Assembly (NCBI RefSeq): GCF_026625605.1
Contig: NZ_CP113054.1
Location: forward strand, 3,472,001-3,536,000
Direction of reading: 5' to 3'
Origin: Luteolibacter sp. SL250
GTDB lineage: Bacteria; Verrucomicrobiota; Verrucomicrobiia; Verrucomicrobiales; Akkermansiaceae
Length of the DNA: 64,000 nucleotides
Shown here: positions 1 through 64,000 of the stretch, in pieces
How the letters are laid out: every line of letters starts with the position of its first letter
How positions within the stretch are numbered: the first letter of the stretch is position 1
Program-made: the position numbers and the translations under genes
Notes under the pieces: generated by a model
Database searches by the model: none
What the model was told of the DNA's origin: nothing
What the model saw: the letters and a program-made list of their open reading frames with translations, nothing else

Positions 1-2
1 TG

Positions 3-2002
<2,000 letters not shown>

Positions 2003-2006
<4 letters not shown>

Positions 2007-2423
2007 AGAGGGAGGACACTCCTGTCCTCCGGCTGCAATGGGAACCCATGGCAATGGGGTTTCCTAACAGAACAGCCACGTTCCTTCATTCGCCAATGCC
2101 CGGTGGACAGCAATGGGAGCGAAGCGAACATTGCGGCAGAGACACCATGTCCGTCCTCCTTACTCGGCGGTAATGGCGGATCAGAGAGAATTTACCGCAA
2201 AGCCGCGGAGGGCGCAGAGAAAACGCAAAGAAAGGAAAGAAGATAACCCGCAGTGAATCTTCCGAAGTCTGACAACGCTCAGAGAAACCTCATTGGTCTT
2301 TGCATATCTTTGTGGCCTCTGTGGCTTTGCGGTGATCTTTTTATGATTCGCCAATGCAGCCGGAGGACAGGAATGGGAGCGCAGCGGACATAGCGGCTCC
2401 GCCGCCATGTCCTCCCTCCTTAC
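2003..2423. repeat. Nested palindromic repeat element, copy 1 (fills the 2007-2419 intergenic gap)
   Basis: This gap has no gene. The outer arms begin with GTAARGAGGGAGGAC at 2003 and end with its inverse, GTCCTCCCTCCTTAC, at 2423. A third, extra arm lies at 2091-2163. Between the arms is a core (about 2191-2340) that is itself an inverted repeat: ACCGCAAAGCCGCGGAG on the left and the inverse of ACCGCAAAGCCACAGAG on the right. Further copies are at 14748-15071, 28696-28915 and 60908-61145, with a core-only relative near 12119. The left end carries the TAA stop of the glucosidase and the right end carries the TAA stop of hisH. No transposase is encoded. Confidence 0.85.
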
Positions 2424-3034
2424 ACTCCCAGGAAGTTGCGGATGAGACGGAGGCCTGCCTCCTGGCTTTTCTCCGGGTGGTACTGGCAGGCCAGCAGGTT
2501 CGGGCGCTCGACGGCGGCGGCAAAGCGGTCCGCCCCATATTCCGTCTCCGCGGCGATGATCGAGTCATCCGCAGGCACGGGGAAGTAGGAGTGGACGTAG
2601 TAGAAATACGGCGCCGGACCCAGGTCCCGCCAGTTGCCGGCTTCCGCCCTGCGCGGGATGACGGAGTTCCAGCCCATGTGCGGCACTTTCAGCCCCGGTT
2701 GGTCGATGAAACGCTTCACCCCGCCCGGCAGCACGCCGAGACCGGCGACACCGGGCGTTTCCTCGCTCCATTCGAAAAGGATCTGGTAGCCCAGGCAGAT
2801 GCCCAGGTACGGCCTCCCGTCCAGGACCCACTGCCGGATCGGCTCGATGAGGCCGCGCTTCGACAGTTCGTCCATGCAGTCACCGAACGAACCGACGCCC
2901 GGCAGGACCAGATGGGTGGTTCCTTCCGGAATGCCCGGTCCTGCGGTGATGTCAGGCTCCACGCCGATGGCACGCAGCGCGTTGGCGACGCTGCGGAGAT
3001 TCCCGGCGCCGTAGTCGATGAGGGAAACCTTCAC
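2420..3034 (-). CDS. hisH: Imidazole glycerol phosphate synthase, glutaminase subunit HisH
   Basis: HisH releases ammonia from glutamine and channels it to HisF to make imidazole glycerol phosphate and AICAR in histidine synthesis (cytoplasm). It is a class I glutamine amidotransferase of 204 residues, the normal length. The nucleophile is Cys80 in GICLGYQ, with the His186/Glu188 pair in CQYHPEKS near the C-terminus; the N-terminus SLIDYGAGNLRS is typical. I place the start at the GTG at 3034. It overlaps the hisB stop in a GTGA and is preceded by AAGGAGG; a longer frame to 3085 has no such support. The start therefore looks translationally coupled to hisB. The TAA stop is provided by the adjacent palindromic repeat. 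HisF and HisA are not in the window. Confidence 0.96.
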   Translation of the reverse strand: MKVSLIDYGAGNLRSVANALRAIGVEPDITAGPGIPEGTTHLVLPGVGSFGDCMDELSKRGLIEPIRQWVLDGRPYLGICLGYQILFEWSEETPGVAGLGVLPGGVKRFIDQPGLKVPHMGWNSVIPRRAEAGNWRDLGPAPYFYYVHSYFPVPADDSIIAAETEYGADRFAAAVERPNLLACQYHPEKSQEAGLRLIRNFLGV

Positions 3035-3624
3035 AACGCCTCCTTGGTGCTGGGGATGCCTTTCACCCGCGGGTCGCGCTCGCACGCGTCCCGCAGCGCC
3101 CGGGCGAGGCCCTTGAAGATGGCCTCCGCGATGTGGTGGCCGTCGCGGCCATAGAGCAGCTCGACGTGGATGTTCGCCCGCAGGTTGGACGCCACGGCGC
3201 GGCAGAACTCCTCCACCAGGGTGAAGGGCATGTTCGGCGCGGAAGCGGTGTTCGCCGGGGCGCGGAACTCCAGGTGCGGGCGGTTGCTCAGGTCCACCAC
3301 CACCCGGGCCAGCGTCTCGTCCATGGGAAGGTAGCAGCAGCCGTAGCGGCGGATGCCTTCCTTCGTACCCAGTGCCTCGCGAATGCAGTCACCGATGACG
3401 ATGCCGGTATCCTCGATCGTGTGGTGCCCGTCCACCTCGATGTCGCCATCGGTCTTCACGTTGAGGTCGAACAATCCGTGCTTCGAAAACAGCGTGAGCA
3501 TGTGGTCGAAGAACGGAATGCCGGTGTCGATCGATGAAACCCCGGAGCCGTCCAGGTCGATGGACAGTTCGATGTCGGTTTCAGCGGTCTTCCGGCTGCG
3601 GCTGGCGGTACGGGATGCAGGCAT
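3031..3624 (-). CDS. hisB: Imidazoleglycerol-phosphate dehydratase HisB
   Basis: HisB dehydrates imidazole glycerol phosphate to imidazole acetol phosphate in histidine synthesis. The 197 residues match the monofunctional enzyme, with no N-terminal histidinol phosphatase domain. The Mn-binding signatures are present: FFDHML and DGHHTIEDTG in the first half, and DGHHIAEAIFK near residue 165. About 12 basic or polar N-terminal residues precede the conserved ETDIEL. It begins 9 bases after the stop of the PTPDL-like gene and overlaps hisH by 4 bases, so the genes are probably one transcript. No clear Shine-Dalgarno sequence precedes the ATG at 3624. Confidence 0.97.
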   Translation of the reverse strand: MPASRTASRSRKTAETDIELSIDLDGSGVSSIDTGIPFFDHMLTLFSKHGLFDLNVKTDGDIEVDGHHTIEDTGIVIGDCIREALGTKEGIRRYGCCYLPMDETLARVVVDLSNRPHLEFRAPANTASAPNMPFTLVEEFCRAVASNLRANIHVELLYGRDGHHIAEAIFKGLARALRDACERDPRVKGIPSTKEAL

Positions 3625-3633
3625 GATGGATGG

Positions 3634-4692
3634 TTAGAACTGGGCGCCCTTGGCTTTGGCGGCTTCCTTGAGGATGTCGGTATATTTGGCGGGGATCTCA
3701 TATTCGTCCGCCTTGGAAACAGTGTCCTGGAGGATCTCCGGATCGCTCTGCTCGCCGATGATGCGATGGATATTCCGGTAGACTTTTCCGGCGTCCTTGC
3801 CGTTGTCCTCGATGGTGTCGTCCATCTCGTCCTCGATGGTTTCCTGGGCTTCCTCGAGGGAGTCCTTGTCGAAAGGATGGGTGAGACCCCACCGCGGCTT
3901 GCTGGCATTGTCGGTTCCTGCGGATGCCTTCACCGCAGCCAGTTCCTCGGCGAGCGCGCGTTCCGCATTCGCCCGGGCATCCCCCGCCATCCGTCCGAGG
4001 CCGACGCGGCGTTCCTCGGTGCGGGCGTCGAAGGTGGCCAGTTGCTCGTCGATCTGCGCCTTGTAGGCCCGGAGGATCTGGGCTTTGAGCGGGAGAAGCG
4101 CGCGCCGGGATTCAGTGAGCTTGAAGTCCGTCTGGAGGCGGTCGATGCCGCGCATGGCGGAAAGGAGGTCGCCGCGGGCGGCGGCTTCACGGACGCGCTT
4201 CTCGATGATCCGGGCGTCGATGTCGTAGGCGTCCTTGGCGTATTCCTCCGCGGGGATGATCTTGCCTTCGAGCTTGATGCCTCCGGCGGAGGTCGCCGCG
4301 AGCTCGGACTTCAGGGTGGCGAGCATGGTTTCCGCCTGGGCGACCAGCGGGCTCTTCGGGTTTTCCTTGGTGAACTTGGTGAGCAGGGCGATGCGGCGGG
4401 AGTATTCGTCGGCCCCCGTCAGGTCCGGAGCCGGCACCAGCCCCTTGAGCGCTTCGAAGGCGACCTCATCGGTTTTCTCGGGGATGATCTCGGCGACATC
4501 CGCCTTTGCGATGGTCTTCTCGTCGCGGATGCTCTTGGTGATCTTCACGGACAGGACGTAGGAATCATCATTCTCCTTGAGGATCTTCGCGTCCAGGCGC
4601 TCGCCATTCTTCAGGACGAAGGTATCGGCGGAAGCACCGGCGGACATCAGGACACAGGCAAGCGGGATGAGGGTGGTGAGACGGGATTTCAT
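3634..4692 (-). CDS. Exported PTPDL-family-like protein of unknown function
   Basis: A 352-residue protein with a clear signal peptide (hydrophobic stretch at residues 8-20, likely cleaved after ASA). The mature N-terminus starts TFVLKNGERLDAKIL, a small beta motif seen in proteins that sense or bind via SH3-like folds. A segment GLVPAPDLTG lies near residue 85; this resembles the P-x-PDL motif that gave the PTPDL family its name in Verrucomicrobia and Planctomycetes (from memory, not searched). The rest is mostly charged helices, possibly coiled coil (residues 110-290). It sits between the thioredoxin-like gene and hisB in one leftward run. Export is well supported; function is unknown, and the link to histidine synthesis may be only transcriptional. 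Confidence 0.7.
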   Translation of the reverse strand: MKSRLTTLIPLACVLMSAGASADTFVLKNGERLDAKILKENDDSYVLSVKITKSIRDEKTIAKADVAEIIPEKTDEVAFEALKGLVPAPDLTGADEYSRRIALLTKFTKENPKSPLVAQAETMLATLKSELAATSAGGIKLEGKIIPAEEYAKDAYDIDARIIEKRVREAAARGDLLSAMRGIDRLQTDFKLTESRRALLPLKAQILRAYKAQIDEQLATFDARTEERRVGLGRMAGDARANAERALAEELAAVKASAGTDNASKPRWGLTHPFDKDSLEEAQETIEDEMDDTIEDNGKDAGKVYRNIHRIIGEQSDPEILQDTVSKADEYEIPAKYTDILKEAAKAKGAQF

Positions 4693-4734
4693 GCAGAGTC
4701 GGGTTTTTCTGGGAGTGATGGGGAATCCGGATTG

Positions 4735-6900
4735 TTAATCTGACAAATACAGTTCCTTCAGGAGATCGGTGGGATTGGCAATCAATTTCCCCGTGCCATC
4801 GGGAGAAATGACTCTCACCGATCCGGCGGGAATTCCATCCGAATCTTTCGCAATCGCCCTCGGGAACCATTGCAGGGGAAGCCTCGAAACGGCGCCGGCC
4901 ATCTCCGAGGACAACCCGGCTCCGACGAGGATGGACCGCGAGTGATGTTTCACCAGTGCCGCGATGATGGAGTCGGTGTAGAGCACCGGGGCGGTGGTGG
5001 CGGCGGAGGGCAGCGGTCTGCCCAGCTTGCCGAGGGATTCACGGAAATCCCCCCTGGCCCCCAGTGCCCGGGCTTCCAGTTGCGCGAAAAGCCCTCCGGT
5101 GCTGTCGTCATAGACCCGGTACGCATCGACCATGGGCAGGTCCAGAACCGCTGCGGAGGGGGATACCTCGATCAGAACGCCGTCTTTCAGGAAGGTGCCG
5201 GTCACCGTGGTGACGATGGCTTCCATCCCCTGCAGGGCAGCGGGGTCGAGCGTGATGTCCGCGACATCCTGCGCGGCCTGGGCGGCGAGGGCGTGGACGA
5301 ATGCGCGCGCGTCCGTGACGGAGGGGATCCCCTGCCCGGCCACCGCTTTCAGAACCCCGTCCTTGTAGAAGGCTTGGAACGCGCGTTCCAGCAGCGCGGC
5401 GGCCTTTTCGCGGTAGGAGGCTTCACCTGTGGCGGTGTAGGCCGCGGCATAGGCGGAGACCATCCTGAAACTCGCCGATGCGCTGGGGATGTCATCCACG
5501 GGGACCTTCTTCCAACGCGCCTCGCGGAGGCCACGGAGGGTTTCCTGGGATTTGCGGAAACTGGCGGTGAAGGCGGCGGGATCCGCGCCCAGTTCCGCGG
5601 CGGTTTTTTCCAGCGTCTGCCGCAGGGACAGGGTGTTGGTCCGGAAATACCTCCGGGCACTGTCGATCTCCGGCGGCAGGTTGCCGCGTTCCTGCATGCC
5701 GGTGGCCGCGATCCACCATTCGGCATCCTGTCCGGGAAGGGCCTTGCGGATTTCCCCGACACTCCACATCCAGTCCTTCGGCGAAATGGTGTGCACCGTG
5801 CCGAAACGGAACAGGCCGTCCGTCCCGGAGAACCTGCGCTCCGCAAAGGCAAGCACACCCGCCGCCCGCTCGAGCGCGAGTTCGTCACCTGTCAGGCGAT
5901 GCGCGCGGAAGAGGGCGGTGGCCACCTTCGCCTGGTCCGGACAGTTCCAGCCGAACATGGGGAGCGCCCAGGAGCGGTCCACCCTGCCGGAAAACACCCC
6001 TCCCTCCAGGGGATCGAACATCGCGCTGGTGAGCAGATCCTCCAGCATCTCCACGCTGGTTTCCTTTCCGCGGGCCTTCAGGGAGGCGGGCACACCGGGC
6101 AGCAGGCCGGAGGCCACGGCGACATCGATGGGACCGACCGGGAAAAGCCCTCCGGTTTCATCCATCGTGCGGGAGACAGGATCATAGAGGGACATCAACT
6201 GCCGCGCGCCGTTGAGGCTCTCCATGGCAGGGTCGGTGGCAGGCGTGATGTTTTTGAGGATGTCCGCCAGCCGCTGGCGGCGGTTGGTGTTGTCCAGGGC
6301 GCTGTTGCGCCGGACGTAGTCGGGATCATCCTTCCACATGCGCTCCACCATGCCATGGGACTGGAGGAAAAGTTGCTCCATCTCCTCCTGGCTGGAGCCG
6401 GAGATGGGGATCCATGCGACGGGATTCCCCCCGGGGGTCATCCAGATGAAGACGGGCATCTGGAGCTGCCGCTTGATCTCCCGGCAGAGAGGGTCCGCCA
6501 GCAGGCCCACTTCCCTGACCACATCCCCATCGACCAGGACGGGCACGTAGGTATCACGGATGGCCTTTGCGACGACGGGTTCGTTCTCCAGCCCGCGGAG
6601 GATCCAGGCGAAGTCCTGCTGCTGGGGCATGACGACCACCGCCAGCACCAGACGTTCCGCCTCTCCGGCCGCCTTGAAGGTTTCCCTGCTCCATGGCTGC
6701 CAGGGAATGGAGGATGCGGCCTGCGACTGATAGACCGGCCCCGGGACCTCCCCGATCCGGTTTCCGCGGAGACTCTCCGGAACTGCTGGAGGTGGTGGGG
6801 CGGCTGCCTCCTTCCGGTTCCGGCATGAAACGGTGCAGGCAGCGGAGAGCGCCAGCACCAACGCATACCGGCAATAACGTCTTGCGGGGGACATGGTCAT
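4735..6900 (-). CDS. Exported thioredoxin-fold/YyaL-like (DUF255-type) protein lacking the CxxC motif
   Basis: About 721 residues from the ATG at 6900 (a second ATG at 6894 is equally possible). The N-terminus is a signal sequence with Cys residues at the end of the hydrophobic stretch (ALSAACTVSC), so it may be a lipoprotein. Residues 65-165 read like the thioredoxin-like domain of YyaL/DUF255 proteins: WQPWSRETFKAAGEAERLVL, then MPVFIWMTPGG. Where the family normally has a CHWC-type motif, this protein has MPQQQDFAW, so the redox cysteines are missing. The remaining 550 residues are helical and resemble the (alpha/alpha)6 toroid that follows in this family. It is first in the run leading to hisB and hisH. 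Its function is unknown; a thiol-disulfide role is unlikely. Confidence 0.7.
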   Translation of the reverse strand: MTMSPARRYCRYALVLALSAACTVSCRNRKEAAAPPPPAVPESLRGNRIGEVPGPVYQSQAASSIPWQPWSRETFKAAGEAERLVLAVVVMPQQQDFAWILRGLENEPVVAKAIRDTYVPVLVDGDVVREVGLLADPLCREIKRQLQMPVFIWMTPGGNPVAWIPISGSSQEEMEQLFLQSHGMVERMWKDDPDYVRRNSALDNTNRRQRLADILKNITPATDPAMESLNGARQLMSLYDPVSRTMDETGGLFPVGPIDVAVASGLLPGVPASLKARGKETSVEMLEDLLTSAMFDPLEGGVFSGRVDRSWALPMFGWNCPDQAKVATALFRAHRLTGDELALERAAGVLAFAERRFSGTDGLFRFGTVHTISPKDWMWSVGEIRKALPGQDAEWWIAATGMQERGNLPPEIDSARRYFRTNTLSLRQTLEKTAAELGADPAAFTASFRKSQETLRGLREARWKKVPVDDIPSASASFRMVSAYAAAYTATGEASYREKAAALLERAFQAFYKDGVLKAVAGQGIPSVTDARAFVHALAAQAAQDVADITLDPAALQGMEAIVTTVTGTFLKDGVLIEVSPSAAVLDLPMVDAYRVYDDSTGGLFAQLEARALGARGDFRESLGKLGRPLPSAATTAPVLYTDSIIAALVKHHSRSILVGAGLSSEMAGAVSRLPLQWFPRAIAKDSDGIPAGSVRVISPDGTGKLIANPTDLLKELYLSD

Positions 6901-7013
6901 TGGTTCTGCGAGAAAACCAGAATACCCCCCAGCCGCAAGGTAACAATCCCCGATCAAAGAAAAGACTTCCGGTGTGCCCCGCGGCGGGTAACCTCCCCGA
7001 AGATTTTCCACAC

Positions 7014-7805
7014 GTGATCAGTATTGCGATTTCCAGTCAGAAAGGCGGAGTGGGCAAGACCACCGTCTCCATCAATCTCGCGCACGCTTTCGCCCGGGCA
7101 GGAGTGAAAACCCTGCTGGTGGATGCGGACCCGCAAGGATCCGTGGGACTCTCACTGACCCGCCAGTCACGGCTGCTCACCGGCTTCTACGACTTCCTGG
7201 CGGACCCCGCCATCCCGTTGGACCGCGTCATCGTGCCGACCCGGCTGGAGACCTTTTCGCTGGTCGCCAGCGGCCAGGCGAGTGACTACGAAACGGGCGG
7301 TGGAGGCATGGGCTCCCACCTCGCGCGGGTGCGTGCGTTCCTGCGGAATGTCAGCGCGCGCGGCTTCGACCTCTGCCTCATCGACACCGCCGCCGGACTC
7401 TTCGGGGTCACGGGGGACGTGATCGCCTCCAGTGATGCGGTGATGATCCCGCAGCAGTCGGAGCCACTGGGCATCCGCTCCGTGCCGAAACTGTTGGAGG
7501 GGCTGAACCGCCTGCGGGTGATGAACCCGCGGCTGACGGTGTTGGGCGTGGTCCTGACCATGGTTCAGAATGACCTGGCGGAAAGCCGTGAGGCGGCCAC
7601 CGCCCTGCGTGCCCTGCTGCCACCGGAGATGGTTTTCAACACCCAGGTCCCGCGTGACGGCCTCTTTGTCCGCGCCAGCGCGCGCGGCCTCCCCATCGGC
7701 GTGCTGGAGGAAGGCGCCGGTGCCCAGGTGGTGTTCGACGCCATGCGCTCGGAGATCGAAGCGAAACTCGACATCAACGCCGCTGCCGGCGGATTCCGGA
7801 GCTGA
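7014..7805 (+). CDS. ParA/MinD-type P-loop ATPase
   Basis: A 263-residue cytoplasmic ATPase of the ParA/MinD superfamily. The deviant Walker A motif QKGGVGKTT is at residues 9-17, followed by LLVDADPQGSVGLSLT (switch/A' region) and LCLIDTAAG (Walker B). I start it at GTG 7014 because the conserved beta-strand VISIAISSQ begins there; an open frame continues upstream, but that extension is low-complexity and overlaps the divergent gene. No ParB-like gene or parS-like site is nearby. The gene ends in TGATG, overlapping the next gene by one base, so the two products are probably made together. It could position a protein complex rather than a chromosome. The family is certain; the cargo is unknown. 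Confidence 0.88.
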   Translation: MISIAISSQKGGVGKTTVSINLAHAFARAGVKTLLVDADPQGSVGLSLTRQSRLLTGFYDFLADPAIPLDRVIVPTRLETFSLVASGQASDYETGGGGMGSHLARVRAFLRNVSARGFDLCLIDTAAGLFGVTGDVIASSDAVMIPQQSEPLGIRSVPKLLEGLNRLRVMNPRLTVLGVVLTMVQNDLAESREAATALRALLPPEMVFNTQVPRDGLFVRASARGLPIGVLEEGAGAQVVFDAMRSEIEAKLDINAAAGGFRS

Positions 7806-8452
7806 TGAACCCGATCAATCCATGGGTGGACGCGGACGAGGTGCGCCGCATGGCCGAGCGGTTGCTGGCCCCAGCACACCAACCGGACCCCGGCATCCGG
7901 GATGCCGGGTTCGACGCCGGATTCATCGGCTACGCGTCCGGTGCCCCGGCCAGCACACCACCGCCCCAACCGGCTCCAGCGCCCGCCGCCCCTCCCCCAC
8001 CTCCCGTCACCATCGAGCGCACGGTCACGCCCGCACCCACGGACGGGGATGCCATTTCCTCCCCGTTCCACACGGTGACGGAGTCCCGCACGGTGGCGCG
8101 GGGTCCGTTCCTGGACCGCATCACCCGCTTCCGCGACTGGTTCGCCAGGGAATTCTCCGCCACCGGGATCTTCATCCTCGACCGCGAAGGTGCGGTGATC
8201 TTCGACGAGAACGGAAATGAGAAACTCCACTCGCTGGCGCGGAACCTCGCCCTGGCCTCCCGCAAGCCGGGTGCACCACCCGCGAACGTGCGGCTGAAGA
8301 TCGGCACACGGGCCATCCTGGAGGTCATCCCCGTGGACACCACCTACGGGTATTTCGTGCTTGCCGCCATCGTCCCGGACATCCTCCTTCCCCCCGCCAT
8401 CGCCTCGGTGATGGACGGACTGGCAAAGGCAGCGTCTCCGCCCGTCGCTTGA
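7805..8452 (+). CDS. Possible roadblock/LC7-fold partner of the ParA-type ATPase
   Basis: A 215-residue protein with two parts. Residues 1-95 are a disordered-looking, Pro/Ala-rich linker (runs of P and A around residues 48-65). Residues 100-215 look like one alpha/beta domain: helix RITRFRDWFARE, strand GIFILDREGAVIFDENG, helix LHSLARNLALAS, strands LKIGTRAILEVIPV and YGYFVLAAIV, then a final helix. This order of secondary structure resembles the roadblock/LC7 fold, found in bacterial partners of small GTPases and other P-loop proteins. That match is my reading of the pattern, not a search result. The one-base TGATG overlap with the ATPase strongly suggests a functional pair. Confidence 0.55.
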   Translation: MNPINPWVDADEVRRMAERLLAPAHQPDPGIRDAGFDAGFIGYASGAPASTPPPQPAPAPAAPPPPPVTIERTVTPAPTDGDAISSPFHTVTESRTVARGPFLDRITRFRDWFAREFSATGIFILDREGAVIFDENGNEKLHSLARNLALASRKPGAPPANVRLKIGTRAILEVIPVDTTYGYFVLAAIVPDILLPPAIASVMDGLAKAASPPVA

Positions 8453-8459
8453 GAAACAC

Positions 8460-11400
8460 TCAGGTCACCTTCCGGTTCTGGAAGTAGAGGATGGTGCTGG
8501 AGGCGATGCCGCAGCCGATGACCAGCAGGATGAGGACCGCCCCGGAGTAGCGCTGGGTTTCCACCTGGAAATCCGCGTTCTTCCTCTCGATCTCCGCCTG
8601 GGCGGCGGCTCCGGAGAGCACCCCTTCCGGTTCGGGGTCTTTCTTGTGGCTGGTGAACGGGAGCGGCTTTTTCAGGGCCAGGAAGATGTTGCGCGCCTCC
8701 TTGTTCCGGTAGTCGTTGCGGAAGGTCTCCGCCTCACGGACCATGAGGTCGATGCGCTCGTTGACGAAGAACTCCGCGGCGGGCCGCGCCTGATCCTCGT
8801 CATCAGGCCAGATCTTCATGGTCTCCACCTCCCCTTTCTTCCCTTCGCGGGTGGCTTCCATGATGCGGGTGACCAGGGCACCCGCCTCTTCCGGCGTGGT
8901 GGCGCCGGCGGCCATGAGACGCCGCAGGCCTTCCTTCAGCAGCTCCAGCCGCTCGACACCCTGACTGCCGCTGGCGGCGTTGCCGATGTTGCGGTCGATG
9001 CTGCGCTGGAGCCGGACGCGTTCCACCTCGAACGGGTTCCGCGTCGCCTGGGAAACGATCATCGCCTCATAAGCGTAGCGCAGCGGCATGATGCGGGCGG
9101 GAACGGGTGAGCCTCCCCTTTCACGGTTGAGGCCGGCGTTCTCGAACAGGCCCCGGTTCATCTCCCGGTAGGGCACCAGCGCCCCGGCCAGCAGCATCTG
9201 CGGGACGAGCAGCAGCGGCACGGCGGTGAGGGCGGCGCGCTCCGTCCTCACCAGGGTGGAGACCACCACCGCCATCGCGGTCCCGGCCCAAGCGGTGAGC
9301 GTCATCCACAGCCAGTGGTCCATCAGCATCCCGCGGATCTCCAGGAAGTGGTTGCCGACGATGAGGTAGGCCAGGCACTGGACGGAAGCGACCAGACCGA
9401 GGGCGACGAACTTGGCGATGATGTAGGAGGTGCCGCCGGGCTGGCAGTTGCGCTCCCTCCGCAGCACGGAGCGGTCCCGCAGCACCTCCGTGGCGGAGTT
9501 CGTGAGGCCCAGGAACATGGCCACCGTCACGCTCAGGAACAGGTAGGCGGGGATGTGCAGGGCGGTGGAAAAGTCATACGGTCCCTTCGGTGACGAACGC
9601 AGCGTGATGGAGATGAGCGCGGCCAGCAGTGGTGCCTCCAGGAACGTGCTGTAGATGGTTCCACGGTTCCGCACCTTCGACAGCAGGGAACGGAGGAAAT
9701 GGGTGGCGAAGACCGCGATCACCGCGCGCACCACGCGGTTGGGCCGGGGCGGGACAGGCAGCCGTTCCTTGGACGAACGCTCCCCCAGCCGGGAGGACGG
9801 CCCGGTTTCCTGCGGCAGCAGAGACTTCAGCAGCGCCACGCTCTCGAACCGCTCCTGCCAGAAGGACGACGGGAAACGGCGGGCGGCACCGGTATTCGAT
9901 CCGCCGCCGATGGAACTCAGTGGCGTCTCCAGCACATCAAACACGAAGTCCGCGCCGAGGGGCGATTTCGCATGCACGGACGGATGGGAAATGGCCAGCT
10001 CCTCACAGGCGTCCCGGAAATATCCGACCATGCCCACCGGCGTGCCGAAGTAGGCGAGCCTGCCGCCGCTGTCCAGCAGCAGCACCTTGTCGAACAGGCG
10101 CAGCACCGGCGCTCCGGGACGATGCAGGGAGGCGATGACGATCTTTTCCCGCGCCAGCGAGCGCAGGGTTTCCGCGACGTGCTCCGAGTCCTTTGAGGAC
10201 AGGCCGGAGATCGGCTCATCGAACAGGAAAACCTCCGCCCGGCTGCCGAGATCGAGGCCCAGGTTCAGGCGGCTGCGCTCACCGCCGGAGATGGTCTTCT
10301 CCCCCGGGGAGCCCACCCGGCGGTTGGCGATGGTCTGGAGGCCCAGCTCCGCCAGCATGGAGTCCACCCGCCGTTCATGCTCCGCCAGCGCCAGCGTGGG
10401 CCGCCGGATGGTCATGGCGTGGCGCAGGTGCTCACGCACGGTGAGCTGCGGGTTCAGTGCCTCCTCCTGCGGCATGTGGGCGATGAAAGGCACCAGTTGC
10501 TCCCGGTGTTCGTAAAGGGGGATGCCGTTGAGCTTCACCTCGCCCCGCGTGGGCCGCCGCTGGCCGGACAGCACGGCCAGCAGGGTGCTCTTGCCACTGC
10601 CGCTGGGGCCGATGATGCAGAGCATCTCCCCGCGCTTCACCTCGAAGTTCACGTGGTCCAGAGCACGGGAGTCCGGTCCGAAGTCATGGATCAGGTTCTC
10701 CACCTGGAGCGCCTCGATCTGCGTCCGTTCCTCATCGAGGAAGCCCTCGCTGAAGCGGCAGCGCACGGCCTGGCTGCCGGAAAGGCGGATGAGCGAACCA
10801 TCCCGCAGCGGCACCTTTCCGCGGGCGGGGAAGCCATCGACCATCACCTGGCCGTCGCTTTCCTTCACCTCCAGCATGCCCTCGCCGAGCTGCTCGTCGA
10901 ACTTGATGTGCATCACCACCCTCGGGGCCAGCTTCGCGCCCAGCAGCAGGTCCCCGGCGGACAGCGCGGAGGCGTCATTGGACACGACGTATTCCTGGCG
11001 TTCCGCCGCCAGCCGGAAGCGGCGGCCGGACTGGGTGGCCATCCGCCGCAGTTCGTTGATGGAAAGGCTGAATTCGCCGGAGTCCGCGATGCGTTCATGG
11101 TTCCGGCAGGTGACCACCTCGCCCTTTTTCATCGCGCCCTTGCTGCCGGCGTGGATGTCGATGTCCTGGAGGGCCTCCACCTCCGCATCCAGGCCGAAGC
11201 GCACCCGCATGACGCTCTGGCGGCCACGGGTCCGCTCCGCGGTGATGCCCTCATCCCCTTTCCGCAGGTAGATGGATGGCGCGTTCCCGGTGCGCTTCAC
11301 ATTGAGGAAAAAGATCACGTCCTCATGGCTGAGGGTCCACCCCGGCACCACCAGCGGCTGGCGCTCCCGCATGCGGAGGAACGCTCCTGTCTCCAGGGAA

Positions 11401-12050
11401 CGTCCGCGAATCCAGAGCGGGGCGACCCCGGTGTTCCTCACCAGGATGAGATCCCCGGTCCGGTAGACGCGGAACTCCTGGTCACGGGCCGCAGGAGGCA
11501 GGATGACGTCCGCATTTTCATAGCCGAAGACCAGCCGCTCGAACGGAGGTTCCTCCAGTCCGCCGTCACCCCGCATCTCCCGCAGGATGGCGAGACCGTA
11601 TTCCGGGCGGCCGAGGCGGCGCATGAAAATCTCGAAGGTCGCCCGGCTCCGTTCGGACTTTCCGGCGGCGTCCACCAGGGTGAACAACTGGAGGCCCAGC
11701 GCCATTTTCCCCTGATCGTCTAGGGTGTCTTTGAGGGCCATGGCCAGTCCCTGGAGCGGCCGGGGGTGTTTCACCGCCCGCTGCAGGCGCTTCGCCAGCC
11801 AGCCGTGGTCCACCTCCGGAAAGGCGCTGCGCAGCATGTCCAGGATCAGATCCGCCTCCATGGGGCTGAGCACGTCATCCAGCGTCGCGAACGCGGCGAA
11901 GGCATCGACCAGCGGACCGACATGGGAGTCCGACCCGGGCCTCAGGGAGCGCAGCCTGCCGATGCCCGGCACGGTCCGCAGCCACCCCAGCCAGCGCCCG
12001 CGCCGTGACGGCGGCGTTTTTTTCTTTCCGGGGGCTGGTTCGGATTCCAC
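8460..12050 (-). CDS. Large ABCG-type transporter with TerB-like and FHA-like N-terminal regions
   Basis: 1196 residues starting at GTG 12050, preceded by AAGGAAG. Residues 45-160 are helical and resemble a TerB-like domain (FATLDDVLSPMEADLILDML). Residues 165-440 are beta-rich, and the last part (EGMLEVKESDGQVMVDGF to LIRLSGSQAVRCRF) reads like an FHA-type sandwich. The ABC ATPase follows: Walker A GPSGSGKST at 481-489, signature ISGGE at 587-591, Walker B VFLFDEP at 606-612, and His switch SLHRPG near 641-646. From about residue 790 to the end is an ABC2-type membrane domain with around six membrane segments and a large extracytoplasmic insertion before the last one. The ATPase-before-membrane order is that of ABCG half-transporters, probably exporters. 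The substrate is unknown. Confidence 0.85.
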   Translation of the reverse strand: MESEPAPGKKKTPPSRRGRWLGWLRTVPGIGRLRSLRPGSDSHVGPLVDAFAAFATLDDVLSPMEADLILDMLRSAFPEVDHGWLAKRLQRAVKHPRPLQGLAMALKDTLDDQGKMALGLQLFTLVDAAGKSERSRATFEIFMRRLGRPEYGLAILREMRGDGGLEEPPFERLVFGYENADVILPPAARDQEFRVYRTGDLILVRNTGVAPLWIRGRSLETGAFLRMRERQPLVVPGWTLSHEDVIFFLNVKRTGNAPSIYLRKGDEGITAERTRGRQSVMRVRFGLDAEVEALQDIDIHAGSKGAMKKGEVVTCRNHERIADSGEFSLSINELRRMATQSGRRFRLAAERQEYVVSNDASALSAGDLLLGAKLAPRVVMHIKFDEQLGEGMLEVKESDGQVMVDGFPARGKVPLRDGSLIRLSGSQAVRCRFSEGFLDEERTQIEALQVENLIHDFGPDSRALDHVNFEVKRGEMLCIIGPSGSGKSTLLAVLSGQRRPTRGEVKLNGIPLYEHREQLVPFIAHMPQEEALNPQLTVREHLRHAMTIRRPTLALAEHERRVDSMLAELGLQTIANRRVGSPGEKTISGGERSRLNLGLDLGSRAEVFLFDEPISGLSSKDSEHVAETLRSLAREKIVIASLHRPGAPVLRLFDKVLLLDSGGRLAYFGTPVGMVGYFRDACEELAISHPSVHAKSPLGADFVFDVLETPLSSIGGGSNTGAARRFPSSFWQERFESVALLKSLLPQETGPSSRLGERSSKERLPVPPRPNRVVRAVIAVFATHFLRSLLSKVRNRGTIYSTFLEAPLLAALISITLRSSPKGPYDFSTALHIPAYLFLSVTVAMFLGLTNSATEVLRDRSVLRRERNCQPGGTSYIIAKFVALGLVASVQCLAYLIVGNHFLEIRGMLMDHWLWMTLTAWAGTAMAVVVSTLVRTERAALTAVPLLLVPQMLLAGALVPYREMNRGLFENAGLNRERGGSPVPARIMPLRYAYEAMIVSQATRNPFEVERVRLQRSIDRNIGNAASGSQGVERLELLKEGLRRLMAAGATTPEEAGALVTRIMEATREGKKGEVETMKIWPDDEDQARPAAEFFVNERIDLMVREAETFRNDYRNKEARNIFLALKKPLPFTSHKKDPEPEGVLSGAAAQAEIERKNADFQVETQRYSGAVLILLVIGCGIASSTILYFQNRKVT

Positions 12051-12118
12051 GCCCGCTTCCTTGCCAGACGATCACGCCGCCCGCAAGAGCGTGAACCGGT
12101 GATTTCAAAAGGAAGACC

Positions 12119-12204
12119 TGCCGCAGAGACGCAAAGGATCGCAAAGATCCCCCCTTTATCCCTTCCTTTGCGATCCTTCGCGAACTCCGCGGCTTTGCGG
12201 TGGA
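12119..12204. repeat. Solo core of the palindromic repeat family, in the ABC/ftsH divergent gap
   Basis: The 299-base gap between the transporter and ftsH holds a single inverted repeat. AAGGATCGCAAAG (12134-12146) pairs perfectly with CTTTGCGATCCTT (12166-12178), and the flanks TGCCGCAGAGACGC and CCGCGGCTTTGCGG extend the pairing imperfectly. The sequence matches the core of the four larger elements (CCGCAAAGCCGCGGAG type), but the GTAAGGAGGGAGGAC outer arms are missing. No gene is visible in the gap. The promoters for both flanking genes should lie here, but I cannot assign convincing -35/-10 boxes. Confidence 0.7.
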
Positions 12205-12349
12205 TCCCCCTCCCCAGGCAGCTCCGGAAGGGTGCAAAAAAGCAGTTTCCTTTTCACCCCTCTGGCTTATTCTCGATTACTCCGGCGTGACGCTGGCCGG
12301 GAAACTGCTTCCCCGCCACCGTCTTTCCCTCCGGATTCCGAAATCCATC

Positions 12350-14698
12350 ATGTCTGATCAACAGAACAATCCCACCCCGCCTCCCGGACAGAACCGAGGC
12401 CCCGGCGACAGCCCCGGCTTCAACTGGCGTCTTCTCGGCCTCCTCAGCGTGGCGGTGGTGATCCTCGGCATCGCTTACTTCGTCCAGCCGACCGGCAACG
12501 CCGAAATTCTCAGCTACTCCCAGTTCCGCAAGGCGTGGGACCAGGGCCGTATCGTTACGGATGAGGCGGAAAAGCCGCTCCAGATCGTCACCTCGGACTC
12601 CTCCAGTGATGTGACAATCACCGGCTGGATTTCCCCTGAGATGGTTCCGGCGCCGAATTCCAAGACGGAGAGCGGCTCGTTCCAGGTCATCCTCGACCCG
12701 GATCTCCAGAAAGAAGTTCGCGAGATCGCCGGTGAGGGTGTCACCAACGTCCAGGAAGCCTCCTTCCAGGCCCCTGCGGGGACCCGCACGCTCACCTTCG
12801 CGGACTTCCGCAAGGCCCACGCCCTCGGTGAGATCCCGCAGGACAAGAACGTGGAGAACCCGCTGCGCATCGTCACCACCCCGGAAGCGACCATCCTCAC
12901 CGGCACCATCAACAGCTACGACTACGTGGCGAAGAAGGACGCGCAGACGAACAAGGAGGAGGCCACCCGCCAGTTCACCGTCCCGGTTTCCGGCACCATC
13001 CTGAAGGACCAGCTCGCCACGCTCCTCAGCTCGAAGGCGAAGTACAAGAAAGATCCCGCCTACCTGCGCAGCGCCATCTCGATGTTCCTGCCGTTCCTGC
13101 TGATCATCGCCCTGCTGTTCTTCCTGTTCCGCCAGCAGATGAAGTCCGCCGGTCGCGGCGCGATGTCCTTCGGCAAGTCGAAGGCACGCCTGCTGACCAT
13201 GGACCGCAACAAGGTCACCTTCAAGGACGTGGCCGGCATCCAGGAGGCGAAGGAGGAGCTTTTCGAAATCGTCGATTTCCTGCGCGACCCGCGCAAGTTC
13301 CAGAAGCTGGGCGGCTCCATCCCGAAGGGCGTGCTCATGGTCGGCTCCCCCGGCACGGGCAAGACCCTGCTGGCCCGCGCCATCGCCGGTGAGGCGGATG
13401 TGCCTTTCTTCTCCATCTCCGGATCGGACTTCGTGGAAATGTTCGTCGGTGTGGGAGCGTCCCGCGTGCGCGACATGTTCGAGCAAGGCAAGAAACACGC
13501 GCCGTGCCTCATCTTCATCGATGAGATCGACGCCGTGGGCCGTCACCGTGGCCACGGCATGGGCGGTGGCCATGACGAGCGCGAGCAGACGCTCAACCAG
13601 CTCCTCGTGGAAATGGACGGCTTCGACACCCAGGAGGGCGTCATCATCATCGCCGCCACCAACCGTCCGGACGTGCTGGACCCCGCGCTGCTGCGCCCCG
13701 GTCGTTTCGACCGCCAGGTGACCGTTTCCCTGCCGGATGTGAACGGCCGCGAGGAGATCCTCCGCGTCCACGTGAAAAAGATCAAGTTGGCCGCCAACAC
13801 CGACCTCGCCGTGGTCGCCCGTGGCACGCCCGGCTTCTCCGGTGCGGAGCTGGCCAACCTGGTCAACGAGGCCGCCCTTCTCGCCGCCCGCAAGGGCATG
13901 ACCGCCGTCACCCTGGCGGAAATGGAGGAAGCCCGCGACAAGGTCCGCTGGGGCCGTGAGCGCCGCTCGCTGGCCATGTCCGACAAGGAGCGCGTCGGCA
14001 CCGCATGGCATGAGGCCGGCCACGCCTACCTCAACATGGTCCTGCCGCACACCCACCCGCTGCACAAGGTGACCATCATCCCGCGCGGTCCCTACCTGGG
14101 CGCGACGATGTATCTGCCGGACGGCGACAAATACTCCACACAGAAGAAGGAAGCGCTGGCCAACCTCATCGTCACGATGGGCGGACGGATCGCGGAAGCC
14201 TTCCACAGCGACGACGTTTCCAACGGTGCCTCCGGCGACATCCGCCAGGCCACCTCCCTCGCCCGTGCCATGGTCTGCGAATGGGGCATGAGCGACAAGC
14301 TCGGCATGGTGGAGTACGGCGACGGCGACGGTCCGGTGTTCCTCGGCCGCGGCGACATGGGCGGCCGCAAGGTCAACTACTCCGGCCACACCGCCAAGGT
14401 CATCGACGAGGAGATCAAGGGCTTCATCGACAACGCTTACGCGGAAGCCGAGCGCGTCCTCACCGAGAACCGCGAGGTGGTCGAGAAGATCGCCATGGCG
14501 CTGCTGGAGTATGAGACGCTGGATGCCTCCCATCTCCGCGACATCATCGACTTCGGCGAGATGCGCAACCCGCCATCCGCCCCCAAGCCGCCGCCCGTCC
14601 CGGATGAGCTTCGCAAGAAGCCTGCCGCCAAGGCGACCGGCGACGATCGCCCGGACGATGGCACGCCCATCCCCGGTGCCGTAGGTGCCCCGGCCTGA
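12350..14698 (+). CDS. ftsH: ATP-dependent zinc metalloprotease FtsH with duplicated periplasmic domain
   Basis: A membrane-anchored AAA+ protease that unfolds and degrades membrane and regulatory proteins. I start it at ATG 12350 (MSDQQNNP), giving 782 residues; the frame is open upstream but lacks family features. TM1 is at residues 28-45 and TM2 at 244-262. Between them lie about 195 residues instead of the usual 70-80. This region has two similar halves, [14 protein letters not shown] at 55-68 and [14 protein letters not shown] at 149-162. Walker A is GSPGTGKT (332-339), Walker B LIFIDE (387-392), the second region of homology RPGRFDR (449-455), and the zinc site HEAGH (554-558). The C-terminus is Pro-rich. 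A strong terminator follows. Confidence 0.97.
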
Positions 14699-14720
14699 TC
14701 CGCCTCAAGAGCTTCCCTGA

Positions 14721-14745
14721 ACGCCGGTCGAAAGACCGGCGTTTT
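14721..14745 (+). terminator. Rho-independent terminator after ftsH
   Basis: A perfect 9-bp stem, ACGCCGGTC/GACCGGCGT, closes on a GAAA tetraloop and is followed by TTT. It lies 23 bases after the ftsH stop and just before palindromic repeat copy 2. Confidence 0.85.
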
Positions 14746-14747
14746 CA

Positions 14748-15071
14748 GTAAGGAGGGAGGACATTGCGGCTGCGCCGCCATGTCCGCTGCGCTCCCATTC
14801 CTGTCCTCCGGCTGCAACCGGAACCCCTAACAAAAGCATCTCACGACAGACCTTATCATCATTGGCGAAACATGAAAAACCTACCGCGAAGCCGCGGAGA
14901 TCGCCAAGATAGGCAAAGAGAATAAAGTTTGAAGAATACAGAAGTCCGTTTCTTCCTTGGCGTCCTTTGCGCCTTGGCGGTGAATCTTTTTTGATTCGCC
15001 AATGCCGCCGGTGGACAAGAATGGGAGCGCAGCGGACATGGCGGCGCAGCCACAGTGTCCACCCTCCTTAC
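14748..15071. repeat. Nested palindromic repeat element, copy 2 (fills the ftsH/GH43 gap)
   Basis: The left arm begins GTAAGGAGGGAGGACATTGC at 14748, and the right arm ends with CCTCCTTAC at 15071. The core (about 14880-14992) has CTACCGCGAAGCCGCGG on the left and CTTTGCGCCTTGGCGGTGA on the right as partial inverses. The 5' end follows the ftsH terminator directly. The 3' end stops 7 bases before the ATG of the GH43 gene, so that gene's leader sequence is repeat DNA. Nothing else is visible in the 380-base gap. Confidence 0.85.
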
Positions 15072-15078
15072 TCCCTCC

Positions 15079-16053
15079 ATGCTGAAACCTACCTCTCTCG
15101 CGCTTCTTTTCACCACGGTGGCTGCAACGGCGGAGCCACCCACTTTCCGCAACCCCATCAACCCGTCCGCCGATCCCTGGCTGGCGCATGCGGAGGGCAG
15201 CTATCACCTGACGACCACTTCCGGCAGCCGCGTCCAGCTCTGGAGCGCACCCACCCTCAACGGGCTGAAGACCGCTGAACCCGTCACCCTCTGGGAAAAG
15301 GGCAAGGGCGTGTGGGCGGCGGAGTTCCACCACCTGCCAGGGCCGGATGGAACGCGCCGCTGGTATGGCTACTTCACCAAGACGGACGGGGAGGACATCG
15401 ACCACCGCATGTGGGTCATGGAAAGCACCACCGACAGCATCCGTGGTCCCTATGCCCCGCCGCGGCAGATCCTCACCGACCCGGACGACCGATACTACGC
15501 CATCGACGGCCACGTTTTCGAACACGGCGGGCGTCACTACTTCGCCTGGGCCGGGCATCCCGGGCACCGCCTCTACCTCAGCCGGATGAAGGATCCCTTC
15601 ACGCTGGAGGGGCATCGCGTCATGATCCCCGCCTCCGGCTTCGGCTGTGAGGAGGTCCGGGAAGGTCCCTTCGCCATCCACCACGGCGGGCGCACCTTCC
15701 TCACCTACTCCGCCTGCGACACCGGAAAGCCGGACTACCAGGTGGGCTATCTCTGGCTCCCCGCCGATGGCGACCCGATGAAGCCCTCTTCATGGGTCCA
15801 GCACCCCACTCCCCTGCTCTCCCGCAACGACGCCGCCCGTGCCTACGGCCCCGGCCACCATTCCTTCTTCAAGTCGCCGGACGGCAAGGAAGACTGGATC
15901 GCCTACCACGCGAAGACCACCGACATCTTCACCTACAAGGGCCGCACCTCCCGCGTCCAGAAGCTCACCTGGGACGCCGATGGATTTCCGGAAAAGGTCG
16001 TCCCCTTGCCGCTGGAGACGGACCTGGCGGCTCCATCAGGTGAGGCCCCATGA
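15079..16053 (+). CDS. Secreted glycoside hydrolase family 43-like protein
   Basis: A 324-residue five-bladed beta-propeller glycosidase of the GH43 type, which acts on arabinose- or xylose-containing glycans. The signal peptide MLKPTSLALLFTTVAATA supports a start at ATG 15079; a GTG at 15055 is in frame but lies within the repeat. Candidate catalytic residues are the Asp of NPSADPWL (base), the Asp of YAIDGHVF (pKa modulator) and the Glu of EEVREGPF (acid). There is no Shine-Dalgarno sequence: the bases before the start are pyrimidine-rich (CTCCTTACTCCCTCC). The SGNH hydrolase gene follows 36 bases later, suggesting joint debranching and deacylation of a plant or algal polysaccharide. The exact substrate is not readable. 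Confidence 0.88.
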   Translation: MLKPTSLALLFTTVAATAEPPTFRNPINPSADPWLAHAEGSYHLTTTSGSRVQLWSAPTLNGLKTAEPVTLWEKGKGVWAAEFHHLPGPDGTRRWYGYFTKTDGEDIDHRMWVMESTTDSIRGPYAPPRQILTDPDDRYYAIDGHVFEHGGRHYFAWAGHPGHRLYLSRMKDPFTLEGHRVMIPASGFGCEEVREGPFAIHHGGRTFLTYSACDTGKPDYQVGYLWLPADGDPMKPSSWVQHPTPLLSRNDAARAYGPGHHSFFKSPDGKEDWIAYHAKTTDIFTYKGRTSRVQKLTWDADGFPEKVVPLPLETDLAAPSGEAP

Positions 16054-16089
16054 AATTTCCACCGGATGGTCCCTGTAGAGAATGATCCC

Positions 16090-17211
16090 ATGCAACGACG
16101 TCAATTTCTGGCCACAACCATTTCGTTGGGGGCTGCTCCATTGCTTGCCCAGACCGGTGCCACCAACACGAATCCGGCTCCCAAGGCCGAACCCGGCCCC
16201 GTTTGGCACGACCCGAAGACCTGGGGAGTGGAAGGCCGCATCTGCGGGGACGCGGTGCGGGAGCGTTGGTATGACCGCCTACCGGCGGACGCGAAGCCGA
16301 AGGTAACGGAGCCGGTCTGGAGCCTCAGCCGTCACAGTGCGGGCATGGCCGTCCGCTTCCGGACGAACTCCCCCGTCATCCACGTCCGCTACAAGCTGCT
16401 GCTTGATACGCTGGCCATGCCGCACATGCCGGCCACAGGCGCGAGCGGAGTGGACCTCTACGCGAAGGCGCCGGACGGCAAGTGGCGCTGGGTGGCCGTC
16501 AACAAACCCGCCTCGAAGGACATCTCCACCGTCATGATCCGTGGCATCTCCGAAGAAGAACGCGAGTGGATGATGTACCTGCCGCTTTTCAACTGCGTGG
16601 ATTCGCTGGAGATCGGCGTCAAGGAGGGCTCCACCTTCCAGGGACTGGCGCCCCGGACGGAAAAGCAGGCGATCTTCTACGGCACCTCCATCACGCACGG
16701 AGCCTGTGCCTCCCGCCCGGGGATGACCCATGTGGCCATCCTGGGGCGGCGGCTGGACATCCCCACCGTGAACCTGGGCTTCTCCGGGAATGGAAAGATG
16801 GATGCCGCCGTGGGTGACTTCCTGGTCCAGACGGACCCGGCGGTGTTCGTGATCGACTGCCTGCCCAACATGTCCCCGGCGGATATCACCGCGCGCACCA
16901 TCCCGCTGGTGAAGCAACTGCGCGCGAAGCACCCCGCCACACCCATCCTGCTGGTGGAAAACCGCCGCCACACGCAGTCATGGATCGACTCCTCATTGCA
17001 GACGCTGAACACCGCGAAGCAAGCCGCCATGAAGGCCGAGTTCGACAAGCTGAAGAGCGAGGGAATCGGCAACCTCCACTACCTCCACGGCGATGCCCTG
17101 CTGGGGGATGATTCGGACGGCGCGACGGATGGATCCCATCCCAATGACCTCGGATTCTTCCGCCAGGCAAATGCCTTCGAGCCGGTGCTCAGGAAGATCC
17201 TCAAGCTCTGA
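16090..17211 (+). CDS. Exported SGNH/GDSL-family hydrolase (probable carbohydrate esterase)
   Basis: About 373 residues from ATG 16090. The N-terminus MQRRQFLATT has a twin-arginine-like motif followed by a hydrophobic stretch, pointing to export. An N-terminal beta domain (residues 30-190) precedes the SGNH domain, as in two-domain esterases of polysaccharide-degrading bacteria. Block I is FYGTSITHGACA (Ser nucleophile), the Gly/Asn blocks include NLGFSGNGKM, and block V is DGSHPNDLG, holding the catalytic Asp and His. The start eight codons upstream (16066) would put charged residues before the twin Arg, so I prefer 16090. It is likely co-transcribed with the GH43 gene and may remove acetyl groups from the same glycan (inference). 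Confidence 0.87.
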   Translation: MQRRQFLATTISLGAAPLLAQTGATNTNPAPKAEPGPVWHDPKTWGVEGRICGDAVRERWYDRLPADAKPKVTEPVWSLSRHSAGMAVRFRTNSPVIHVRYKLLLDTLAMPHMPATGASGVDLYAKAPDGKWRWVAVNKPASKDISTVMIRGISEEEREWMMYLPLFNCVDSLEIGVKEGSTFQGLAPRTEKQAIFYGTSITHGACASRPGMTHVAILGRRLDIPTVNLGFSGNGKMDAAVGDFLVQTDPAVFVIDCLPNMSPADITARTIPLVKQLRAKHPATPILLVENRRHTQSWIDSSLQTLNTAKQAAMKAEFDKLKSEGIGNLHYLHGDALLGDDSDGATDGSHPNDLGFFRQANAFEPVLRKILKL

Positions 17212-17230
17212 GCGAGGCAAAGCTCCGGGA

Positions 17231-17307
17231 CTGGGACCGCGGGATTCATCCCGCCCCGGAGAATCCAGCCTCCGCGAAGCCAAGCGGGATGAATCCCGCG
17301 GTCCCAG
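17231..17307. repeat. 24-bp perfect inverted repeat between convergent genes
   Basis: CTGGGACCGCGGGATTCATC plus CCGC (17231-17254) is the exact inverse of 17284-17307, with 29 bases between. Each arm also holds the small palindrome GCGGGATtcATCCCGC. It lies between the SGNH hydrolase and the dehydrogenase, whose genes converge, and could end transcription in both directions. It has no T-tract and may simply be a mobile palindrome. Confidence 0.75.
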
Positions 17308-17329
17308 TGGAGCCAGCGATGCTCCCACG

Positions 17330-18304
17330 TCACATGATCCGGTCCACCAGCGGTTCGCCGTTCACGTATCTCCGGAGGTTCCCCAGGAAGTGGTTCACCA
17401 GCGTGAGGGACTCATTTCCATGGCCGCCCGCCGTGTGGGGGGTGATGTGGCAGTTGTCCAGCGTCCACAGAGGATGATCGTCCGCCAGTGGTTCCGGCAC
17501 GGTCACGTCCAGCCAAGCCGCGCCCAGGTGGCCGGACTTCAGTGTTTCGTAGAGCGCGTCCTGATCCACCGTCGTGCCACGGCCGATGTTGTAGAAGGCG
17601 GAGCCGGGCTTCATGGAAGCGAACCTCGCCGCGTTGAAGTAGCCAACGGACTCCGCGTTGTCCGGCAGGATGTTGATCACGTGGTCAGCCGTGGCCAGCA
17701 CGCCGTCCACCTCCGCCGGGGTCACGACGCGCACGCCCTCGTCGCCTCGCGGGGTGCGGCGCATGGCGACCACATCCATGTCAAAAGGAGCGAGCATCTT
17801 CACCAGCGGCGTGGCGATGCCGCCGAAGCCGAGGATCAACACCTGCTGGCCGCGCAGCGGGCGGTAGGAATTCCGCAGCGCGGTCCACTCCGGATGACCA
17901 TTCGGCACCCGCAATGCCAGGGAGGCCGGCAGGTTCCGCGCCTGCGCCAGCATGAAGGAAAACACGTGCTCCGCACATGCATAGGCATAGACCCCTGAGC
18001 TGTTCGTCACCACCAGACCCTTCTCCTTCGCATACGCACGGAACTCCGGCGTGTCATAACGGGTGAATCCCGCCGTGCTCAGGTGGATCCACTTCAGCTT
18101 GGACGAGGCCTTGATGCTCTCGATCAACGGCTGGCCGAAGGCGATGTCCGCCTCCACGAACGCCGGGTCCGCCTCCGCCTGTGACAGCACGGACGACGCC
18201 ACCTTTTCCGGCAGGATCAGCCGGTGGGGCGCCACGCCCTTTTTCAGAACTTCCAGAGTGTCGGCGTCCAGTTTCGGGTCGGAGAAAATCGTGTGGTCGG
18301 GCAT
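17330..18304 (-). CDS. D-2-hydroxyacid dehydrogenase family protein
   Basis: A 324-residue NAD(P)-dependent oxidoreductase that should interconvert 2-oxo acids and D-2-hydroxy acids in the cytoplasm. The Rossmann motif is LGFGGIATPL near residue 158. The catalytic Arg is in NIGRGTTVDQ, the Glu in VPEPLADDHPLW and the His in HITPHTAGG. It is similar in length to phosphoglycerate or glyoxylate dehydrogenases that lack regulatory domains. The substrate cannot be assigned. It stands alone between two palindromic repeat regions. Confidence 0.9.
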   Translation of the reverse strand: MPDHTIFSDPKLDADTLEVLKKGVAPHRLILPEKVASSVLSQAEADPAFVEADIAFGQPLIESIKASSKLKWIHLSTAGFTRYDTPEFRAYAKEKGLVVTNSSGVYAYACAEHVFSFMLAQARNLPASLALRVPNGHPEWTALRNSYRPLRGQQVLILGFGGIATPLVKMLAPFDMDVVAMRRTPRGDEGVRVVTPAEVDGVLATADHVINILPDNAESVGYFNAARFASMKPGSAFYNIGRGTTVDQDALYETLKSGHLGAAWLDVTVPEPLADDHPLWTLDNCHITPHTAGGHGNESLTLVNHFLGNLRRYVNGEPLVDRIM

Positions 18305-18406
18305 GCCGCCAGCTTGGATGCCGCATCAGCGGAGATCAACCGGATATGCGCCTGCCAGGTATCAGGATGGGTGAATCCCGGGGTGCACAGCGGGAGTAGC
18401 GGGGAG

Positions 18407-18546
18407 TAGCGTCATGGCTGCGCCATGACGGTTGGGAAAACCCGCCTGAATCCCACGAATCCACACGGGGAAGATGGCATCAAGATGAACCCACATCGGA
18501 AGGCGGCACCCATCCTCCCAGCCGTGATGGCGCAGCCATCACGCTA
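18407..18546. repeat. Inverted pair of 30-bp palindromic repeats
   Basis: The 298-base gap before the dehydrogenase has no gene. The left unit at 18407-18436 contains GTCATGGCTGCGCCATGAC, itself a palindrome. The right unit at 18517-18546 contains GTGATGGCGCAGCCATCAC and is the inverse of the left unit at 27 of 30 positions. The three differences keep each unit's own hairpin partly paired, so both the local hairpins and the long-range pair can form. Confidence 0.75.
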
Positions 18547-18559
18547 CCAATGATGAAAC

Positions 18560-18578
18560 CTGCGGCGGGACGCCGCAG
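18560..18578 (-). terminator. Hairpin downstream of msrA
   Basis: A perfect 8-bp stem CTGCGGCG/CGCCGCAG with a 3-base loop lies 25 bases beyond the msrA stop. Read on the minus strand it is followed by GTTTCATCATT. The T-tract is weak, so the terminator role is tentative. Confidence 0.45.
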
Positions 18579-18602
18579 CCACGATAATGGCCACGTATCA
18601 TC

Positions 18603-19241
<639 letters not shown>

Positions 19242-19281
19242 ACGATACACGGAAACGAACGGAATCCCGAGAAAATATCAA

Positions 19282-20208
19282 CTACCATTCGATTCCCACC
19301 CCTGCCTCCGGGATCAGGATCCGCTCGCTGATGCCCAGCCGGTCCGCCTCCATCAGCAGCCGTTCCACCGGCTCCTCATGCGGCTCATTCCCCAACGGAA
19401 AGGTGCCGTAGTGCATGGGGATCATGACTTTCGCCCCCAGCTCCGCGAAGGCCCGCACGGCCTCCTCCGGATTCATGTGGACGTTCCGCCCGCTGGGGGA
19501 TTCATACGCGCCGATCGGCATCAGCGCGACGTCGATCTCCTGCCGCCGCCCGATCTCCTCAAAGCCGTCGAAATACGCGCTGTCCCCGCAGTGGAAGACG
19601 CTCTTTCCGCCCGCGCGGATCAGGTAGCCGCCGTAGTCCCGGTGGCGGTCATGGATGTAGCGCGCGCCCCAGTGGAAGCAGGGCGTGTGGGTGACATGCA
19701 GCTCGTTGAACAACAGTTCGTCCCAGGCGCACATCTCATGCACGGAGGAAAAGCCCAGCCGCTTCACCAGCGAGCCGCTGCCCCTCGGCACCACGATGCC
19801 TTCCTTCGCCTTCAGCACCTTCAGGCTCGGCTTGTGCAGGTGGTCGAAGTGGGCGTGCGTCACCAGCACCAGGTCCACTTCCGGCACCTCCCGCAGTTTC
19901 AATCCCGGCTGACGCAGCCGCTTTACCGGGCCATGCCAGTTCGCCCAGTTCGGGTCCACGATCACGGAATGTCCCGCGAACTGGACGAAAAACGAGGCGT
20001 GGCCGATCCACGTCACCCGCACCTTTCCATCCGCCGGAGCATCCAGCACCGGTGAGGAATGACTGCCCGCCGCGCGGCTGAACATTCCCGGGACGATCCG
20101 GTGCCGCCAGAACTTCAGGTTCCGGCTCGGCCAGCCCTTCTGCGGCAGGATTCCTGAGTAGTGGGGATTGAACCCCGGAGGGGGCTGGCTGTCGTTCGCG
20201 TTTCCCAT
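19282..20208 (-). CDS. Metallo-beta-lactamase-fold hydrolase (UlaG/NAPE-PLD-like)
   Basis: A 308-residue zinc hydrolase. The metal motif THAHFDHL is at residues 117-124, preceded by VTWIGHASFFVQFAGHSVIVDP, of which the WIGHASFFVQ part is typical of the UlaG/RomA/NAPE-PLD branch. A further Asp ligand is in FHCGDSAYF, and a His in IPMHYGTFPLG. Members hydrolyse phosphodiesters, lactones or related bonds; the branch includes N-acylphosphatidylethanolamine phospholipase D and cyclic-ascorbate hydrolases. The N-terminal PPPGFNPHYSG is common in the outer-membrane-associated RomA type, but no signal peptide is visible. The specific substrate is unknown. The gene stands 40 bases from msrA. Confidence 0.85.
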   Translation of the reverse strand: MGNANDSQPPPGFNPHYSGILPQKGWPSRNLKFWRHRIVPGMFSRAAGSHSSPVLDAPADGKVRVTWIGHASFFVQFAGHSVIVDPNWANWHGPVKRLRQPGLKLREVPEVDLVLVTHAHFDHLHKPSLKVLKAKEGIVVPRGSGSLVKRLGFSSVHEMCAWDELLFNELHVTHTPCFHWGARYIHDRHRDYGGYLIRAGGKSVFHCGDSAYFDGFEEIGRRQEIDVALMPIGAYESPSGRNVHMNPEEAVRAFAELGAKVMIPMHYGTFPLGNEPHEEPVERLLMEADRLGISERILIPEAGVGIEW

Positions 20209-20248
20209 GGTCGATTCCGTGGATTCGTTGTTAGGGAAACGCTAGCAC

Positions 20249-21025
20249 CTATCCCGCGTATGCGCCTGCGATTTTCTCCGCCCAGTCCTGCGCCCGGGAG
20301 GCGAAGCCCCGGTCATCCGCCGCATACAGGATGCCGCGGGAGACATTGATCACATCCGGTGCGGAGCGTCCCGCCGCCGCCAGGGAGGCCAGGTCCCCGC
20401 CCTGCGCGCCCAGACCGGGCACCAGCAGCGGCGCGTCCGGCATCTTTTCCAGCAGCCCGCCCGCATTCGTCAGGCCGAACACATAGCCCACATCCGTCTT
20501 CCGGCCCTCTTCCTTCGCCCGCTGGCCCAACGCGGTCACCAGCTCGAACACGGAGCGTCCGTCAGCCAGCTTCTGCTGCTGGAAATCCGCGGATCCCGCG
20601 TTCGACGTCAGTGCCAGCAGATAGACCGCCTTGCCCTCCCAATCGAGGAACGGCTCGATGGAATCATAGCCCAGGAACGGGTTGAGCGTCACCGCGTCCA
20701 CGTTCCAGTTCGAGAAGTAACCCTGCGCGTAGTATTTCTGCGTCTCGCCGATGTCGCTGCGCTTCGCGTCCAGGATGACCGGGATCTCGCCGGGGATGAT
20801 CTTCAGAAGGTCCTCCAGCAACTGGATGCCCTCGATGCCCATGGCTTCGAAGTAGGCCATGTTCGGCTTGAACGCCGCCGCCCAGGGCGCGGTCTCTTCG
20901 ATGACCTGGGTGAGGAAATTCCTCGCGAACGAGGCGCCGCCATCTCCGGGCCGTGGGTCCAGTCCCACGCAGAGGCGGGAGCAAGTCGTGTCGATGCGGT
21001 GCTGCAGGCGTTCGGTGAAGGTCAT
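20249..21025 (-). CDS. pyrF: Orotidine-5'-phosphate decarboxylase PyrF
   Basis: PyrF decarboxylates OMP to UMP, the last step of UMP synthesis. The 258 residues and early CVGLDPRPGD fit the type 2 (longer) family. The catalytic loop is ILDAKRSDIGETQ, where the usual Gly after KR is Ser. The phosphate-binding end is DVINVSRGIL. I start at ATG 21025 (MTFTERLQHR); the same frame stays open for another 860 bases under the next divergent gene but without family similarity. The divergent gap to the LamG protein gene is 81 bases and must hold both promoters. Confidence 0.95.
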   Translation of the reverse strand: MTFTERLQHRIDTTCSRLCVGLDPRPGDGGASFARNFLTQVIEETAPWAAAFKPNMAYFEAMGIEGIQLLEDLLKIIPGEIPVILDAKRSDIGETQKYYAQGYFSNWNVDAVTLNPFLGYDSIEPFLDWEGKAVYLLALTSNAGSADFQQQKLADGRSVFELVTALGQRAKEEGRKTDVGYVFGLTNAGGLLEKMPDAPLLVPGLGAQGGDLASLAAAGRSAPDVINVSRGILYAADDRGFASRAQDWAEKIAGAYAG

Positions 21026-21106
21026 CGGGCGGATGATATCGCCGCGCCGCCGCCAGTCGAACATTTCATGAAACGGAAAGCGGTGCCCTGAGGTATCCGA
21101 CGTTTC

Positions 21107-24100
21107 ATGATGATCACCACCCGCGCTTTTCTCCTGTTGGCGTTCCTTGGCCTGCCACCGGCAGGAGCCGCCGACCTCCAGGAAACCTGGCTGGACGGCT
21201 ATGAGGGGAAGGATGCCACCGGCGCGCACGTGCTGGGCTACTGGAAATTCACCTCCGGAGCGGAGCTGCGGGACAGCTCCGGAAAAGGGCATGACCTCAC
21301 CCTGTCGGGAGCCGCCACCGGGGTGGAGGGCCGCTCCGGCGGTGGCCTGAAGTGTGGATATTCCCCCACCAGTTCCCACTCCGCCAGAGCCAGCGGCGGC
21401 GGCCTCAGCCCCTCCGGCCCGTTCACCCTCGAAATGTGGGTGAAACCCGACCCCGGTGGCAACCCCGCGGCCTGCCACCTGGTGGACAAACGCTACACTC
21501 CGGACAACCACACGGACTATGCGTGGAAGCTCATGGAGGCGGAAAAATCCGGCCTGCGCCGCATGTCGCTCGCCCTCGGCTTCGGCTCCATGTCGGAGAC
21601 CTTCCACTCGGAACCCATGGAGCTGGAGGCGGGTGGCTGGCAGCACGTCGCCGTCACCTATGATGCGAAAGGGACCGTCACCTTCTATCGGGACGGCTCG
21701 CTGGTCAGCCAATCCACCCGACCCGGCCTCGGAGCGGTGAAACCGGGACCGAAGAACCTCCACATCGGAGACCGGGTGGGCAGCACCTTTTCGGGATTTC
21801 CCGGCATCATCGATGAGGTGAGGCTGAGCGAAGGCGCGCTGCGCTTCGAAAGCATCGGCCTCCACATCCGGAGCACACGCCATGTGTGGGAACGCATGGA
21901 AAAGGCGGAACCCATCGTGGTGACCTGCACCAACCTCCAGCGGAAAACCGTCACCGGGTCACGCCTGACCATTATTCTGGGGGAGAAAATCCAGACATTG
22001 GAGATTCCGCCACTGGAACCCGGGAAAAGCCATGATTTCCCCATCCCCGTGGATACCGTCCTGAAGCCCGCCGCCTATACCCTGGCCGCCCGCCTGGAAA
22101 GCGGCGGGACCACCGTGGAGAAGAAGACTCCGCTGGAGATCGTCCCCCGTCCCGCTCCGGCGATGCCCGTCATCCTCTGGGGCGGGGGTGACATCCCGCG
22201 CATGAAGGACGCCGGTTTCACCCACTACATGGCCCTGGGAGTGGACAACATGGGGGAGATCTGGAAATCCCGCCGTGACACCGCGGCGGTACCACCCGCG
22301 GGAGCGCCGGACACCATCGGCAGGAACATGGCTCTGCTGGATGATGCCCTGGCCGCCGGTATCCGGGTGGTCGCCCGGGTCTCCCCGCGTGGGTATGCGG
22401 AAACCCTTCCCGGCATGCTCCGCGTGGGCAGGGATGGCAAGCCGCTCGCGCGGAAGGACATCATTGCGCTGAATCCCGAACTGCCTCCCTTCTTCGAAAA
22501 GGTGGGCCGCAGCCTGGGAACCACCTATGGAGGTCATCCCGCCTTCAGCGCCACCCTGGTGAACACGGAGGTGAGGGACGCTTCCCAGCCATCCTTCTCA
22601 CCGCTGGAGGTGGACGCCTACCGTGCGTTTTCCGGCAGGGACATCCCGGCGGAGGTGCAGTCCCGTGGTGGCGTGGACTGGCGGACACTCGCGGACTTTC
22701 CCACGGATCGCGTCATCCCGGACGACCATCCCATCCTAAGCTACTACCGCTGGTTCTGGACCACCGGGGACGGCTGGAATGCCCTCCACACCGCCCTGAG
22801 CGATGGGGTGAAAGCAACCGCCCGCCCCGGCCACTGGACCTTCCATGATCCGGCCGTGCGCCAGCCTGCGATCAGTGGCGCGGGTGGCAATGTGGACGTG
22901 CTGTCCCACTGGACCTACACCTATCCGGACCCCCAGCGCATCGGCTTGGCGACCGACCAGCTCCTCGCGATGAGCGAGGCCTCCGGCAAAGGCCAGCAGG
23001 TGATGAAGATGACCCAGCTCATCTGGTACCGCAGCCAGACCGCACCGGTCACGAAGACCGCGCCGGATGACCCCGTGCCGTGGGTGGACCAGGACCCGGA
23101 CGCCGCCTACATCACCATCGCCCCCATGCACCTGCGGGAGGCATTCTGGACAAAACTTTCCCGCCCCGTCAGCGGTATCATGTACCATGGCTGGCAGTCA
23201 CTCGTCCCCACGGAAAGCGCCAGCGCCTACAAGTTCACCAATCCCAACACCGTCCATGTGTTGCGGGAGCTGATCCATGACGTCGTCCGCCCGCTGGGTC
23301 CCACGCTCATGGCGGTTCCCGACAGCCCTGCGGACGTGGCATTTCTGGAAAGCTTCACCGCCCAGATGTTTTCCAAACGCGGGGGCTACGGCTACAACAA
23401 CGGCTGGCCCACGGACGTCTGGCTGGCACTCCAGCACGCACACGTGCGCACGGACATCCTCCATGAGGAAACGCTCCTCAAGGACGGCCTGGAAGGACGG
23501 CGTTTCCTCGTCATGCCCCACTGTGATGTACTCACCGCAGCGGTGGTGGAACGCATCCGGAAATGGCAGGAAGAGGGTGGAAAGATCATCGCGGATGAAC
23601 ACCTCTGCCCGGCCCTGAAGGCGGACGTTCCGCTGCCTGCCTACAAGCGCACACGGAGTGCCGCCGTGGACCGCACCGGCCTGCTGGCCATGGCCGGGGA
23701 ACTTTCCTCACGGATGACCGCCAGCGGCCATGTCCCGGCCGTCACGGCCGACACCCCGGACGCCATCCTGCGCATGCGCCGCTCCGGAGATGCCCGCTAT
23801 CTTTTCGTCATCAACGACCGCCGTGAGGCCGGCAACTACGTGGGCCAGAACGGGCTGGTGCTTGAGAACGGCCTGCCCACCCGGACAATGGTGACTCTCC
23901 CGATAGATGCCGGCGCGGTGTATGACCTCACCCGCGGACGCCAGCTCCAGCCGCAACGCGGCGAAAGCGGAAAACCACAGCTCCCGGTGGATCTCGGCCC
24001 GTGTGACGGACGTATTTTCATGATTCTCCCCGCCCCTCTCCGGTCGGTCTCCGCCGATCTGCCGGACAGCATCAAGCGCGGCGAAACGGCGGAACTGCGC

Positions 24101-24337
24101 GTCCGCATCACCACGGACAACGACCAACCGGTGAATGCGGTGATCCCGCTGCGGGTGAGGATCCACGACGCCAACGGCAAGGAAGCCGAGGGAAGCGGCT
24201 ACCACGCCGCGAAGGACGGCACGCTCGTCCTGCCGCTGTCCATCGCCACCAATGAGGACCCCGGATCGTGGGAAATCCGAATCACGGAACTGGCCTCCGG
24301 CTTGGAAACCACGCGTCACACGAAGGTGCGGCCATGA
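21107..24337 (+). CDS. Secreted LamG-domain protein with glycosidase-like central domain
   Basis: A 1076-residue exported protein. Residues 1-21 are a signal peptide. Residues 42-250 form a LamG/concanavalin-like jelly roll: GYWKFTSGAELRDSSGKGHD at the start, then FTLEMWVKPDP, WQHVAVTYDAKGTVTFYRDG, and IIDEVRLSEGALR at the end. A beta domain (255-345) follows, then a region (350-720) opening with VILWGGGDIPRMKDAGFTHY that resembles a TIM-barrel glycosidase. Residues 740-880, with RFLVMPHCDVLTAAVVERI, resemble the glutamine-amidotransferase-like domain of GH42-type beta-galactosidases. The end is a beta sandwich. I infer polysaccharide degradation; catalytic acids cannot be assigned. It starts 81 bases from pyrF and ends 3 bases from the convergent MATE gene. 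Confidence 0.7.
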   Translation: MMITTRAFLLLAFLGLPPAGAADLQETWLDGYEGKDATGAHVLGYWKFTSGAELRDSSGKGHDLTLSGAATGVEGRSGGGLKCGYSPTSSHSARASGGGLSPSGPFTLEMWVKPDPGGNPAACHLVDKRYTPDNHTDYAWKLMEAEKSGLRRMSLALGFGSMSETFHSEPMELEAGGWQHVAVTYDAKGTVTFYRDGSLVSQSTRPGLGAVKPGPKNLHIGDRVGSTFSGFPGIIDEVRLSEGALRFESIGLHIRSTRHVWERMEKAEPIVVTCTNLQRKTVTGSRLTIILGEKIQTLEIPPLEPGKSHDFPIPVDTVLKPAAYTLAARLESGGTTVEKKTPLEIVPRPAPAMPVILWGGGDIPRMKDAGFTHYMALGVDNMGEIWKSRRDTAAVPPAGAPDTIGRNMALLDDALAAGIRVVARVSPRGYAETLPGMLRVGRDGKPLARKDIIALNPELPPFFEKVGRSLGTTYGGHPAFSATLVNTEVRDASQPSFSPLEVDAYRAFSGRDIPAEVQSRGGVDWRTLADFPTDRVIPDDHPILSYYRWFWTTGDGWNALHTALSDGVKATARPGHWTFHDPAVRQPAISGAGGNVDVLSHWTYTYPDPQRIGLATDQLLAMSEASGKGQQVMKMTQLIWYRSQTAPVTKTAPDDPVPWVDQDPDAAYITIAPMHLREAFWTKLSRPVSGIMYHGWQSLVPTESASAYKFTNPNTVHVLRELIHDVVRPLGPTLMAVPDSPADVAFLESFTAQMFSKRGGYGYNNGWPTDVWLALQHAHVRTDILHEETLLKDGLEGRRFLVMPHCDVLTAAVVERIRKWQEEGGKIIADEHLCPALKADVPLPAYKRTRSAAVDRTGLLAMAGELSSRMTASGHVPAVTADTPDAILRMRRSGDARYLFVINDRREAGNYVGQNGLVLENGLPTRTMVTLPIDAGAVYDLTRGRQLQPQRGESGKPQLPVDLGPCDGRIFMILPAPLRSVSADLPDSIKRGETAELRVRITTDNDQPVNAVIPLRVRIHDANGKEAEGSGYHAAKDGTLVLPLSIATNEDPGSWEIRITELASGLETTRHTKVRP

Positions 24338-24340
24338 CGC

Positions 24341-25759
24341 TCACACTTTCGCGTCCAGCCATTTCCCCCTGAAGTGCAGCCAGGAGAAAATCACCGCCTG
24401 CACCGTCAGGTCCGTCGCCAGCACGATCCACACATGCGTCAGCGTCGGTGAGCCGAACTTCGCCATCGCCCCCAGCACGCCGATGCGGAAGAAGATCATG
24501 CTGGTGAACGCCCAGCGCATGACGATACCCGTGGCACCCGCCCCGCGCATGGTGTTTTTCAGGATGATGCAGGTCGCGTAGGACGGCTGCACCAGGCCGC
24601 AGACGATGAGCAGCGGCGCGGCCAGCTCCACGTGCAGACCACTCCCCGGGGCCATCCAGCCGATGAGCGTGTGGCGGAACAGGATGAAGAGCAGGCCCAT
24701 CACCCCCATCATCAGCACGCCGGAACCCCAGCACAGCCGCGCGGCCTTCACCGCCATGTCCTTTCTCCCGGCCCCCAGATACTGCCCCACCAGCGTCGCT
24801 CCCGCCGTGGCGACCGCGAAGCCCGGCAGGAAACTCATCGCCTCCACCCGGATGGCCAGGATGTGCGCCCCCAGCGCCCCCGTTACCGGCAGCGACGCGA
24901 TGACATGGATGCCGAACGCGTGGATGGACCACATGCCCGCGATCTCCAGCGACTGCGGCGCGCCGATCCTCAGGATACGCCGGATGGTCTCCCAATGGGG
25001 CTTCAGGATGCCCAGCGACCAATGCAGCACCTCCGACCGCCACCGGCCCAGCAGGCAGCAGGCCGTCAGCAACCCCGCCGCCCAGCCGACCGTCGTCCCC
25101 CAGGCGATGCCCTCGATGCCATGGCCGCCCACCGGAGCCGGGCCGAAGACGAACAGCCAGCTCATCCCCATGTTCACCACGTTCACCACCACCATGCCAA
25201 GGAACGGCGTCCGCGTGTCCCCCGCCCCGCGCAGCGCCGCGTTCAGCGCGAACATCGTGCCGCTGAACGGACCGGACCACGCCAGCACCCGCAGGAACCG
25301 CTCCGCATACACGGATGCCTCCGGACTCAGGCCGATCCACCGGATCAGCGTCGGGATCCACAGTTGCAGGATGAGCAACGACACACACCCGGCGATGAAG
25401 CCCAGCCAGATTCCCTGCCCCAGCGCCCGGTTCGCCAGCCCCTTGTCCCTGGCCCCGGTGGCCCGCGCCACCAGCGCCATCACTCCCGTGGCGATGGCCC
25501 CCTGGAGGATATTGAAAAACCAGCTCACATAGCCCGCCAGCGCCATCGCATCCAGCACCGCCACCCGGTCCGGACCCTCCACCATGCGCCCCGCGATCAG
25601 GAGATCCGTCAGCCCGACGAAGAACGCCAGCACCTGCTCCAGCAACGGCCACATCGCCAGCACCATGATCTGGCGCGGCAGCGAAAGCCCCGCCAGACGG
25701 CCTCCCAGACCCGCCGCGGCATCCGGATTTCCGCTGGGGTTGGGGATCGGTTTCGACAT
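24341..25759 (-). CDS. MATE-family multidrug/toxin extrusion protein
   Basis: A 472-residue inner-membrane antiporter with about 12 hydrophobic segments in two similar halves, the MATE arrangement. Typical segments are WPLLEQVLAFFVGLTDLLIAG in TM1, ALNAALRGAGDTRTPFLGM in the first half and the related ILKNTMRGAGATGIVMRW in the second. These proteins export cationic compounds using a Na+ or H+ gradient. I start at ATG 25759 (MSKPIPNP); an upstream ATG at 25807 would add 16 residues without hydrophobic character. The substrate is unknown. The gene converges with the LamG gene, leaving almost no gap. Confidence 0.92.
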   Translation of the reverse strand: MSKPIPNPSGNPDAAAGLGGRLAGLSLPRQIMVLAMWPLLEQVLAFFVGLTDLLIAGRMVEGPDRVAVLDAMALAGYVSWFFNILQGAIATGVMALVARATGARDKGLANRALGQGIWLGFIAGCVSLLILQLWIPTLIRWIGLSPEASVYAERFLRVLAWSGPFSGTMFALNAALRGAGDTRTPFLGMVVVNVVNMGMSWLFVFGPAPVGGHGIEGIAWGTTVGWAAGLLTACCLLGRWRSEVLHWSLGILKPHWETIRRILRIGAPQSLEIAGMWSIHAFGIHVIASLPVTGALGAHILAIRVEAMSFLPGFAVATAGATLVGQYLGAGRKDMAVKAARLCWGSGVLMMGVMGLLFILFRHTLIGWMAPGSGLHVELAAPLLIVCGLVQPSYATCIILKNTMRGAGATGIVMRWAFTSMIFFRIGVLGAMAKFGSPTLTHVWIVLATDLTVQAVIFSWLHFRGKWLDAKV

Positions 25760-25856
25760 GCTTCGTGGGCGAGCGTCCACCACCCGCCGGAATCCGGCAA
25801 CCTTCAATCCACTGTTCTCCCAGGCAGCCGTTTTTCCCCGGAGAAAGGATCATCAA

Positions 25857-25947
25857 ACCACTGATTTCACTGATTCAAAAACAGGTGGATGAGGATCACC
25901 GCTGTACAGCACAGTATCCCTCGTTTTAAATCAGTGAAATCAGTGGT
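25857..25947. repeat. 19-bp perfect inverted repeat upstream of yqgE
   Basis: ACCACTGATTTCACTGATT (25857-25875) is the exact inverse of 25929-25947, with 53 bases between. It lies in the 273-base gap between the MATE gene and yqgE, which have divergent orientation. The remaining bases of the gap show no gene. The unit looks like a mobile intergenic palindrome rather than an operator, because it is long and far from the yqgE start. Confidence 0.7.
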
Positions 25948-26032
25948 AATCCCCGCCAACTTTCCCCAACGGCGTCAGGGTAGCCTTATGGTCCCCCTTG
26001 CATCCCAACCGTCCCCCCCTTAGGCTTGCGGC

Positions 26033-26593
26033 GTGGCGAGCCATCCACCCGATTCCCCGATCTATCTCAACGGCCAGTTGCTGCTGGCCGATCCTTCGCT
26101 GCGTGACGGGATTTTCAACCGTTCCGTCATCCTGCTGGCGGAGCATTCGCCCGACGACGGGGCGCTCGGCCTCATCCTCAACCACCCCACCGGCCATGTC
26201 GTGGGTGAGTTGCTGAAGGACCCGGATTTCAGCGCGCTGCGCAACCTCCAGGTCTATGACGGCGGCCCCGTCGAGCGGGACCAGCTCACGTTTTCCGCCC
26301 TTTGGTGGAACCACCAGCAGGGCCTGCGCTGGGCGCTGCGCATCTCCGCCGAGGAGGCGATCAAGCATTCCCAGCAGCCCGGCACGCTGGTGCGCGCCTT
26401 CATCGGCTACTCCGGCTGGTCGTCCGGCCAGCTCGAGGGGGAGCTGCGGCGCAACGCGTGGATCGCCACCCGCCCGCTGCCCGACCTGCTGGGCCATGAC
26501 CATGACAAGTCGCTGTGGAAAGACCTGCTGCGGCCGCTTTCCCCGTTCCACCGCCTCCTCGCGGAGGCCCCGGAGGATCCGTTCCTCAACTGA
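26033..26593 (+). CDS. yqgE: YqgE/AlgH family protein
   Basis: A 186-residue member of the YqgE/AlgH family (normal length about 185). Characteristic segments are GQLLLADPSLRDGIFNRSVI at the N-terminus, GALGLILNHPTGHVVGELL, YDGGPVERDQLTF, and AFIGYSGWSSGQLEGELRRN, followed by W at the conserved position. The family folds as an alpha/beta sandwich; its biochemical role is unresolved, though AlgH has been tied to transcription of alginate genes in Pseudomonas. The start is GTG 26033; no Shine-Dalgarno sequence is evident. It precedes ribBA by 27 bases and is probably co-transcribed with it. Confidence 0.93.
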   Translation: MASHPPDSPIYLNGQLLLADPSLRDGIFNRSVILLAEHSPDDGALGLILNHPTGHVVGELLKDPDFSALRNLQVYDGGPVERDQLTFSALWWNHQQGLRWALRISAEEAIKHSQQPGTLVRAFIGYSGWSSGQLEGELRRNAWIATRPLPDLLGHDHDKSLWKDLLRPLSPFHRLLAEAPEDPFLN

Positions 26594-26620
26594 CTTTCCC
26601 TGAAATCCACGCTCCGTTTC

Positions 26621-27826
26621 ATGTCCGACTCGCCACTTCTCTTCAGCCCCATCGACGAAATCATCGCCGAGATCGCCGCAGGCCGCCTCGTCATCGTCGC
26701 CGACGATCCATCCCGTGAAAACGAGGCGGACCTGGTGGGTGCCGCCTCTCTCTGCACGCCGGAGATGGTCAACTTCATGGCCGTGCACGCCCGTGGACTG
26801 ATCTGTGCCCCCGTCAGCCCTGAGCGGGCCGAGGCGCTGGACCTGCCGCAGATGACCCGCCGCAACAACGAGGGACAGAAAACCGCCTTCACCGTCAGCA
26901 TCGACGCCGCCAAGGACATCACCACCGGTATCTCCGCCGCCGACCGCGCCATCACCGTGCGCCTGCTGGCGGACCCGGATTCCACCTCGGAGTCCTTCGT
27001 CCGTCCCGGCCACATCTTCCCCATCCAGTCGGTTCCCGGTGGTGTGCTGCGCCGGGCAGGCCACACGGAGGCCGCCGTCGATCTGGCCACCCTCGCCGGT
27101 CTTCCTCCAGCCGGCGTGATCTGTGAGATCATCCATGACGACGGCACCATGGCCCGCGTCGGCAACCTCGGCGACTATCAGGCGAAACACGGCCTGAAGG
27201 CCTGCACCATTTCCCAGCTCATCGAGTACCGCAGGCGCTCCGAAAAGCTTGTCTTCCGGGAGCAGACCATCTCGCTGCCCACGGACTTCGGCGACTTCGA
27301 CTGCCACCTCTACCGCGTCTTCACCGATGGAAGCCACCACCTCGCCCTCAGCCGGGGTGAGATCGATCCGGAAAAGCCGATCCTCGTCCGCGTGCATTCC
27401 GAATGCCTGACCGGGGATGTCTTCCAGTCAAAGCGCTGCGACTGCGGTGGCCAGCTCGCATCGGCGCTGGAGCGTCTCTCCAACGAAGGCGGCGTCCTCC
27501 TTTACCTCCGCCAGGAAGGCCGTGGCATCGGCCTGCCCGCGAAGATCCACGCTTACAAGCTGCAGGAAGAGGGACTCGACACCATCGAGGCCAACGAAAA
27601 GCTCGGCTTCGGTTCCGATCTCCGGGACTACGGCATGGGCGCGCAGATCCTCCATGACCTGGGTGTGCGCAAGATCCGCCTCATGACCAACAACCCGAAA
27701 AAGGTCGTGGGTCTTGAAGGGTATGGGCTGGAGATCGTCGAGCAGATGCCCATCAGCCTGCCTTCGAACCCCCACAACCACAAATACCTGGAGACGAAGC
27801 GGACCAGGATGGGGCATACGTTGTGA
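26621..27826 (+). CDS. ribBA: Bifunctional DHBP synthase/GTP cyclohydrolase II RibBA
   Basis: It makes both riboflavin precursors. The N-terminal half (residues 1-205) is 3,4-dihydroxy-2-butanone-4-phosphate synthase, with DDPSRENEADLVGAA (metal-binding Glu/Asp) and RRAGHTEAAVDL. The C-terminal half (210-401) is GTP cyclohydrolase II, with the zinc site SECLTGDVFQSKRCDCGGQL (three Cys) and LRQEGRGIGLPAK. The length of 401 is normal. Both halves keep their catalytic residues. There is no space for an FMN riboswitch because yqgE ends 27 bases upstream. The last 145 bases recur, with changes, at 28566-28695, on the far side of the next gene. Confidence 0.97.
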   Translation: MSDSPLLFSPIDEIIAEIAAGRLVIVADDPSRENEADLVGAASLCTPEMVNFMAVHARGLICAPVSPERAEALDLPQMTRRNNEGQKTAFTVSIDAAKDITTGISAADRAITVRLLADPDSTSESFVRPGHIFPIQSVPGGVLRRAGHTEAAVDLATLAGLPPAGVICEIIHDDGTMARVGNLGDYQAKHGLKACTISQLIEYRRRSEKLVFREQTISLPTDFGDFDCHLYRVFTDGSHHLALSRGEIDPEKPILVRVHSECLTGDVFQSKRCDCGGQLASALERLSNEGGVLLYLRQEGRGIGLPAKIHAYKLQEEGLDTIEANEKLGFGSDLRDYGMGAQILHDLGVRKIRLMTNNPKKVVGLEGYGLEIVEQMPISLPSNPHNHKYLETKRTRMGHTL

Positions 27827-27835
27827 GGTTCCTCC

Positions 27836-28543
27836 TCACTCCGGCCAGGCCAGACTGGGCGGGAGTCCTTTCCAGATGGGATTCGCGGGGTCGAGCAGGC
27901 GCTTGCCGCCGATGATAAGGTGTCCGTGTTTGTCGGTGATGCCCTCTTTCACGGTCCCATCCACACAGACAAGGACGGCTACCCCGTCAGGCACCGCAGG
28001 ATTCACCCTGTCCGTTCCATGGATTAGCCCTGCGATCAGCACCGGAGTGCCCGGTGGGCTGCTGAAGTCCAATCCCGGGACGTAGGCGAAACCACATTCT
28101 CCCTTTTCCAAGGCACCGGAGACATCAATGCGGCGATCCGGTCTCTTTGTGGACGTCCCCCTGGAGTAAAACGCCCCTTCATCCAGTATATCCGCCGCCA
28201 ACAACTGACGGAGATAATGATTCGAGGAGGAAGTGCCCAGGCTGAGACTCGTTCCGGTCCTCTGTCTGACTTCGGCGATGGTGTCCGCACCGGGATATTT
28301 GCCGTAGTCCTTCTCGAACTCCATCAGGGCCAGGCCCAGTTGCTTCGCATTGCCCAATGTCCGGTACAGCTCGTGAGGTCTCCGGGATTTCCCCCACCAC
28401 GACGGCACCAAACCCACGATGATCAATACGACCAACGATATGATCCCATAGGCGATGATTCTTCGGAACAGTCGCCTCGAGCGCAATGCGTCGTCCGATG
28501 GCGGAGGTGCGGGAACATCGGGTGGTGGCTGGATTTCCATCAT
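27836..28543 (-). CDS. Single-pass membrane protein with pseudopilin-like segment, unknown function
   Basis: A 235-residue protein. Residues 1-27 are a Pro-rich cytoplasmic tail, and residues 29-48 (IIAYGIISLVVLIIVGLVPS) are one membrane segment. The next stretch, NAKQLGLALMEFEKDYGKYP, resembles the region after the hydrophobic helix in type II secretion pseudopilins, common in Verrucomicrobia and Planctomycetes. The C-terminal part has beta strands, including VAVLVCVDGTVKEG and HLIIGGKRLLDPANPIWKG. No prepilin cleavage motif (GFTLIE) is present, so it is not a standard pseudopilin. The gene lies opposite in direction to ribBA, between the real ribBA 3' end and a second, degenerate one, so it probably arrived with that rearrangement. 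Confidence 0.65.
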   Translation of the reverse strand: MMEIQPPPDVPAPPPSDDALRSRRLFRRIIAYGIISLVVLIIVGLVPSWWGKSRRPHELYRTLGNAKQLGLALMEFEKDYGKYPGADTIAEVRQRTGTSLSLGTSSSNHYLRQLLAADILDEGAFYSRGTSTKRPDRRIDVSGALEKGECGFAYVPGLDFSSPPGTPVLIAGLIHGTDRVNPAVPDGVAVLVCVDGTVKEGITDKHGHLIIGGKRLLDPANPIWKGLPPSLAWPE

Positions 28544-28566
28544 CCGGAGGATAGGTCGAAGGCCCC

Positions 28567-28695
28567 ATGACCAACAATCCGAAAAAGGTCGTCGGACTGG
28601 AGATCGTCCGGCAGATGCCCATCAGCCTGCCTTCGAACCCCCACAACCACAAATACCTGGAGACGAAGCGAACCAGGACGAGGCATACGCTCTGA
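28567..28695 (+). pseudogene. Displaced 3' end of ribBA (42 codons, frame intact)
   Basis: The bases from 28566 match the last 145 bases of ribBA (27682-27826), with a 15-base in-frame deletion that removes EGYGL. The reading MTNNPKKVVGLEIVRQMPIS, ending in KYLETKRT and HTL, is intact and stops in the same way. The substitutions are mainly synonymous (AAC/AAT, GTG/GTC, CGG/CGA, TTG/CTC), with three replacements. This pattern suggests divergence while still part of a working ribBA, not decay of a recent local copy. It has no upstream start signals and no zinc site, so it cannot be a GTP cyclohydrolase. It directly precedes repeat copy 3. Confidence 0.85.
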
Positions 28696-28915
28696 GTAAG
28701 GAGGGAGGACACTCCTGTCCTCCGGCTGCAATGGGAATCCATAGCAATAGCAATCTCTAACAGATTCGCTCCTTAGTGAAAAAACACATGCGGACAACGG
28801 ATCTCCACGAACTTGAAGAATCTCCTTTCTTCTCTGCGCTTCTTTGTGGTCTTTGCGGTAGATCTTTTCTGATTTGCCAATGCAGCCGGAGGACAGGAGT
28901 GTCCTCCCTCCTTAC
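28696..28915. repeat. Nested palindromic repeat element, copy 3
   Basis: The left arm starts GTAAGGAGGGAGGACACTCC at 28696, one base after the displaced ribBA end. The right arm ends GTCCTCCCTCCTTAC at 28915. Only the right half of the core is recognisable (GTGGTCTTTGCGGTAGATCT, about 28836-28868); the left half has decayed. This copy fills the rest of the 368-base gap. The right end carries the TAA stop of the polysaccharide deacetylase. Confidence 0.85.
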
Positions 28916-30066
28916 TCCACCACTCCGCCCAACACCTCCGCGGCGATGCCCGTCCCTTCGTGCATCAGTACGATGTCCCCTCTCCCGACGGGCAGGATCT
29001 TCTCCAGTACTTTTGACACGTCCTTATCCACGGCGTCAAACCCTCTGCGGCTCCAGGCCATGACCTCCATGCCGAGTTCCGCAGTGACCGGATGGGTGAA
29101 AAGATTCCGGTGCCCCACGGGGGCGCGGAACAACCTGGGTGTCACGCCGGTGGTTTCCGCGATGACCTTCTGGCACTCCAGGATCTCCCGCCGCGTGCGC
29201 CATGGTCCGGCACACCAGAACGTCGCCTGCGGATGGGTCATCGTGTGGTTCCCCACCTCATGCCCCCGCCGGACGATCTCACGCGCCAATTCCGGATGCG
29301 CCCGCACTTTGTCTCCGATGAGGAAGAACACGGCCCTCCGCCCATGGCGGTCCAGCAGGTCGAGCAGGACCGGCGTTTCATCCGGGCAAGGGCCGTCGTC
29401 GATGGTGATGAGCGGCGGCCGGCCTTCACGGAAATCCGTCACCGGTCCCAGCCATTGGCAGCGCGGGCGCAGCACCGCCAGACAGTAGATCACGGAGATC
29501 GACATGCCGCCAAGCAGCGCCCAGGTCCAGCCCCAGAACCAATGGTCCACAAAGGCGATCACATGCAGCCCGAAGAACAGGGAAAGCCGCCAGACCATGC
29601 CCGGCCAGCCGGAGATCCGCAGGGTCATGCCCAGCAGCAGGATCAGGTGCGCCACGGCATTGAGGGCGAAAATCCCCAGCCACAGCCAGGCGAACCACGC
29701 GGTGTGGTTCCCCGCGTCCTTCCGCCACCAAGCCCATGCGGTCAGCAGCAGCAGCCAGCTCCACCACTGGACCGCGACTTTCTTTCCCGGCACGAAGAAT
29801 GCCAGCAGGTTCAGCGCGACGAGCCCCACCGGCAGCACCAGCAGCCAGCCGATCCACGGCCCGGTCCAGCGGACCAACCACTCCGATACGGCGGCGAAAA
29901 CCGTCAGGGAAACCAGCCAGCCGAGCAGCAGGCGCTCCCCGGCATGCATGGCGCGGAATGTCGTACGCTCGAAGCCGTCCGCCACCCAGCGCCGTCCCGG
30001 GCCTCCGAAGACACGGAACAGCGCGGAGACGGCCCGGTTGCCAACGGCATCACCGCTGCCGGTCAT
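28912..30066 (-). CDS. Membrane-anchored polysaccharide deacetylase (NodB-type)
   Basis: About 384 residues. The N-terminal half (residues 40-195) has roughly five or six hydrophobic segments, so it is an integral membrane protein. The C-terminal half is a CE4/NodB domain: LITIDDGPCPDETP (catalytic Asp and metal Asp), GHEVGNHTMTHP (metal His pair), FRAPVGHRN and a final IVLMHEG. The enzyme should remove N-acetyl or similar groups from a cell-wall or membrane glycan. I start it at ATG 30066, which overlaps the guaA stop in ATGA, rather than the ATG two codons upstream. The TAA stop comes from the palindromic repeat. The coupling to guaA is probably transcriptional economy. Confidence 0.87.
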   Translation of the reverse strand: MTGSGDAVGNRAVSALFRVFGGPGRRWVADGFERTTFRAMHAGERLLLGWLVSLTVFAAVSEWLVRWTGPWIGWLLVLPVGLVALNLLAFFVPGKKVAVQWWSWLLLLTAWAWWRKDAGNHTAWFAWLWLGIFALNAVAHLILLLGMTLRISGWPGMVWRLSLFFGLHVIAFVDHWFWGWTWALLGGMSISVIYCLAVLRPRCQWLGPVTDFREGRPPLITIDDGPCPDETPVLLDLLDRHGRRAVFFLIGDKVRAHPELAREIVRRGHEVGNHTMTHPQATFWCAGPWRTRREILECQKVIAETTGVTPRLFRAPVGHRNLFTHPVTAELGMEVMAWSRRGFDAVDKDVSKVLEKILPVGRGDIVLMHEGTGIAAEVLGGVVE

Positions 30067-31586
30067 TCCCATTCGATGCTCGCCGGGGGCTTGGTCGAAA
30101 CATCATAGAGCACGCGGTTGATGCCCTTCACCTCATTGAGGATGCGGTGGCTGGTCTCGCGCAGGAGCTGGTAGGGCAGTTCCACCCAGTCCGCCGTCAT
30201 GGCGTCCTCCGACACCACCGCACGGAGTGAAATGGCCCACTCGTAGCTGCGTTCGTCGCCTTTCACGCCCACGGTCTTCACCGGCACCAGACCGGCGTAG
30301 GCCTGCCACACGCGGTCATACCAACCGTGTTCCTTGAGCTTGCCGATGAAGATGGCGTCGCAGTCGCGGATGATGCGCAGGCGTTCCTCGTTCACCACGC
30401 CCGGGCAGCGCACGGCGAGGCCGGGCCCGGGGAACGGATGGCGGTTCAGGATGTCCGCCGGGATGCCCAGCGCCAGACCCAGTTCGCGCACCTCGTCCTT
30501 GAACAGTTCCGCCAGCGGCTCCAGCACCTTGCCCTGCGCCTGCAGTTCCAGGATGCGGTCCACGCGGTTGTGGTGGGTCTTGATCTTGGAAGCCTTCGAC
30601 TTCGCGTTCGACGCGCTTTCGATCACGTCCGGATAGAGCGTGCCCTGCGCCAGCATCTCCGCATCCCCCACCGAGTCCCAGAAGACGTCGATGAACAGGT
30701 TGCCGATGATTTTCCGCTTCTGCTCCGGGTCATCCACGCCATCAAGCGCGGTCAGGAACTGTTCCGCGCAGTCCACCGTCTCGATCGGCACGCCCATGCG
30801 GGCGAAATTCGCGCGGACCTCGTCGCCCTCGTCCTTCCGCATCAGGCCGTGGTCCACGAAGATGGCGCGGACATTCGCACCCGCCTCGTTCAGCAGTACG
30901 GCGAGTACCGTACTGTCCACTCCGCCGGACACCCCGCAGACGATCTGCTTCGTGCCCACCGTCTCGCGGATGCTCTCGATCATCTCGCGCTTGAAGTCGT
31001 CGATCTTGAACGGCAGCAGGTCCTTCGCGTGGGAGAGGAAGTTGTTCAGGATCTTCAGCCCCTGGTGGCTGTGGGTCACCTCCGGGTGGAACTGGATGCC
31101 GAAGCAGCAGTCGCTCCACTGGAGGGAGACCGGCGTCCCGTGCTGGTTGCGGGCGATGACGCGCGCCCCGTCCGGGATGATCTTCACCGTGTCCGAGTGG
31201 CTCATCCACACCTGGGAGGACGCGGAAACCCCCTCATACAGGCCGCTGGACGCCTCCACCAACAGTTCCGCAGGACCGTATTCGCGGCGGGAACTCGCCT
31301 CGACGGAGCCGCCGAACTTGATGTTCAGGAGCTGCATGCCGTAGCACACGCCCAGCACCGGCACGCCGAACTCCATCAGCTTCGCGAAGTCCAGATCCGG
31401 CGCATCCGCCTCGCTGGTACTCTTCGGTCCGCCGGAAAGGATGATGGCACCGGGTCGGCCGATGTCCGGGAAATCCTCGATCGCATAGAGCTTCGCGAAA
31501 TAGCCAAGCTCCCGCACGCGGCGGACGATGAGCTGGGTGTACTGGGAGCCGAAATCAAGGACGGCGACGTGGTGTTGGTCGTGCAT
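30063..31586 (-). CDS. guaA: GMP synthase (glutamine-hydrolysing) GuaA
   Basis: GuaA converts XMP to GMP using glutamine and ATP. The 507 residues cover an amidotransferase domain (1-190) with VLGVCYGMQLL (nucleophile Cys) and GIQFHPEVTHS (His/Glu), and an ATP pyrophosphatase domain with the P-loop GVSGGVDSTVLAVLL. The C-terminal dimerisation domain has PFPGPGLAVRCPG and ends with the characteristic KPPASIEWE. Domain order and length are standard. It follows guaB by 11 bases and overlaps the deacetylase by 4 bases, making a guaB-guaA-deacetylase operon. Confidence 0.98.
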   Translation of the reverse strand: MHDQHHVAVLDFGSQYTQLIVRRVRELGYFAKLYAIEDFPDIGRPGAIILSGGPKSTSEADAPDLDFAKLMEFGVPVLGVCYGMQLLNIKFGGSVEASSRREYGPAELLVEASSGLYEGVSASSQVWMSHSDTVKIIPDGARVIARNQHGTPVSLQWSDCCFGIQFHPEVTHSHQGLKILNNFLSHAKDLLPFKIDDFKREMIESIRETVGTKQIVCGVSGGVDSTVLAVLLNEAGANVRAIFVDHGLMRKDEGDEVRANFARMGVPIETVDCAEQFLTALDGVDDPEQKRKIIGNLFIDVFWDSVGDAEMLAQGTLYPDVIESASNAKSKASKIKTHHNRVDRILELQAQGKVLEPLAELFKDEVRELGLALGIPADILNRHPFPGPGLAVRCPGVVNEERLRIIRDCDAIFIGKLKEHGWYDRVWQAYAGLVPVKTVGVKGDERSYEWAISLRAVVSEDAMTADWVELPYQLLRETSHRILNEVKGINRVLYDVSTKPPASIEWE

Positions 31587-31597
31587 TTGGGAAAAGA

Positions 31598-33052
31598 TCA
31601 GCTGATGGGTTGATAGTTGGTCGGCTCCTCGGTCATGACGATGTCATGGACGTGGCTTTCGCGGAGGCCGCCCGCGGTGATGCGGACGAAGTTGGCCTTC
31701 TCCCGCAGTTCCGAGAGGGACGAAGCACCGACATAGCCCATGCCGGACTTCAAGCCGCCCATGAGCTGGAAGATGACATCGGAGAGGGCGCCCTTGTAGG
31801 GCACGCGGCCCTCCACGCCCTCCGCCACCAATTTGCCGGAGCTGTTCTGGCTGTATCGGTCGCCCGCACCCTTCTGCATCGCGCCGAGCGAACCCATTCC
31901 GCGGTAGGTCTTGAAGCGGCGGCCACCGGAGTGGACCGTCTGGCCGGGGCTTTCCTCCGTGCCCGCGAGCAGCGAGCCGAGCATGACCAGGTCCGCACCG
32001 GCGGCGATGGCCTTCACCACATCCCCGGAGTAACGGATGCCGCCGTCCGCGATGACTTTCACGCCATGCTCGCGGCAGTAGTCGGCCACATTCCGAATGG
32101 CGGTGAACTGGGGCATGCCGACACCGGCGATGACCCGCGTGGTGCAGATGGACCCCGGACCGACGCCGACCTTCACGGCGCTGGCACCGGCGGAGACCAG
32201 GTCCCGCGCACCATGCTCCGTCACCACGTTGCCGGCGACCACCGGACGGTCCGAAAGTCCGCGCAGCTTCTCGATGACCCCCATCACGTGCCGGGTGTGG
32301 CCGGTCGCGGCGTCGATGAAAAGGGCGTCCGCACCGGCTTCGATGAGCGCCTTCGCGCGGTCCACGCAATCCGGACCCACGCCGACCGCCGCGCCGCAGC
32401 GGAGCTGGCCGTTGCCGTCCTTCGCAGCATTGGTGAAAGTGATGCGCTTCTCGATGTCGGAACCGGTGATCAGTCCGGCCAGGCGGCCGTCCGCGTCCAC
32501 CAGCGGCAGCTTTTCGATGCGGTTCTGGTAAAGGATGCGCCGCGCCTCCTCCAGACTGGTGCTCGGCGGCGCGGTGATCAGCCGTTCGCGCGGCGTCATC
32601 ACATCCGCCACGGTCACGTCCTGGCGGTCCAGGTAACGGACGTCCCGCCCGGTCACCATGCCCTCCAGCCGGCCGTCACCGTCGACGACGGGGAAGCCGG
32701 AGAAACCGTTCTGGATCATGATCGCCCGCACATGGGCGACGCTGTCCTCCTTGCGGACGATGTGGGGCTTCAGGATCACCGCGTTCTCGGAACGCTTCAC
32801 CCGCGATACCATCGCCGCCTGGTCATCGATGGGGCACGCGCGGTGGATCACACCGATGCCGCCTTCACGCGCCAGCGCGATTGCCAGATCATGCTCGGAC
32901 ACCGTGTCCATCGCCGCGGAAACCACGGGAATGTTCAACTGGATACCCGACGTGACGTGGGTGGAAAGGTCCGCTTCTCCGGGCAGCACGGCACTGTAAG
33001 CCGGCACGAGAAGCACATCGTCAAAGGAAAGGCCTAGGGAAATCTCCGCCAT
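31598..33052 (-). CDS. guaB: IMP dehydrogenase GuaB
   Basis: GuaB oxidises IMP to XMP with NAD+, the committed step to GMP. From ATG 33052 it has 484 residues, the usual length. The N-terminus [20 protein letters not shown] is typical. A CBS pair occupies about residues 90-210 ([20 protein letters not shown] in the second). The catalytic loop is [17 protein letters not shown], with the active-site Cys. Then come [20 protein letters not shown] and [10 protein letters not shown] (flap). The frame is open for 97 codons upstream of this start but loses all family similarity. It is first in the guaB-guaA operon; no purine riboswitch is evident in the 172 bases upstream. Confidence 0.98.
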
Positions 33053-33195
33053 GGGGGAGTCAATAGAAGCTACCCCCAACGCGCAAGGCCGAATCCCGAA
33101 AATTTTTCGGATTGCAGCGAATCTCGTGAGAGATTCGGCAGGGAGGAAATCCTTGGGCAACCGGAGCCTGTTTTCCCAATGGACGTGCACCCCGC

Positions 33196-33215
33196 CGAAG
33201 GTCTCACGACCTTCG
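33196..33215 (-). terminator. Hairpin downstream of the HAD phosphatase gene
   Basis: CGAAGGTC/GACCTTCG forms a perfect 8-bp stem with a TCAC loop, about 10 bases beyond the stop of the HAD gene and in the guaB upstream region. There is no T-tract; it may be a small mobile palindrome acting as a weak terminator. Confidence 0.4.
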
Positions 33216-33224
33216 CTACGGGAA

Positions 33225-33842
33225 TCACGCGTCCAGCGAAGCCAGCGGCGACGGGATGGCCACCACCTGCATGCCGGCACGCTGCGCGGCGAGAATGCCG
33301 GCAGGCGCATCCTCAAGTGCCAGGCAGCGCGCGGGATCGACACCCATCAGCTTCGCGGCACGCAGGAACACATCCGGAGCGGGCTTTCCTTCCGCCACAT
33401 CTTCCGCGGTCACGACTTCGTCGAACCAGTCGGAAATGCCCACGGCCTTGAGGGTCTTTTCGATCACATGGCGGGAGCCGCCGGTGGCGATCGCCATCGG
33501 CACCTTGCCTTGCAGGGAGCGGGCGAAGTCCGCCACCTCACGGATGAGGCACACGGAGCCCATGCGCTTCAGGAAAGCCTCGCGCTTCGCAAGGGCGACG
33601 GCCTCCGGATTCAGCTTCAGGTCATACTCGCTGTTCAGGTCCACTACGATGTCCCTCGTAGGTCTGCCGCCCATGGCGATGAAGACATCCTCCTTGAAGA
33701 CACCACCGGCGCCATAGATGGAAAGCGCCTCGCACCATGCCTCGAAATGCGCGGGCATCGAGTCCACCAGTGTGCCGTCACAATCGAAAATCACGGCATC
33801 AAAGCCGTCGGTTGGAAATGAAATCGGACCTACGCTTGTCAT
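33225..33842 (-). CDS. HAD-superfamily phosphatase/phosphomutase, beta-phosphoglucomutase-like
   Basis: A 205-residue cytoplasmic hydrolase. HAD motif I is VIFDCDGTLVDS (nucleophile Asp20, acid/base Asp22), motif II MAIATGGSR, motif III Lys in EGKPAPDVFLRAA, and motif IV CLALEDAPAGILAA. The helical cap between motifs I and II is of the small C1 type, as in beta-phosphoglucomutase and sugar-phosphate phosphatases. The family members dephosphorylate or isomerise small sugar phosphates; the substrate here is unknown. The start is ATG 33842. It lies divergent from the lipid-modifying fusion gene and upstream of guaB. Confidence 0.88.
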   Translation of the reverse strand: MTSVGPISFPTDGFDAVIFDCDGTLVDSMPAHFEAWCEALSIYGAGGVFKEDVFIAMGGRPTRDIVVDLNSEYDLKLNPEAVALAKREAFLKRMGSVCLIREVADFARSLQGKVPMAIATGGSRHVIEKTLKAVGISDWFDEVVTAEDVAEGKPAPDVFLRAAKLMGVDPARCLALEDAPAGILAAQRAGMQVVAIPSPLASLDA

Positions 33843-34002
33843 GTGCGGCGCACGGCTTAGGGGGACATGCCCCTAAAGACAAGCTCGACGCTTGAAAAAG
33901 CGCTATCGATGCCCCAAATCATGCCAACAGTTGTTCGAATCCAACGAATTTTGCGCCGTCAGGAAAATCAGCTTCATCGCAGCGTATCATTCCTATCCAG
34001 TT

Positions 34003-36522
34003 ATGAGTAAAACTCGTCCGGTCCGGGTCCTCTTCGTCGTGTTGTGGTTGCTCGCCGGTTTTTGTGCCGGAGCGACGGAAGATCATGTCCAGTCCCTCGA
34101 ACTTTCCCGGGGCGCCGGCCATGTCCATCTCTACCGCCAGACGGAGCGTCCAACGGCGGTCATCGTCTTCGCCTCCGGTGACGGAGGCTGGACGAACTGG
34201 GAGGATGAAGTGGCCAACTGGCTGGCGGATGCCGGCTGGTGGGTGGCCGGGCTGAACTGCGGCAACTATGCGGAGAGCCCCTACGACGGGGATCTGCTGG
34301 CGGAGGACTTCCAGCGACTGGCAAAGTCCGCCAACGCCCCCGCAGGCACTCCCCTCTTCTATGGTGGTTGGTCGATGGGGGCGGTGCAGGCCGTCGCCGC
34401 CGCGGGGAACGAAAGACCACCCGAACTGAAAGGGTTGCTCCTGCTTTCCTGCGGAGCCAGGGGCAGATATGGACTGGAACTGAAGGACAAGCTGGGCGTC
34501 GCCCCCACGGGCGCGGGCACCTTCGGCCTGACCGATTTCTCCGACCGCATGCCCGGCCTGCGCATCGCCCAGTTCCAGGGCGGGGCCGACTTCATCTCCA
34601 GCACGGCCTGGATCCAGAGCCTGCCGCAGACCGCCGCGCACACCGCACTCTATGAGATGCCCCGCTACAACCACGGCTTCGACGGTCCGGACCCGAAGTT
34701 CAGACCCTCCCTGCTGAGGGGCATGGGCTGGTTGCAGGGGAATGACTCGCTCGCCCCGGAAAGCCCACGCACCGCCCTGCCCTGGGGCCTGTCCCCGTTA
34801 TGGCCCGCGGCGGCGGCGGCCATGGGGCTGGCGCTCATTTTCCTGTTTTCCAAACGGCACGCCATCCGCCTGCTGGTGACCGCCGTCCTCCTCATCGGCC
34901 TCATCAACCTGCTGGAGGCGCTGATGCCGAAGTCCGCGGACGTGATCGACTGGATGCAGCAATGGCTGCCGCTGGGAGTGAGCGAGGACAGCCGCCTGCT
35001 GATGCTCCTTTCCGGACTCTCCCTGCTGTTCCTCGCCCGCGGCCTGAGCCGGAGAAAGAAGGTGGCCTGGTGGCTGGCGGTCGGGTTGCTCTCCGTCTCC
35101 GCCGCGCTGCATCTCGTGCGCGCCTTTGACTGGCACCACTCCGTGGCGGCTCTGGTACTGCTCCTTCCTCTCATCCGGTGGCGGAAGGAATTCGTCGCCA
35201 TGTCAGACGCGCCGTCCGTCCGGCTTGGCCTCATCGCCGCCCCGGTGGTGTTCGTGGTGCTGGTCATCTTCGGCACGGCGCGGATCCATGACCTGGGGGA
35301 GTCCGGAAAGCTGCCGGAGCCGCTCGACTGGCTTTCATCCGCCACCGCCGCGCTGAATGCCACCGTGGGCCTGCCGGGGAATCCACAGGGTTCCGGCGGG
35401 GACAACTCCGCCATGGAGCATTTCCTGGGACGCATGCGCTTCACCGGCATCGCCTGCGGCACCGTGGTCCTGCTGCTCATGCTGCGCCCGGTGCTGGCGA
35501 AGCGCAGGCACGTTTCGTCCCCGGACGAGCGGGAGAAAGCGGCGGACATCCTGGCCCGCCACGGCAATGACCCCAGCGATCCCTTCACCCTGCTGCCGGA
35601 CAAGCACTATTTCTTCCACCCATCCGGTGAAGGCTACGTCGCCTTCGCCAACTGGCGGGAGATGGCGGTGGCGCTGGCGGACCCGGTGTGCGCGCCGGAG
35701 ATCCGGAGGGATCTGGTGGACCAGTTCGCCTCCTACTGCCGCAGCCAGGACTGGACGCCGCTGTTCTACGGCACGGGCAGCGCGCACCGCAGCCTGTATG
35801 AACAGGCCGGCCTCATCACCTTCAAGGTGGGCGAGGACGCCCGCATCCCGCTGGCGGAGTTCAGCCTCGCGGGAGGGAAGTTCCAGAACCTCCGTACCGC
35901 CCGCAACAAGGCGAAGAAGGAGGGACTTTCCTTCCGTTGGTACGATCCATCGGCAGGCGTGGACCATGGACTGGAAGCGCAGCTCCACCTCCTGTCCGAC
36001 GCGTGGCTGCGCTCGAAGAGCGGCGGCGAGATGACTTTCGACCTCGGCGCGTTCTCGCTCGCGGACATCCGCGAACGTGGGTGCGCCGTCGTGCTGCTGC
36101 CGGACGGAAAAGTGGAGTGCTTCGCCACCTGGATCCCCTACGCCCGCGGCACCGGCCGCACCCTGGACCTCATGCGTGGACGCGGCTCCCCGGGTGGCAT
36201 CATGGATTTCCTCATCCTGGAAAGCATGGACCATTTCAAGGAAGAGGGCGTCACCGAGATCAGTCTCGGCAACGCCCCGCTGGCGAACACGGAGACGGAC
36301 CCGCAGCAGCTTTCCCGGGAGGAACGGCGGGTGAAGTTGATCTTCGACCGCTTCGACCGGTTCTACCGCTACAAGTCCCTTTTCGATTTCAAACGGAAGT
36401 ACCACCCCGCCTGGCAGGGCCGCTACCTGGCCTACCCGCCGGGCACCCTGCTCGCCCGCATCGGCCTGGCGGTGGCCGCAGTCCACCTCCCTGGAGGTTT
36501 CCGCGGTCTCATCAAATCCTGA
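34003..36522 (+). CDS. Fusion of VirJ/AcvB-type hydrolase and MprF-type aminoacyl-phosphatidylglycerol synthase
   Basis: An 839-residue membrane protein from ATG 34003; the frame runs 37 codons further upstream without features. Residues 1-23 are a signal-like segment. Residues 50-245 match the VirJ/AcvB alpha/beta-hydrolase type: FASGDGGWTNW (57-67), nucleophile loop YGGWSMGAVQA (120-130) and a candidate catalytic His in RYNHGF (His224). About seven hydrophobic segments follow (270-497). Residues 515-830 are an MprF C-terminal (DUF2156) domain, with FQNLRTARNKAKKEG and RGSPGGIMDFLILE. By family knowledge, MprF transfers an amino acid from tRNA to phosphatidylglycerol in the cytoplasm, and AcvB hydrolyses lysyl-PG in the periplasm. 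The predicted topology fits both. One protein may thus make and remove charged PG. Confidence 0.8.
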   Translation: MSKTRPVRVLFVVLWLLAGFCAGATEDHVQSLELSRGAGHVHLYRQTERPTAVIVFASGDGGWTNWEDEVANWLADAGWWVAGLNCGNYAESPYDGDLLAEDFQRLAKSANAPAGTPLFYGGWSMGAVQAVAAAGNERPPELKGLLLLSCGARGRYGLELKDKLGVAPTGAGTFGLTDFSDRMPGLRIAQFQGGADFISSTAWIQSLPQTAAHTALYEMPRYNHGFDGPDPKFRPSLLRGMGWLQGNDSLAPESPRTALPWGLSPLWPAAAAAMGLALIFLFSKRHAIRLLVTAVLLIGLINLLEALMPKSADVIDWMQQWLPLGVSEDSRLLMLLSGLSLLFLARGLSRRKKVAWWLAVGLLSVSAALHLVRAFDWHHSVAALVLLLPLIRWRKEFVAMSDAPSVRLGLIAAPVVFVVLVIFGTARIHDLGESGKLPEPLDWLSSATAALNATVGLPGNPQGSGGDNSAMEHFLGRMRFTGIACGTVVLLLMLRPVLAKRRHVSSPDEREKAADILARHGNDPSDPFTLLPDKHYFFHPSGEGYVAFANWREMAVALADPVCAPEIRRDLVDQFASYCRSQDWTPLFYGTGSAHRSLYEQAGLITFKVGEDARIPLAEFSLAGGKFQNLRTARNKAKKEGLSFRWYDPSAGVDHGLEAQLHLLSDAWLRSKSGGEMTFDLGAFSLADIRERGCAVVLLPDGKVECFATWIPYARGTGRTLDLMRGRGSPGGIMDFLILESMDHFKEEGVTEISLGNAPLANTETDPQQLSREERRVKLIFDRFDRFYRYKSLFDFKRKYHPAWQGRYLAYPPGTLLARIGLAVAAVHLPGGFRGLIKS

Positions 36523-36546
36523 CGCGGGCGGCACGCCCCCATTTCA

Positions 36547-37920
36547 TCAACTCCGGTAGGTCCCCGCGGCCACCTGCATCCGGTCAGGGCCACTGTGGCT
36601 GAACGCGACGTCCCCCTCGATGACGACGCCCGGCTCGAAATGCACCGGCCCGTCCACCCCGAGAGAGCGGCAACCAAGCAATCCCGGCACGCCCAACGGC
36701 TCCAGTTGGTCCACCAGCTTGTAGTCGTCGGAAAGGGTGATCACCGGCGGGATGCCATTCCGTTCCGCAGCCAGGCGGACCTGGCCGTTGGGGAGGATCT
36801 CATAGGCGTCCGAACGCAGCGCCAGCAGGTCGCTGGTGGTCTTCACCGGGGCGAAGCGGCTGCGCGGAACCTCGACCGCCAGCGAGCCTTCGAAACACTC
36901 GATCGCCGCCCCCATCGCCACCTCAAGCTGGATGACCGGAGTGGATTTCTTGTCACGCGGGTCCACCGTCTTGCGGTTCTTGATCATCGGCAGCGGCAAC
37001 ACGCCGGCGTCCGCCTCCAGTTGTTCCTTCAGCAGGTCCAGCCGCAGCCAGAGCGAGTTGGTGTTGAAGAACCGGTGCTCGTCGATGTTCTGGAACGCGT
37101 CGATGTCCTCGTCCGGGCACTGCGCCACCTCACGCAGCAGCAGCCTTCCGTCGCTTTTCCTCACGGCCAGGTGGCCGCCCTTGCGGTCCGCCCCGGTACG
37201 CCGCGTGACCTCCATCATGAACGGGGCGCCGGAATTCGCGAAATACTCCAGCAACGCCGGGTCCAGGATCGCACCGAGGTTGTCCGAGTTCGAGACGAAG
37301 GCATACTTCACGCCCTCCGACAGCAGCCGGTCCAGCCAGCCGCTGCCGACCAGCGCCGGGAAAAGATCACCATGGCCGGGAGGGCACCACTCCAGGTCCA
37401 TGTCCGCCGGCCACTCCACCGGTGCCAGCGTGGCCGCGTCGATCTTCGGGATCTGGTTCTGCATCAGCTCCACCTCGGCCGCGTCCGCCAGCCCGTCCGC
37501 TGCATACCGCTCCAGATGGGACAGCGTGTCCCCGCTGGTGCTGAAGCTGTTCATCAGCAGCAGGCGCACGTTCGCGCCGCTGGATTTCCGCAGGTCGAGG
37601 ATCTGCCGCACCATCAGGTCGACGAAGTTCACCCCGTCGCGGATCGGCAGCAGGCTCTTCGGCCCCTGCAGCCCCATCCCGGTCCCCAGACCTCCGTTGA
37701 GTTTGACCACCACCGCCTGGGAGAGCAGCGCCTTGCCCGCCTCCGTCGCCCGCAGTTCCTCGGAGGACGGAATACCGTCCGCAGGACGGATGGAGCTTTC
37801 CGGGATCATCCCCGTTTCGTCGCGCAGCAGCGCTTCATAATTCCGCCGGAAGGCTCCGATCGCGGCTTCTCCCATACCTGCTGCCGCCATCTTTGATTGG
37901 AATGCGTCGAAATTTCCCAT
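36547..37920 (-). CDS. UTP--glucose-1-phosphate uridylyltransferase, eukaryote-type (UDPGP family)
   Basis: It forms UDP-glucose from UTP and glucose-1-phosphate. From ATG 37920 it has 457 residues. The nucleotide-binding motif is KLNGGLGTGMGLQGPKSLLP, the form found in eukaryotic UGP2 rather than in bacterial GalU. Other family segments are FVSNSDNLGAILDP, RKGGHLAVRKSDG, FFNTNSLWLRL and the left-handed beta-helix end GPVHFEPGVVIEGDVAFS. A frame open to 38019 lacks family similarity. UDP-glucose feeds envelope glycans and glycogen or trehalose routes. It converges with the MprF fusion gene, whose stop is 25 bases away. There is no sign of recent transfer in base composition by eye. Confidence 0.92.
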   Translation of the reverse strand: MGNFDAFQSKMAAAGMGEAAIGAFRRNYEALLRDETGMIPESSIRPADGIPSSEELRATEAGKALLSQAVVVKLNGGLGTGMGLQGPKSLLPIRDGVNFVDLMVRQILDLRKSSGANVRLLLMNSFSTSGDTLSHLERYAADGLADAAEVELMQNQIPKIDAATLAPVEWPADMDLEWCPPGHGDLFPALVGSGWLDRLLSEGVKYAFVSNSDNLGAILDPALLEYFANSGAPFMMEVTRRTGADRKGGHLAVRKSDGRLLLREVAQCPDEDIDAFQNIDEHRFFNTNSLWLRLDLLKEQLEADAGVLPLPMIKNRKTVDPRDKKSTPVIQLEVAMGAAIECFEGSLAVEVPRSRFAPVKTTSDLLALRSDAYEILPNGQVRLAAERNGIPPVITLSDDYKLVDQLEPLGVPGLLGCRSLGVDGPVHFEPGVVIEGDVAFSHSGPDRMQVAAGTYRS

Positions 37921-38206
37921 GAATGTGATGTTCAGCAGCACTGGAGCATTAAGACATACCCTGGTCACGCTGAAATTTGCGGAGTTTTTTTGGCCCAACG
38001 CGGAATTTTGTAACGCCACTCCGCCCGATCGAAACTTCCGCTCCAGACAAATGTTCTCCCGTCAAATGTGCCTCAAATTCAACCAATCATAAATCAAACG
38101 ATTGATTGATCCTCGTTGTTAGAAGCGCTCACTATCAGACCTTTATGCTGTCAATTACGTAATCGCGTAACCCATTTCTGTCCGCTTTTGTGCTAATCTC
38201 CGCCCG

Positions 38207-38452
38207 ATGAGCAGCCATGTGGATCCACCGAAGCCTCCGGGGGAGGCAATATCCCTGTGTCCATTCTGTGACACCATTCCGGAACTGACCGAAGGTACGA
38301 ACCGTCTGGGTTCCCGCAATGGTCCGTCCGTGCGGTGCGCGAACCCGGCCTGCGTCGCCTGGAAGACCAATCTGTGCGAAGGAATCTACTTCACGCCGAA
38401 CGAGGCGATCAAGGCCTGGAACAAGCTCGCGAAAAAACTCCGGACCCGGTAA
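38207..38452 (+). CDS. Small zinc-ribbon protein, Lar-like
   Basis: An 81-residue protein from ATG 38207. It has two Cys pairs, CPFC (residues 18-21) and CANPAC (44-49), and a C-terminal AIKAWNKLAKKLR. The spacing CPFC...VRC..C...EAIxAWN is that of Lar-type restriction-alleviation zinc ribbons, which are often carried by phages and prophages. No phage genes are nearby, so it may be a domesticated or generic zinc-ribbon protein. It is too small for a firm functional call; the coding call itself is supported by Cys conservation and a sharp start. It lies 30 bases from the convergent haem protein gene. Confidence 0.65.
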   Translation: MSSHVDPPKPPGEAISLCPFCDTIPELTEGTNRLGSRNGPSVRCANPACVAWKTNLCEGIYFTPNEAIKAWNKLAKKLRTR

Positions 38453-38482
38453 GCCAACGTCAGACACATCCCTTGGCATGGT

Positions 38483-39013
38483 TCAGGGTTCCCGTTTCAC
38501 CGGCTGGAGCGGCATGGAGATGACAACGGCTGCCTTCCTCTCCTCCAGGCTGGTGCGGTCCGGCACGTGGCATTTCAGGCAGCGGTTCCCCAGGGGGATC
38601 ACCCCCGCATAGCGGTAGAGGCCCCCTTCCTTCATGTCATGCGCCTCCGCGCCGGAGGAGATCACCTCCACCGCCTTTTTCTCAAAGGCGTCATCCGCAC
38701 GGTGGTCCACGTTCATCGCCTTGGTATCCACCGCCAGCCACTCGATCCTCACCCCCCAGGTCTTCTCCATTTCTTCGAAGACATCTTCCAGGGATTCCGA
38801 CGGGATTTTTGATTTCTCCTCCTCCTTGAAGAAATCCCGGTGCATCACCTGGAGCGCGCCGTGGAGGACTTCATGCAGCAGTTGGGAGCGCAGCTTCGCC
38901 TCCTCCTCCAGCCGCTCCCCGTCAGCGGCGCGAGCCTGTCCCGGCAGCCAGAGCCACGGGAGCAACGCCAGCATGCCATAACAGACTTTCCGCCGGAGGA
39001 TCAGATGATTCAT
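38483..39013 (-). CDS. Exported Tll0287-like (DUF3365-type) haem-binding protein
   Basis: About 176 residues from ATG 39013. Residues 1-29 are a signal peptide (MLALLPWLWLPGQARA). The body has the long helices and mixed sheet of a Tll0287-like sensory domain: VRIEWLAVDTKAMNVDHRAD in the middle and YAGVIPLGNRCLKCHVPDR near the end. RCLKCH is a CxxCH c-type haem attachment motif, which is common in this family. Such domains sense redox or gas ligands and often stand alone or feed kinases. It is immediately upstream, on the same strand, of two-component genes lying beyond a 256-base gap, so a signalling link is possible but unproven. Confidence 0.78.
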   Translation of the reverse strand: MNHLILRRKVCYGMLALLPWLWLPGQARAADGERLEEEAKLRSQLLHEVLHGALQVMHRDFFKEEEKSKIPSESLEDVFEEMEKTWGVRIEWLAVDTKAMNVDHRADDAFEKKAVEVISSGAEAHDMKEGGLYRYAGVIPLGNRCLKCHVPDRTSLEERKAAVVISMPLQPVKREP

Positions 39014-39107
39014 ATCGTAATACGATACGCCTGGAATCCGCACCTCCTTCCATCCCGCCCGGTGGAGCGGTTCCCGAACACGAAAAATCGGTAGATGAAG
39101 CCTCTCT

Positions 39108-39171
39108 GGGGGGAATCACCTACCGATCTTCTTGTTGGGGGGAATTGGTTCGCCGCACCTGATTGGGGGGG
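39108..39171. promoter_or_regulatory. Three G-tracts at 28-29-base spacing upstream of the haem protein gene
   Basis: The 256-base gap between the haem protein and the kinase gene contains G6, G6 and G7 tracts starting at 39108, 39137 and 39165, each inside a similar flank (ATTCCCCCCAA-like on the minus strand). Near 39218-39231 lies the overlapping palindrome ATCACGTGATCACG. Both are candidate operators for the haem protein gene, which starts at 39013. No gene is visible here. This is a pattern observation without a known regulator. Confidence 0.3.
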
Positions 39172-39269
39172 AGTCATGCGCGACAAGTGCACCTTACCCA
39201 AAACCGGCCATCCCGCCATCACGTGATCACGTCAGGGTTATTCACAACCGGCGGTTCCGGAGGCGGCGG

Positions 39270-40832
39270 TCAGAAGCGGCGTTTCATCAGCGCACGGAGG
39301 TCTCCTGGGTTCACCGGCTTGGTGAGATGCTCGTCGAAGCCGGCCTCGGAGGTCCTTTTGCGGTCCTCCTCGCTCCCCCACCCGCTCAGGGCGACAATCC
39401 ATGCGCCCGGCTGGATGCTGCGGATCTTCCGCGCCGCTTCATAGCCGTCCACCACCGGCATGCCCAGGTCCAGGCACACCAGGTCCGGGGCGAAAGACTC
39501 CGCCGCCTTGATGGCCTGCGCGCCGTCGTAGGCCACCGAGGTTTCCATCCCCTCCATGATGAAGAACATGTTCAGGATGTCGGCGGTCGCCTTTCCGTCA
39601 TCCGCAATGAGCACCTTCAGCTTCTGCGGGGATGCGGCGTCCCGCTCCCCCTCCACCTCCCGTCCGTCAACCGGGGTCCCCTTGACCAACCCCGGAAAGA
39701 TGACGGTGAACTCGGAACCTTTCCCCTCCCCGCCGCTTTTCAGGGAGATATCCCCGCCGTGCATGTCCACCAGCGATTTCACCAGGGTCAGGCCGATGCC
39801 CAGCCCGTCCTTCGCCCCCGCCGCCCCTTGGTCGAACAGGTCGAAAATGCCCTCCTGGTGCTCCGGCTTGATGCCCTTGCCATTGTCCTTCACGGAGATC
39901 GTCAGTTTTCCGTCCTCGTCCGCCACCCGCAGGCAGATCTCCCCACCCCGCGGGGTGTATTTCGCCGCGTTCGACAACAGGTTGGCGATCACCTGTGCCA
40001 GGCGGTGGCTGTCCGCTTCAATCCGCCAGTCCGCCGGGGCGTTCACCATCGAGAACCGGTGGTCCATGCGGGTGATGAGCGGCTGCACGGACTCCACCGC
40101 CGCGTCCACCACCTCCGCCACGGAGATCCCATCAACCTGCAGTTCGATCTTCCCCATCGTGATGCGGGAAACGTCCAGCAGGTCATCGATCAGGCGGGCC
40201 ATCTGGCTGGTCTGCCGCTTCATCATCCCCGCCATCTTCTCCACCAACGCCGTATCGCCGGGGCTCCTCAGCAGGATGTCCACCCCGGTGAGGATGGGGG
40301 CGATGGGGTTGCGGAGTTCATGCGCCAGCATCGCCAGGAACTCATCCTTGGTGCGGTCCTCCTTCTCCAGCCGTGCGTTGGTCGCGGCCAACTGTTCATT
40401 GAGGTCCTGGAGCCGGTTCTGGCTTTCCTTCAGGTCCTGCCGCTGCCGGGCCAAGTCATAGAAGGTGCCCGCCTTGTTCAGCAGGATCGCCGGGTCGATG
40501 GGCTTCAGCAGGAAATCCACCGCACCCGTCTCATATCCCTGGATGCGGCGCTGCTGGTCCACGATGCCCGCCGTGAGGAAAATGATGGGCACCGCCTTGG
40601 TCCGCTCCGTGCCGCGCATCATCTCCGCAAGCTCGAACCCGGTCATCTCCGGCATCTGCACGTCCACGAAGGCGAGCGCGATCTCATGCACCAGCAGCAG
40701 TTCCAGCGCCTCCCGCCCGGAACGGGCCTTCAGCAAGGTGAGGCCGTCCCGTTTCAGGATGGCCTCCAGGGCGATGAGGTTCGACTCAAGGTCATCCACA
40801 AGGAGGAAGTTGATGTCAGGCTTGGGACTCAT
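39270..40832 (-). CDS. Response regulator-histidine kinase-response regulator hybrid
   Basis: A 520-residue soluble signalling protein with no membrane segment. Residues 5-125 are a receiver domain (phospho-acceptor Asp in FVDVQMPEM). A coiled coil follows, then HisKA with FLAMLAHELRNPI (His) and HATPase with LLSNAAKYTP, DNGKGI, GLGIGLTLVK. A second receiver occupies residues 400-520 (CLDLGMPVVDG, LTKPVNPGD). It is last in the operon, one base after cheB. The N-terminal receiver probably gates the kinase, and the C-terminal one accepts phosphate from it or another kinase. The output is not obvious: there is no DNA-binding or enzymatic effector. Confidence 0.93.
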   Translation of the reverse strand: MSPKPDINFLLVDDLESNLIALEAILKRDGLTLLKARSGREALELLLVHEIALAFVDVQMPEMTGFELAEMMRGTERTKAVPIIFLTAGIVDQQRRIQGYETGAVDFLLKPIDPAILLNKAGTFYDLARQRQDLKESQNRLQDLNEQLAATNARLEKEDRTKDEFLAMLAHELRNPIAPILTGVDILLRSPGDTALVEKMAGMMKRQTSQMARLIDDLLDVSRITMGKIELQVDGISVAEVVDAAVESVQPLITRMDHRFSMVNAPADWRIEADSHRLAQVIANLLSNAAKYTPRGGEICLRVADEDGKLTISVKDNGKGIKPEHQEGIFDLFDQGAAGAKDGLGIGLTLVKSLVDMHGGDISLKSGGEGKGSEFTVIFPGLVKGTPVDGREVEGERDAASPQKLKVLIADDGKATADILNMFFIMEGMETSVAYDGAQAIKAAESFAPDLVCLDLGMPVVDGYEAARKIRSIQPGAWIVALSGWGSEEDRKRTSEAGFDEHLTKPVNPGDLRALMKRRF

Positions 40833-40833
40833 A

Positions 40834-41439
40834 TCAGGAAAGGGTTCCGCCGGTTGGTTTCATGGCGTTGAGGAAGGTGGCGATGCCTTCCAGATCCAGC
40901 ACATAGGCTGCAGGGCAGGCGGAGATGGCGGAGGCGGGCATGTTCCGCCCTTCCGCGGTCGATGGATTCTGCACCAGGGCGCAGCCGCCGGCGGCGGACA
41001 CCGCGGCAAGGCCGGCGGCCCCGTCTTCGTTGGACCCGGTGAGGATCACGCCGGTGAGGCCGTCGCCGAAGACCGCCGCGGCGGACTCGAACAACACATC
41101 CACAGAAGGGCGTGAATAGTGGACCGCCTCATCCGAAGACAACGCCAGTGTGAAGTCCGGGTTCACCAGCAGGTGATAGTCCGGCGGGGCGAAATAGATG
41201 GTCCCGGGAACCAGCGGCTCCTTGTCCTCCGCTTCCTTGACCTGCATCGGACAGCGCTCGGAAAAGATCGCGGAAATCAGGCTGTCCGAATGCCGGGGCA
41301 GATGCACCACCACCATCACCGCATATGGATATCCGGCGGGCAGCGCCGGCAGGATGCGGCTGAGCGCCTCGATGGCCCCCACGGAGGCACCGATGACCAC
41401 CGCCGGAAACGGATCGTTGATCCGCACCTCCGTGTTCAT
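40834..41439 (-). CDS. cheB: CheB-type methylesterase without receiver domain
   Basis: A 201-residue CheB catalytic domain, which removes methyl groups from glutamate residues of receptors and deamidates glutamines. The likely triad is Ser19 in GASVGAIEAL, His46 in VVHLPRH and Asp139 in LTGSNEDGAAG. The N-terminal receiver domain found in chemotaxis CheB is absent, so phosphorylation by a kinase cannot control it directly. The start ATG 41439 overlaps the cheR stop in ATGA. No chemoreceptor, CheA or CheW is in the window. It may instead act on the neighbouring kinase (see findings). Confidence 0.93.
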   Translation of the reverse strand: MNTEVRINDPFPAVVIGASVGAIEALSRILPALPAGYPYAVMVVVHLPRHSDSLISAIFSERCPMQVKEAEDKEPLVPGTIYFAPPDYHLLVNPDFTLALSSDEAVHYSRPSVDVLFESAAAVFGDGLTGVILTGSNEDGAAGLAAVSAAGGCALVQNPSTAEGRNMPASAISACPAAYVLDLEGIATFLNAMKPTGGTLS

Positions 41440-42272
41440 GCCCCACCCTCCTTCTGATAGATCCGTTCATGCCGGTCGAACTCGGAGAAAGCCGCCGCGT
41501 GCGAGGAGAAGCGCAGGCTCTCCTTCGAGCCGATCCCCAGGAACCCCTTCCTCGAAAGCGAGTCCTTGAACAGGCCCACCGCCCGGTCCTGCAGCTCGCG
41601 GTTGAAGTAGATCAGCACGTTCCGGCAGGACACCAACTGGGTCTCCGCGAACACCGCGTCAGAGACCAGGCTGTGGTCGGAGAACACGGTGCGTTTCCGC
41701 AGGCTCTTGTCGAAGATCGCCCGCCCGTAGCCGGTGGAGTAGTAGTCGGAAAGGGAGCTGCGCCCGCCGGATGCCCGGTGGTTCGCCGTGAAAAGGGCCA
41801 GCCGGTCCAGATCATAGACGCCCGCCTGCGCTTTCTCCAGCGCATCCGTGTTGATGTCCGTGGCGTAGAAGATCGTGCGGTCTTCCAGACCCTCCTCGCG
41901 GAAGGTGATGACCAGTGAGTAAAGTTCTTCTCCGGAACTGCAACCCGCCACCCACACCTTCAGCGAGGGGTAGGTCCTCAGGTGCGGCAGCACCTTTTCC
42001 CGCAGCGCCCGGAAATAATGGGGATCCCGGAACATCTCGCTCACCTGCACGGTCAGGAACTGGAGCATCTTCCCCATCATCCCCTCCTCATGCAGGATGA
42101 GGTGCTGGAGCTGGGAGAAACTCGACAGGCCGAAATGCAGGCACGCCTGCCCCAGCCTCCGCCGCAGGGACGCCTCGGAGTAGCCCCGGAAATCATAGTG
42201 ATACCGCCTGTGGATCGCCTCCAGCAGCAATCCCAGCTCGATCTCCTCGATTTCCGATTCCTTAGATTTCAT
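41436..42272 (-). CDS. cheR: CheR-type protein-glutamate methyltransferase
   Basis: A 278-residue SAM-dependent methyltransferase. The N-terminal helical domain (residues 1-80, YDFRGYSEASLRRRL) is followed by VSEMFRDPHYF, the SAM-binding WVAGCSSGEELYSL, ATDINTDAL and the conserved CRNVLIYF. Chemotaxis CheR methylates glutamates in the coiled coils of receptors. I start it at ATG 42272, which overlaps the hybrid kinase stop in ATGA; a GTG four codons earlier is possible. There is no pentapeptide-tethered receptor in the window. Coupling to both neighbours by 4-base overlaps suggests tightly matched synthesis with the kinase and CheB. Confidence 0.93.
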   Translation of the reverse strand: MKSKESEIEEIELGLLLEAIHRRYHYDFRGYSEASLRRRLGQACLHFGLSSFSQLQHLILHEEGMMGKMLQFLTVQVSEMFRDPHYFRALREKVLPHLRTYPSLKVWVAGCSSGEELYSLVITFREEGLEDRTIFYATDINTDALEKAQAGVYDLDRLALFTANHRASGGRSSLSDYYSTGYGRAIFDKSLRKRTVFSDHSLVSDAVFAETQLVSCRNVLIYFNRELQDRAVGLFKDSLSRKGFLGIGSKESLRFSSHAAAFSEFDRHERIYQKEGGA

Positions 42273-45200
42273 CGCGGCATCCACACACGCACCAGGGAGA
42301 GCAGCTTCTCCACATCCAGCGGCTTGGCCAGGTAGTCATTCGCCCCGGCGGCCAGGCATTGCTCCTGGTCGCTGCGCATCGCCTTCGCGGTGAGGGAGAT
42401 GATCGGCAGTTTCTTCCATTCCTGCCTGCGGCGGATTTCCTTCATCGCGGTGATGCCGTCCATCTCCGGCATCATCACGTCCATCAGGACGAGATCGACC
42501 TTCTTCGCGGGATCCAGGAGTGACTCCTCCAGCGCCACCAGGGCCTCACGGCCATTCCGGGCGATCTTGACCTTCACCCCGCGGCCTTCCAGCAGGCTTG
42601 TCAGAGCGAAGACGTTCCGCACGTCATCCTCCGCGATGAGAATCCGGCGGCCTTCCAGCGCCTCATCCCGGCTGGTCGATTTCTCGATGAGCCTGCGTTT
42701 CTCCGCCGGAAGTTCGGACACCACCTGGTGCAGGAACAGGGTCACCTCATCCAGCAGGCGTTCCGGTGATTTCGCGCCCTTGATGATGATGGATTTCGAA
42801 TACTTGCGCAGACGCTGTTCCTCCTCGGAGCTCAGCACCCGACCGGTGTAGACGATGACCGGAGGGAAGGAGTAGGTGTGTTCCTTGCTCAGCTTCTCCA
42901 GCAGCGCGAAGCCGGACGCATCCGGCAGGCTGAGGTCCAGCACCATGCAGTCGAAGGTGGAACCGCCGAGCTGCTCCAGGCACTCCGCCGCCGTGCTGGC
43001 GCAGACCGCCTCGACATCCCGGGAACCCAGCAGGTCCCTCATGGCGTCCATCTGCACCGGATCATCCTCCACCAGCAGCACGCGGCGCACCTTCTGGCTG
43101 ATCTTCACCTCCAGCTTCCTGAAAGTCTCCACCAGTTGCTCCCGCTTCACCGGCTTCATCATGTAGCCGACCGCCCCCAGGGAGAGCGCGGTGTGGGTGT
43201 AGTCGCTCGCGGAAACCACGTGGACCGGAATGTGGCGTGTGTTTGGATCACTCTTCAACTGCTCCAGCACGATGAGGCCGCTGTTGTCCGGCAGGCCGAC
43301 GTCCAGGACGATGGCGCTCGGCACGAACCGCTTCGCCAGCCGCAGGGCTTCCTCCGCGCTGGTGGCCACCAGGCACTCGAAACTCATCTCCCGCGCCAGA
43401 TCATAGACGATCTCCGCGAAGGGCTTGTCATCCTCCACGACAAGGATCACGCGGCCCCGGCCGCTGATGGACGCCCGGTCATCCGGCACGCTGCCTTCCG
43501 TGATGGGCGCGGCCGGAGGTTCCGGAGCATGGCGAGATGTTTCTTCCAGCAGCCGCGCCAGGTCCGGCGCCTGCTCCGCGGGAACAGCCGCCGGAGCGGG
43601 ACGCGGAGTGGCCGCTTCCCACACTTCCGGTGCCAGCAGGGTGAAGGTGCTGCCTTTCCCGATCTCGCTCACCAACCGCAGTTCACCCCCCAGCAGGCGG
43701 GCCAGGTTCCGGGAAATGGACAGACCCAGTCCGGTTCCGCCGTACTTCCGGCTGGTCCCCGCATCCCCTTGGAAGAATGGGTCGAAAATCGCCCGGCGCT
43801 TTTCCGGGGCGATGCCGATGCCCGTGTCGCTCACCTTGAAGCTGAGCTGGTTTCTCGGACCACGCCCCACGCGCAGCGCGACCTCCCCCTTTTCGGTGAA
43901 CTTCAGCGCGTTCGAGAGCAGGTTCTTGAGGACCTGCTCCAGCCGCTGCGGGTCGGTCTCCATCGTCGCAGGCAGGCCCGCATCCACCTCCACGGTGAGT
44001 TTCACGCCTTTCTCGCGGGCGATCGGCTCGAAGATGTCCCGCATGTTGCCCGCGACATCCGCCAGCGTCACCCGCACCGGGGAGATGTCCATGTGTCCGG
44101 CCTCGATCTTCGACAGGTCCAGCACATCGTTGATCAGGTTCAGCAGATCATTGCCGGCGGACTCGATGGTGTGCGCGTATTTCACCTGCTCCGCCGTCAG
44201 GTTTCCGCCCCGGTTTTCCGAAAGCAGCTTCGCCAGGATCAGGGAGGAGTTCAGCGGCGTGCGCAGCTCGTGCGACATGTTCGCCAGGAAGTCCGACTTG
44301 TAGCGGCTGGCCTGCTCCACCTCCGCGGCCTGGATCTCCAGCGCCACCTTCGAGTCCAGAAGGTCGGCCTTCTGCCGCTCCAGGATCTGGGTCTGCTCCT
44401 CGAGCTGGGTGTTGATCTGCTCCATCTCCGTCTGCTGCAGCTCCAGCCGGGCCTGGGTTTCCTTCAGCGCGCGCGTCTGCTCGTCCAGTTCCTCGTTGGA
44501 CACCCGCAGTTCCTCGCTCTGGGTCTGCACCTCCTCGCTCTGCCGCTGCGTCTCCTCCAGCAGTTCCTGCAGGTTCTCCCGGTAGAGGGAGGACCTGACG
44601 GCCATCCCCACCAGTTCGCCGATCTGTGAGAGGAATTGCTGCTTCTCCTCATTCAGGGGATGGATGAAGCCCAGCTCGATCACCGCATTGACGGTGTCAT
44701 CCACCTGCGCCGGAATCACCAGCAGGTGCCGCGGCACACCCTCACCCAGCCCGGAAGCCACGGTGAGGTAACCTTCCGGAACATCATCGACGCGCTGCAA
44801 CGCTTTCTCCGTGACCGCACGGCCGAGCAAGCCCTCGCCCACCGCGAATTTCGAAGGCACGGCACCGTTGGAGGTCCCCACCAGCGCCACCCGTTCGAAA
44901 CCACCCTTGCGGCTGACGAACATCACGCCCGCGTGGGCGTCCACGTACCGCGAGAGAAATCCGAGGACGCCCTCCGCCAGAAGCTCCAACCTGAGCTCCC
45001 CGGCCATGGATGCCGCCAGCTCGATCCGTCCCGCCTGGGACCACTCCTGGCGCTTCCTCTGTTCTTGGTTGCGGCGGAGCAGCCACATGACGGAATAGGA
45101 AAGAACCAGTCCCAGCACCGCCGTGATCACTCCGCTGGCGATGGTCGCCTTGTGCGTCTGCTCCATTTCCGAGATCCGCAGGTCCCGGACTCTCCGCTCC

Positions 45201-45724
45201 TCCTGTTTCATCAGCGCCAGGTTGTCGCGCAGGCCATCCATGACGCGACGTCCCCGGTCCGTGACAACCACTGCCAGGGCGGGCTCGAAGCCCCGCTCCC
45301 TGCGGATCTGGATGGTTTCCTCCATCTCAGCGAACTTCGCGGAGATCAGCACCTCCACCTTTGGCAGGAGTTCCTGGTGGATTGCATTTCCCGAAGTGAT
45401 TTTCCTCAGCTTCACCAATTCCGCCTCCACTCCCGTACGGGCATTGAAGTAAGGCCGGAGATAGTCCTCGTTCCCCGTGATGAGATAACCCCGCTGGCCG
45501 GTTTCCCCGTCCTTCATGTAGGACAGAACATTTTCCAGCGAAACGATCACCGTGTGGGTGTTCTCCACCTGCCGCATGCCCTCACGCAGGGCGGTGGTGT
45601 TCCGGAAAGCATTGAAGCCGCTGAGGAGAAAGAAAATCACCGCACCGGCGAATCCCAGATAGAGCGGCAGGTTGCCGGTGCGCGTCTTAGGTGCTGGGAG
45701 TGGGGCGGATTGGGACAACGGCAT
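42269..45724 (-). CDS. CHASE3-GAF hybrid histidine kinase with three receiver domains
   Basis: About 1151 residues from ATG 45724. TM1 is at 20-38 and TM2 at 197-216, with a periplasmic CHASE3 helical bundle between (typical GETGQRGYLITGNEDYL at 73-89). A GAF-like domain is at 240-385. Residues 385-475 are a long coiled coil unusually rich in Glu/Gln pairs. HisKA follows with phospho-acceptor His485 (NMSHELRTP), then HATPase (LLSNALKFTEKG, DTGIGI, GGTGLGLSI). Three receivers are at about 785-900, 912-1030 and 1050-1150 (acceptors in VLDVGLPD, VLDLSLPD, LMDVMMPEM). The three receivers suggest a multi-step relay or a phosphate sink. It is first in the operon with cheR, cheB and the second kinase. 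Confidence 0.93.
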   Translation of the reverse strand: MPLSQSAPLPAPKTRTGNLPLYLGFAGAVIFFLLSGFNAFRNTTALREGMRQVENTHTVIVSLENVLSYMKDGETGQRGYLITGNEDYLRPYFNARTGVEAELVKLRKITSGNAIHQELLPKVEVLISAKFAEMEETIQIRRERGFEPALAVVVTDRGRRVMDGLRDNLALMKQEERRVRDLRISEMEQTHKATIASGVITAVLGLVLSYSVMWLLRRNQEQRKRQEWSQAGRIELAASMAGELRLELLAEGVLGFLSRYVDAHAGVMFVSRKGGFERVALVGTSNGAVPSKFAVGEGLLGRAVTEKALQRVDDVPEGYLTVASGLGEGVPRHLLVIPAQVDDTVNAVIELGFIHPLNEEKQQFLSQIGELVGMAVRSSLYRENLQELLEETQRQSEEVQTQSEELRVSNEELDEQTRALKETQARLELQQTEMEQINTQLEEQTQILERQKADLLDSKVALEIQAAEVEQASRYKSDFLANMSHELRTPLNSSLILAKLLSENRGGNLTAEQVKYAHTIESAGNDLLNLINDVLDLSKIEAGHMDISPVRVTLADVAGNMRDIFEPIAREKGVKLTVEVDAGLPATMETDPQRLEQVLKNLLSNALKFTEKGEVALRVGRGPRNQLSFKVSDTGIGIAPEKRRAIFDPFFQGDAGTSRKYGGTGLGLSISRNLARLLGGELRLVSEIGKGSTFTLLAPEVWEAATPRPAPAAVPAEQAPDLARLLEETSRHAPEPPAAPITEGSVPDDRASISGRGRVILVVEDDKPFAEIVYDLAREMSFECLVATSAEEALRLAKRFVPSAIVLDVGLPDNSGLIVLEQLKSDPNTRHIPVHVVSASDYTHTALSLGAVGYMMKPVKREQLVETFRKLEVKISQKVRRVLLVEDDPVQMDAMRDLLGSRDVEAVCASTAAECLEQLGGSTFDCMVLDLSLPDASGFALLEKLSKEHTYSFPPVIVYTGRVLSSEEEQRLRKYSKSIIIKGAKSPERLLDEVTLFLHQVVSELPAEKRRLIEKSTSRDEALEGRRILIAEDDVRNVFALTSLLEGRGVKVKIARNGREALVALEESLLDPAKKVDLVLMDVMMPEMDGITAMKEIRRRQEWKKLPIISLTAKAMRSDQEQCLAAGANDYLAKPLDVEKLLSLVRVWMPR

Positions 45725-45979
45725 GGTGGCGTGGATGGAAATGCGTGTTGCTCCGTCACTCCCCCCGGACTCAGGGGGCACGGAACAACAGCCCCCGAGG
45801 TTAGAATTCCGCGGCTCATCGTAACAATTCCGCACTTCCCCGAATTCCGCGTCCCAATGACGGCATATTGCACGTTTTAGCTCTTTTTAACGACAATATG
45901 AGGCAAATTCCACCCATTCCAGAGCAGCTGCAGGGAGCTGTCCTTTCAGCATCGCCAGATCAGGCGCAGATCGATAGGC

Positions 45980-46669
45980 ATGCCCTCAGGCATGGAGATC
46001 CGCTGCATCCTCTTCGATCTTGATCGCACCCTTCTGGACCGCGACCGCTCATTCCTGGCATTTTCCGCCGCTCAATACGATCGTTTCCGCCCGCAGTTGG
46101 CTGGGGTTCCGCCCGACCGCTTTGTTGAATCCTTCATCCGTCTGGATGACCGTGGCATGCTTTGGAAGGATGAGGTTTACCAGCGCCTCATCGACGAACT
46201 GGGTATCCGCTCGCTCACCTGGGAGCAGCTCTACCAGGACTTCACCGACCGCGTGGCGGATCATTATGTCTCCTTCCCGAATGTGCGGGAGACCCTGGCC
46301 GGACTGGCGGAGACCCACACCCTCGGAATCATCACCAACGGACGGACGTTCTTCCAACAGCGCTCGATCCGCACCCTGGGGATCGAACCATTCTTTTCGG
46401 CCATCCTCATTTCGGAAAAAGAGGGTCTCCGCAAACCGGATCCAGCCATCTTCCACCGCGCCACTTCATTGCTCGGCGTGACTCCCGCAGAAACAGCCTA
46501 TGTCGGCGACCATCCCGTGAATGACATGCAGGCCCCGCGGAACGCCGGGATGTTGGCGGTGTGGAAACGGAACGATGATCATGCGGACGCTCCATGTGAC
46601 GCCCGTTTCGATCATTTCGACCAGTTGCCCCGGATCATCCGTGAGCTGGAAAACGAACACTCTGTCTGA
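45980..46669 (+). CDS. HAD-superfamily hydrolase
   Basis: A 229-residue HAD enzyme. Motif I is CILFDLDRTLLDRD (nucleophile Asp in FDLD), with an Arg replacing the common Gly after the second Asp. Motif II is IITNGRTFFQQ, the Lys is in EGLRKPDPAIFHRA, and motif IV is YVGDHPVNDMQAP. The helical cap between motifs I and II is of the YjjG/haloacid dehalogenase type. Likely a small-phosphate ester phosphatase, perhaps for nucleotides. The start ATG 45980 is used; an internal ATG four codons later is also possible. It ends 7 bases before the Nudix gene, suggesting co-transcription and a nucleotide clean-up role (inference). Confidence 0.88.
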   Translation: MPSGMEIRCILFDLDRTLLDRDRSFLAFSAAQYDRFRPQLAGVPPDRFVESFIRLDDRGMLWKDEVYQRLIDELGIRSLTWEQLYQDFTDRVADHYVSFPNVRETLAGLAETHTLGIITNGRTFFQQRSIRTLGIEPFFSAILISEKEGLRKPDPAIFHRATSLLGVTPAETAYVGDHPVNDMQAPRNAGMLAVWKRNDDHADAPCDARFDHFDQLPRIIRELENEHSV

Positions 46670-46676
46670 ACGCCCC

Positions 46677-47123
46677 ATGTCACCTTACTACCAGCGGCTG
46701 CGTGAGGCCATCGGCACGGATCTCCTGCTCATCCCGGCGGTGGCGGCGGTCATTCATGACAGTGCCGGGCGGCTGCTGCTCCAGGAAAAGCATGACGGCT
46801 CCTGGAGCCTGCCAGCGGGAGCGATCGAACCCGGGGAAACGCCGGAGGAAGCCGTCGCCCGGGAAGTCAGGGAGGAGACCGGCCTTTCCTGCACGGATTG
46901 CTCCGTGCTCCGGGTGCTGGGTGGGCCGGAGTTCCGGCACACCTACCAGAACGGGGATGAGGTGGAATACCTCATCGTCCTGTTCCGGTGCCAGGTCTCC
47001 GACGACGGCTCCCCGCCGACGGACGTGGAAGAAACACGCTGCCTTGCCTGGTTCACACGGGAGGATTTCCCGGGATTGGCGCTGCCCTATGACATGGAGC
47101 TGCTTTTCCAGGCGGTGCCCTAG
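46677..47123 (+). CDS. Nudix hydrolase
   Basis: A 148-residue Nudix enzyme. The Nudix box runs from GAIEPGETPEEAVAREV to REETGL at residues 44-66, preceded by SWSLPAG. The short N-terminal part (YYQRLREAIGTDLLLIPAVA) is typical of Nudix proteins annotated as pyrophosphohydrolases of the MutT/ADP-ribose pyrophosphatase type. The start at ATG 46677 gives the expected length; a frame open from 46521 overlaps the HAD gene without family similarity. The substrate is unknown. Its stop codon TAG shares CTAG with the stop of the opposite gene, a tail-to-tail overlap of three bases. Confidence 0.92.
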   Translation: MSPYYQRLREAIGTDLLLIPAVAAVIHDSAGRLLLQEKHDGSWSLPAGAIEPGETPEEAVAREVREETGLSCTDCSVLRVLGGPEFRHTYQNGDEVEYLIVLFRCQVSDDGSPPTDVEETRCLAWFTREDFPGLALPYDMELLFQAVP

Positions 47124-47626
47124 CCGGCCACCCGGAGCTTCCAGTCAGGCCCGCGCTTCAGGGTGAAGGTCCTCTTCGCGGTTTTTCCCTTCGCGGCGGA
47201 GCCATACCCCACCTCCACCACCACGTCGCCGTCCTTCGCCGCGATGGAGTCCACCCGGAACACGGGCTCCCTGCGCATCCGCAGGAAACAGTGCAGCGGC
47301 ACATCCGGGTGCGACGCATTCCACAGCAGCCGCGAGGGTGGAAAGTCCCGTTCGAGCGAGAGCGCGTGGAGGATTTCCCTCAGCAGCCGCCCGCCATGCT
47401 TCCGCACCAGACGGGACGCCGCCCGCCGTGACAGCAGATATTCCATCAACGCGGCGGCGGGGTTCAACCGGTCCTCCTCCATCTCCGCGATCAGCTCCCG
47501 CGCGTTCAGCGCCATCAGAGCATGCATCTCATCACGCTCGATTTCGCCGCGCTCATACTGGGCGAATATTTCGCTCGGGGTTGGGATCATCCGGGCCGCA
47601 GCTTCGGCCATTTCTCCGGCTTCCAC
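47120..47626 (-). CDS. Hypothetical protein, helical N-terminal region and beta C-terminal region
   Basis: 168 residues from GTG 47626, or about 163 from ATG 47611, where GGAG sits a few bases upstream. I do not recognise the family. Residues 1-105 are amphipathic helices with repeated acidic-basic patches (IFAQYERGEIERDEMHAL). Residues 105-168 form beta strands (EPVFRVDSIAAKDGDVVVEV, TAKRTFTLKRGPDWKLRV). There is no signal peptide or membrane segment. Codon use matches neighbours. The stop overlaps that of the Nudix gene. Coding seems likely because of the GC-rich third positions and sharp frame. Confidence 0.55.
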   Translation of the reverse strand: MEAGEMAEAAARMIPTPSEIFAQYERGEIERDEMHALMALNARELIAEMEEDRLNPAAALMEYLLSRRAASRLVRKHGGRLLREILHALSLERDFPPSRLLWNASHPDVPLHCFLRMRREPVFRVDSIAAKDGDVVVEVGYGSAAKGKTAKRTFTLKRGPDWKLRVAG

Positions 47627-47892
47627 AACCTGTCTCTTCGACCTTTGCGGGGGAAATCACCGGCATCCCACCATGAGAATATCCGCATATCCTGAAAAAT
47701 GACTCCGCATGATTCAAACACCTGAGGAGGCCTGGCCTAACAGCAATCCAGTCCCGATGGGACCTGCGGGGTATCTTATCAATCTAACTGAAACATCAGG
47801 GTTGGTTTAAGATTGCGCATAATCACGAATTTCCGCTTGCAAGGATCACCTCCATCCCATAAAACACCAATGCTTTCACCCCCCATCCCCCC

Positions 47893-48816
47893 ATGGAACC
47901 TACCCCGCTTCACCGCGTGGTGGCACTGCTGTTAGTCGGATCGATAGTACCATTGTCGGCCCAAAATTTCAGCGAAGCCTCACGACCAACTGATGTCCAC
48001 CCGCTTGGCGTCTCCGACCTGGAAGGCCGGGACGCACAGCGCTTCAACGGAGTCTCCCTGCCAGGTACCTATGAAGTTCCTGCGACAAAGGCCGCCGCCC
48101 ACCTGAAGGACGCCGGAGAAGTCTTCATGACCCAGGACGCCGCCACGCTGGCCTCCAACCATTCCGGCGGCAGCAACGTCGCGGAGGTGGTGGATCTCTC
48201 CACCCTCCGTGAAGCCTCCCCGTTCCGCAAAGTCGCGATGGCTGCGGGCACCTCCTCCAGCGAGGCCGCCGCGAAAAGCCTCCCGATGGGACTCGCCCTC
48301 CTCTCCGCCACCTACCGCGAGCCCGGCCAGAAGTCCGAGCAGGACTGCCCCGGTCTGGGCCTTTCCATCCAGCAGCGCGTGAAGCTGGAACCTGCGAGGA
48401 TCCTCGAGATCGTCGAAGGCGAACTGGCGGTGAACCCTGCCTGCGCCTGTGAGGTGGTGAAAGCCGCACTGACCGCCGCTGGTGCGGACGCGGAAATGAC
48501 CGCCCAGGTGGTGGAAGCCGCCGCGACCGTGACGCCGGAGTCCCTCCGCCTCATTTCCCAGTGCGCCATCGCCGCCGTTCCAGATTCGCTGGCCGCCGTT
48601 CAGGCCGTGCTCGCCCGCCTGGATCCAGGCAGCGGTGAAAGCGGTTACTCCTCCAAGAGTTCGAAGAGCGCCAAAAGCGCGAAGAGCGGCAAGGAGATCA
48701 TCCCTCCTCCGCCACCCCGCGTGATCGGCGACCCGCTTGATCGCCCGCGCTATTTCATCCCTCCCCCCCCGTTCAATCCTCCGCCCGTCACCGATGTGGA
48801 CTGCCGCTTCCGGTGA
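47893..48816 (+). CDS. Exported hypothetical protein with Ser/Lys-rich and Pro-rich tail
   Basis: A 307-residue protein from ATG 47893 with a signal peptide (VVALLLVGSIVPLSA). I do not recognise the family. The middle (residues 110-235) is Ala-rich and helical, with a Cys pair in NPACACEVVKAAL and a further Cys in LISQCAIAAV. Two stretches (TAAGADAEMTAQVVEAAATV and AIAAVPDSLAAVQAVLARL) look like diverged helical repeats. Residues 250-265 are SSKSSKSAKSAKSGK, then come PPPPPRVIG and PPPPFNPPP. The basic and Pro-rich tail could bind an anionic cell-envelope polymer (inference). It has a 266-base upstream gap with no gene. A hairpin lies downstream. Confidence 0.6.
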   Translation: MEPTPLHRVVALLLVGSIVPLSAQNFSEASRPTDVHPLGVSDLEGRDAQRFNGVSLPGTYEVPATKAAAHLKDAGEVFMTQDAATLASNHSGGSNVAEVVDLSTLREASPFRKVAMAAGTSSSEAAAKSLPMGLALLSATYREPGQKSEQDCPGLGLSIQQRVKLEPARILEIVEGELAVNPACACEVVKAALTAAGADAEMTAQVVEAAATVTPESLRLISQCAIAAVPDSLAAVQAVLARLDPGSGESGYSSKSSKSAKSAKSGKEIIPPPPPRVIGDPLDRPRYFIPPPPFNPPPVTDVDCRFR

Positions 48817-48889
48817 AGCCAGCGGAGTTTGAACACCCCCCGCCCCTGAGGCAACCTAGCCGATAGGGCGGTTCCCCCCGACATCCATG

Positions 48890-48924
48890 AAAGCCCTGCC
48901 AGTCCCCCCGCTGGCAGGGTTTCC
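48890..48924. terminator. Strong hairpin in the 48817-49116 gap
   Basis: AAAGCCCTGCCAG pairs with CTGGCAGGGTTT across an 8-base C-rich loop, about 75 bases after the stop of the exported hypothetical gene. The right arm ends in TTTCC. This gap also holds a copy of the CGTTCGATGTT repeat at 49007 and no gene. Confidence 0.6.
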
Positions 48925-49006
48925 ATGTTTCAGGGGGTAGGGCCCGGCACACGTACGGTGGTTTCCCTAGGCGCGACCGTGGTGGATCCCACCTTCTTCA
49001 CTTCAA

Positions 49007-49033
49007 CGTTCGATGTTGGGCGTTCGATGTTCC
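49007..49033. repeat. Single copy of the CGTTCGATGTT repeat
   Basis: CGTTCGATGTTGGGCGTTCG, continuing to ATGTTCC, matches the arms of the 33-bp inverted repeat element at 51991-52170. Just after it, GCGGCGGAAGGCCGCCGC (about 49042-49059) forms a GC-rich palindrome. Only one arm is present, so this may be a remnant of an element. Confidence 0.6.
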
Positions 49034-49116
49034 CCACCAAAGCGGCGGAAGGCCGCCGCACTCCATGACGCTGGCGCGTCCATCGCTTTTCCCCCGTGTG
49101 CGGGGCAGCGTGCGTC

Positions 49117-49713
49117 TCACCTCTTCGCCCGCAGGAGATCCCTGCTGCTCCAGACGTAGTTCCACCCGGAGATGAGGGTGAGCGCGGTGGCGATCCACAG
49201 GGACAGCGGCATCACCCATCCGCCCTGCGCCCATGGCTTGGTGAGCCAGTGGAAGAACGCAAGGAACGGATTCAGGTCATCCATATGGTCCAGCGTCAGC
49301 CAGACCAGACCGGTGATGCAGAACGTGAGCTGGAACCCGGTCTTCCATTTCCCGAGGTTGTCCGCGGCGATGACCTGTCCGGCCTCCACCGCGATCTGGC
49401 GCAGGCCGGTGACCAGGAACTCCCGGCCGATGATGAGGGCGGTGACCCACACCGGGCAGAGCTTGTGTTCCGTCAGGAAAACGAAAGCGGCGCTCACCAG
49501 GATCTTGTCCGCCAGCGGGTCCATCAGCTTGCCCAAGGGGGTGACGAGACCCATTTTCCGTGCCAGCCAGCCGTCGATGAAATCACTGATCGCGGCGATG
49601 ACGAACAGCACCAGGCCGATCCCGTAACCCTCCGCGTTTCGGAAAGACACCGCTGCCACGAAGGCTGCGGTCATCACCAGGCGGGAGAAAGTGATGGTGT
49701 TGGGAAGATTCAC
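49117..49713 (-). CDS. pgsA: CDP-diacylglycerol--glycerol-3-phosphate 3-phosphatidyltransferase PgsA
   Basis: It forms phosphatidylglycerol phosphate, precursor of PG and cardiolipin, in the inner membrane. I start at GTG 49713, giving 198 residues beginning VNLPNTITFSRLVM, the usual N-terminus of the family; a frame open to 49752 adds 13 residues with no match. The CDP-alcohol phosphatidyltransferase motif (DxxDG..AR..G...D...D) spans DFIDGWLARKMG and LGKLMDPLADK. About five membrane segments are visible. PG is also the substrate of the MprF-type fusion in this window. It is alone, divergent from gnd across a 182-base gap. Confidence 0.93.
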   Translation of the reverse strand: MNLPNTITFSRLVMTAAFVAAVSFRNAEGYGIGLVLFVIAAISDFIDGWLARKMGLVTPLGKLMDPLADKILVSAAFVFLTEHKLCPVWVTALIIGREFLVTGLRQIAVEAGQVIAADNLGKWKTGFQLTFCITGLVWLTLDHMDDLNPFLAFFHWLTKPWAQGGWVMPLSLWIATALTLISGWNYVWSSRDLLRAKR

Positions 49714-49895
49714 GGACTCAGTGTGGGCGAGGAGCAACCCGGTTGGCAACAAAGGGCTTCAACAGGATTTCGCGGTTCCAAGCATGGGATTCATGCCGGG
49801 AATGTATGAAATGAACGATCTGCCGCCAACAAGAGGTTGCACGCAACGGATTCGTTCCCTAAACCGTCCCCCGCCACCGCAATCTGGTACATTAT

Positions 49896-51314
49896 ATGAG
49901 CAACAGCGACTTCGGACTCATTGGTCTGGCCGTCATGGGTCAGAATCTCGTTCTCAACGTGGAATCCCGCGGATTCCAGGTTTCTGTCTATAACAGGACC
50001 ACCTCCGTCACCGACGAATTCGTCAACAAACATCCCGACAAGAAACTCGTCGGCGAGCACACGCTGGAAGGCTTCGTCAACTCCCTGGCCTCCCCGCGCA
50101 AGATCATGATCATGGTCAAGGCCGGTGGCCCGGTCGATGCCGTCATCGAATCCCTCATCCCTCTCCTCGACCAAGGTGACATCGTCATCGACGGTGGCAA
50201 CTCCCTCTACACCGACACCGAGCGCCGCGACAAGTGGCTGGGTGATCTCGGCTTCCGCTTCATCGGCGCCGGCGTTTCCGGTGGTGAGGAAGGCGCCCGC
50301 AAAGGCCCGTCCATCATGCCGGGCGGCCCGCTTTCCACCTGGGAAGTGATGAAGCCGATCTTCGAATCCATCGCCGCTGTCGCCGAAGGCGAGCCATGCG
50401 TCACCCACATCGGCCCGGGCGGTGCCGGTCACTATGTGAAGATGATCCACAACGGCATCGAGTACGGTGACATGCAGCTCATCTGCGAAGCCTACAACAT
50501 CTTCAAGGCCGCCGGCTTCACCTCCGAGGAACTGGAGCAGGTCTTCACCGACTGGAACGCGGGCGACCTGGAGTCCTACCTGATCCAGATCACCTCGAAG
50601 ATCTTCGGCCAGAAGGACCCGGAAACCGGCAAGCCGCTCGTCGAGCTGATCCTGGACACGGCCGGCCAGAAGGGCACCGGCAAGTGGACCATCATGAACG
50701 CGGTGGAAAACGCCATCGTCATCTCCACCATCAACGCCGCCGTGGAAGCACGGATCCTCTCCTCCATGAAGGACGCCCGCGTTTCCGCCAGCGCCGTCCT
50801 CGAAGGACCGAAGGCCGAAATCTCCGCCGAGAAGGCCGCGCTGGTGAAGAAGGTGCATGACGCGCTGTTCGCCTCCAAGATCATCTCCTACGCACAGGGC
50901 CTCGACCTCATCGCCGCCATGGGCAAGGAAAAGGGCTGGAACCTTGACCTCGGCAAGATCGCCGCCATCTGGCGCGGTGGCTGCATCATCCGCGCCCGCT
51001 TCCTCAACGACATCACGGACGCCTACCGCTCCAACCCGGACCTGAGCAACCTGATGCTCGCTCCGTTCTTCACGAAGCTGCTCAATGAATTCCAGCAGAA
51101 CTGGCGCGAAGTCATCGCCCAGGCCACACTGGCCGGCATTCCGGTCCCAGCGTTCAGCGCGTCCCTCGGCTACTACGACAGCTACCGCAGCGCGGTCCTG
51201 CCAGCGAACCTGCTGCAGGCCCAGCGCGACTTCTTCGGCGCACACACCTATGAGCGCACGGACAAGCCACGCGGTGAGTTCTTCCACACCGAGTGGCCGG
51301 AAGTCATCGGCTGA
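49896..51314 (+). CDS. gnd: 6-phosphogluconate dehydrogenase, decarboxylating
   Basis: It oxidises 6-phosphogluconate to ribulose-5-phosphate, CO2 and NADPH in the oxidative pentose phosphate pathway. The 472 residues match the long, two-domain enzyme. The N-terminal Rossmann motif is GLIGLAVMGQNLVLN, followed by VYNRTTSVTDEF with the Arg that favours NADP. The active site has GAGVSGGEEGARKGPSIMPGG, and HNGIEYGDMQLICEAY holds the catalytic Lys region. The C-terminal end has GYYDSYRSAVLPANLLQAQR and ERTDKPRGEFFHTEWPE. No zwf or pgl is in the window. A terminator follows at 51401. Confidence 0.97.
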   Translation: MSNSDFGLIGLAVMGQNLVLNVESRGFQVSVYNRTTSVTDEFVNKHPDKKLVGEHTLEGFVNSLASPRKIMIMVKAGGPVDAVIESLIPLLDQGDIVIDGGNSLYTDTERRDKWLGDLGFRFIGAGVSGGEEGARKGPSIMPGGPLSTWEVMKPIFESIAAVAEGEPCVTHIGPGGAGHYVKMIHNGIEYGDMQLICEAYNIFKAAGFTSEELEQVFTDWNAGDLESYLIQITSKIFGQKDPETGKPLVELILDTAGQKGTGKWTIMNAVENAIVISTINAAVEARILSSMKDARVSASAVLEGPKAEISAEKAALVKKVHDALFASKIISYAQGLDLIAAMGKEKGWNLDLGKIAAIWRGGCIIRARFLNDITDAYRSNPDLSNLMLAPFFTKLLNEFQQNWREVIAQATLAGIPVPAFSASLGYYDSYRSAVLPANLLQAQRDFFGAHTYERTDKPRGEFFHTEWPEVIG

Positions 51315-51316
51315 TG

Positions 51317-51387
51317 CCCGCCGGGAGCGCCGGTCTCCGGACCGGCATCTTCCCCGCTGGGAGCGCTGGTCTCCAGACCGGCATCTT
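51317..51387. repeat. Tandem pair of 35-bp repeats after gnd
   Basis: Two units at 51317-51351 and 51353-51387 agree at 32 of 35 positions. Each contains the palindrome CCGGTCTCCGGACCGG, or its variant CTGGTCTCCAGACCGG, and ends GCATCTT. They lie directly after the gnd stop, just before the terminator. Confidence 0.75.
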
Positions 51388-51400
51388 ACTCCTTCAAAAG

Positions 51401-51432
51401 ACGGTCGCCTCCCACGGAGGCGGCCGTTTTTT
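51401..51432. terminator. Bidirectional terminator between gnd and the rhodanese-like gene
   Basis: ACGGTCGCCTCC and GGAGGCGGCCGT pair in a 12-bp stem (one T-G wobble) around CAC, followed by TTTTTTG. The opposite strand has a preceding A-rich stretch (TCAAAAG), so it can serve both convergent genes. Confidence 0.85.
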
Positions 51433-51433
51433 G

Positions 51434-51979
51434 TCACTCCATCTCCAGCCGGTAGCGTTGCACGGAGGCATCCACCTCCCTGCTCCAGGCGTCGATGCCG
51501 CCCTGCAGGCCGTAGGTTTCCTTCATGGCGTGGCCGCGGAACCACGCCACCTGATCCAGCACGCTCCGGCCGAGGTGGTCATAGATGACGATGACCGTAT
51601 CCGGTGGCAGGGAGAAAAACTGCTGCTGGCTTTCCTGGGTGAAGAACGCGGACCCGGCGATGGCCACGGCCTCATGCTCCTCCCGCGTACGGACGTCCAC
51701 CAGGACGATCTTTTCCCCGGCATCCAGACGGGCTTTCAGGTCCGGAGGGGAAATGAGCATGGCCGCATCATGCTCATGGCTGGAAAGCAGGTGGGCCAGC
51801 ACCTCGTCCGGGTCGATCTCCGAGCGGGCGGCCAGTTCCGCCAGCGTCTCCGTGTCTGAAAACGCGCAGCTCGAGCAACCGCCGAGGTGGTAGCGGGCGA
51901 ACAGCGCCCGCCGGGCACCCGGCAGCGCTTCCATGATTTCGCCCATTTTCGTCCCAGGAGACAGCTCCGCCACGCTCAT
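51434..51979 (-). CDS. Rhodanese-like protein with DUF1858-like N-terminal part, catalytic Cys replaced
   Basis: 181 residues. The N-terminal 60 residues (GEIMEALPGARRALFARYHL, then GGCSSC with Cys35 and Cys38) resemble the DUF1858/ScdA N-terminal type of small domain. Residues 75-175 are a rhodanese fold: LVDVRTREEHEAVAIAGSAF, then VIYDHLGRSVLDQVAWF and GLQGGIDAW. In active rhodaneses the loop is CxxGxRS; here Asp134 takes the Cys place (YDHLGRS). It should therefore not transfer sulfur. A role as a binding or scaffold protein for Fe-S or redox proteins is possible. It is preceded by the 33-bp inverted repeat element. Confidence 0.8.
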   Translation of the reverse strand: MSVAELSPGTKMGEIMEALPGARRALFARYHLGGCSSCAFSDTETLAELAARSEIDPDEVLAHLLSSHEHDAAMLISPPDLKARLDAGEKIVLVDVRTREEHEAVAIAGSAFFTQESQQQFFSLPPDTVIVIYDHLGRSVLDQVAWFRGHAMKETYGLQGGIDAWSREVDASVQRYRLEME

Positions 51980-51990
51980 GCGCTGAAGCT

Positions 51991-52170
51991 AGAACATCGA
52001 ACATCGAACGTCCAACATCGAACATTGAGATCAAGATGCATGGGGAAGTGACGGCGGATGCACGGCTTTTCGGGTGCCGTGATCCGGACGAACCTTCCAA
52101 AACCTGAAATTCTCTCCGCATTCATCTTTCCTTCGGCGTTCGATGTTGGACGTTCGATGTTCGATGTTCT
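51991..52170. repeat. Element with 33-bp perfect terminal inverted repeats
   Basis: The bases at 51991-52023 (AGAACATCGAACATCGAACG onward) are the exact inverse of 52138-52170. The 114 bases between code for nothing evident. It sits in the 202-base divergent gap between the rhodanese-like gene and pssA and ends only 11 bases before the pssA ATG. A single related arm lies at 49007-49033. No target duplication is obvious by eye, and there is no transposase. Confidence 0.85.
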
Positions 52171-52181
52171 AACGTCCCTTC

Positions 52182-53129
52182 ATGCCGAAGTACCGGGACC
52201 CGGACGAACCGAAGATCTATTTCCTGCCCAACCTGATGACGGCGGGCAATCTGGCGTGCGGGTTTTTCGCCGTGCTGATGATCTTTTTCGGGATGATCGA
52301 GGTGAACCGCGTGGTGGAAATCAAGAAAGCCGCCGGGGATCTGAAGGACTACTACATGCCGGGGTCCGAGTACTTCCAGATCTCCAAGAAATACTACGAG
52401 TACGCCATCCTGCTCATTTTCGGCTCCTGCCTTTTTGACCTGCTGGACGGCCGCCTCGCCCGTCTGGGTGGACAAGATTCCCCGTTCGGCCGGGAGTTCG
52501 ACTCGCTGGCGGACATCGTTTCCTTCGGCATGGCCCCGGCCATGCTGGTGAGCAAGGCGGTGCTGTTCGCCCTACCGTCGAACATCGGCTGGATCCTCGC
52601 CTTCGTCTATCTGCTGTGCGGGGCCATGCGGCTGGCGCGCTTCAACTGCCTGGCGGCGATGCCGAAGAAACCGAACGCCTCCACCGACTTCCGCGGCATC
52701 CCCATCCCGATGGCCGCCGGCTTCATCGCCTCCCTCACCTTCCTCATCATCGACATCTACCGGACGGACCGCGACCTGGGCTTCTGGAAGTACGCGCTGG
52801 CCGCCGCCATGCTGGGCCTGTCCGCCCTGATGATCAGCGATGTGCGCTACCCCAGCTTCAAGAAGGTGGACCTCCGCACCCGCAGCACCCTGTGGGCCAT
52901 CGTCATCGCGGCTGTGGTGGTGGTGATCACGGTGAAGTTCCGCTACGTCATGCCGGTGGTGCTGTTCAGCGTCTATCTGCTCTACGGACTGGTGCGCCCG
53001 CTCATCTCCCCGCGTCTGCGGACGGAGATCGAAGTGGAGGTGGAGCCTGAAACGGAGAGCGATGAAACTCCGGCGACGGTCAACACCAGCGAAGCCATCC
53101 CTTCGGAAATCCCCGAAAAGACGCGATGA
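52182..53129 (+). CDS. pssA: CDP-diacylglycerol--serine O-phosphatidyltransferase PssA
   Basis: It makes phosphatidylserine, the precursor of phosphatidylethanolamine, in the inner membrane. The 315 residues begin with YFLPNLMTAGNLACGFFAV, typical of the short membrane-bound PssA. The CDP-alcohol motif spans DLLDGRLARLGG and FGREFDSLAD, followed by the conserved SFGMAPAML and CGAMRLARFN. About eight hydrophobic segments are present, with an acidic Thr/Glu-rich cytoplasmic tail (residues 285-315). The coding region overlaps the next gene by 4 bases (ATGA). The Psd decarboxylase is not in the window. The start is ATG 52182, next to the inverted repeat element. Confidence 0.94.
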   Translation: MPKYRDPDEPKIYFLPNLMTAGNLACGFFAVLMIFFGMIEVNRVVEIKKAAGDLKDYYMPGSEYFQISKKYYEYAILLIFGSCLFDLLDGRLARLGGQDSPFGREFDSLADIVSFGMAPAMLVSKAVLFALPSNIGWILAFVYLLCGAMRLARFNCLAAMPKKPNASTDFRGIPIPMAAGFIASLTFLIIDIYRTDRDLGFWKYALAAAMLGLSALMISDVRYPSFKKVDLRTRSTLWAIVIAAVVVVITVKFRYVMPVVLFSVYLLYGLVRPLISPRLRTEIEVEVEPETESDETPATVNTSEAIPSEIPEKTR

Positions 53130-54040
53130 CCGCCGAGAAGCCCCGCCGCCGCTGGACGCCGATCCTGCTGGTCGTCATCCCCGTGTGGCTGATCGTTTCC
53201 GCCTCCGTGGGACTCTGGCTGCTTTTCCGGCATGAGAAGAAGGAAGCGGAGAAAGAGCAGGCGCGTTTCGCCCAGTCCGTCTCCACCCCGCTGCTGGCGG
53301 ATGATCTCAAGAAGATCGTGACCGCCATCGGTGAACGGAATCCGTCATCGGAAGCGGCGGCGGCCAACCTTTCGCGGATGGCCTCGATGGTCGAGGGCCT
53401 GCTGGGGCCGTCGAACACCGGCTTCGCCGTCAAAAGGCACCGCGGCCCGGCGGCATGGCCCGTCCTGCAGGTGACCATCCGTGGAAAGTCGGAAGAAGGC
53501 CCGGTATGGGTGGTCACCTCCTACGACAGCCGTCCCGGCAGCCGGGGCGCGGAGGCGAATGCAACCGGCCTGGCCGCCACCTTCGCCGCCGCCCAGGCCA
53601 TGGCATCGGACAAGCCCGCGCGTTCCATCCATTTCGCCTTCGTACCGCACCTGAATGACCCGGAGTCCCCGGTGCTGGAAAGCACCACCGTCCTGCGGGA
53701 CCTGATGTGGGAGCATGCTCCCTCGGCGGTTCTGGCCGTCGAGGCCATGGGGGACGCCGAATCCCTCTGGCTGACCTCGCGGGACGTGGACGCCCTCCCT
53801 CTTTCCAAGGTGGAAGGTCTCGGCAAGATCGTCGGCGCGGAAGTCGCCTGCCTCGGCGGGGACAGTGACCTGGCGAGCATCCTCTTCGAGATGGACGTGC
53901 CCGCGGTCCGCGTGGCCACCCGCGCGATCCTCACTCCGGATGAGCCGGATGACCGCGAGCCGTTCGCCCCGACCGTCTCCGGCTCCACCGGGAGGCTGGT
54001 GGAACTGATCCGGCGCTGTGCCGGGGTGACAAGCCACTGA
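53126..54040 (+). CDS. Membrane-anchored M28-like peptidase homologue lacking zinc ligands
   Basis: 304 residues. Residues 12-33 are a single membrane segment, followed by a periplasmic domain. The fold is suggested by VWVVTSYDSRPGSRGAEANATGLAATFAAAQ (read as residues 127-157, quoted in parts: VTSYDSRPGS and GAEANATG), which aligns with the HYDsv.....GAdDNasG of M28 zinc peptidases. The His and second Asp that bind zinc are replaced (Ser/Tyr and Ala), and later motifs are also weak. It should not be an active peptidase. The ATGA overlap with pssA suggests coupled synthesis and perhaps a partner role for the synthase (inference). Confidence 0.6.
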   Translation: MTAEKPRRRWTPILLVVIPVWLIVSASVGLWLLFRHEKKEAEKEQARFAQSVSTPLLADDLKKIVTAIGERNPSSEAAAANLSRMASMVEGLLGPSNTGFAVKRHRGPAAWPVLQVTIRGKSEEGPVWVVTSYDSRPGSRGAEANATGLAATFAAAQAMASDKPARSIHFAFVPHLNDPESPVLESTTVLRDLMWEHAPSAVLAVEAMGDAESLWLTSRDVDALPLSKVEGLGKIVGAEVACLGGDSDLASILFEMDVPAVRVATRAILTPDEPDDREPFAPTVSGSTGRLVELIRRCAGVTSH

Positions 54041-54052
54041 TCGCGCCCCGAA

Positions 54053-54649
54053 ATGGTTCCGGACCCCACCTTGATTGGAAAACTCGATGAAGCGGACAAG
54101 TCCGGCCATCTGGCTCTGGTGCGGTATCTTTGCGAACAGATCCTCGCCAATAACCCTGAGCACTCCCCAACACTGCTGACCTATGCCCGCTGTCTGGTCG
54201 ATCTCTCCCTGTATGACCGATGCAGCATGGTACTAACCAAACTGGAGAAGGTGATTCCTGAAAAGGTACGCCACCTCGTCCATGCCGAACGAGGCCATCT
54301 GCTGCGAAAAATCGGCGATAACGAAGGCGCGGAGGAAAAGTACCTGGAGGCCCACACCCTGGATCCCGATGATGCCAGCTATCTCATCTATGCGGGTGCC
54401 GCGGCGATGAGACGCGGGGATTTTCCGCGTGCCGAGGCTTTTCTGAAACAGGCGATCGGGTGCTCAGAGGGCTGCATTGATGAAGCCTACTTCAATCTCG
54501 GCGGATGCCATCTGGCGCAGCGCCGTATCCATGAGGCCAGGGGATGCTACCTGAAAGCTCTGGAAATAGACCCCGCTTATAAGGTAGCGCGGGAGCGTCT
54601 GGAGGATCTGGATCTCCTCATCGCGTTGCAACAGGAATCCAGCGCTTGA
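54053..54649 (+). CDS. TPR-repeat protein
   Basis: A 198-residue soluble protein of about four to five tetratricopeptide repeats, with recurring 34-residue units such as GDNEGAEEKYLEAHTLDPDD, GDFPRAEAFLKQAIGCSEGC and RRIHEARGCYLKALEIDPAY. There is no signal peptide. TPR domains mediate protein binding. It starts 13 bases after the M28-like gene and may be a third member of the pssA operon. The Cys residues in CSEGC and the start ATG 54053 are unremarkable. The partner is unknown. Confidence 0.82.
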   Translation: MVPDPTLIGKLDEADKSGHLALVRYLCEQILANNPEHSPTLLTYARCLVDLSLYDRCSMVLTKLEKVIPEKVRHLVHAERGHLLRKIGDNEGAEEKYLEAHTLDPDDASYLIYAGAAAMRRGDFPRAEAFLKQAIGCSEGCIDEAYFNLGGCHLAQRRIHEARGCYLKALEIDPAYKVARERLEDLDLLIALQQESSA

Positions 54650-54795
54650 ACCACGAATCATCCCCCGCAGGCTGGCTGCCGAAAAAAAGTGAAGCATCCG
54701 CACGGGGTTGTTATAAAATGACCCGTGCCGGCTCCGAAAAAGCCCGTTGCTTTATTTCGATCATCATCGAACATTAGCCAATCCCGCAGCAATCC

Positions 54796-55992
54796 ATGAT
54801 GCGACCCACCGACTTTGATCCCGCCTTCATCTCCCACGCGCCCGGCTACTGGACCGGTGAGGACACGGAAAAATGGGACGACTACAAGTGGCAGCTCCGC
54901 AACCGGATCAACACCCTGTCCGACCTGGAGTCCCGCATCAACCTGACCGACATCGAGCGGGCGGGCGTGCTGCTGGCCGGGAACAAGCTGGCGATGTCCA
55001 TCACGCCGCACTTTTTCAACCTGATCGACAAGGACGATCCGGACTGCCCCATCCGCAGGCAGATCATCCCGCGCATCGAGGAAGGCTGGACCGCACCGGA
55101 GGAGCTGTCCGACCCGTGCGGTGAGGACTCCCACATGCCGGTGCCCGGGCTGGTCCACCGCTACCCGGACCGCGTGCTGTTCCTGGTGACGGACCGCTGC
55201 GCGTCCTACTGCCGCTACTGCACCCGCTCCCGCGTGGTGTCCGGCGTGGGCGAGCAGCATCTGGAGATGAACTGGGAGGCCGCTTTCAAGTATCTGGAGG
55301 CCCACACGGAGGTGCGCGACGTGCTTCTTTCCGGCGGGGATCCCCTGCTGCTCACTGACAGCATCCTGGACCGGCTGCTGACCCGCCTGCGCTCCATCCC
55401 GCACATCCAGTTCGTCCGCATCGGCTCGCGCATCCCCATCTTCCTGCCCCAGCGGATCACGCCGGAGCTGTGCGCCATGCTGCGGAAGCATCATCCGCTT
55501 TTCATCTCCATCCACACGAACCACCCGCGCGAGCTGACCACGGAAGTGCGCGAGGGTCTGGGCCGTCTGGCGGACGCGGGCATCCCCATGGGGAACCAGA
55601 GCGTGCTGCTGCGCGGGGTGAATGACTCCGTGGAGGTGCAGAAGGCGCTGGTCCACAAGCTGCTGATGTGCCGCGTGCGGCCCTACTACCTCTACCAGTG
55701 CGACCTCATCACCGGTTCCTCCCACCTGCGGACCTCCGTGGCGGAAGGCGTGGCAATTATCGACGGGCTGCGCGGCCACACCACCGGCTACGCCATCCCG
55801 CAGTATGTCATCGACGGTCCCGGCGGCGGCGGCAAAATCCCGATCAACCCGAACTACGTCGTGGAAACGGCACCGGGCAAGGTCACCCTTCGCAACTACG
55901 AAGGCGGGATCTTCGAGTATCCGGACCCGACCCCCATCGGGGAGTCGGCGCTGGAACAACTCCATGAGAAGGCGCTGAACCATCACGAGTGA
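54796..55992 (+). CDS. kamA: Lysine 2,3-aminomutase family radical SAM protein KamA
   Basis: A 398-residue radical SAM, PLP-dependent aminomutase. The 4Fe-4S cluster motif is CASYCRYC (Cys135, Cys139, Cys142). The PLP lysine is Lys347 in GPGGGGKIP. Asp303 (YQCDL) and Asp340 (YVIDGP) match the two Asp residues that hold the epsilon-amino group of lysine in the Clostridium enzyme, which argues for lysine rather than glutamate. It would make beta-lysine in the cytoplasm. No beta-lysine acetyltransferase, EF-P lysyltransferase or lysine-degradation gene is adjacent, so its use is open. It is preceded by a 146-base gap. Confidence 0.93.
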   Translation: MMRPTDFDPAFISHAPGYWTGEDTEKWDDYKWQLRNRINTLSDLESRINLTDIERAGVLLAGNKLAMSITPHFFNLIDKDDPDCPIRRQIIPRIEEGWTAPEELSDPCGEDSHMPVPGLVHRYPDRVLFLVTDRCASYCRYCTRSRVVSGVGEQHLEMNWEAAFKYLEAHTEVRDVLLSGGDPLLLTDSILDRLLTRLRSIPHIQFVRIGSRIPIFLPQRITPELCAMLRKHHPLFISIHTNHPRELTTEVREGLGRLADAGIPMGNQSVLLRGVNDSVEVQKALVHKLLMCRVRPYYLYQCDLITGSSHLRTSVAEGVAIIDGLRGHTTGYAIPQYVIDGPGGGGKIPINPNYVVETAPGKVTLRNYEGGIFEYPDPTPIGESALEQLHEKALNHHE

Positions 55993-56046
55993 GCGTTCCA
56001 CCGTCCCATTCCGCTTGCCCTCGCGGCAGGGTTGCCTAGCATCCAG

Positions 56047-56063
56047 CGCCTTCAAAGGCGTTT
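56047..56063 (+). terminator. Hairpin between kamA and purL
   Basis: CGCCTT/AAGGCG with a 2-base loop, followed by TTT, lies 55 bases after the kamA stop and just upstream of purL. The stem is short and the loop tight, so its strength is uncertain. Confidence 0.45.
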
Positions 56064-56081
56064 GCCGCCCTACCGCTGCCC

Positions 56082-59000
56082 ATGAACCGCATTTTCGTCG
56101 AAAAGAAGCCCGGATTTGATGTCGAAGCCCGCCATCTGCTCCATGACCTCCGCGAATCCCTCGATCTGCCGGATCTGGCCGAAGTGCGCATCATCCAGCG
56201 CTATGACATTGACGGTCTGACGGATGCCGAGTTCCAGGCCGCATCGAAAGCGATCCTGACGGAGCCACAGATGGATTTCTCCTCGGAATTCTTCTCCCTT
56301 TCGGAAAACGAAACCGCCTTCGGCGTGGAGTATCTCCCCGGCCAGTTCGACCAGCGCGCGGACTCCGCCGCCCAGTGCGTGCAGATCCTCACCGGCAAGG
56401 AGCGCCCGGACGTTTTCTCCTCCCGCGTCTATGTGCTGGCGGGTGACCTTTCCGAAGGCGACATCGCCCGGATCAAGGCGTTCGTCATCAATGAGGTGGA
56501 CTCCCATGAGATCGACGTGGACGCACCCTACCAGCGCCGCGCCATCTCCGCCCCGGCGGACGTGGAGGTCATCAGCGGCTTCATCCGGCTCACCGGCACG
56601 GATCTTTTCGCACTGCGCCGCCAGCTCGGCCTGGCCATGTCGGACGCGGACCTCGCGTTCTGCCAGACCTATTTCCGGGATGAGGAGAAGCGCGACCCCA
56701 GCATCACGGAGATCCGCATGCTGGACACCTACTGGTCCGACCACTGCCGCCACACCACCTTCCTGACGAAGATCGACAAGGTGACCTTCGACGAGGAAGG
56801 CACGGCCCCCGTGCAGGAGGCATGGCAGAACTACCTGGCCACCCGGGAGAAGCTGGGCCGCACGGAAAAGCCGGTCACTCTCATGGACATCGCGCTCATC
56901 GGAATGCGCGAGTTGAAGGCCTCCGGCGAACTGGACAACCTGGAAGTTTCCGAGGAAGTCAACGCCGCCTCCATCGTGGTGCCCGTCAGCATCGACGGAA
57001 AGCCGGAGGAAGAGTGGCTCGTCATGTTCAAGAACGAGACGCACAACCACCCGACGGAGATCGAGCCGTTCGGCGGTGCCGCCACCTGCCTTGGCGGCTG
57101 CATCCGTGACCCGCTTTCCGGACGTTCCTACGTCTATCAGGCGATGCGCGTGACCGGTGCCGCGGATCCCCTCACCCCGTTCGCGGACACCCTGCCGGGC
57201 AAGCTGCCGCAGAAGAAGATCTGCCAGACCGCCGCCGCCGGTTATTCCTCCTACGGCAACCAGATCGGCCTCGCCACCGGACAGGTCGCGGAAGTGTATC
57301 ACCCGGGCTACGTCGCGAAGCGGCTGGAGATCGGCGCCGTCGTCGCCGCCGCCCCGCGTGCGAACGTGTTCCGCGGCACGCCTGCTCCAGGCGATGTCAT
57401 CCTCCTCATCGGCGGACGCACCGGCCGTGATGGTGTCGGTGGTGCCACCGGGTCCTCGAAGGAACACACGGACACCGCTCTGGAAAACTCCGCGGAGGTG
57501 CAGAAGGGCGACGCCCCCACCGAACGGAAGATCCAACGCCTTTTCCGCAACCCGGAGCTGACCCGGAAAATCAAAATCTGCAATGACTTCGGCGCGGGCG
57601 GTGTTTCCGTCGCCATCGGTGAGATCGCCCCATCGCTGGTGATCAACCTGGATGCGGTGCCGAAGAAGTATGACGGACTGGACGGCACCGAGCTGGCCAT
57701 TTCCGAATCCCAGGAACGGATGGCCGTCTGCGTCGATCCGTCCGAGATCGCCTACTTCATCGCGGAAGCGGACAAGGAAAACCTCGAGTGCGTGCATGTG
57801 GCCGACGTCACCGGCGATGGCCGGCTGGTCATGATCTGGCGCGGCAAGACCCTCGTCGATCTGTCCCGCGCGTTCCTCGACACCAACGGCGTCCAGCAGA
57901 CCGCTGAGATCCACGTGGCTGAGGCATCCTGCATCAGTTCGTTGCCGGACCGTCCAGTCCCGTCCTCCCTCACGGAGGCGCTCTCCTCCCTCAACGTCGC
58001 CTCCCAGAAGGGTCTCGGCGAACGCTTCGACGGTTCCGTGGGTGCGGGCACCGTGCTCTGGCCGTTCGGCGGCGAGCACCAACTCACCCCACCGGACGCG
58101 ATGGTCGCGAAGCTCCCGCTGCTGGAAGGCCAGACGGATGTGGCCACCTTCATGAGCTGGGCGTATGACCCCTACATTTCCTCCGCCTCGCCGTTCCACG
58201 GTGCGGTGTATGCGGTGACGGAATCCGTTTGCAAGGCGGTGGCCGCCGGTGCGCGCCTGTCCGACGTGCGCCTCACCCTCCAGGAATATTTCCCGAAGCT
58301 GGGCACGAACCCGAGCCGCTGGGGTCTCCCCTTCGCCGCGCTGCTGGGTGCGTTCCAAGCGCAGCACAAGCTGCGGCTCGCCGCCATCGGCGGAAAGGAC
58401 TCCATGTCCGGTTCCTTCAATGAACTGGATGTCCCGCCGACGCTCGTTTCCTTCGCGCTGGCCCCGGGTGATGCGAAGCTCGCCCTTTCCCCGGAGTTCA
58501 AGAAAGCCGGTTCCACGGTGTCGCTGGTGGAGGTGCCACTCCATGAATACGGCATGCCGGACTTCGACGCGCTCAAGGCAACCGCCGAGGCGCTCCACCA
58601 GGCCAACAAGGAAGGAAAGATCCTTTCGATGAAGGCGCTCGGCAGCGCGGGTCTTTCCCCGGCCATCGCCATCTGCTGCTTCGGCAACGGCATCGGTTTC
58701 AGCGGCAGTTTCGAGAACGCATTCGGGGGACGTCATTTCTCGTTCCTCATCGAGCATCAATACGATCTGCCGGAAGCGCTGGGCGCGCAGAAGCTCGGCC
58801 AGACCACCAAGGAATCTTCATTCATCCTCAACGGCGAATCCCAGCCGCTGGCGGACCTGCAGGCAGCGTGGACCGGCAAACTGGAGCCCGTCTATCCGTC
58901 CAAGCCTGCGGAGGAATCCGGAGCGGAACTGCCGGAGATCCCGCTGGATCCCATTTTCCAGATCCGCAACCGCACCTCCCCCATCGCCCGGCCGAAGGTG

Positions 59001-59786
59001 CTCATCCCCGCCTTCCCCGGCACGAACTCGGAGTATGACTCCGCCAAGGCGTTCAACGAAGCCGGTGCGGCCTCCGAGATCCTGGTGTTCCGCAACCTCA
59101 CCGCGAAGCACGTGGAGGAGTCCCTGGACGCGCTGGCAGCGCAGATCCGTGCGTCGCAGATCCTCTTTATCCCCGGTGGATTCAGCGCCGGTGACGAGCC
59201 GGACGGCTCCGGAAAATTCATCGCCACCGTGCTGCGCAGCCCGCGCGTCGCGGATGCGGTGATGGACCTCCTGAAAAACCGTGACGGCCTCATCCTGGGT
59301 GTCTGCAACGGCTTCCAGGCGCTCATCAAGACCGGCCTCGTTCCCTACGGCGAGATCCGTGACTCCGAGCCGAACGCGCCGACGCTGGCCCACAACGACA
59401 TCGCCCGCCACATCTCCTGCTACGCCTATACGAAGGTCATCAGCAGCCGCAGCCCGTGGCTCGCGCAGACCCAGCCGGGAGACATCCACCGCATCCCCCT
59501 CTCCCACGGCGAGGGCAAGTTCCACGCCACCCCGGAAACCATCGCCGAACTCGTCGCCAACGGCCAGGTCGCGACCCAGTACTGCGACGCCAACGGCGTG
59601 CCGTCACTGGATCCGTTCATCACGCCGAACGGCTCCATCGCCGCCATCGAGGGCATCACCAGCCCCTGCGGCCGGGTCTTCGGCAAGATGGGCCACACGG
59701 AGCGCGCCGGAAAGCATGTCGCCCGGAACATCCCCGGCAACAAGCACCAGCCGATCTTCTCCGGCGGCGTCGCTTACTACGCGTAA
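56082..59786 (+). CDS. purL: Phosphoribosylformylglycinamidine synthase, long single-chain type
   Basis: The fourth step of purine synthesis: FGAR to FGAM with glutamine and ATP. The 1234 residues contain all parts of the long enzyme. The N-terminal PurS-like domain is diverged. The first synthase half has YWSDHCRHTTFLTKI and FKNETHNHPTEIEPFGGAAT. The second half has GGKDSMSGSF. The C-terminal amidotransferase domain begins VLIPAFPGTNSEYDSA, with nucleophile Cys in ILGVCNGFQAL and His/Glu in SHGEGKFHA. This one-chain form is typical of proteobacteria and some other phyla, in contrast to separate PurL/PurQ/PurS. It is monocistronic by position. Confidence 0.97.
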   Translation: MNRIFVEKKPGFDVEARHLLHDLRESLDLPDLAEVRIIQRYDIDGLTDAEFQAASKAILTEPQMDFSSEFFSLSENETAFGVEYLPGQFDQRADSAAQCVQILTGKERPDVFSSRVYVLAGDLSEGDIARIKAFVINEVDSHEIDVDAPYQRRAISAPADVEVISGFIRLTGTDLFALRRQLGLAMSDADLAFCQTYFRDEEKRDPSITEIRMLDTYWSDHCRHTTFLTKIDKVTFDEEGTAPVQEAWQNYLATREKLGRTEKPVTLMDIALIGMRELKASGELDNLEVSEEVNAASIVVPVSIDGKPEEEWLVMFKNETHNHPTEIEPFGGAATCLGGCIRDPLSGRSYVYQAMRVTGAADPLTPFADTLPGKLPQKKICQTAAAGYSSYGNQIGLATGQVAEVYHPGYVAKRLEIGAVVAAAPRANVFRGTPAPGDVILLIGGRTGRDGVGGATGSSKEHTDTALENSAEVQKGDAPTERKIQRLFRNPELTRKIKICNDFGAGGVSVAIGEIAPSLVINLDAVPKKYDGLDGTELAISESQERMAVCVDPSEIAYFIAEADKENLECVHVADVTGDGRLVMIWRGKTLVDLSRAFLDTNGVQQTAEIHVAEASCISSLPDRPVPSSLTEALSSLNVASQKGLGERFDGSVGAGTVLWPFGGEHQLTPPDAMVAKLPLLEGQTDVATFMSWAYDPYISSASPFHGAVYAVTESVCKAVAAGARLSDVRLTLQEYFPKLGTNPSRWGLPFAALLGAFQAQHKLRLAAIGGKDSMSGSFNELDVPPTLVSFALAPGDAKLALSPEFKKAGSTVSLVEVPLHEYGMPDFDALKATAEALHQANKEGKILSMKALGSAGLSPAIAICCFGNGIGFSGSFENAFGGRHFSFLIEHQYDLPEALGAQKLGQTTKESSFILNGESQPLADLQAAWTGKLEPVYPSKPAEESGAELPEIPLDPIFQIRNRTSPIARPKVLIPAFPGTNSEYDSAKAFNEAGAASEILVFRNLTAKHVEESLDALAAQIRASQILFIPGGFSAGDEPDGSGKFIATVLRSPRVADAVMDLLKNRDGLILGVCNGFQALIKTGLVPYGEIRDSEPNAPTLAHNDIARHISCYAYTKVISSRSPWLAQTQPGDIHRIPLSHGEGKFHATPETIAELVANGQVATQYCDANGVPSLDPFITPNGSIAAIEGITSPCGRVFGKMGHTERAGKHVARNIPGNKHQPIFSGGVAYYA

Positions 59787-59813
59787 GAAACGGTAGGGCG
59801 GTCCTTACAGTGG

Positions 59814-59832
59814 CTGCTGCGTCCCGCAGCAG
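59814..59832. terminator. Hairpin between convergent purL and flavin reductase genes
   Basis: CTGCTGCG/CGCAGCAG is a perfect 8-bp stem with a TCC loop, 28 bases past purL. It resembles the hairpin at 18560 in shape and loop, which suggests a repeat family. Confidence 0.5.
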
Positions 59833-59844
59833 TCTCCGCGATCC

Positions 59845-60450
59845 TCACCCCGGCCTCACCATCTCGAAGAGGTCGTTCGTATGGCAGTACCAGTTCGGCA
59901 CGGACATGCGGCCGACGGGATGGAAGCGATCCCCCCTCACCCGCAGCGTCTCCGTATCGAAAAACTCCTCCTTCACCCAGACACGGTGGACGATGCCCAG
60001 CACCAGCCTGTTGGTGCCGATGATCTGGATGTCATGGACCTTGCACTCCAGCGCGGCGGAGGCATCCGCCAGCCGCGGCGGAGCGATGACCGATGAAGGC
60101 GCGGTCGCAAGGTTCTCCACCTCCACCTCACTGACGCCATAGGGATGGGTGGCGGAGGTGCGGTTCATCACTTTCTTCAGATCTTCCGTCACCAGGTTCA
60201 CCACGAACTCACCGGAACGGGCGCAGTTGAGAGCGGTGTCCTTCGGCGTGCCGTCCTCCCGGTCACCGGGGGCGAAGATGACCAGCGGCGGATCATCCCC
60301 GAAGACATTGAAGAAAGAAAACGGCGCGACATTCACCGAGCCATCGTCATTCAGCGTGGTCACCCAGGCGATGGGACGCGGCGTGACCAGCCCGGCGAGG
60401 ATGGGATAGGCGCGGTCCAGGTGTTCTCCGAGGATATCGAGTTCGATCAT
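59845..60450 (-). CDS. Flavin reductase-like (split-barrel FMN-binding) protein
   Basis: About 201 residues from ATG 60450. The split-barrel FMN-binding fold of the flavin reductase/DIM6 type is indicated by GLVTPRPIAWVTTLNDDGSV, NVAPFSFFNVFGDDPPLVIF, CARSGEFVVNLVTEDL and the C-terminal W/Y region. Members reduce FMN with NAD(P)H or act as FMN-dependent oxidoreductases. The length and order fit a stand-alone reductase; the oxygenase partner is unknown. It follows the DoxX gene with a 4-base gap and is probably co-transcribed. A longer frame to 60495 overlaps DoxX. Confidence 0.88.
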   Translation of the reverse strand: MIELDILGEHLDRAYPILAGLVTPRPIAWVTTLNDDGSVNVAPFSFFNVFGDDPPLVIFAPGDREDGTPKDTALNCARSGEFVVNLVTEDLKKVMNRTSATHPYGVSEVEVENLATAPSSVIAPPRLADASAALECKVHDIQIIGTNRLVLGIVHRVWVKEEFFDTETLRVRGDRFHPVGRMSVPNWYCHTNDLFEMVRPG

Positions 60451-60454
60451 GGGG

Positions 60455-60859
60455 TCATGCCTTTCTGAAACGGGCGTCGAGCGACCATTTGTCATACTTC
60501 AGCGTCGCCAGCAGCCCGACGAAATACAGCACATAGACCATCTGCGAGCCAGCCGCGTTCCAGTTCCAGATCAGGCAGACGCCGAACAGCAGGGCCAGCA
60601 TCAGCGCGCCGCCGGCAATGAGCGCCTGCCGCTGGAACAACCCGAGCAGCAACAGCACGCCGATGACGGACTCCGCCGCGACGATGCCGACGGCGGACGG
60701 GACGATGAGACCCTCCGGCAACGGGGAACCCGCGAATTCCTTCGTCAGGTAGCCCTTGAAATCATCGAAGCGCGGGATGCGGGTCAGCCCGTGCATCGCG
60801 ATGTTCAGCCCCAGCGCGAGCCGGGCCAGCAGATGGGCCATGGAGAGATCCGGATTCAT
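60455..60859 (-). CDS. DoxX-family inner-membrane protein
   Basis: 134 residues from ATG 60859, in four hydrophobic segments typical of DoxX/DoxD (RLALGLNIAMHGLTRIP, VPSAVGIVAAESVIGVLLLLG, ALMLALLFGVCLIWNW, VYVLYFVGLLATL). The early MHGLTRIP matches the small basic loop of the family. DoxX proteins are linked to quinone or thiol redox in the membrane in other bacteria. An open frame to 60964 overlaps repeat copy 4 and is rejected as start. It forms an operon with the flavin reductase, suggesting a redox pair. Confidence 0.87.
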   Translation of the reverse strand: MNPDLSMAHLLARLALGLNIAMHGLTRIPRFDDFKGYLTKEFAGSPLPEGLIVPSAVGIVAAESVIGVLLLLGLFQRQALIAGGALMLALLFGVCLIWNWNAAGSQMVYVLYFVGLLATLKYDKWSLDARFRKA

Positions 60860-60907
60860 GCCCGGGAGTCTAGCCGATCCGCCGCCCCGCGCCACCGGTT
60901 CTTTAGT

Positions 60908-61145
60908 AAGGAGGGAGGACACTCCTGTCCTCCGGCGGCAAGGGCGAACCATCAGAAAACTCACCGCGAAGGCGCAAAGGGCGCGAAGGGAGAAGGATTC
61001 CTCCGGGATTCGCGGTCAGCCTTCTTCTCTTTCCTGAAAACTGAACACTGAAAACTTCTCCTTCTTATCTCGCCAATGCCGTCGGAGGACAGGAATGGGA
61101 GCGAAGCGGACATGGCGGCAGAGCCGCAATGTCCTCCCTCCTTAC
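60908..61145. repeat. Nested palindromic repeat element, copy 4
   Basis: The left arm starts GTAAGGAGGGAGGACACTCC at 60908, 48 bases upstream of the DoxX start. The right arm ends CTCCCTCCTTAC at 61145. The core at about 60960-61066 has CACCGCGAAGGCGCAAAGGG on the left and a weaker match on the right. It fills most of the 282-base gap. The right end supplies the TAA stop for the small membrane protein gene on the minus strand. Confidence 0.85.
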
Positions 61146-61297
61146 CTCTTCAAATTCCAGAAAATCACGCAGATCCCTGCGACCACCACGAAGCCCAGCA
61201 GATAGATCGATTCCCAGAACCTGCCCCTCAACAGCGGCACGAAGGCGAGCAGGACGAGGACCAGCCCGACGAGTGTGTAGATTCTGGTGAGGTTCAT
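61142..61297 (-). CDS. Small membrane protein (51 residues), unknown function
   Basis: ATG 61297 to TAA 61142: a 51-residue protein starting MNLTRIYTLVGLVLVLLAFV and ending IFWNLKR. Two hydrophobic segments (residues 6-23 and 32-47) are separated by a basic loop, PLLRGRFWES. The frame follows the neighbours' orientation, and the stop TAA is within the end of repeat copy 4. It is too small for a database-level call and could be a membrane regulator or subunit. Coding evidence is its two clean hydrophobic segments, the polar loop and the position just upstream of the repeat; no Shine-Dalgarno is seen. Confidence 0.55.
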   Translation of the reverse strand: MNLTRIYTLVGLVLVLLAFVPLLRGRFWESIYLLGFVVVAGICVIFWNLKR

Positions 61298-61319
61298 GGG
61301 GACGCCGGAAACCTACGCT

Positions 61320-62504
61320 TCACCGCGTCAGGCGCCAGCGTTCATCTTTCTTCTCGCTGCCGTGCTTTTCCAGCAGCGACCTGTAGCCGGGGTTTTCTTC
61401 GTAGCGCAACGCCTGCTGGAGGAACGGCAGGATGGAGGACCGTCCGACGGGTTTGATCTGCTGTCCCAGCTCCCATGGCTTTTCCCGGTCCGCATACGGG
61501 GCCAGCAGGTCCATGGCGGGCTCCAGCCCCTGTCCCTGCGGTCCACGGTGGTTCCAGTAGTCCACGCCCACGGATTCCCCCAGCGTGGCGAGCTGGAGAA
61601 ACGCGTCCGTGTTGAAAATGGTGTAGCTGAAGGAAATGGTCCGCTTCAGTTCGTGGGGCTGCTTTCCGTCCGGCCGGATCTGGGCGTCCACCCTCCTGAC
61701 CAGCGCGTCCCGGAGGCGCTTCTCCGCCTCCTCCTTCTTTCCGAGATACAGCGCCAAATGCGAAGCCAGCACGTCATAATAGACGCCGTGGTTGTTCGAT
61801 GCCTTCTCCTGGTCCAGCCCGTTCCTGCTGGTGCGCAGCCATCGATAAAACGCGCCCAGCCACTCCGTCATTCCCGCATCATCCTGCTCCGTCCACGCTT
61901 CCGATGGCCGTATGAGCGCGATGCCATCCATCAGGTCCGGCAGGGTGGACGCCTCGATGAGTCCGATCCCCCGCCCGTCATTCCTCCCCGGGACCGCCTG
62001 CGCGTGGTTGAAGTTCGGGTTCATCCTGGTCCCCGCATCCAGATACCAGACGCGGGCCAGTTCCGCCGCCTTCGCCGCATAGGCTTCCTTTCCGCTGAAA
62101 AAATAGGCCAGTCCCAAGGTCAACACCGCATGGTTCGTGCGCCCGAACGGGACGGAGTCGATCCCTTCGCGTGATGCGGGGTTCACCACCCCGTCCTTGC
62201 GGATGTAGGGCAGTCCATCCGGCTTCTCCGGATCCGGCCACCAGTAGATGCCGAAGCTGTAGTAGTCATGCCTGTCTCCGCCGGGAGGCAGGAGCTTCTT
62301 GTCCATCACGGAGGACGGGAGCATCCCCAGCGCCTTGTCCGCGGACCGGATCAGTTGGTTGACCGCCGGCTTCACCGACGGATCGCCCGCTTTCCACGCA
62401 CTGAGCCTCGCTTCCAGCAGTGTGGGCGGGATGCTGAACGTGGTGGGGGCGCCGGAAACTGCCGCCATCAGGGAAATAAGAGCGGCAAAGGTGGCCTTGA
62501 ACAT
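61320..62504 (-). CDS. Exported alginate lyase-family protein
   Basis: 394 residues with a signal peptide (MFKATFAALISLMAAVSGA). The protein is an (alpha/alpha)6-type enzyme of the alginate lyase (PF05426) family: SFGIYWWPDPEKPDGLPYIR near residue 83, FGRTNHAVLTLGLAYFFSG, NFNHAQAVPGRNDGRGIGLI and the conserved KASNNHGVYYDV, with the Asn and His used in catalysis by related lyases. The length fits the family; alginate or another uronate polymer is the probable substrate. It stands at the end of a leftward run, 22 bases from the small membrane protein. The chemistry is inferred, not shown. Confidence 0.86.
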   Translation of the reverse strand: MFKATFAALISLMAAVSGAPTTFSIPPTLLEARLSAWKAGDPSVKPAVNQLIRSADKALGMLPSSVMDKKLLPPGGDRHDYYSFGIYWWPDPEKPDGLPYIRKDGVVNPASREGIDSVPFGRTNHAVLTLGLAYFFSGKEAYAAKAAELARVWYLDAGTRMNPNFNHAQAVPGRNDGRGIGLIEASTLPDLMDGIALIRPSEAWTEQDDAGMTEWLGAFYRWLRTSRNGLDQEKASNNHGVYYDVLASHLALYLGKKEEAEKRLRDALVRRVDAQIRPDGKQPHELKRTISFSYTIFNTDAFLQLATLGESVGVDYWNHRGPQGQGLEPAMDLLAPYADREKPWELGQQIKPVGRSSILPFLQQALRYEENPGYRSLLEKHGSEKKDERWRLTR

Positions 62505-62553
62505 CGGATGAAGAGGAAACGTCCGGAGCGCGCTCCTCTTATCACCCGGCCCA

Positions 62554-64000
62554 TCAAAGGGCGTTGCGGACCGCAGAGGAACGGTCGGGTGGTCCGCCGT
62601 CTTCCCGGGCTGTCACCGCTCTTTGGAAAAGCGCGGGCCAGTTTTTCTGGTCCGCCCGCAGACGGCCTTCCGACTCCAGACGTTTCACAAGCTGCAAGGC
62701 TTCGGTCAATCCGTCCGGCTCACCCCGCAGGTAAAGCGCCACGCAGAGATCCGCCTGCCACAACGCGTTGTCAGCGGACGTCGCGGCCAAGTCCCTGCTG
62801 ATCGCCAGCGATTCATCCAGATAGGCGCCAGCCTGGGGATCCTTCAGGCGCGGGTCCGCCAGATGGTTCAAAATGACCGACAGATCCCGTTTCCAATTTT
62901 TGTCCGAAGGCTCGGCTGCGGTCAGGTGCCGCTGGATCTGCAGCGCCTCTGTCAGACACTTCACCGCCTCAGGATATTTCCCCCGCTCAAGCAGCAACCA
63001 TCCTTCGCCCACCAATGACAGGGAAAGTGACGCGGAGGCAGGGAGATTCGCCGGATCCGCAAGCAGCCGCTTGCGTGCGATCGCGACCGATTCCGAATAA
63101 CGGGCGGCGGCCTCCGTGAACCGCCGCGATGCCATCGCCAGATGGCCCGCATGGCGATGGCAATCCGCCAGACCGCCGACGCCCCTCTGGTTCGTGGGAT
63201 CTTTCGCCAGCAGCTTTTTCCCCGATGCCATCGCATCCGTGAAAAGTTTGCGGGCATCCTTCACATCCCCCTTGGCCAGCAATGTGGTTCCGGCGTAGGT
63301 CTGGTAGTCCGCCAAGGTCTGCAGGAACTTCGGATTGGCCGCATCCGCCGTTGCCGCTTTCCTGGCGAGCTGGACCACTTCCTTGGAAAGCTCCGCGGCC
63401 TCCGTGTAGCGGCCCCGCATGTTGGAAAGGTTCGCCATCCGGTGGATCGCGATGGCGGCATTCCTCGTTACGCCGGGATTGTCCGGCTGCTCGGCCAGCT
63501 CCTTCCGCTGGAGATCCGCCGATTCACGGAACACCGCATCCGCGCCAGCCAGATCCCCCTGCGTCTGGTGATGGAGCCCCACGCGGTCCAGCGAGACACG
63601 GAACTTCGACGACCATGTGTCGTCGTCGGGCTTCGCCGCGATCATCCCGCGGACGATCTCCATCGCCTCCAGGTAATGCGTGCCGGCCTCCGCGCTCCGC
63701 CCTGTTTTGTCCAGATCATCCCCAAGCTGGTTGAGCGAATCCACCAACCCCTCCGCGAAGTCATCGTTGAAAATCCCCGACACCCGCAAGGCCCGCGCCG
63801 CTTCCAGACCCTCGCGGTCGAACTCGACCGCACGGCCGAAATCCGATGCGGACCGGTGGAACCGGGACAACTGCGAAAGCGTGCGCCAGAGCTGGATCTT
63901 CAGGAAGTCCTCCTTCGGCGCGGCCTGCACGATGCCCCTGCTGAGGGCGAGCGACTCGTCCAGCAGCTTCTCCACCTCCTCCTTCTTCCCGTTCTCAACG
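62554..64000 (-). CDS. TPR-repeat protein, C-terminal part (5' end outside window)
   Basis: The frame is open to the window edge, so the gene begins beyond 64000; about 481 residues are visible. They are tandem tetratricopeptide-like repeats of about 42 residues, with recurrent A..YLEAMEI, A.RKLFTDAMASGKKLL and EAVKCLTEALQIQRHL helices. No membrane segment is seen. In Verrucomicrobia and Planctomycetes such C-terminal repeats often follow a Ser/Thr protein kinase domain, but that part is not visible here. The gene ends 50 bases from the alginate lyase gene on the same strand, which it follows. Confidence 0.75.
   Translation of the reverse strand, partial: VENGKKEEVEKLLDESLALSRGIVQAAPKEDFLKIQLWRTLSQLSRFHRSASDFGRAVEFDREGLEAARALRVSGIFNDDFAEGLVDSLNQLGDDLDKTGRSAEAGTHYLEAMEIVRGMIAAKPDDDTWSSKFRVSLDRVGLHHQTQGDLAGADAVFRESADLQRKELAEQPDNPGVTRNAAIAIHRMANLSNMRGRYTEAAELSKEVVQLARKAATADAANPKFLQTLADYQTYAGTTLLAKGDVKDARKLFTDAMASGKKLLAKDPTNQRGVGGLADCHRHAGHLAMASRRFTEAAARYSESVAIARKRLLADPANLPASASLSLSLVGEGWLLLERGKYPEAVKCLTEALQIQRHLTAAEPSDKNWKRDLSVILNHLADPRLKDPQAGAYLDESLAISRDLAATSADNALWQADLCVALYLRGEPDGLTEALQLVKRLESEGRLRADQKNWPALFQRAVTAREDGGPPDRSSAVRNAL

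Follow-up and report, generated by a model that had tools for sequence, protein, structure and literature searches.

The gene and its domains

The window, i.e. the whole stretch of 64,000 nucleotides from Luteolibacter sp. SL250 that was analysed, carries an open frame running from ATG to TGA and coding for 839 residues plus stop (Table 1). A longer, TTG-started version of this frame begins at position 33892. A sequence-only reading of this DNA had noticed in one frame the hydrolase motifs GDGGW and GWSMGA and a candidate His224, which are found at residues 59-63, 122-127 and 224. Pfam recognizes PF06057 (VirJ) on residues 53-170 (E=5e-9, 36.8 bits for a cut-off of 22) and PF09924 (LPG_synthase_C) on residues 516-811 (E=3e-74, 250.1 bits for a cut-off of 27.5). 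A Hydrolase_4 match (2e-6) overlaps the VirJ match. The membrane part gives weak Pfam/NCBIfam matches to tRNA-synt_2_TM (0.032) and to a potassium-channel model (3e-4). Further along the window (39270-42284, minus strand) lie frames resembling a response-regulator/histidine-kinase hybrid, CheB and CheR, named by eye.

Table 1. Predicted features of the fused gene and its flanks (positions in the window)
Feature	Position	Strand	Evidence
Gene for fused hydrolase / membrane / aminoacyl-lipid synthase	34003..36522	+	ORF and Pfam
Signal-peptide-like start, residues 1-25	34003..34077	+	K4, R5, R8; hydrophobic 7-25; cleavage-site-like AGA-T, judged by eye
VirJ/AcvB-type alpha/beta hydrolase domain, residues 26-250 (borders set by eye)	34078..34752	+	PF06057, AcvB 9xhm profile match, AF2 model
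GDGGW, residues 59-63	34177..34191	+	D60 aligned to AcvB Asp271
GWSMGA, residues 122-127	34366..34383	+	Nucleophile Ser124 aligned to AcvB Ser336
Arg155	34465..34467	+	AcvB Asp370 position; Arg in 22/22 A1 domains
Asp196, probable catalytic acid	34588..34590	+	Invariant in 22/22 A1 domains
His224, probable catalytic histidine	34672..34674	+	Invariant in 22/22 A1 domains
Extra transmembrane segment TM-A, residues 263-281	34789..34845	+	Absent from four unfused short synthases; hydrophobicity scan
Six transmembrane segments, residues 290-498	34870..35496	+	Match MprF Subdomain 2; subdomain borders from PMC8131360 (excerpts)
LPG_synthase_C / DUF2156 GNAT-type aminoacyl-lipid synthase, residues 516-811	35548..36435	+	Pfam; PDB LpiA 6lvf 2.6e-50
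DLMR, residues 722-725	36166..36177	+	Alignment with LpiA-type synthases
HAD-like gene, one flank	33225-33842	minus	Named by eye from translation
Gene read as UTP-sugar uridylyltransferase, other flank	36547-38019	minus	Named by eye from translation

Membrane part and topology

The topology was read from a Kyte-Doolittle scan and not from a trained predictor. About seven hydrophobic segments and a signal-like start had been noticed before, and the scan places seven segments between the domains (263-281, 290-308, 330-348, 354-372, 381-399, 408-426 and 480-498, the fifth being weak at 1.34) and one hydrophobic stretch, residues 7-25, at the start. Another weak stretch at the end of the synthase (815-833) was not counted as membrane. 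The predicted inner loops (8, 5 and 8 residues) contain 3, 4 and 1 Lys/Arg and the predicted outer loops (21, 8 and 53 residues) contain 1, 1 and 4, a distribution that would fit the positive-inside rule mostly, not fully. Among nine fused proteins scanned, six have seven inter-domain segments and three have six, with one segment below the threshold. Starts resembling secretion signals were also seen by eye in other fused proteins.

The signal-like start and the odd number of segments predict a periplasmic hydrolase, and hydrophobicity puts the two domains on opposite sides of the membrane, the hydrolase outside and the transferase inside, as the sequence-only reading had it. The best evidence for this arrangement is a predicted extra crossing, itself read from the hydrophobicity scan. 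Four unfused short synthases (see below) start at the segment matching window residues 290-308, with no counterpart of 263-281 before it; genome G417 is a possible exception, as its short synthase may start upstream of the ATG taken as start. To join a synthase that starts inside to a hydrolase that ends outside, the number of added crossings must be odd; a single one is seen. TM-A would take the chain from outside to inside. One extra segment probably came with the fusion, placing the hydrolase outside and the synthase inside.

Synthase domain

The C-terminal part had been read as DUF2156/MprF, and the Pfam, NCBIfam and PDB matches all point to MprF rather than to another GNAT; its solved relatives are LpiA/MprF (2.6e-50). 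The NCBIfam MprF model (NF033480) is matched from position 317 to 838 of 841, scoring 370.2 bits where the cut-off is 600. The window protein lacks model positions 1-316 and with them Subdomain 1, the flippase core. The LpiA-type rows share with the window protein three residues of DLMR (D, M and R) and the end motif K-x-K-x-x-P-x-W, all invariant (alignment A2, 23 rows). D722 is probably the Asp whose mutation kills LpiA (D750N); we infer the matching of the numbers, the Shinella MprF having an Asp at 749. A second LPG_synthase_C match in the window's genome is weaker (81.9 bits; G000:C1:2645429-2646205, locus L002) and lies in a frame of 382 residues. Frames of 380-410 residues with weaker matches of this kind occur in several other genomes, some of which carry the fusion.

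The S. aureus MprF deprived of the bulk of Subdomain 1 was described as making Lys-PG that is moved poorly, and Subdomain 1 supplied as a separate protein as restoring this movement to some degree (PMC8131360, excerpts). A flippase can indeed be supplied apart, since plasmids of Chroococcidiopsis and Rubrobacter pair a short synthase with a PF03706 gene. An obligate stand-alone flippase partner of the fused protein was considered and is unsupported: PF03706 was found outside MprF in just six of the nine fused genomes checked. Among these nine, no stand-alone PF03706 protein was found in G053 and G087, and in G061 PF03706 occurs only within a full MprF. One of the four genomes with an unfused short pair has a stand-alone PF03706 protein, and none was seen in G142, G145 and G340.

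Hydrolase domain

The N-terminal part was compared with its relatives in an alignment, A1, of 22 hydrolase domains: 10 fused, 4 beside short synthases and 8 beside full MprF. G053, with its parts on two contigs, was taken among the fused rows by assumption. Two hydrolases, L055 of G316 (cut) and L063 of G243 (weak), were excluded from A1, the column counts and the tree. The degenerate hydrolase L066 of G135 enters neither A1 nor the hydrolase tree, nor the counts of 22 and 12. The A1 profile ranks AcvB (9xhm) first among solved structures (1.5e-18), with monoglyceride lipases next (5e-7). Searched singly, the window protein has AcvB as a weak solved relative (0.005 for the whole chain, 1e-4 for the hydrolase alone). 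VirJ is matched at E 0.001 or better by 18 of the 22 domains, that of the window included, Hydrolase_4 by 14 and the NCBIfam lipase model by 4; the window hydrolase itself has no NCBIfam match. With the best Pfam and profile scores going to VirJ/AcvB, the proposed AcvB/VirJ type holds and an unrelated hydrolase does not.

Ser124, Asp196, His224 and Asp60 are invariant across the 22 domains. AcvB residue numbers were transferred by counting along the alignments, in which Ser336 and Asp271 of AcvB are kept as Ser124 and Asp60, and His433 as His224, although AcvB has two adjacent His and the exact one is ambiguous. The activity of AcvB was reported to depend on Ser336, Asp271, Asp340 and Asp370 (PMC13197417, excerpts). 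The last two align with Val128 and Arg155 in the window protein, and their equivalents are substituted in all ten fused rows. Asp340 is conserved among the homologues aligned in that source (PMC13197417, excerpts); in A1, with L066 excluded, its site is acidic in 12/12 unfused domains versus 0/10 fused ones. The Asp370 site is Arg in every A1 domain. Brucella VirJ and the Pseudomonas homologues have Thr or Ser there, and Asp370 is tied to lysine by the authors (PMC13197417, excerpts). The membrane-loop Trp378 of AcvB is not kept in the alignment with the fused hydrolases. By sequence, the N-terminal domain is a VirJ/AcvB-type Ser-Asp-His hydrolase, and a divergent relative of AcvB since Val128 and Arg155 occupy the Asp340 and Asp370 sites. 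Because these residues read the head group in AcvB, Lys-PG is not a safe guess as substrate; a lipid bearing another amino acid than Lys, or a diacylglycerol acceptor, is conceivable.

An AF2 model of the hydrolase alone (two rows) has an alpha/beta-hydrolase fold with a pLDDT of 69 and a pTM of 0.74. The full-length model (three rows) was set aside with a mean pLDDT of 46. Monoglyceride lipases lead the Foldseek rows, and mixed hydrolases and esterases the VIA rows. AcvB is not in the best 50 of either, in a structure library that ends on 8 April 2026 and possibly does not hold it. As modelled, the fold alone resembles many esterases and would not narrow the family.

Distribution

Own and close relatives were surveyed with all places scored, and 14 of 59 genomes matched. 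In four single-frame fused genomes of this survey no second hydrolase or full MprF match was found, and it is to these 59 genomes that the claim of no separate pair in fused genomes refers. In G061 the fused protein occurs together with a separate full-length MprF (C37 and C73).

In the surveys of the order (386 genomes) and of the phylum (387), at most two places were scored per genome. Matches occur in 51 of the order genomes and are lacking in 335 (rows sorted manually). A phyletic survey had been suggested by the sequence-only reading; the single-frame fusion is found in 20/386 genomes, counting G552, whose frame is broken after residue 720. In G053 the two parts lie at two contig ends. 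Synthase and hydrolase genes were also said to be often adjacent, and in 19/386 genomes the hydrolase gene adjoins MprF on the same strand, MprF being full length wherever the contig is long enough. The hydrolase lies downstream in 15 of them and upstream in 4 (G316, G443, G521, G636); in the pair of G487 the hydrolase match is weak. MprF and hydrolase lie on different contigs in G441, and ten genomes have partial, synthase-only or hydrolase-only matches.

Within the phylum survey 26 genomes match, and in four of the 387 (G142, G145, G340, G417) the hydrolase lies directly upstream of a short synthase of 562-607 residues, in another reading frame. The class of G061 has matches in 9/193 genomes, three of them fused and all of one genus. 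The nearest named relative, 70% identical, is in Haloferula sp. BvORR071 (Verrucomicrobiota). A VirJ-type domain in G135 (L066:1625-2404, minus strand), with Ser changed to Gly, His to Lys and Asp60 to Lys, is apparently an inactive hydrolase; the phylum survey, which scored two of the three candidate places of G135, gave no synthase place for this genome. On plasmids with full mprF, an annotated AcvB/VirJ hydrolase adjoins in two of the three named loci examined; none adjoins in the third, where the match is near the end of the record. None of 134 matching plasmid records spans 80% of the window protein, a result that says little about chromosomes.

Relation to known systems

The closest known system is the LpiA-AcvB operon of Agrobacterium, a Lys-PG synthase/flippase and a periplasmic Lys-PG hydrolase, with the same two families on opposite membrane sides and the Ser, the His and Asp271 kept. 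It consists of two proteins instead of one, and LpiA has the flippase core that the fused chain lacks (PMC13197417, excerpts). Unlike the fused chain, AcvB also has a second, inactive hydrolase-fold domain as well as Asp340 and Asp370 (PMC13197417, excerpts). VirJ, the single-domain Lys-PG hydrolase of the Ti plasmid, likewise has one hydrolase domain behind a signal sequence, and its Ser60, Ser127 and His223 would correspond to Ser58, Ser124 and His224 here, the last matching step being inferred (PMC13135905, excerpts); it is, however, soluble, periplasmic and unfused. Full-length MprF/LpiA (NF033480) shares Subdomain 2 and the synthase, but has Subdomain 1 where the fused chain has the hydrolase. 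The plasmid sets of Chroococcidiopsis and Rubrobacter resemble the unfused pairs in having a hydrolase upstream of a short synthase, but this hydrolase is a PF00756 esterase of another family, the genes are separate and a PF03706 flippase-like gene lies beside them. These sets, in a cyanobacterium and an actinobacterium (L068:2962-6946 and L069:2629-6381: esterase, short synthase, flippase-like gene), may be read as an MprF divided over two genes and preceded by a hydrolase of a different family.

The sequence-only reading did not recall this domain order as described, and likewise no description of the fusion was found among the matches listed in the literature searched, which covered few subscription papers. 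A main-text word search of PMC11630815, on MprF sequence diversity, gave no 'hydrolase', 'fused' or 'fusion', and VirJ and AcvB are treated as separate proteins in PMC13135905 (excerpts). Both domains and their pairing are already known, and the single-chain fusion is what appears to be new.

Proposed mechanism and alternatives

The gene appears to encode one membrane protein with a lipid aminoacylation enzyme inside and a hydrolase outside that probably reverses it. We give a probability of about two in three to its being a single-chain version of the known pair of aminoacyl-lipid synthase and aminoacyl-lipid hydrolase, the activity being judged from sequence. At the inner leaflet, the synthase would load PG or diacylglycerol with an amino acid taken from aminoacyl-tRNA. 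As the chain has no flippase core, the lipid would cross the membrane via another protein or unaided. The outer domain, which the rest of the protein anchors to the membrane, would then cleave the aminoacyl ester. LpiA was reported to bind AcvB and to raise its share at the membrane (PMC13197417, excerpts); the tether may be a permanent form of this binding, keeping the hydrolase at the membrane beside the source of its substrate. The lipid level would be controlled via tRNA supply, lipid flipping or hydrolase activity and not via the ratio of two proteins. The earlier proposal that one chain makes and cleaves the lipid to set the net charge of the membrane stands for the presence of both domains and for their opposite sides; its functional part goes beyond the evidence, with no Subdomain 1 to bring the lipid to the outer hydrolase and an acceptor that may be PG or diacylglycerol. 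Since the fused form has lost the acidic head-group residues known from AcvB, 'net charge' is not a safe summary.

The same architecture could act on an aminoacyl-diacylglycerol or other neutral lipid instead of aminoacyl-PG. The AlaDAGS and LysX homologues of Actinobacteria, which like the synthase part of the window protein have six predicted transmembrane helices and a GNAT domain, mainly make Ala-DAG and Lys-DAG (PMC10580965, excerpts), so that PG is not certain as the acceptor. No hydrolase is described in their chain, and LysX has a lysyl-tRNA synthetase instead. The fused synthase belongs to the short type and groups with three other short forms, not with full MprF, and monoglyceride lipases follow AcvB as solved relatives of the hydrolase profile. 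However, that tree grouping was obtained without LysX and AlaDAGS, MprF outscores LysX by a wide margin over the whole chain (370 against 151 bits), and the closest relative of the hydrolase is a PG-ester hydrolase; a neutral lipid is doubtful, if still to be reckoned with.

The outer domain could also be an esterase or acyltransferase for a different substrate, for which the fusion merely provides an anchor to a membrane protein. The loss of the AcvB head-group residues, the missing flippase core and the generic esterase matches of the fold would suit this explanation, which is made unlikely by the fact that genomes repeatedly pair hydrolases of this family with the synthase, in various arrangements, and by AcvB being the best solved relative by sequence profile. 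A one-way relay, in which the amino acid from tRNA is carried over on the lipid and then released or passed to an extracellular acceptor by the outer serine hydrolase, is more speculative and rather improbable. If true, the lipid would be a mere carrier and the system would export or attach amino acids rather than set membrane charge.

Origin of the fusion

That the fusion arose artificially from two adjacent genes, through a frame or assembly error, as the divided G053 and the broken frame of G552 might suggest, is refuted for the family by the order survey and hardly credible: six single-contig genomes (G000, G302, G453, G458, G579, G623) have the same two-domain frame, the linker is near-identical in seven of nine aligned fused proteins, and the four unfused short pairs lie in different reading frames. 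Chance or assembly error is ruled out by the shared frame and the linker, and the fusion is real.

Trees were built from 34 synthases and 24 hydrolases, the G316 synthase (contig end) being left out of the former. The ten fused rows form one clade in both (99/98 for the synthase, 99/99 for the hydrolase). The short synthases with a neighbouring hydrolase gene (3-4) join the fused clade of the synthase tree at 100/100, away from full MprF; the hydrolase tree does not resolve their partner hydrolases as nearest relatives of the fused rows. The simplest reading is that a hydrolase gene and a short-synthase gene, lying side by side, fused once. The dN/dS ratio is below 0.4 in all computable estimates (six pairs by four parts, one not computable), with dS from 0.67 to 2.3, and both domains are under purifying selection.

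Synthase and hydrolase were proposed in the 2026 AcvB structure paper to work as a single module (PMC13197417, excerpts). The natural fusion, whose extra membrane segment would hold the two domains on opposite sides, is independent evolutionary support for this proposal. As a one-gene system, it lets synthesis, flipping and removal be tested apart, and because the flippase core is absent it poses directly the question of how the lipid crosses the membrane. No aminoacyl-lipid work in Verrucomicrobiota was found among the matches listed in the literature searched, and the fused gene points to aminoacyl-lipid turnover in this phylum.
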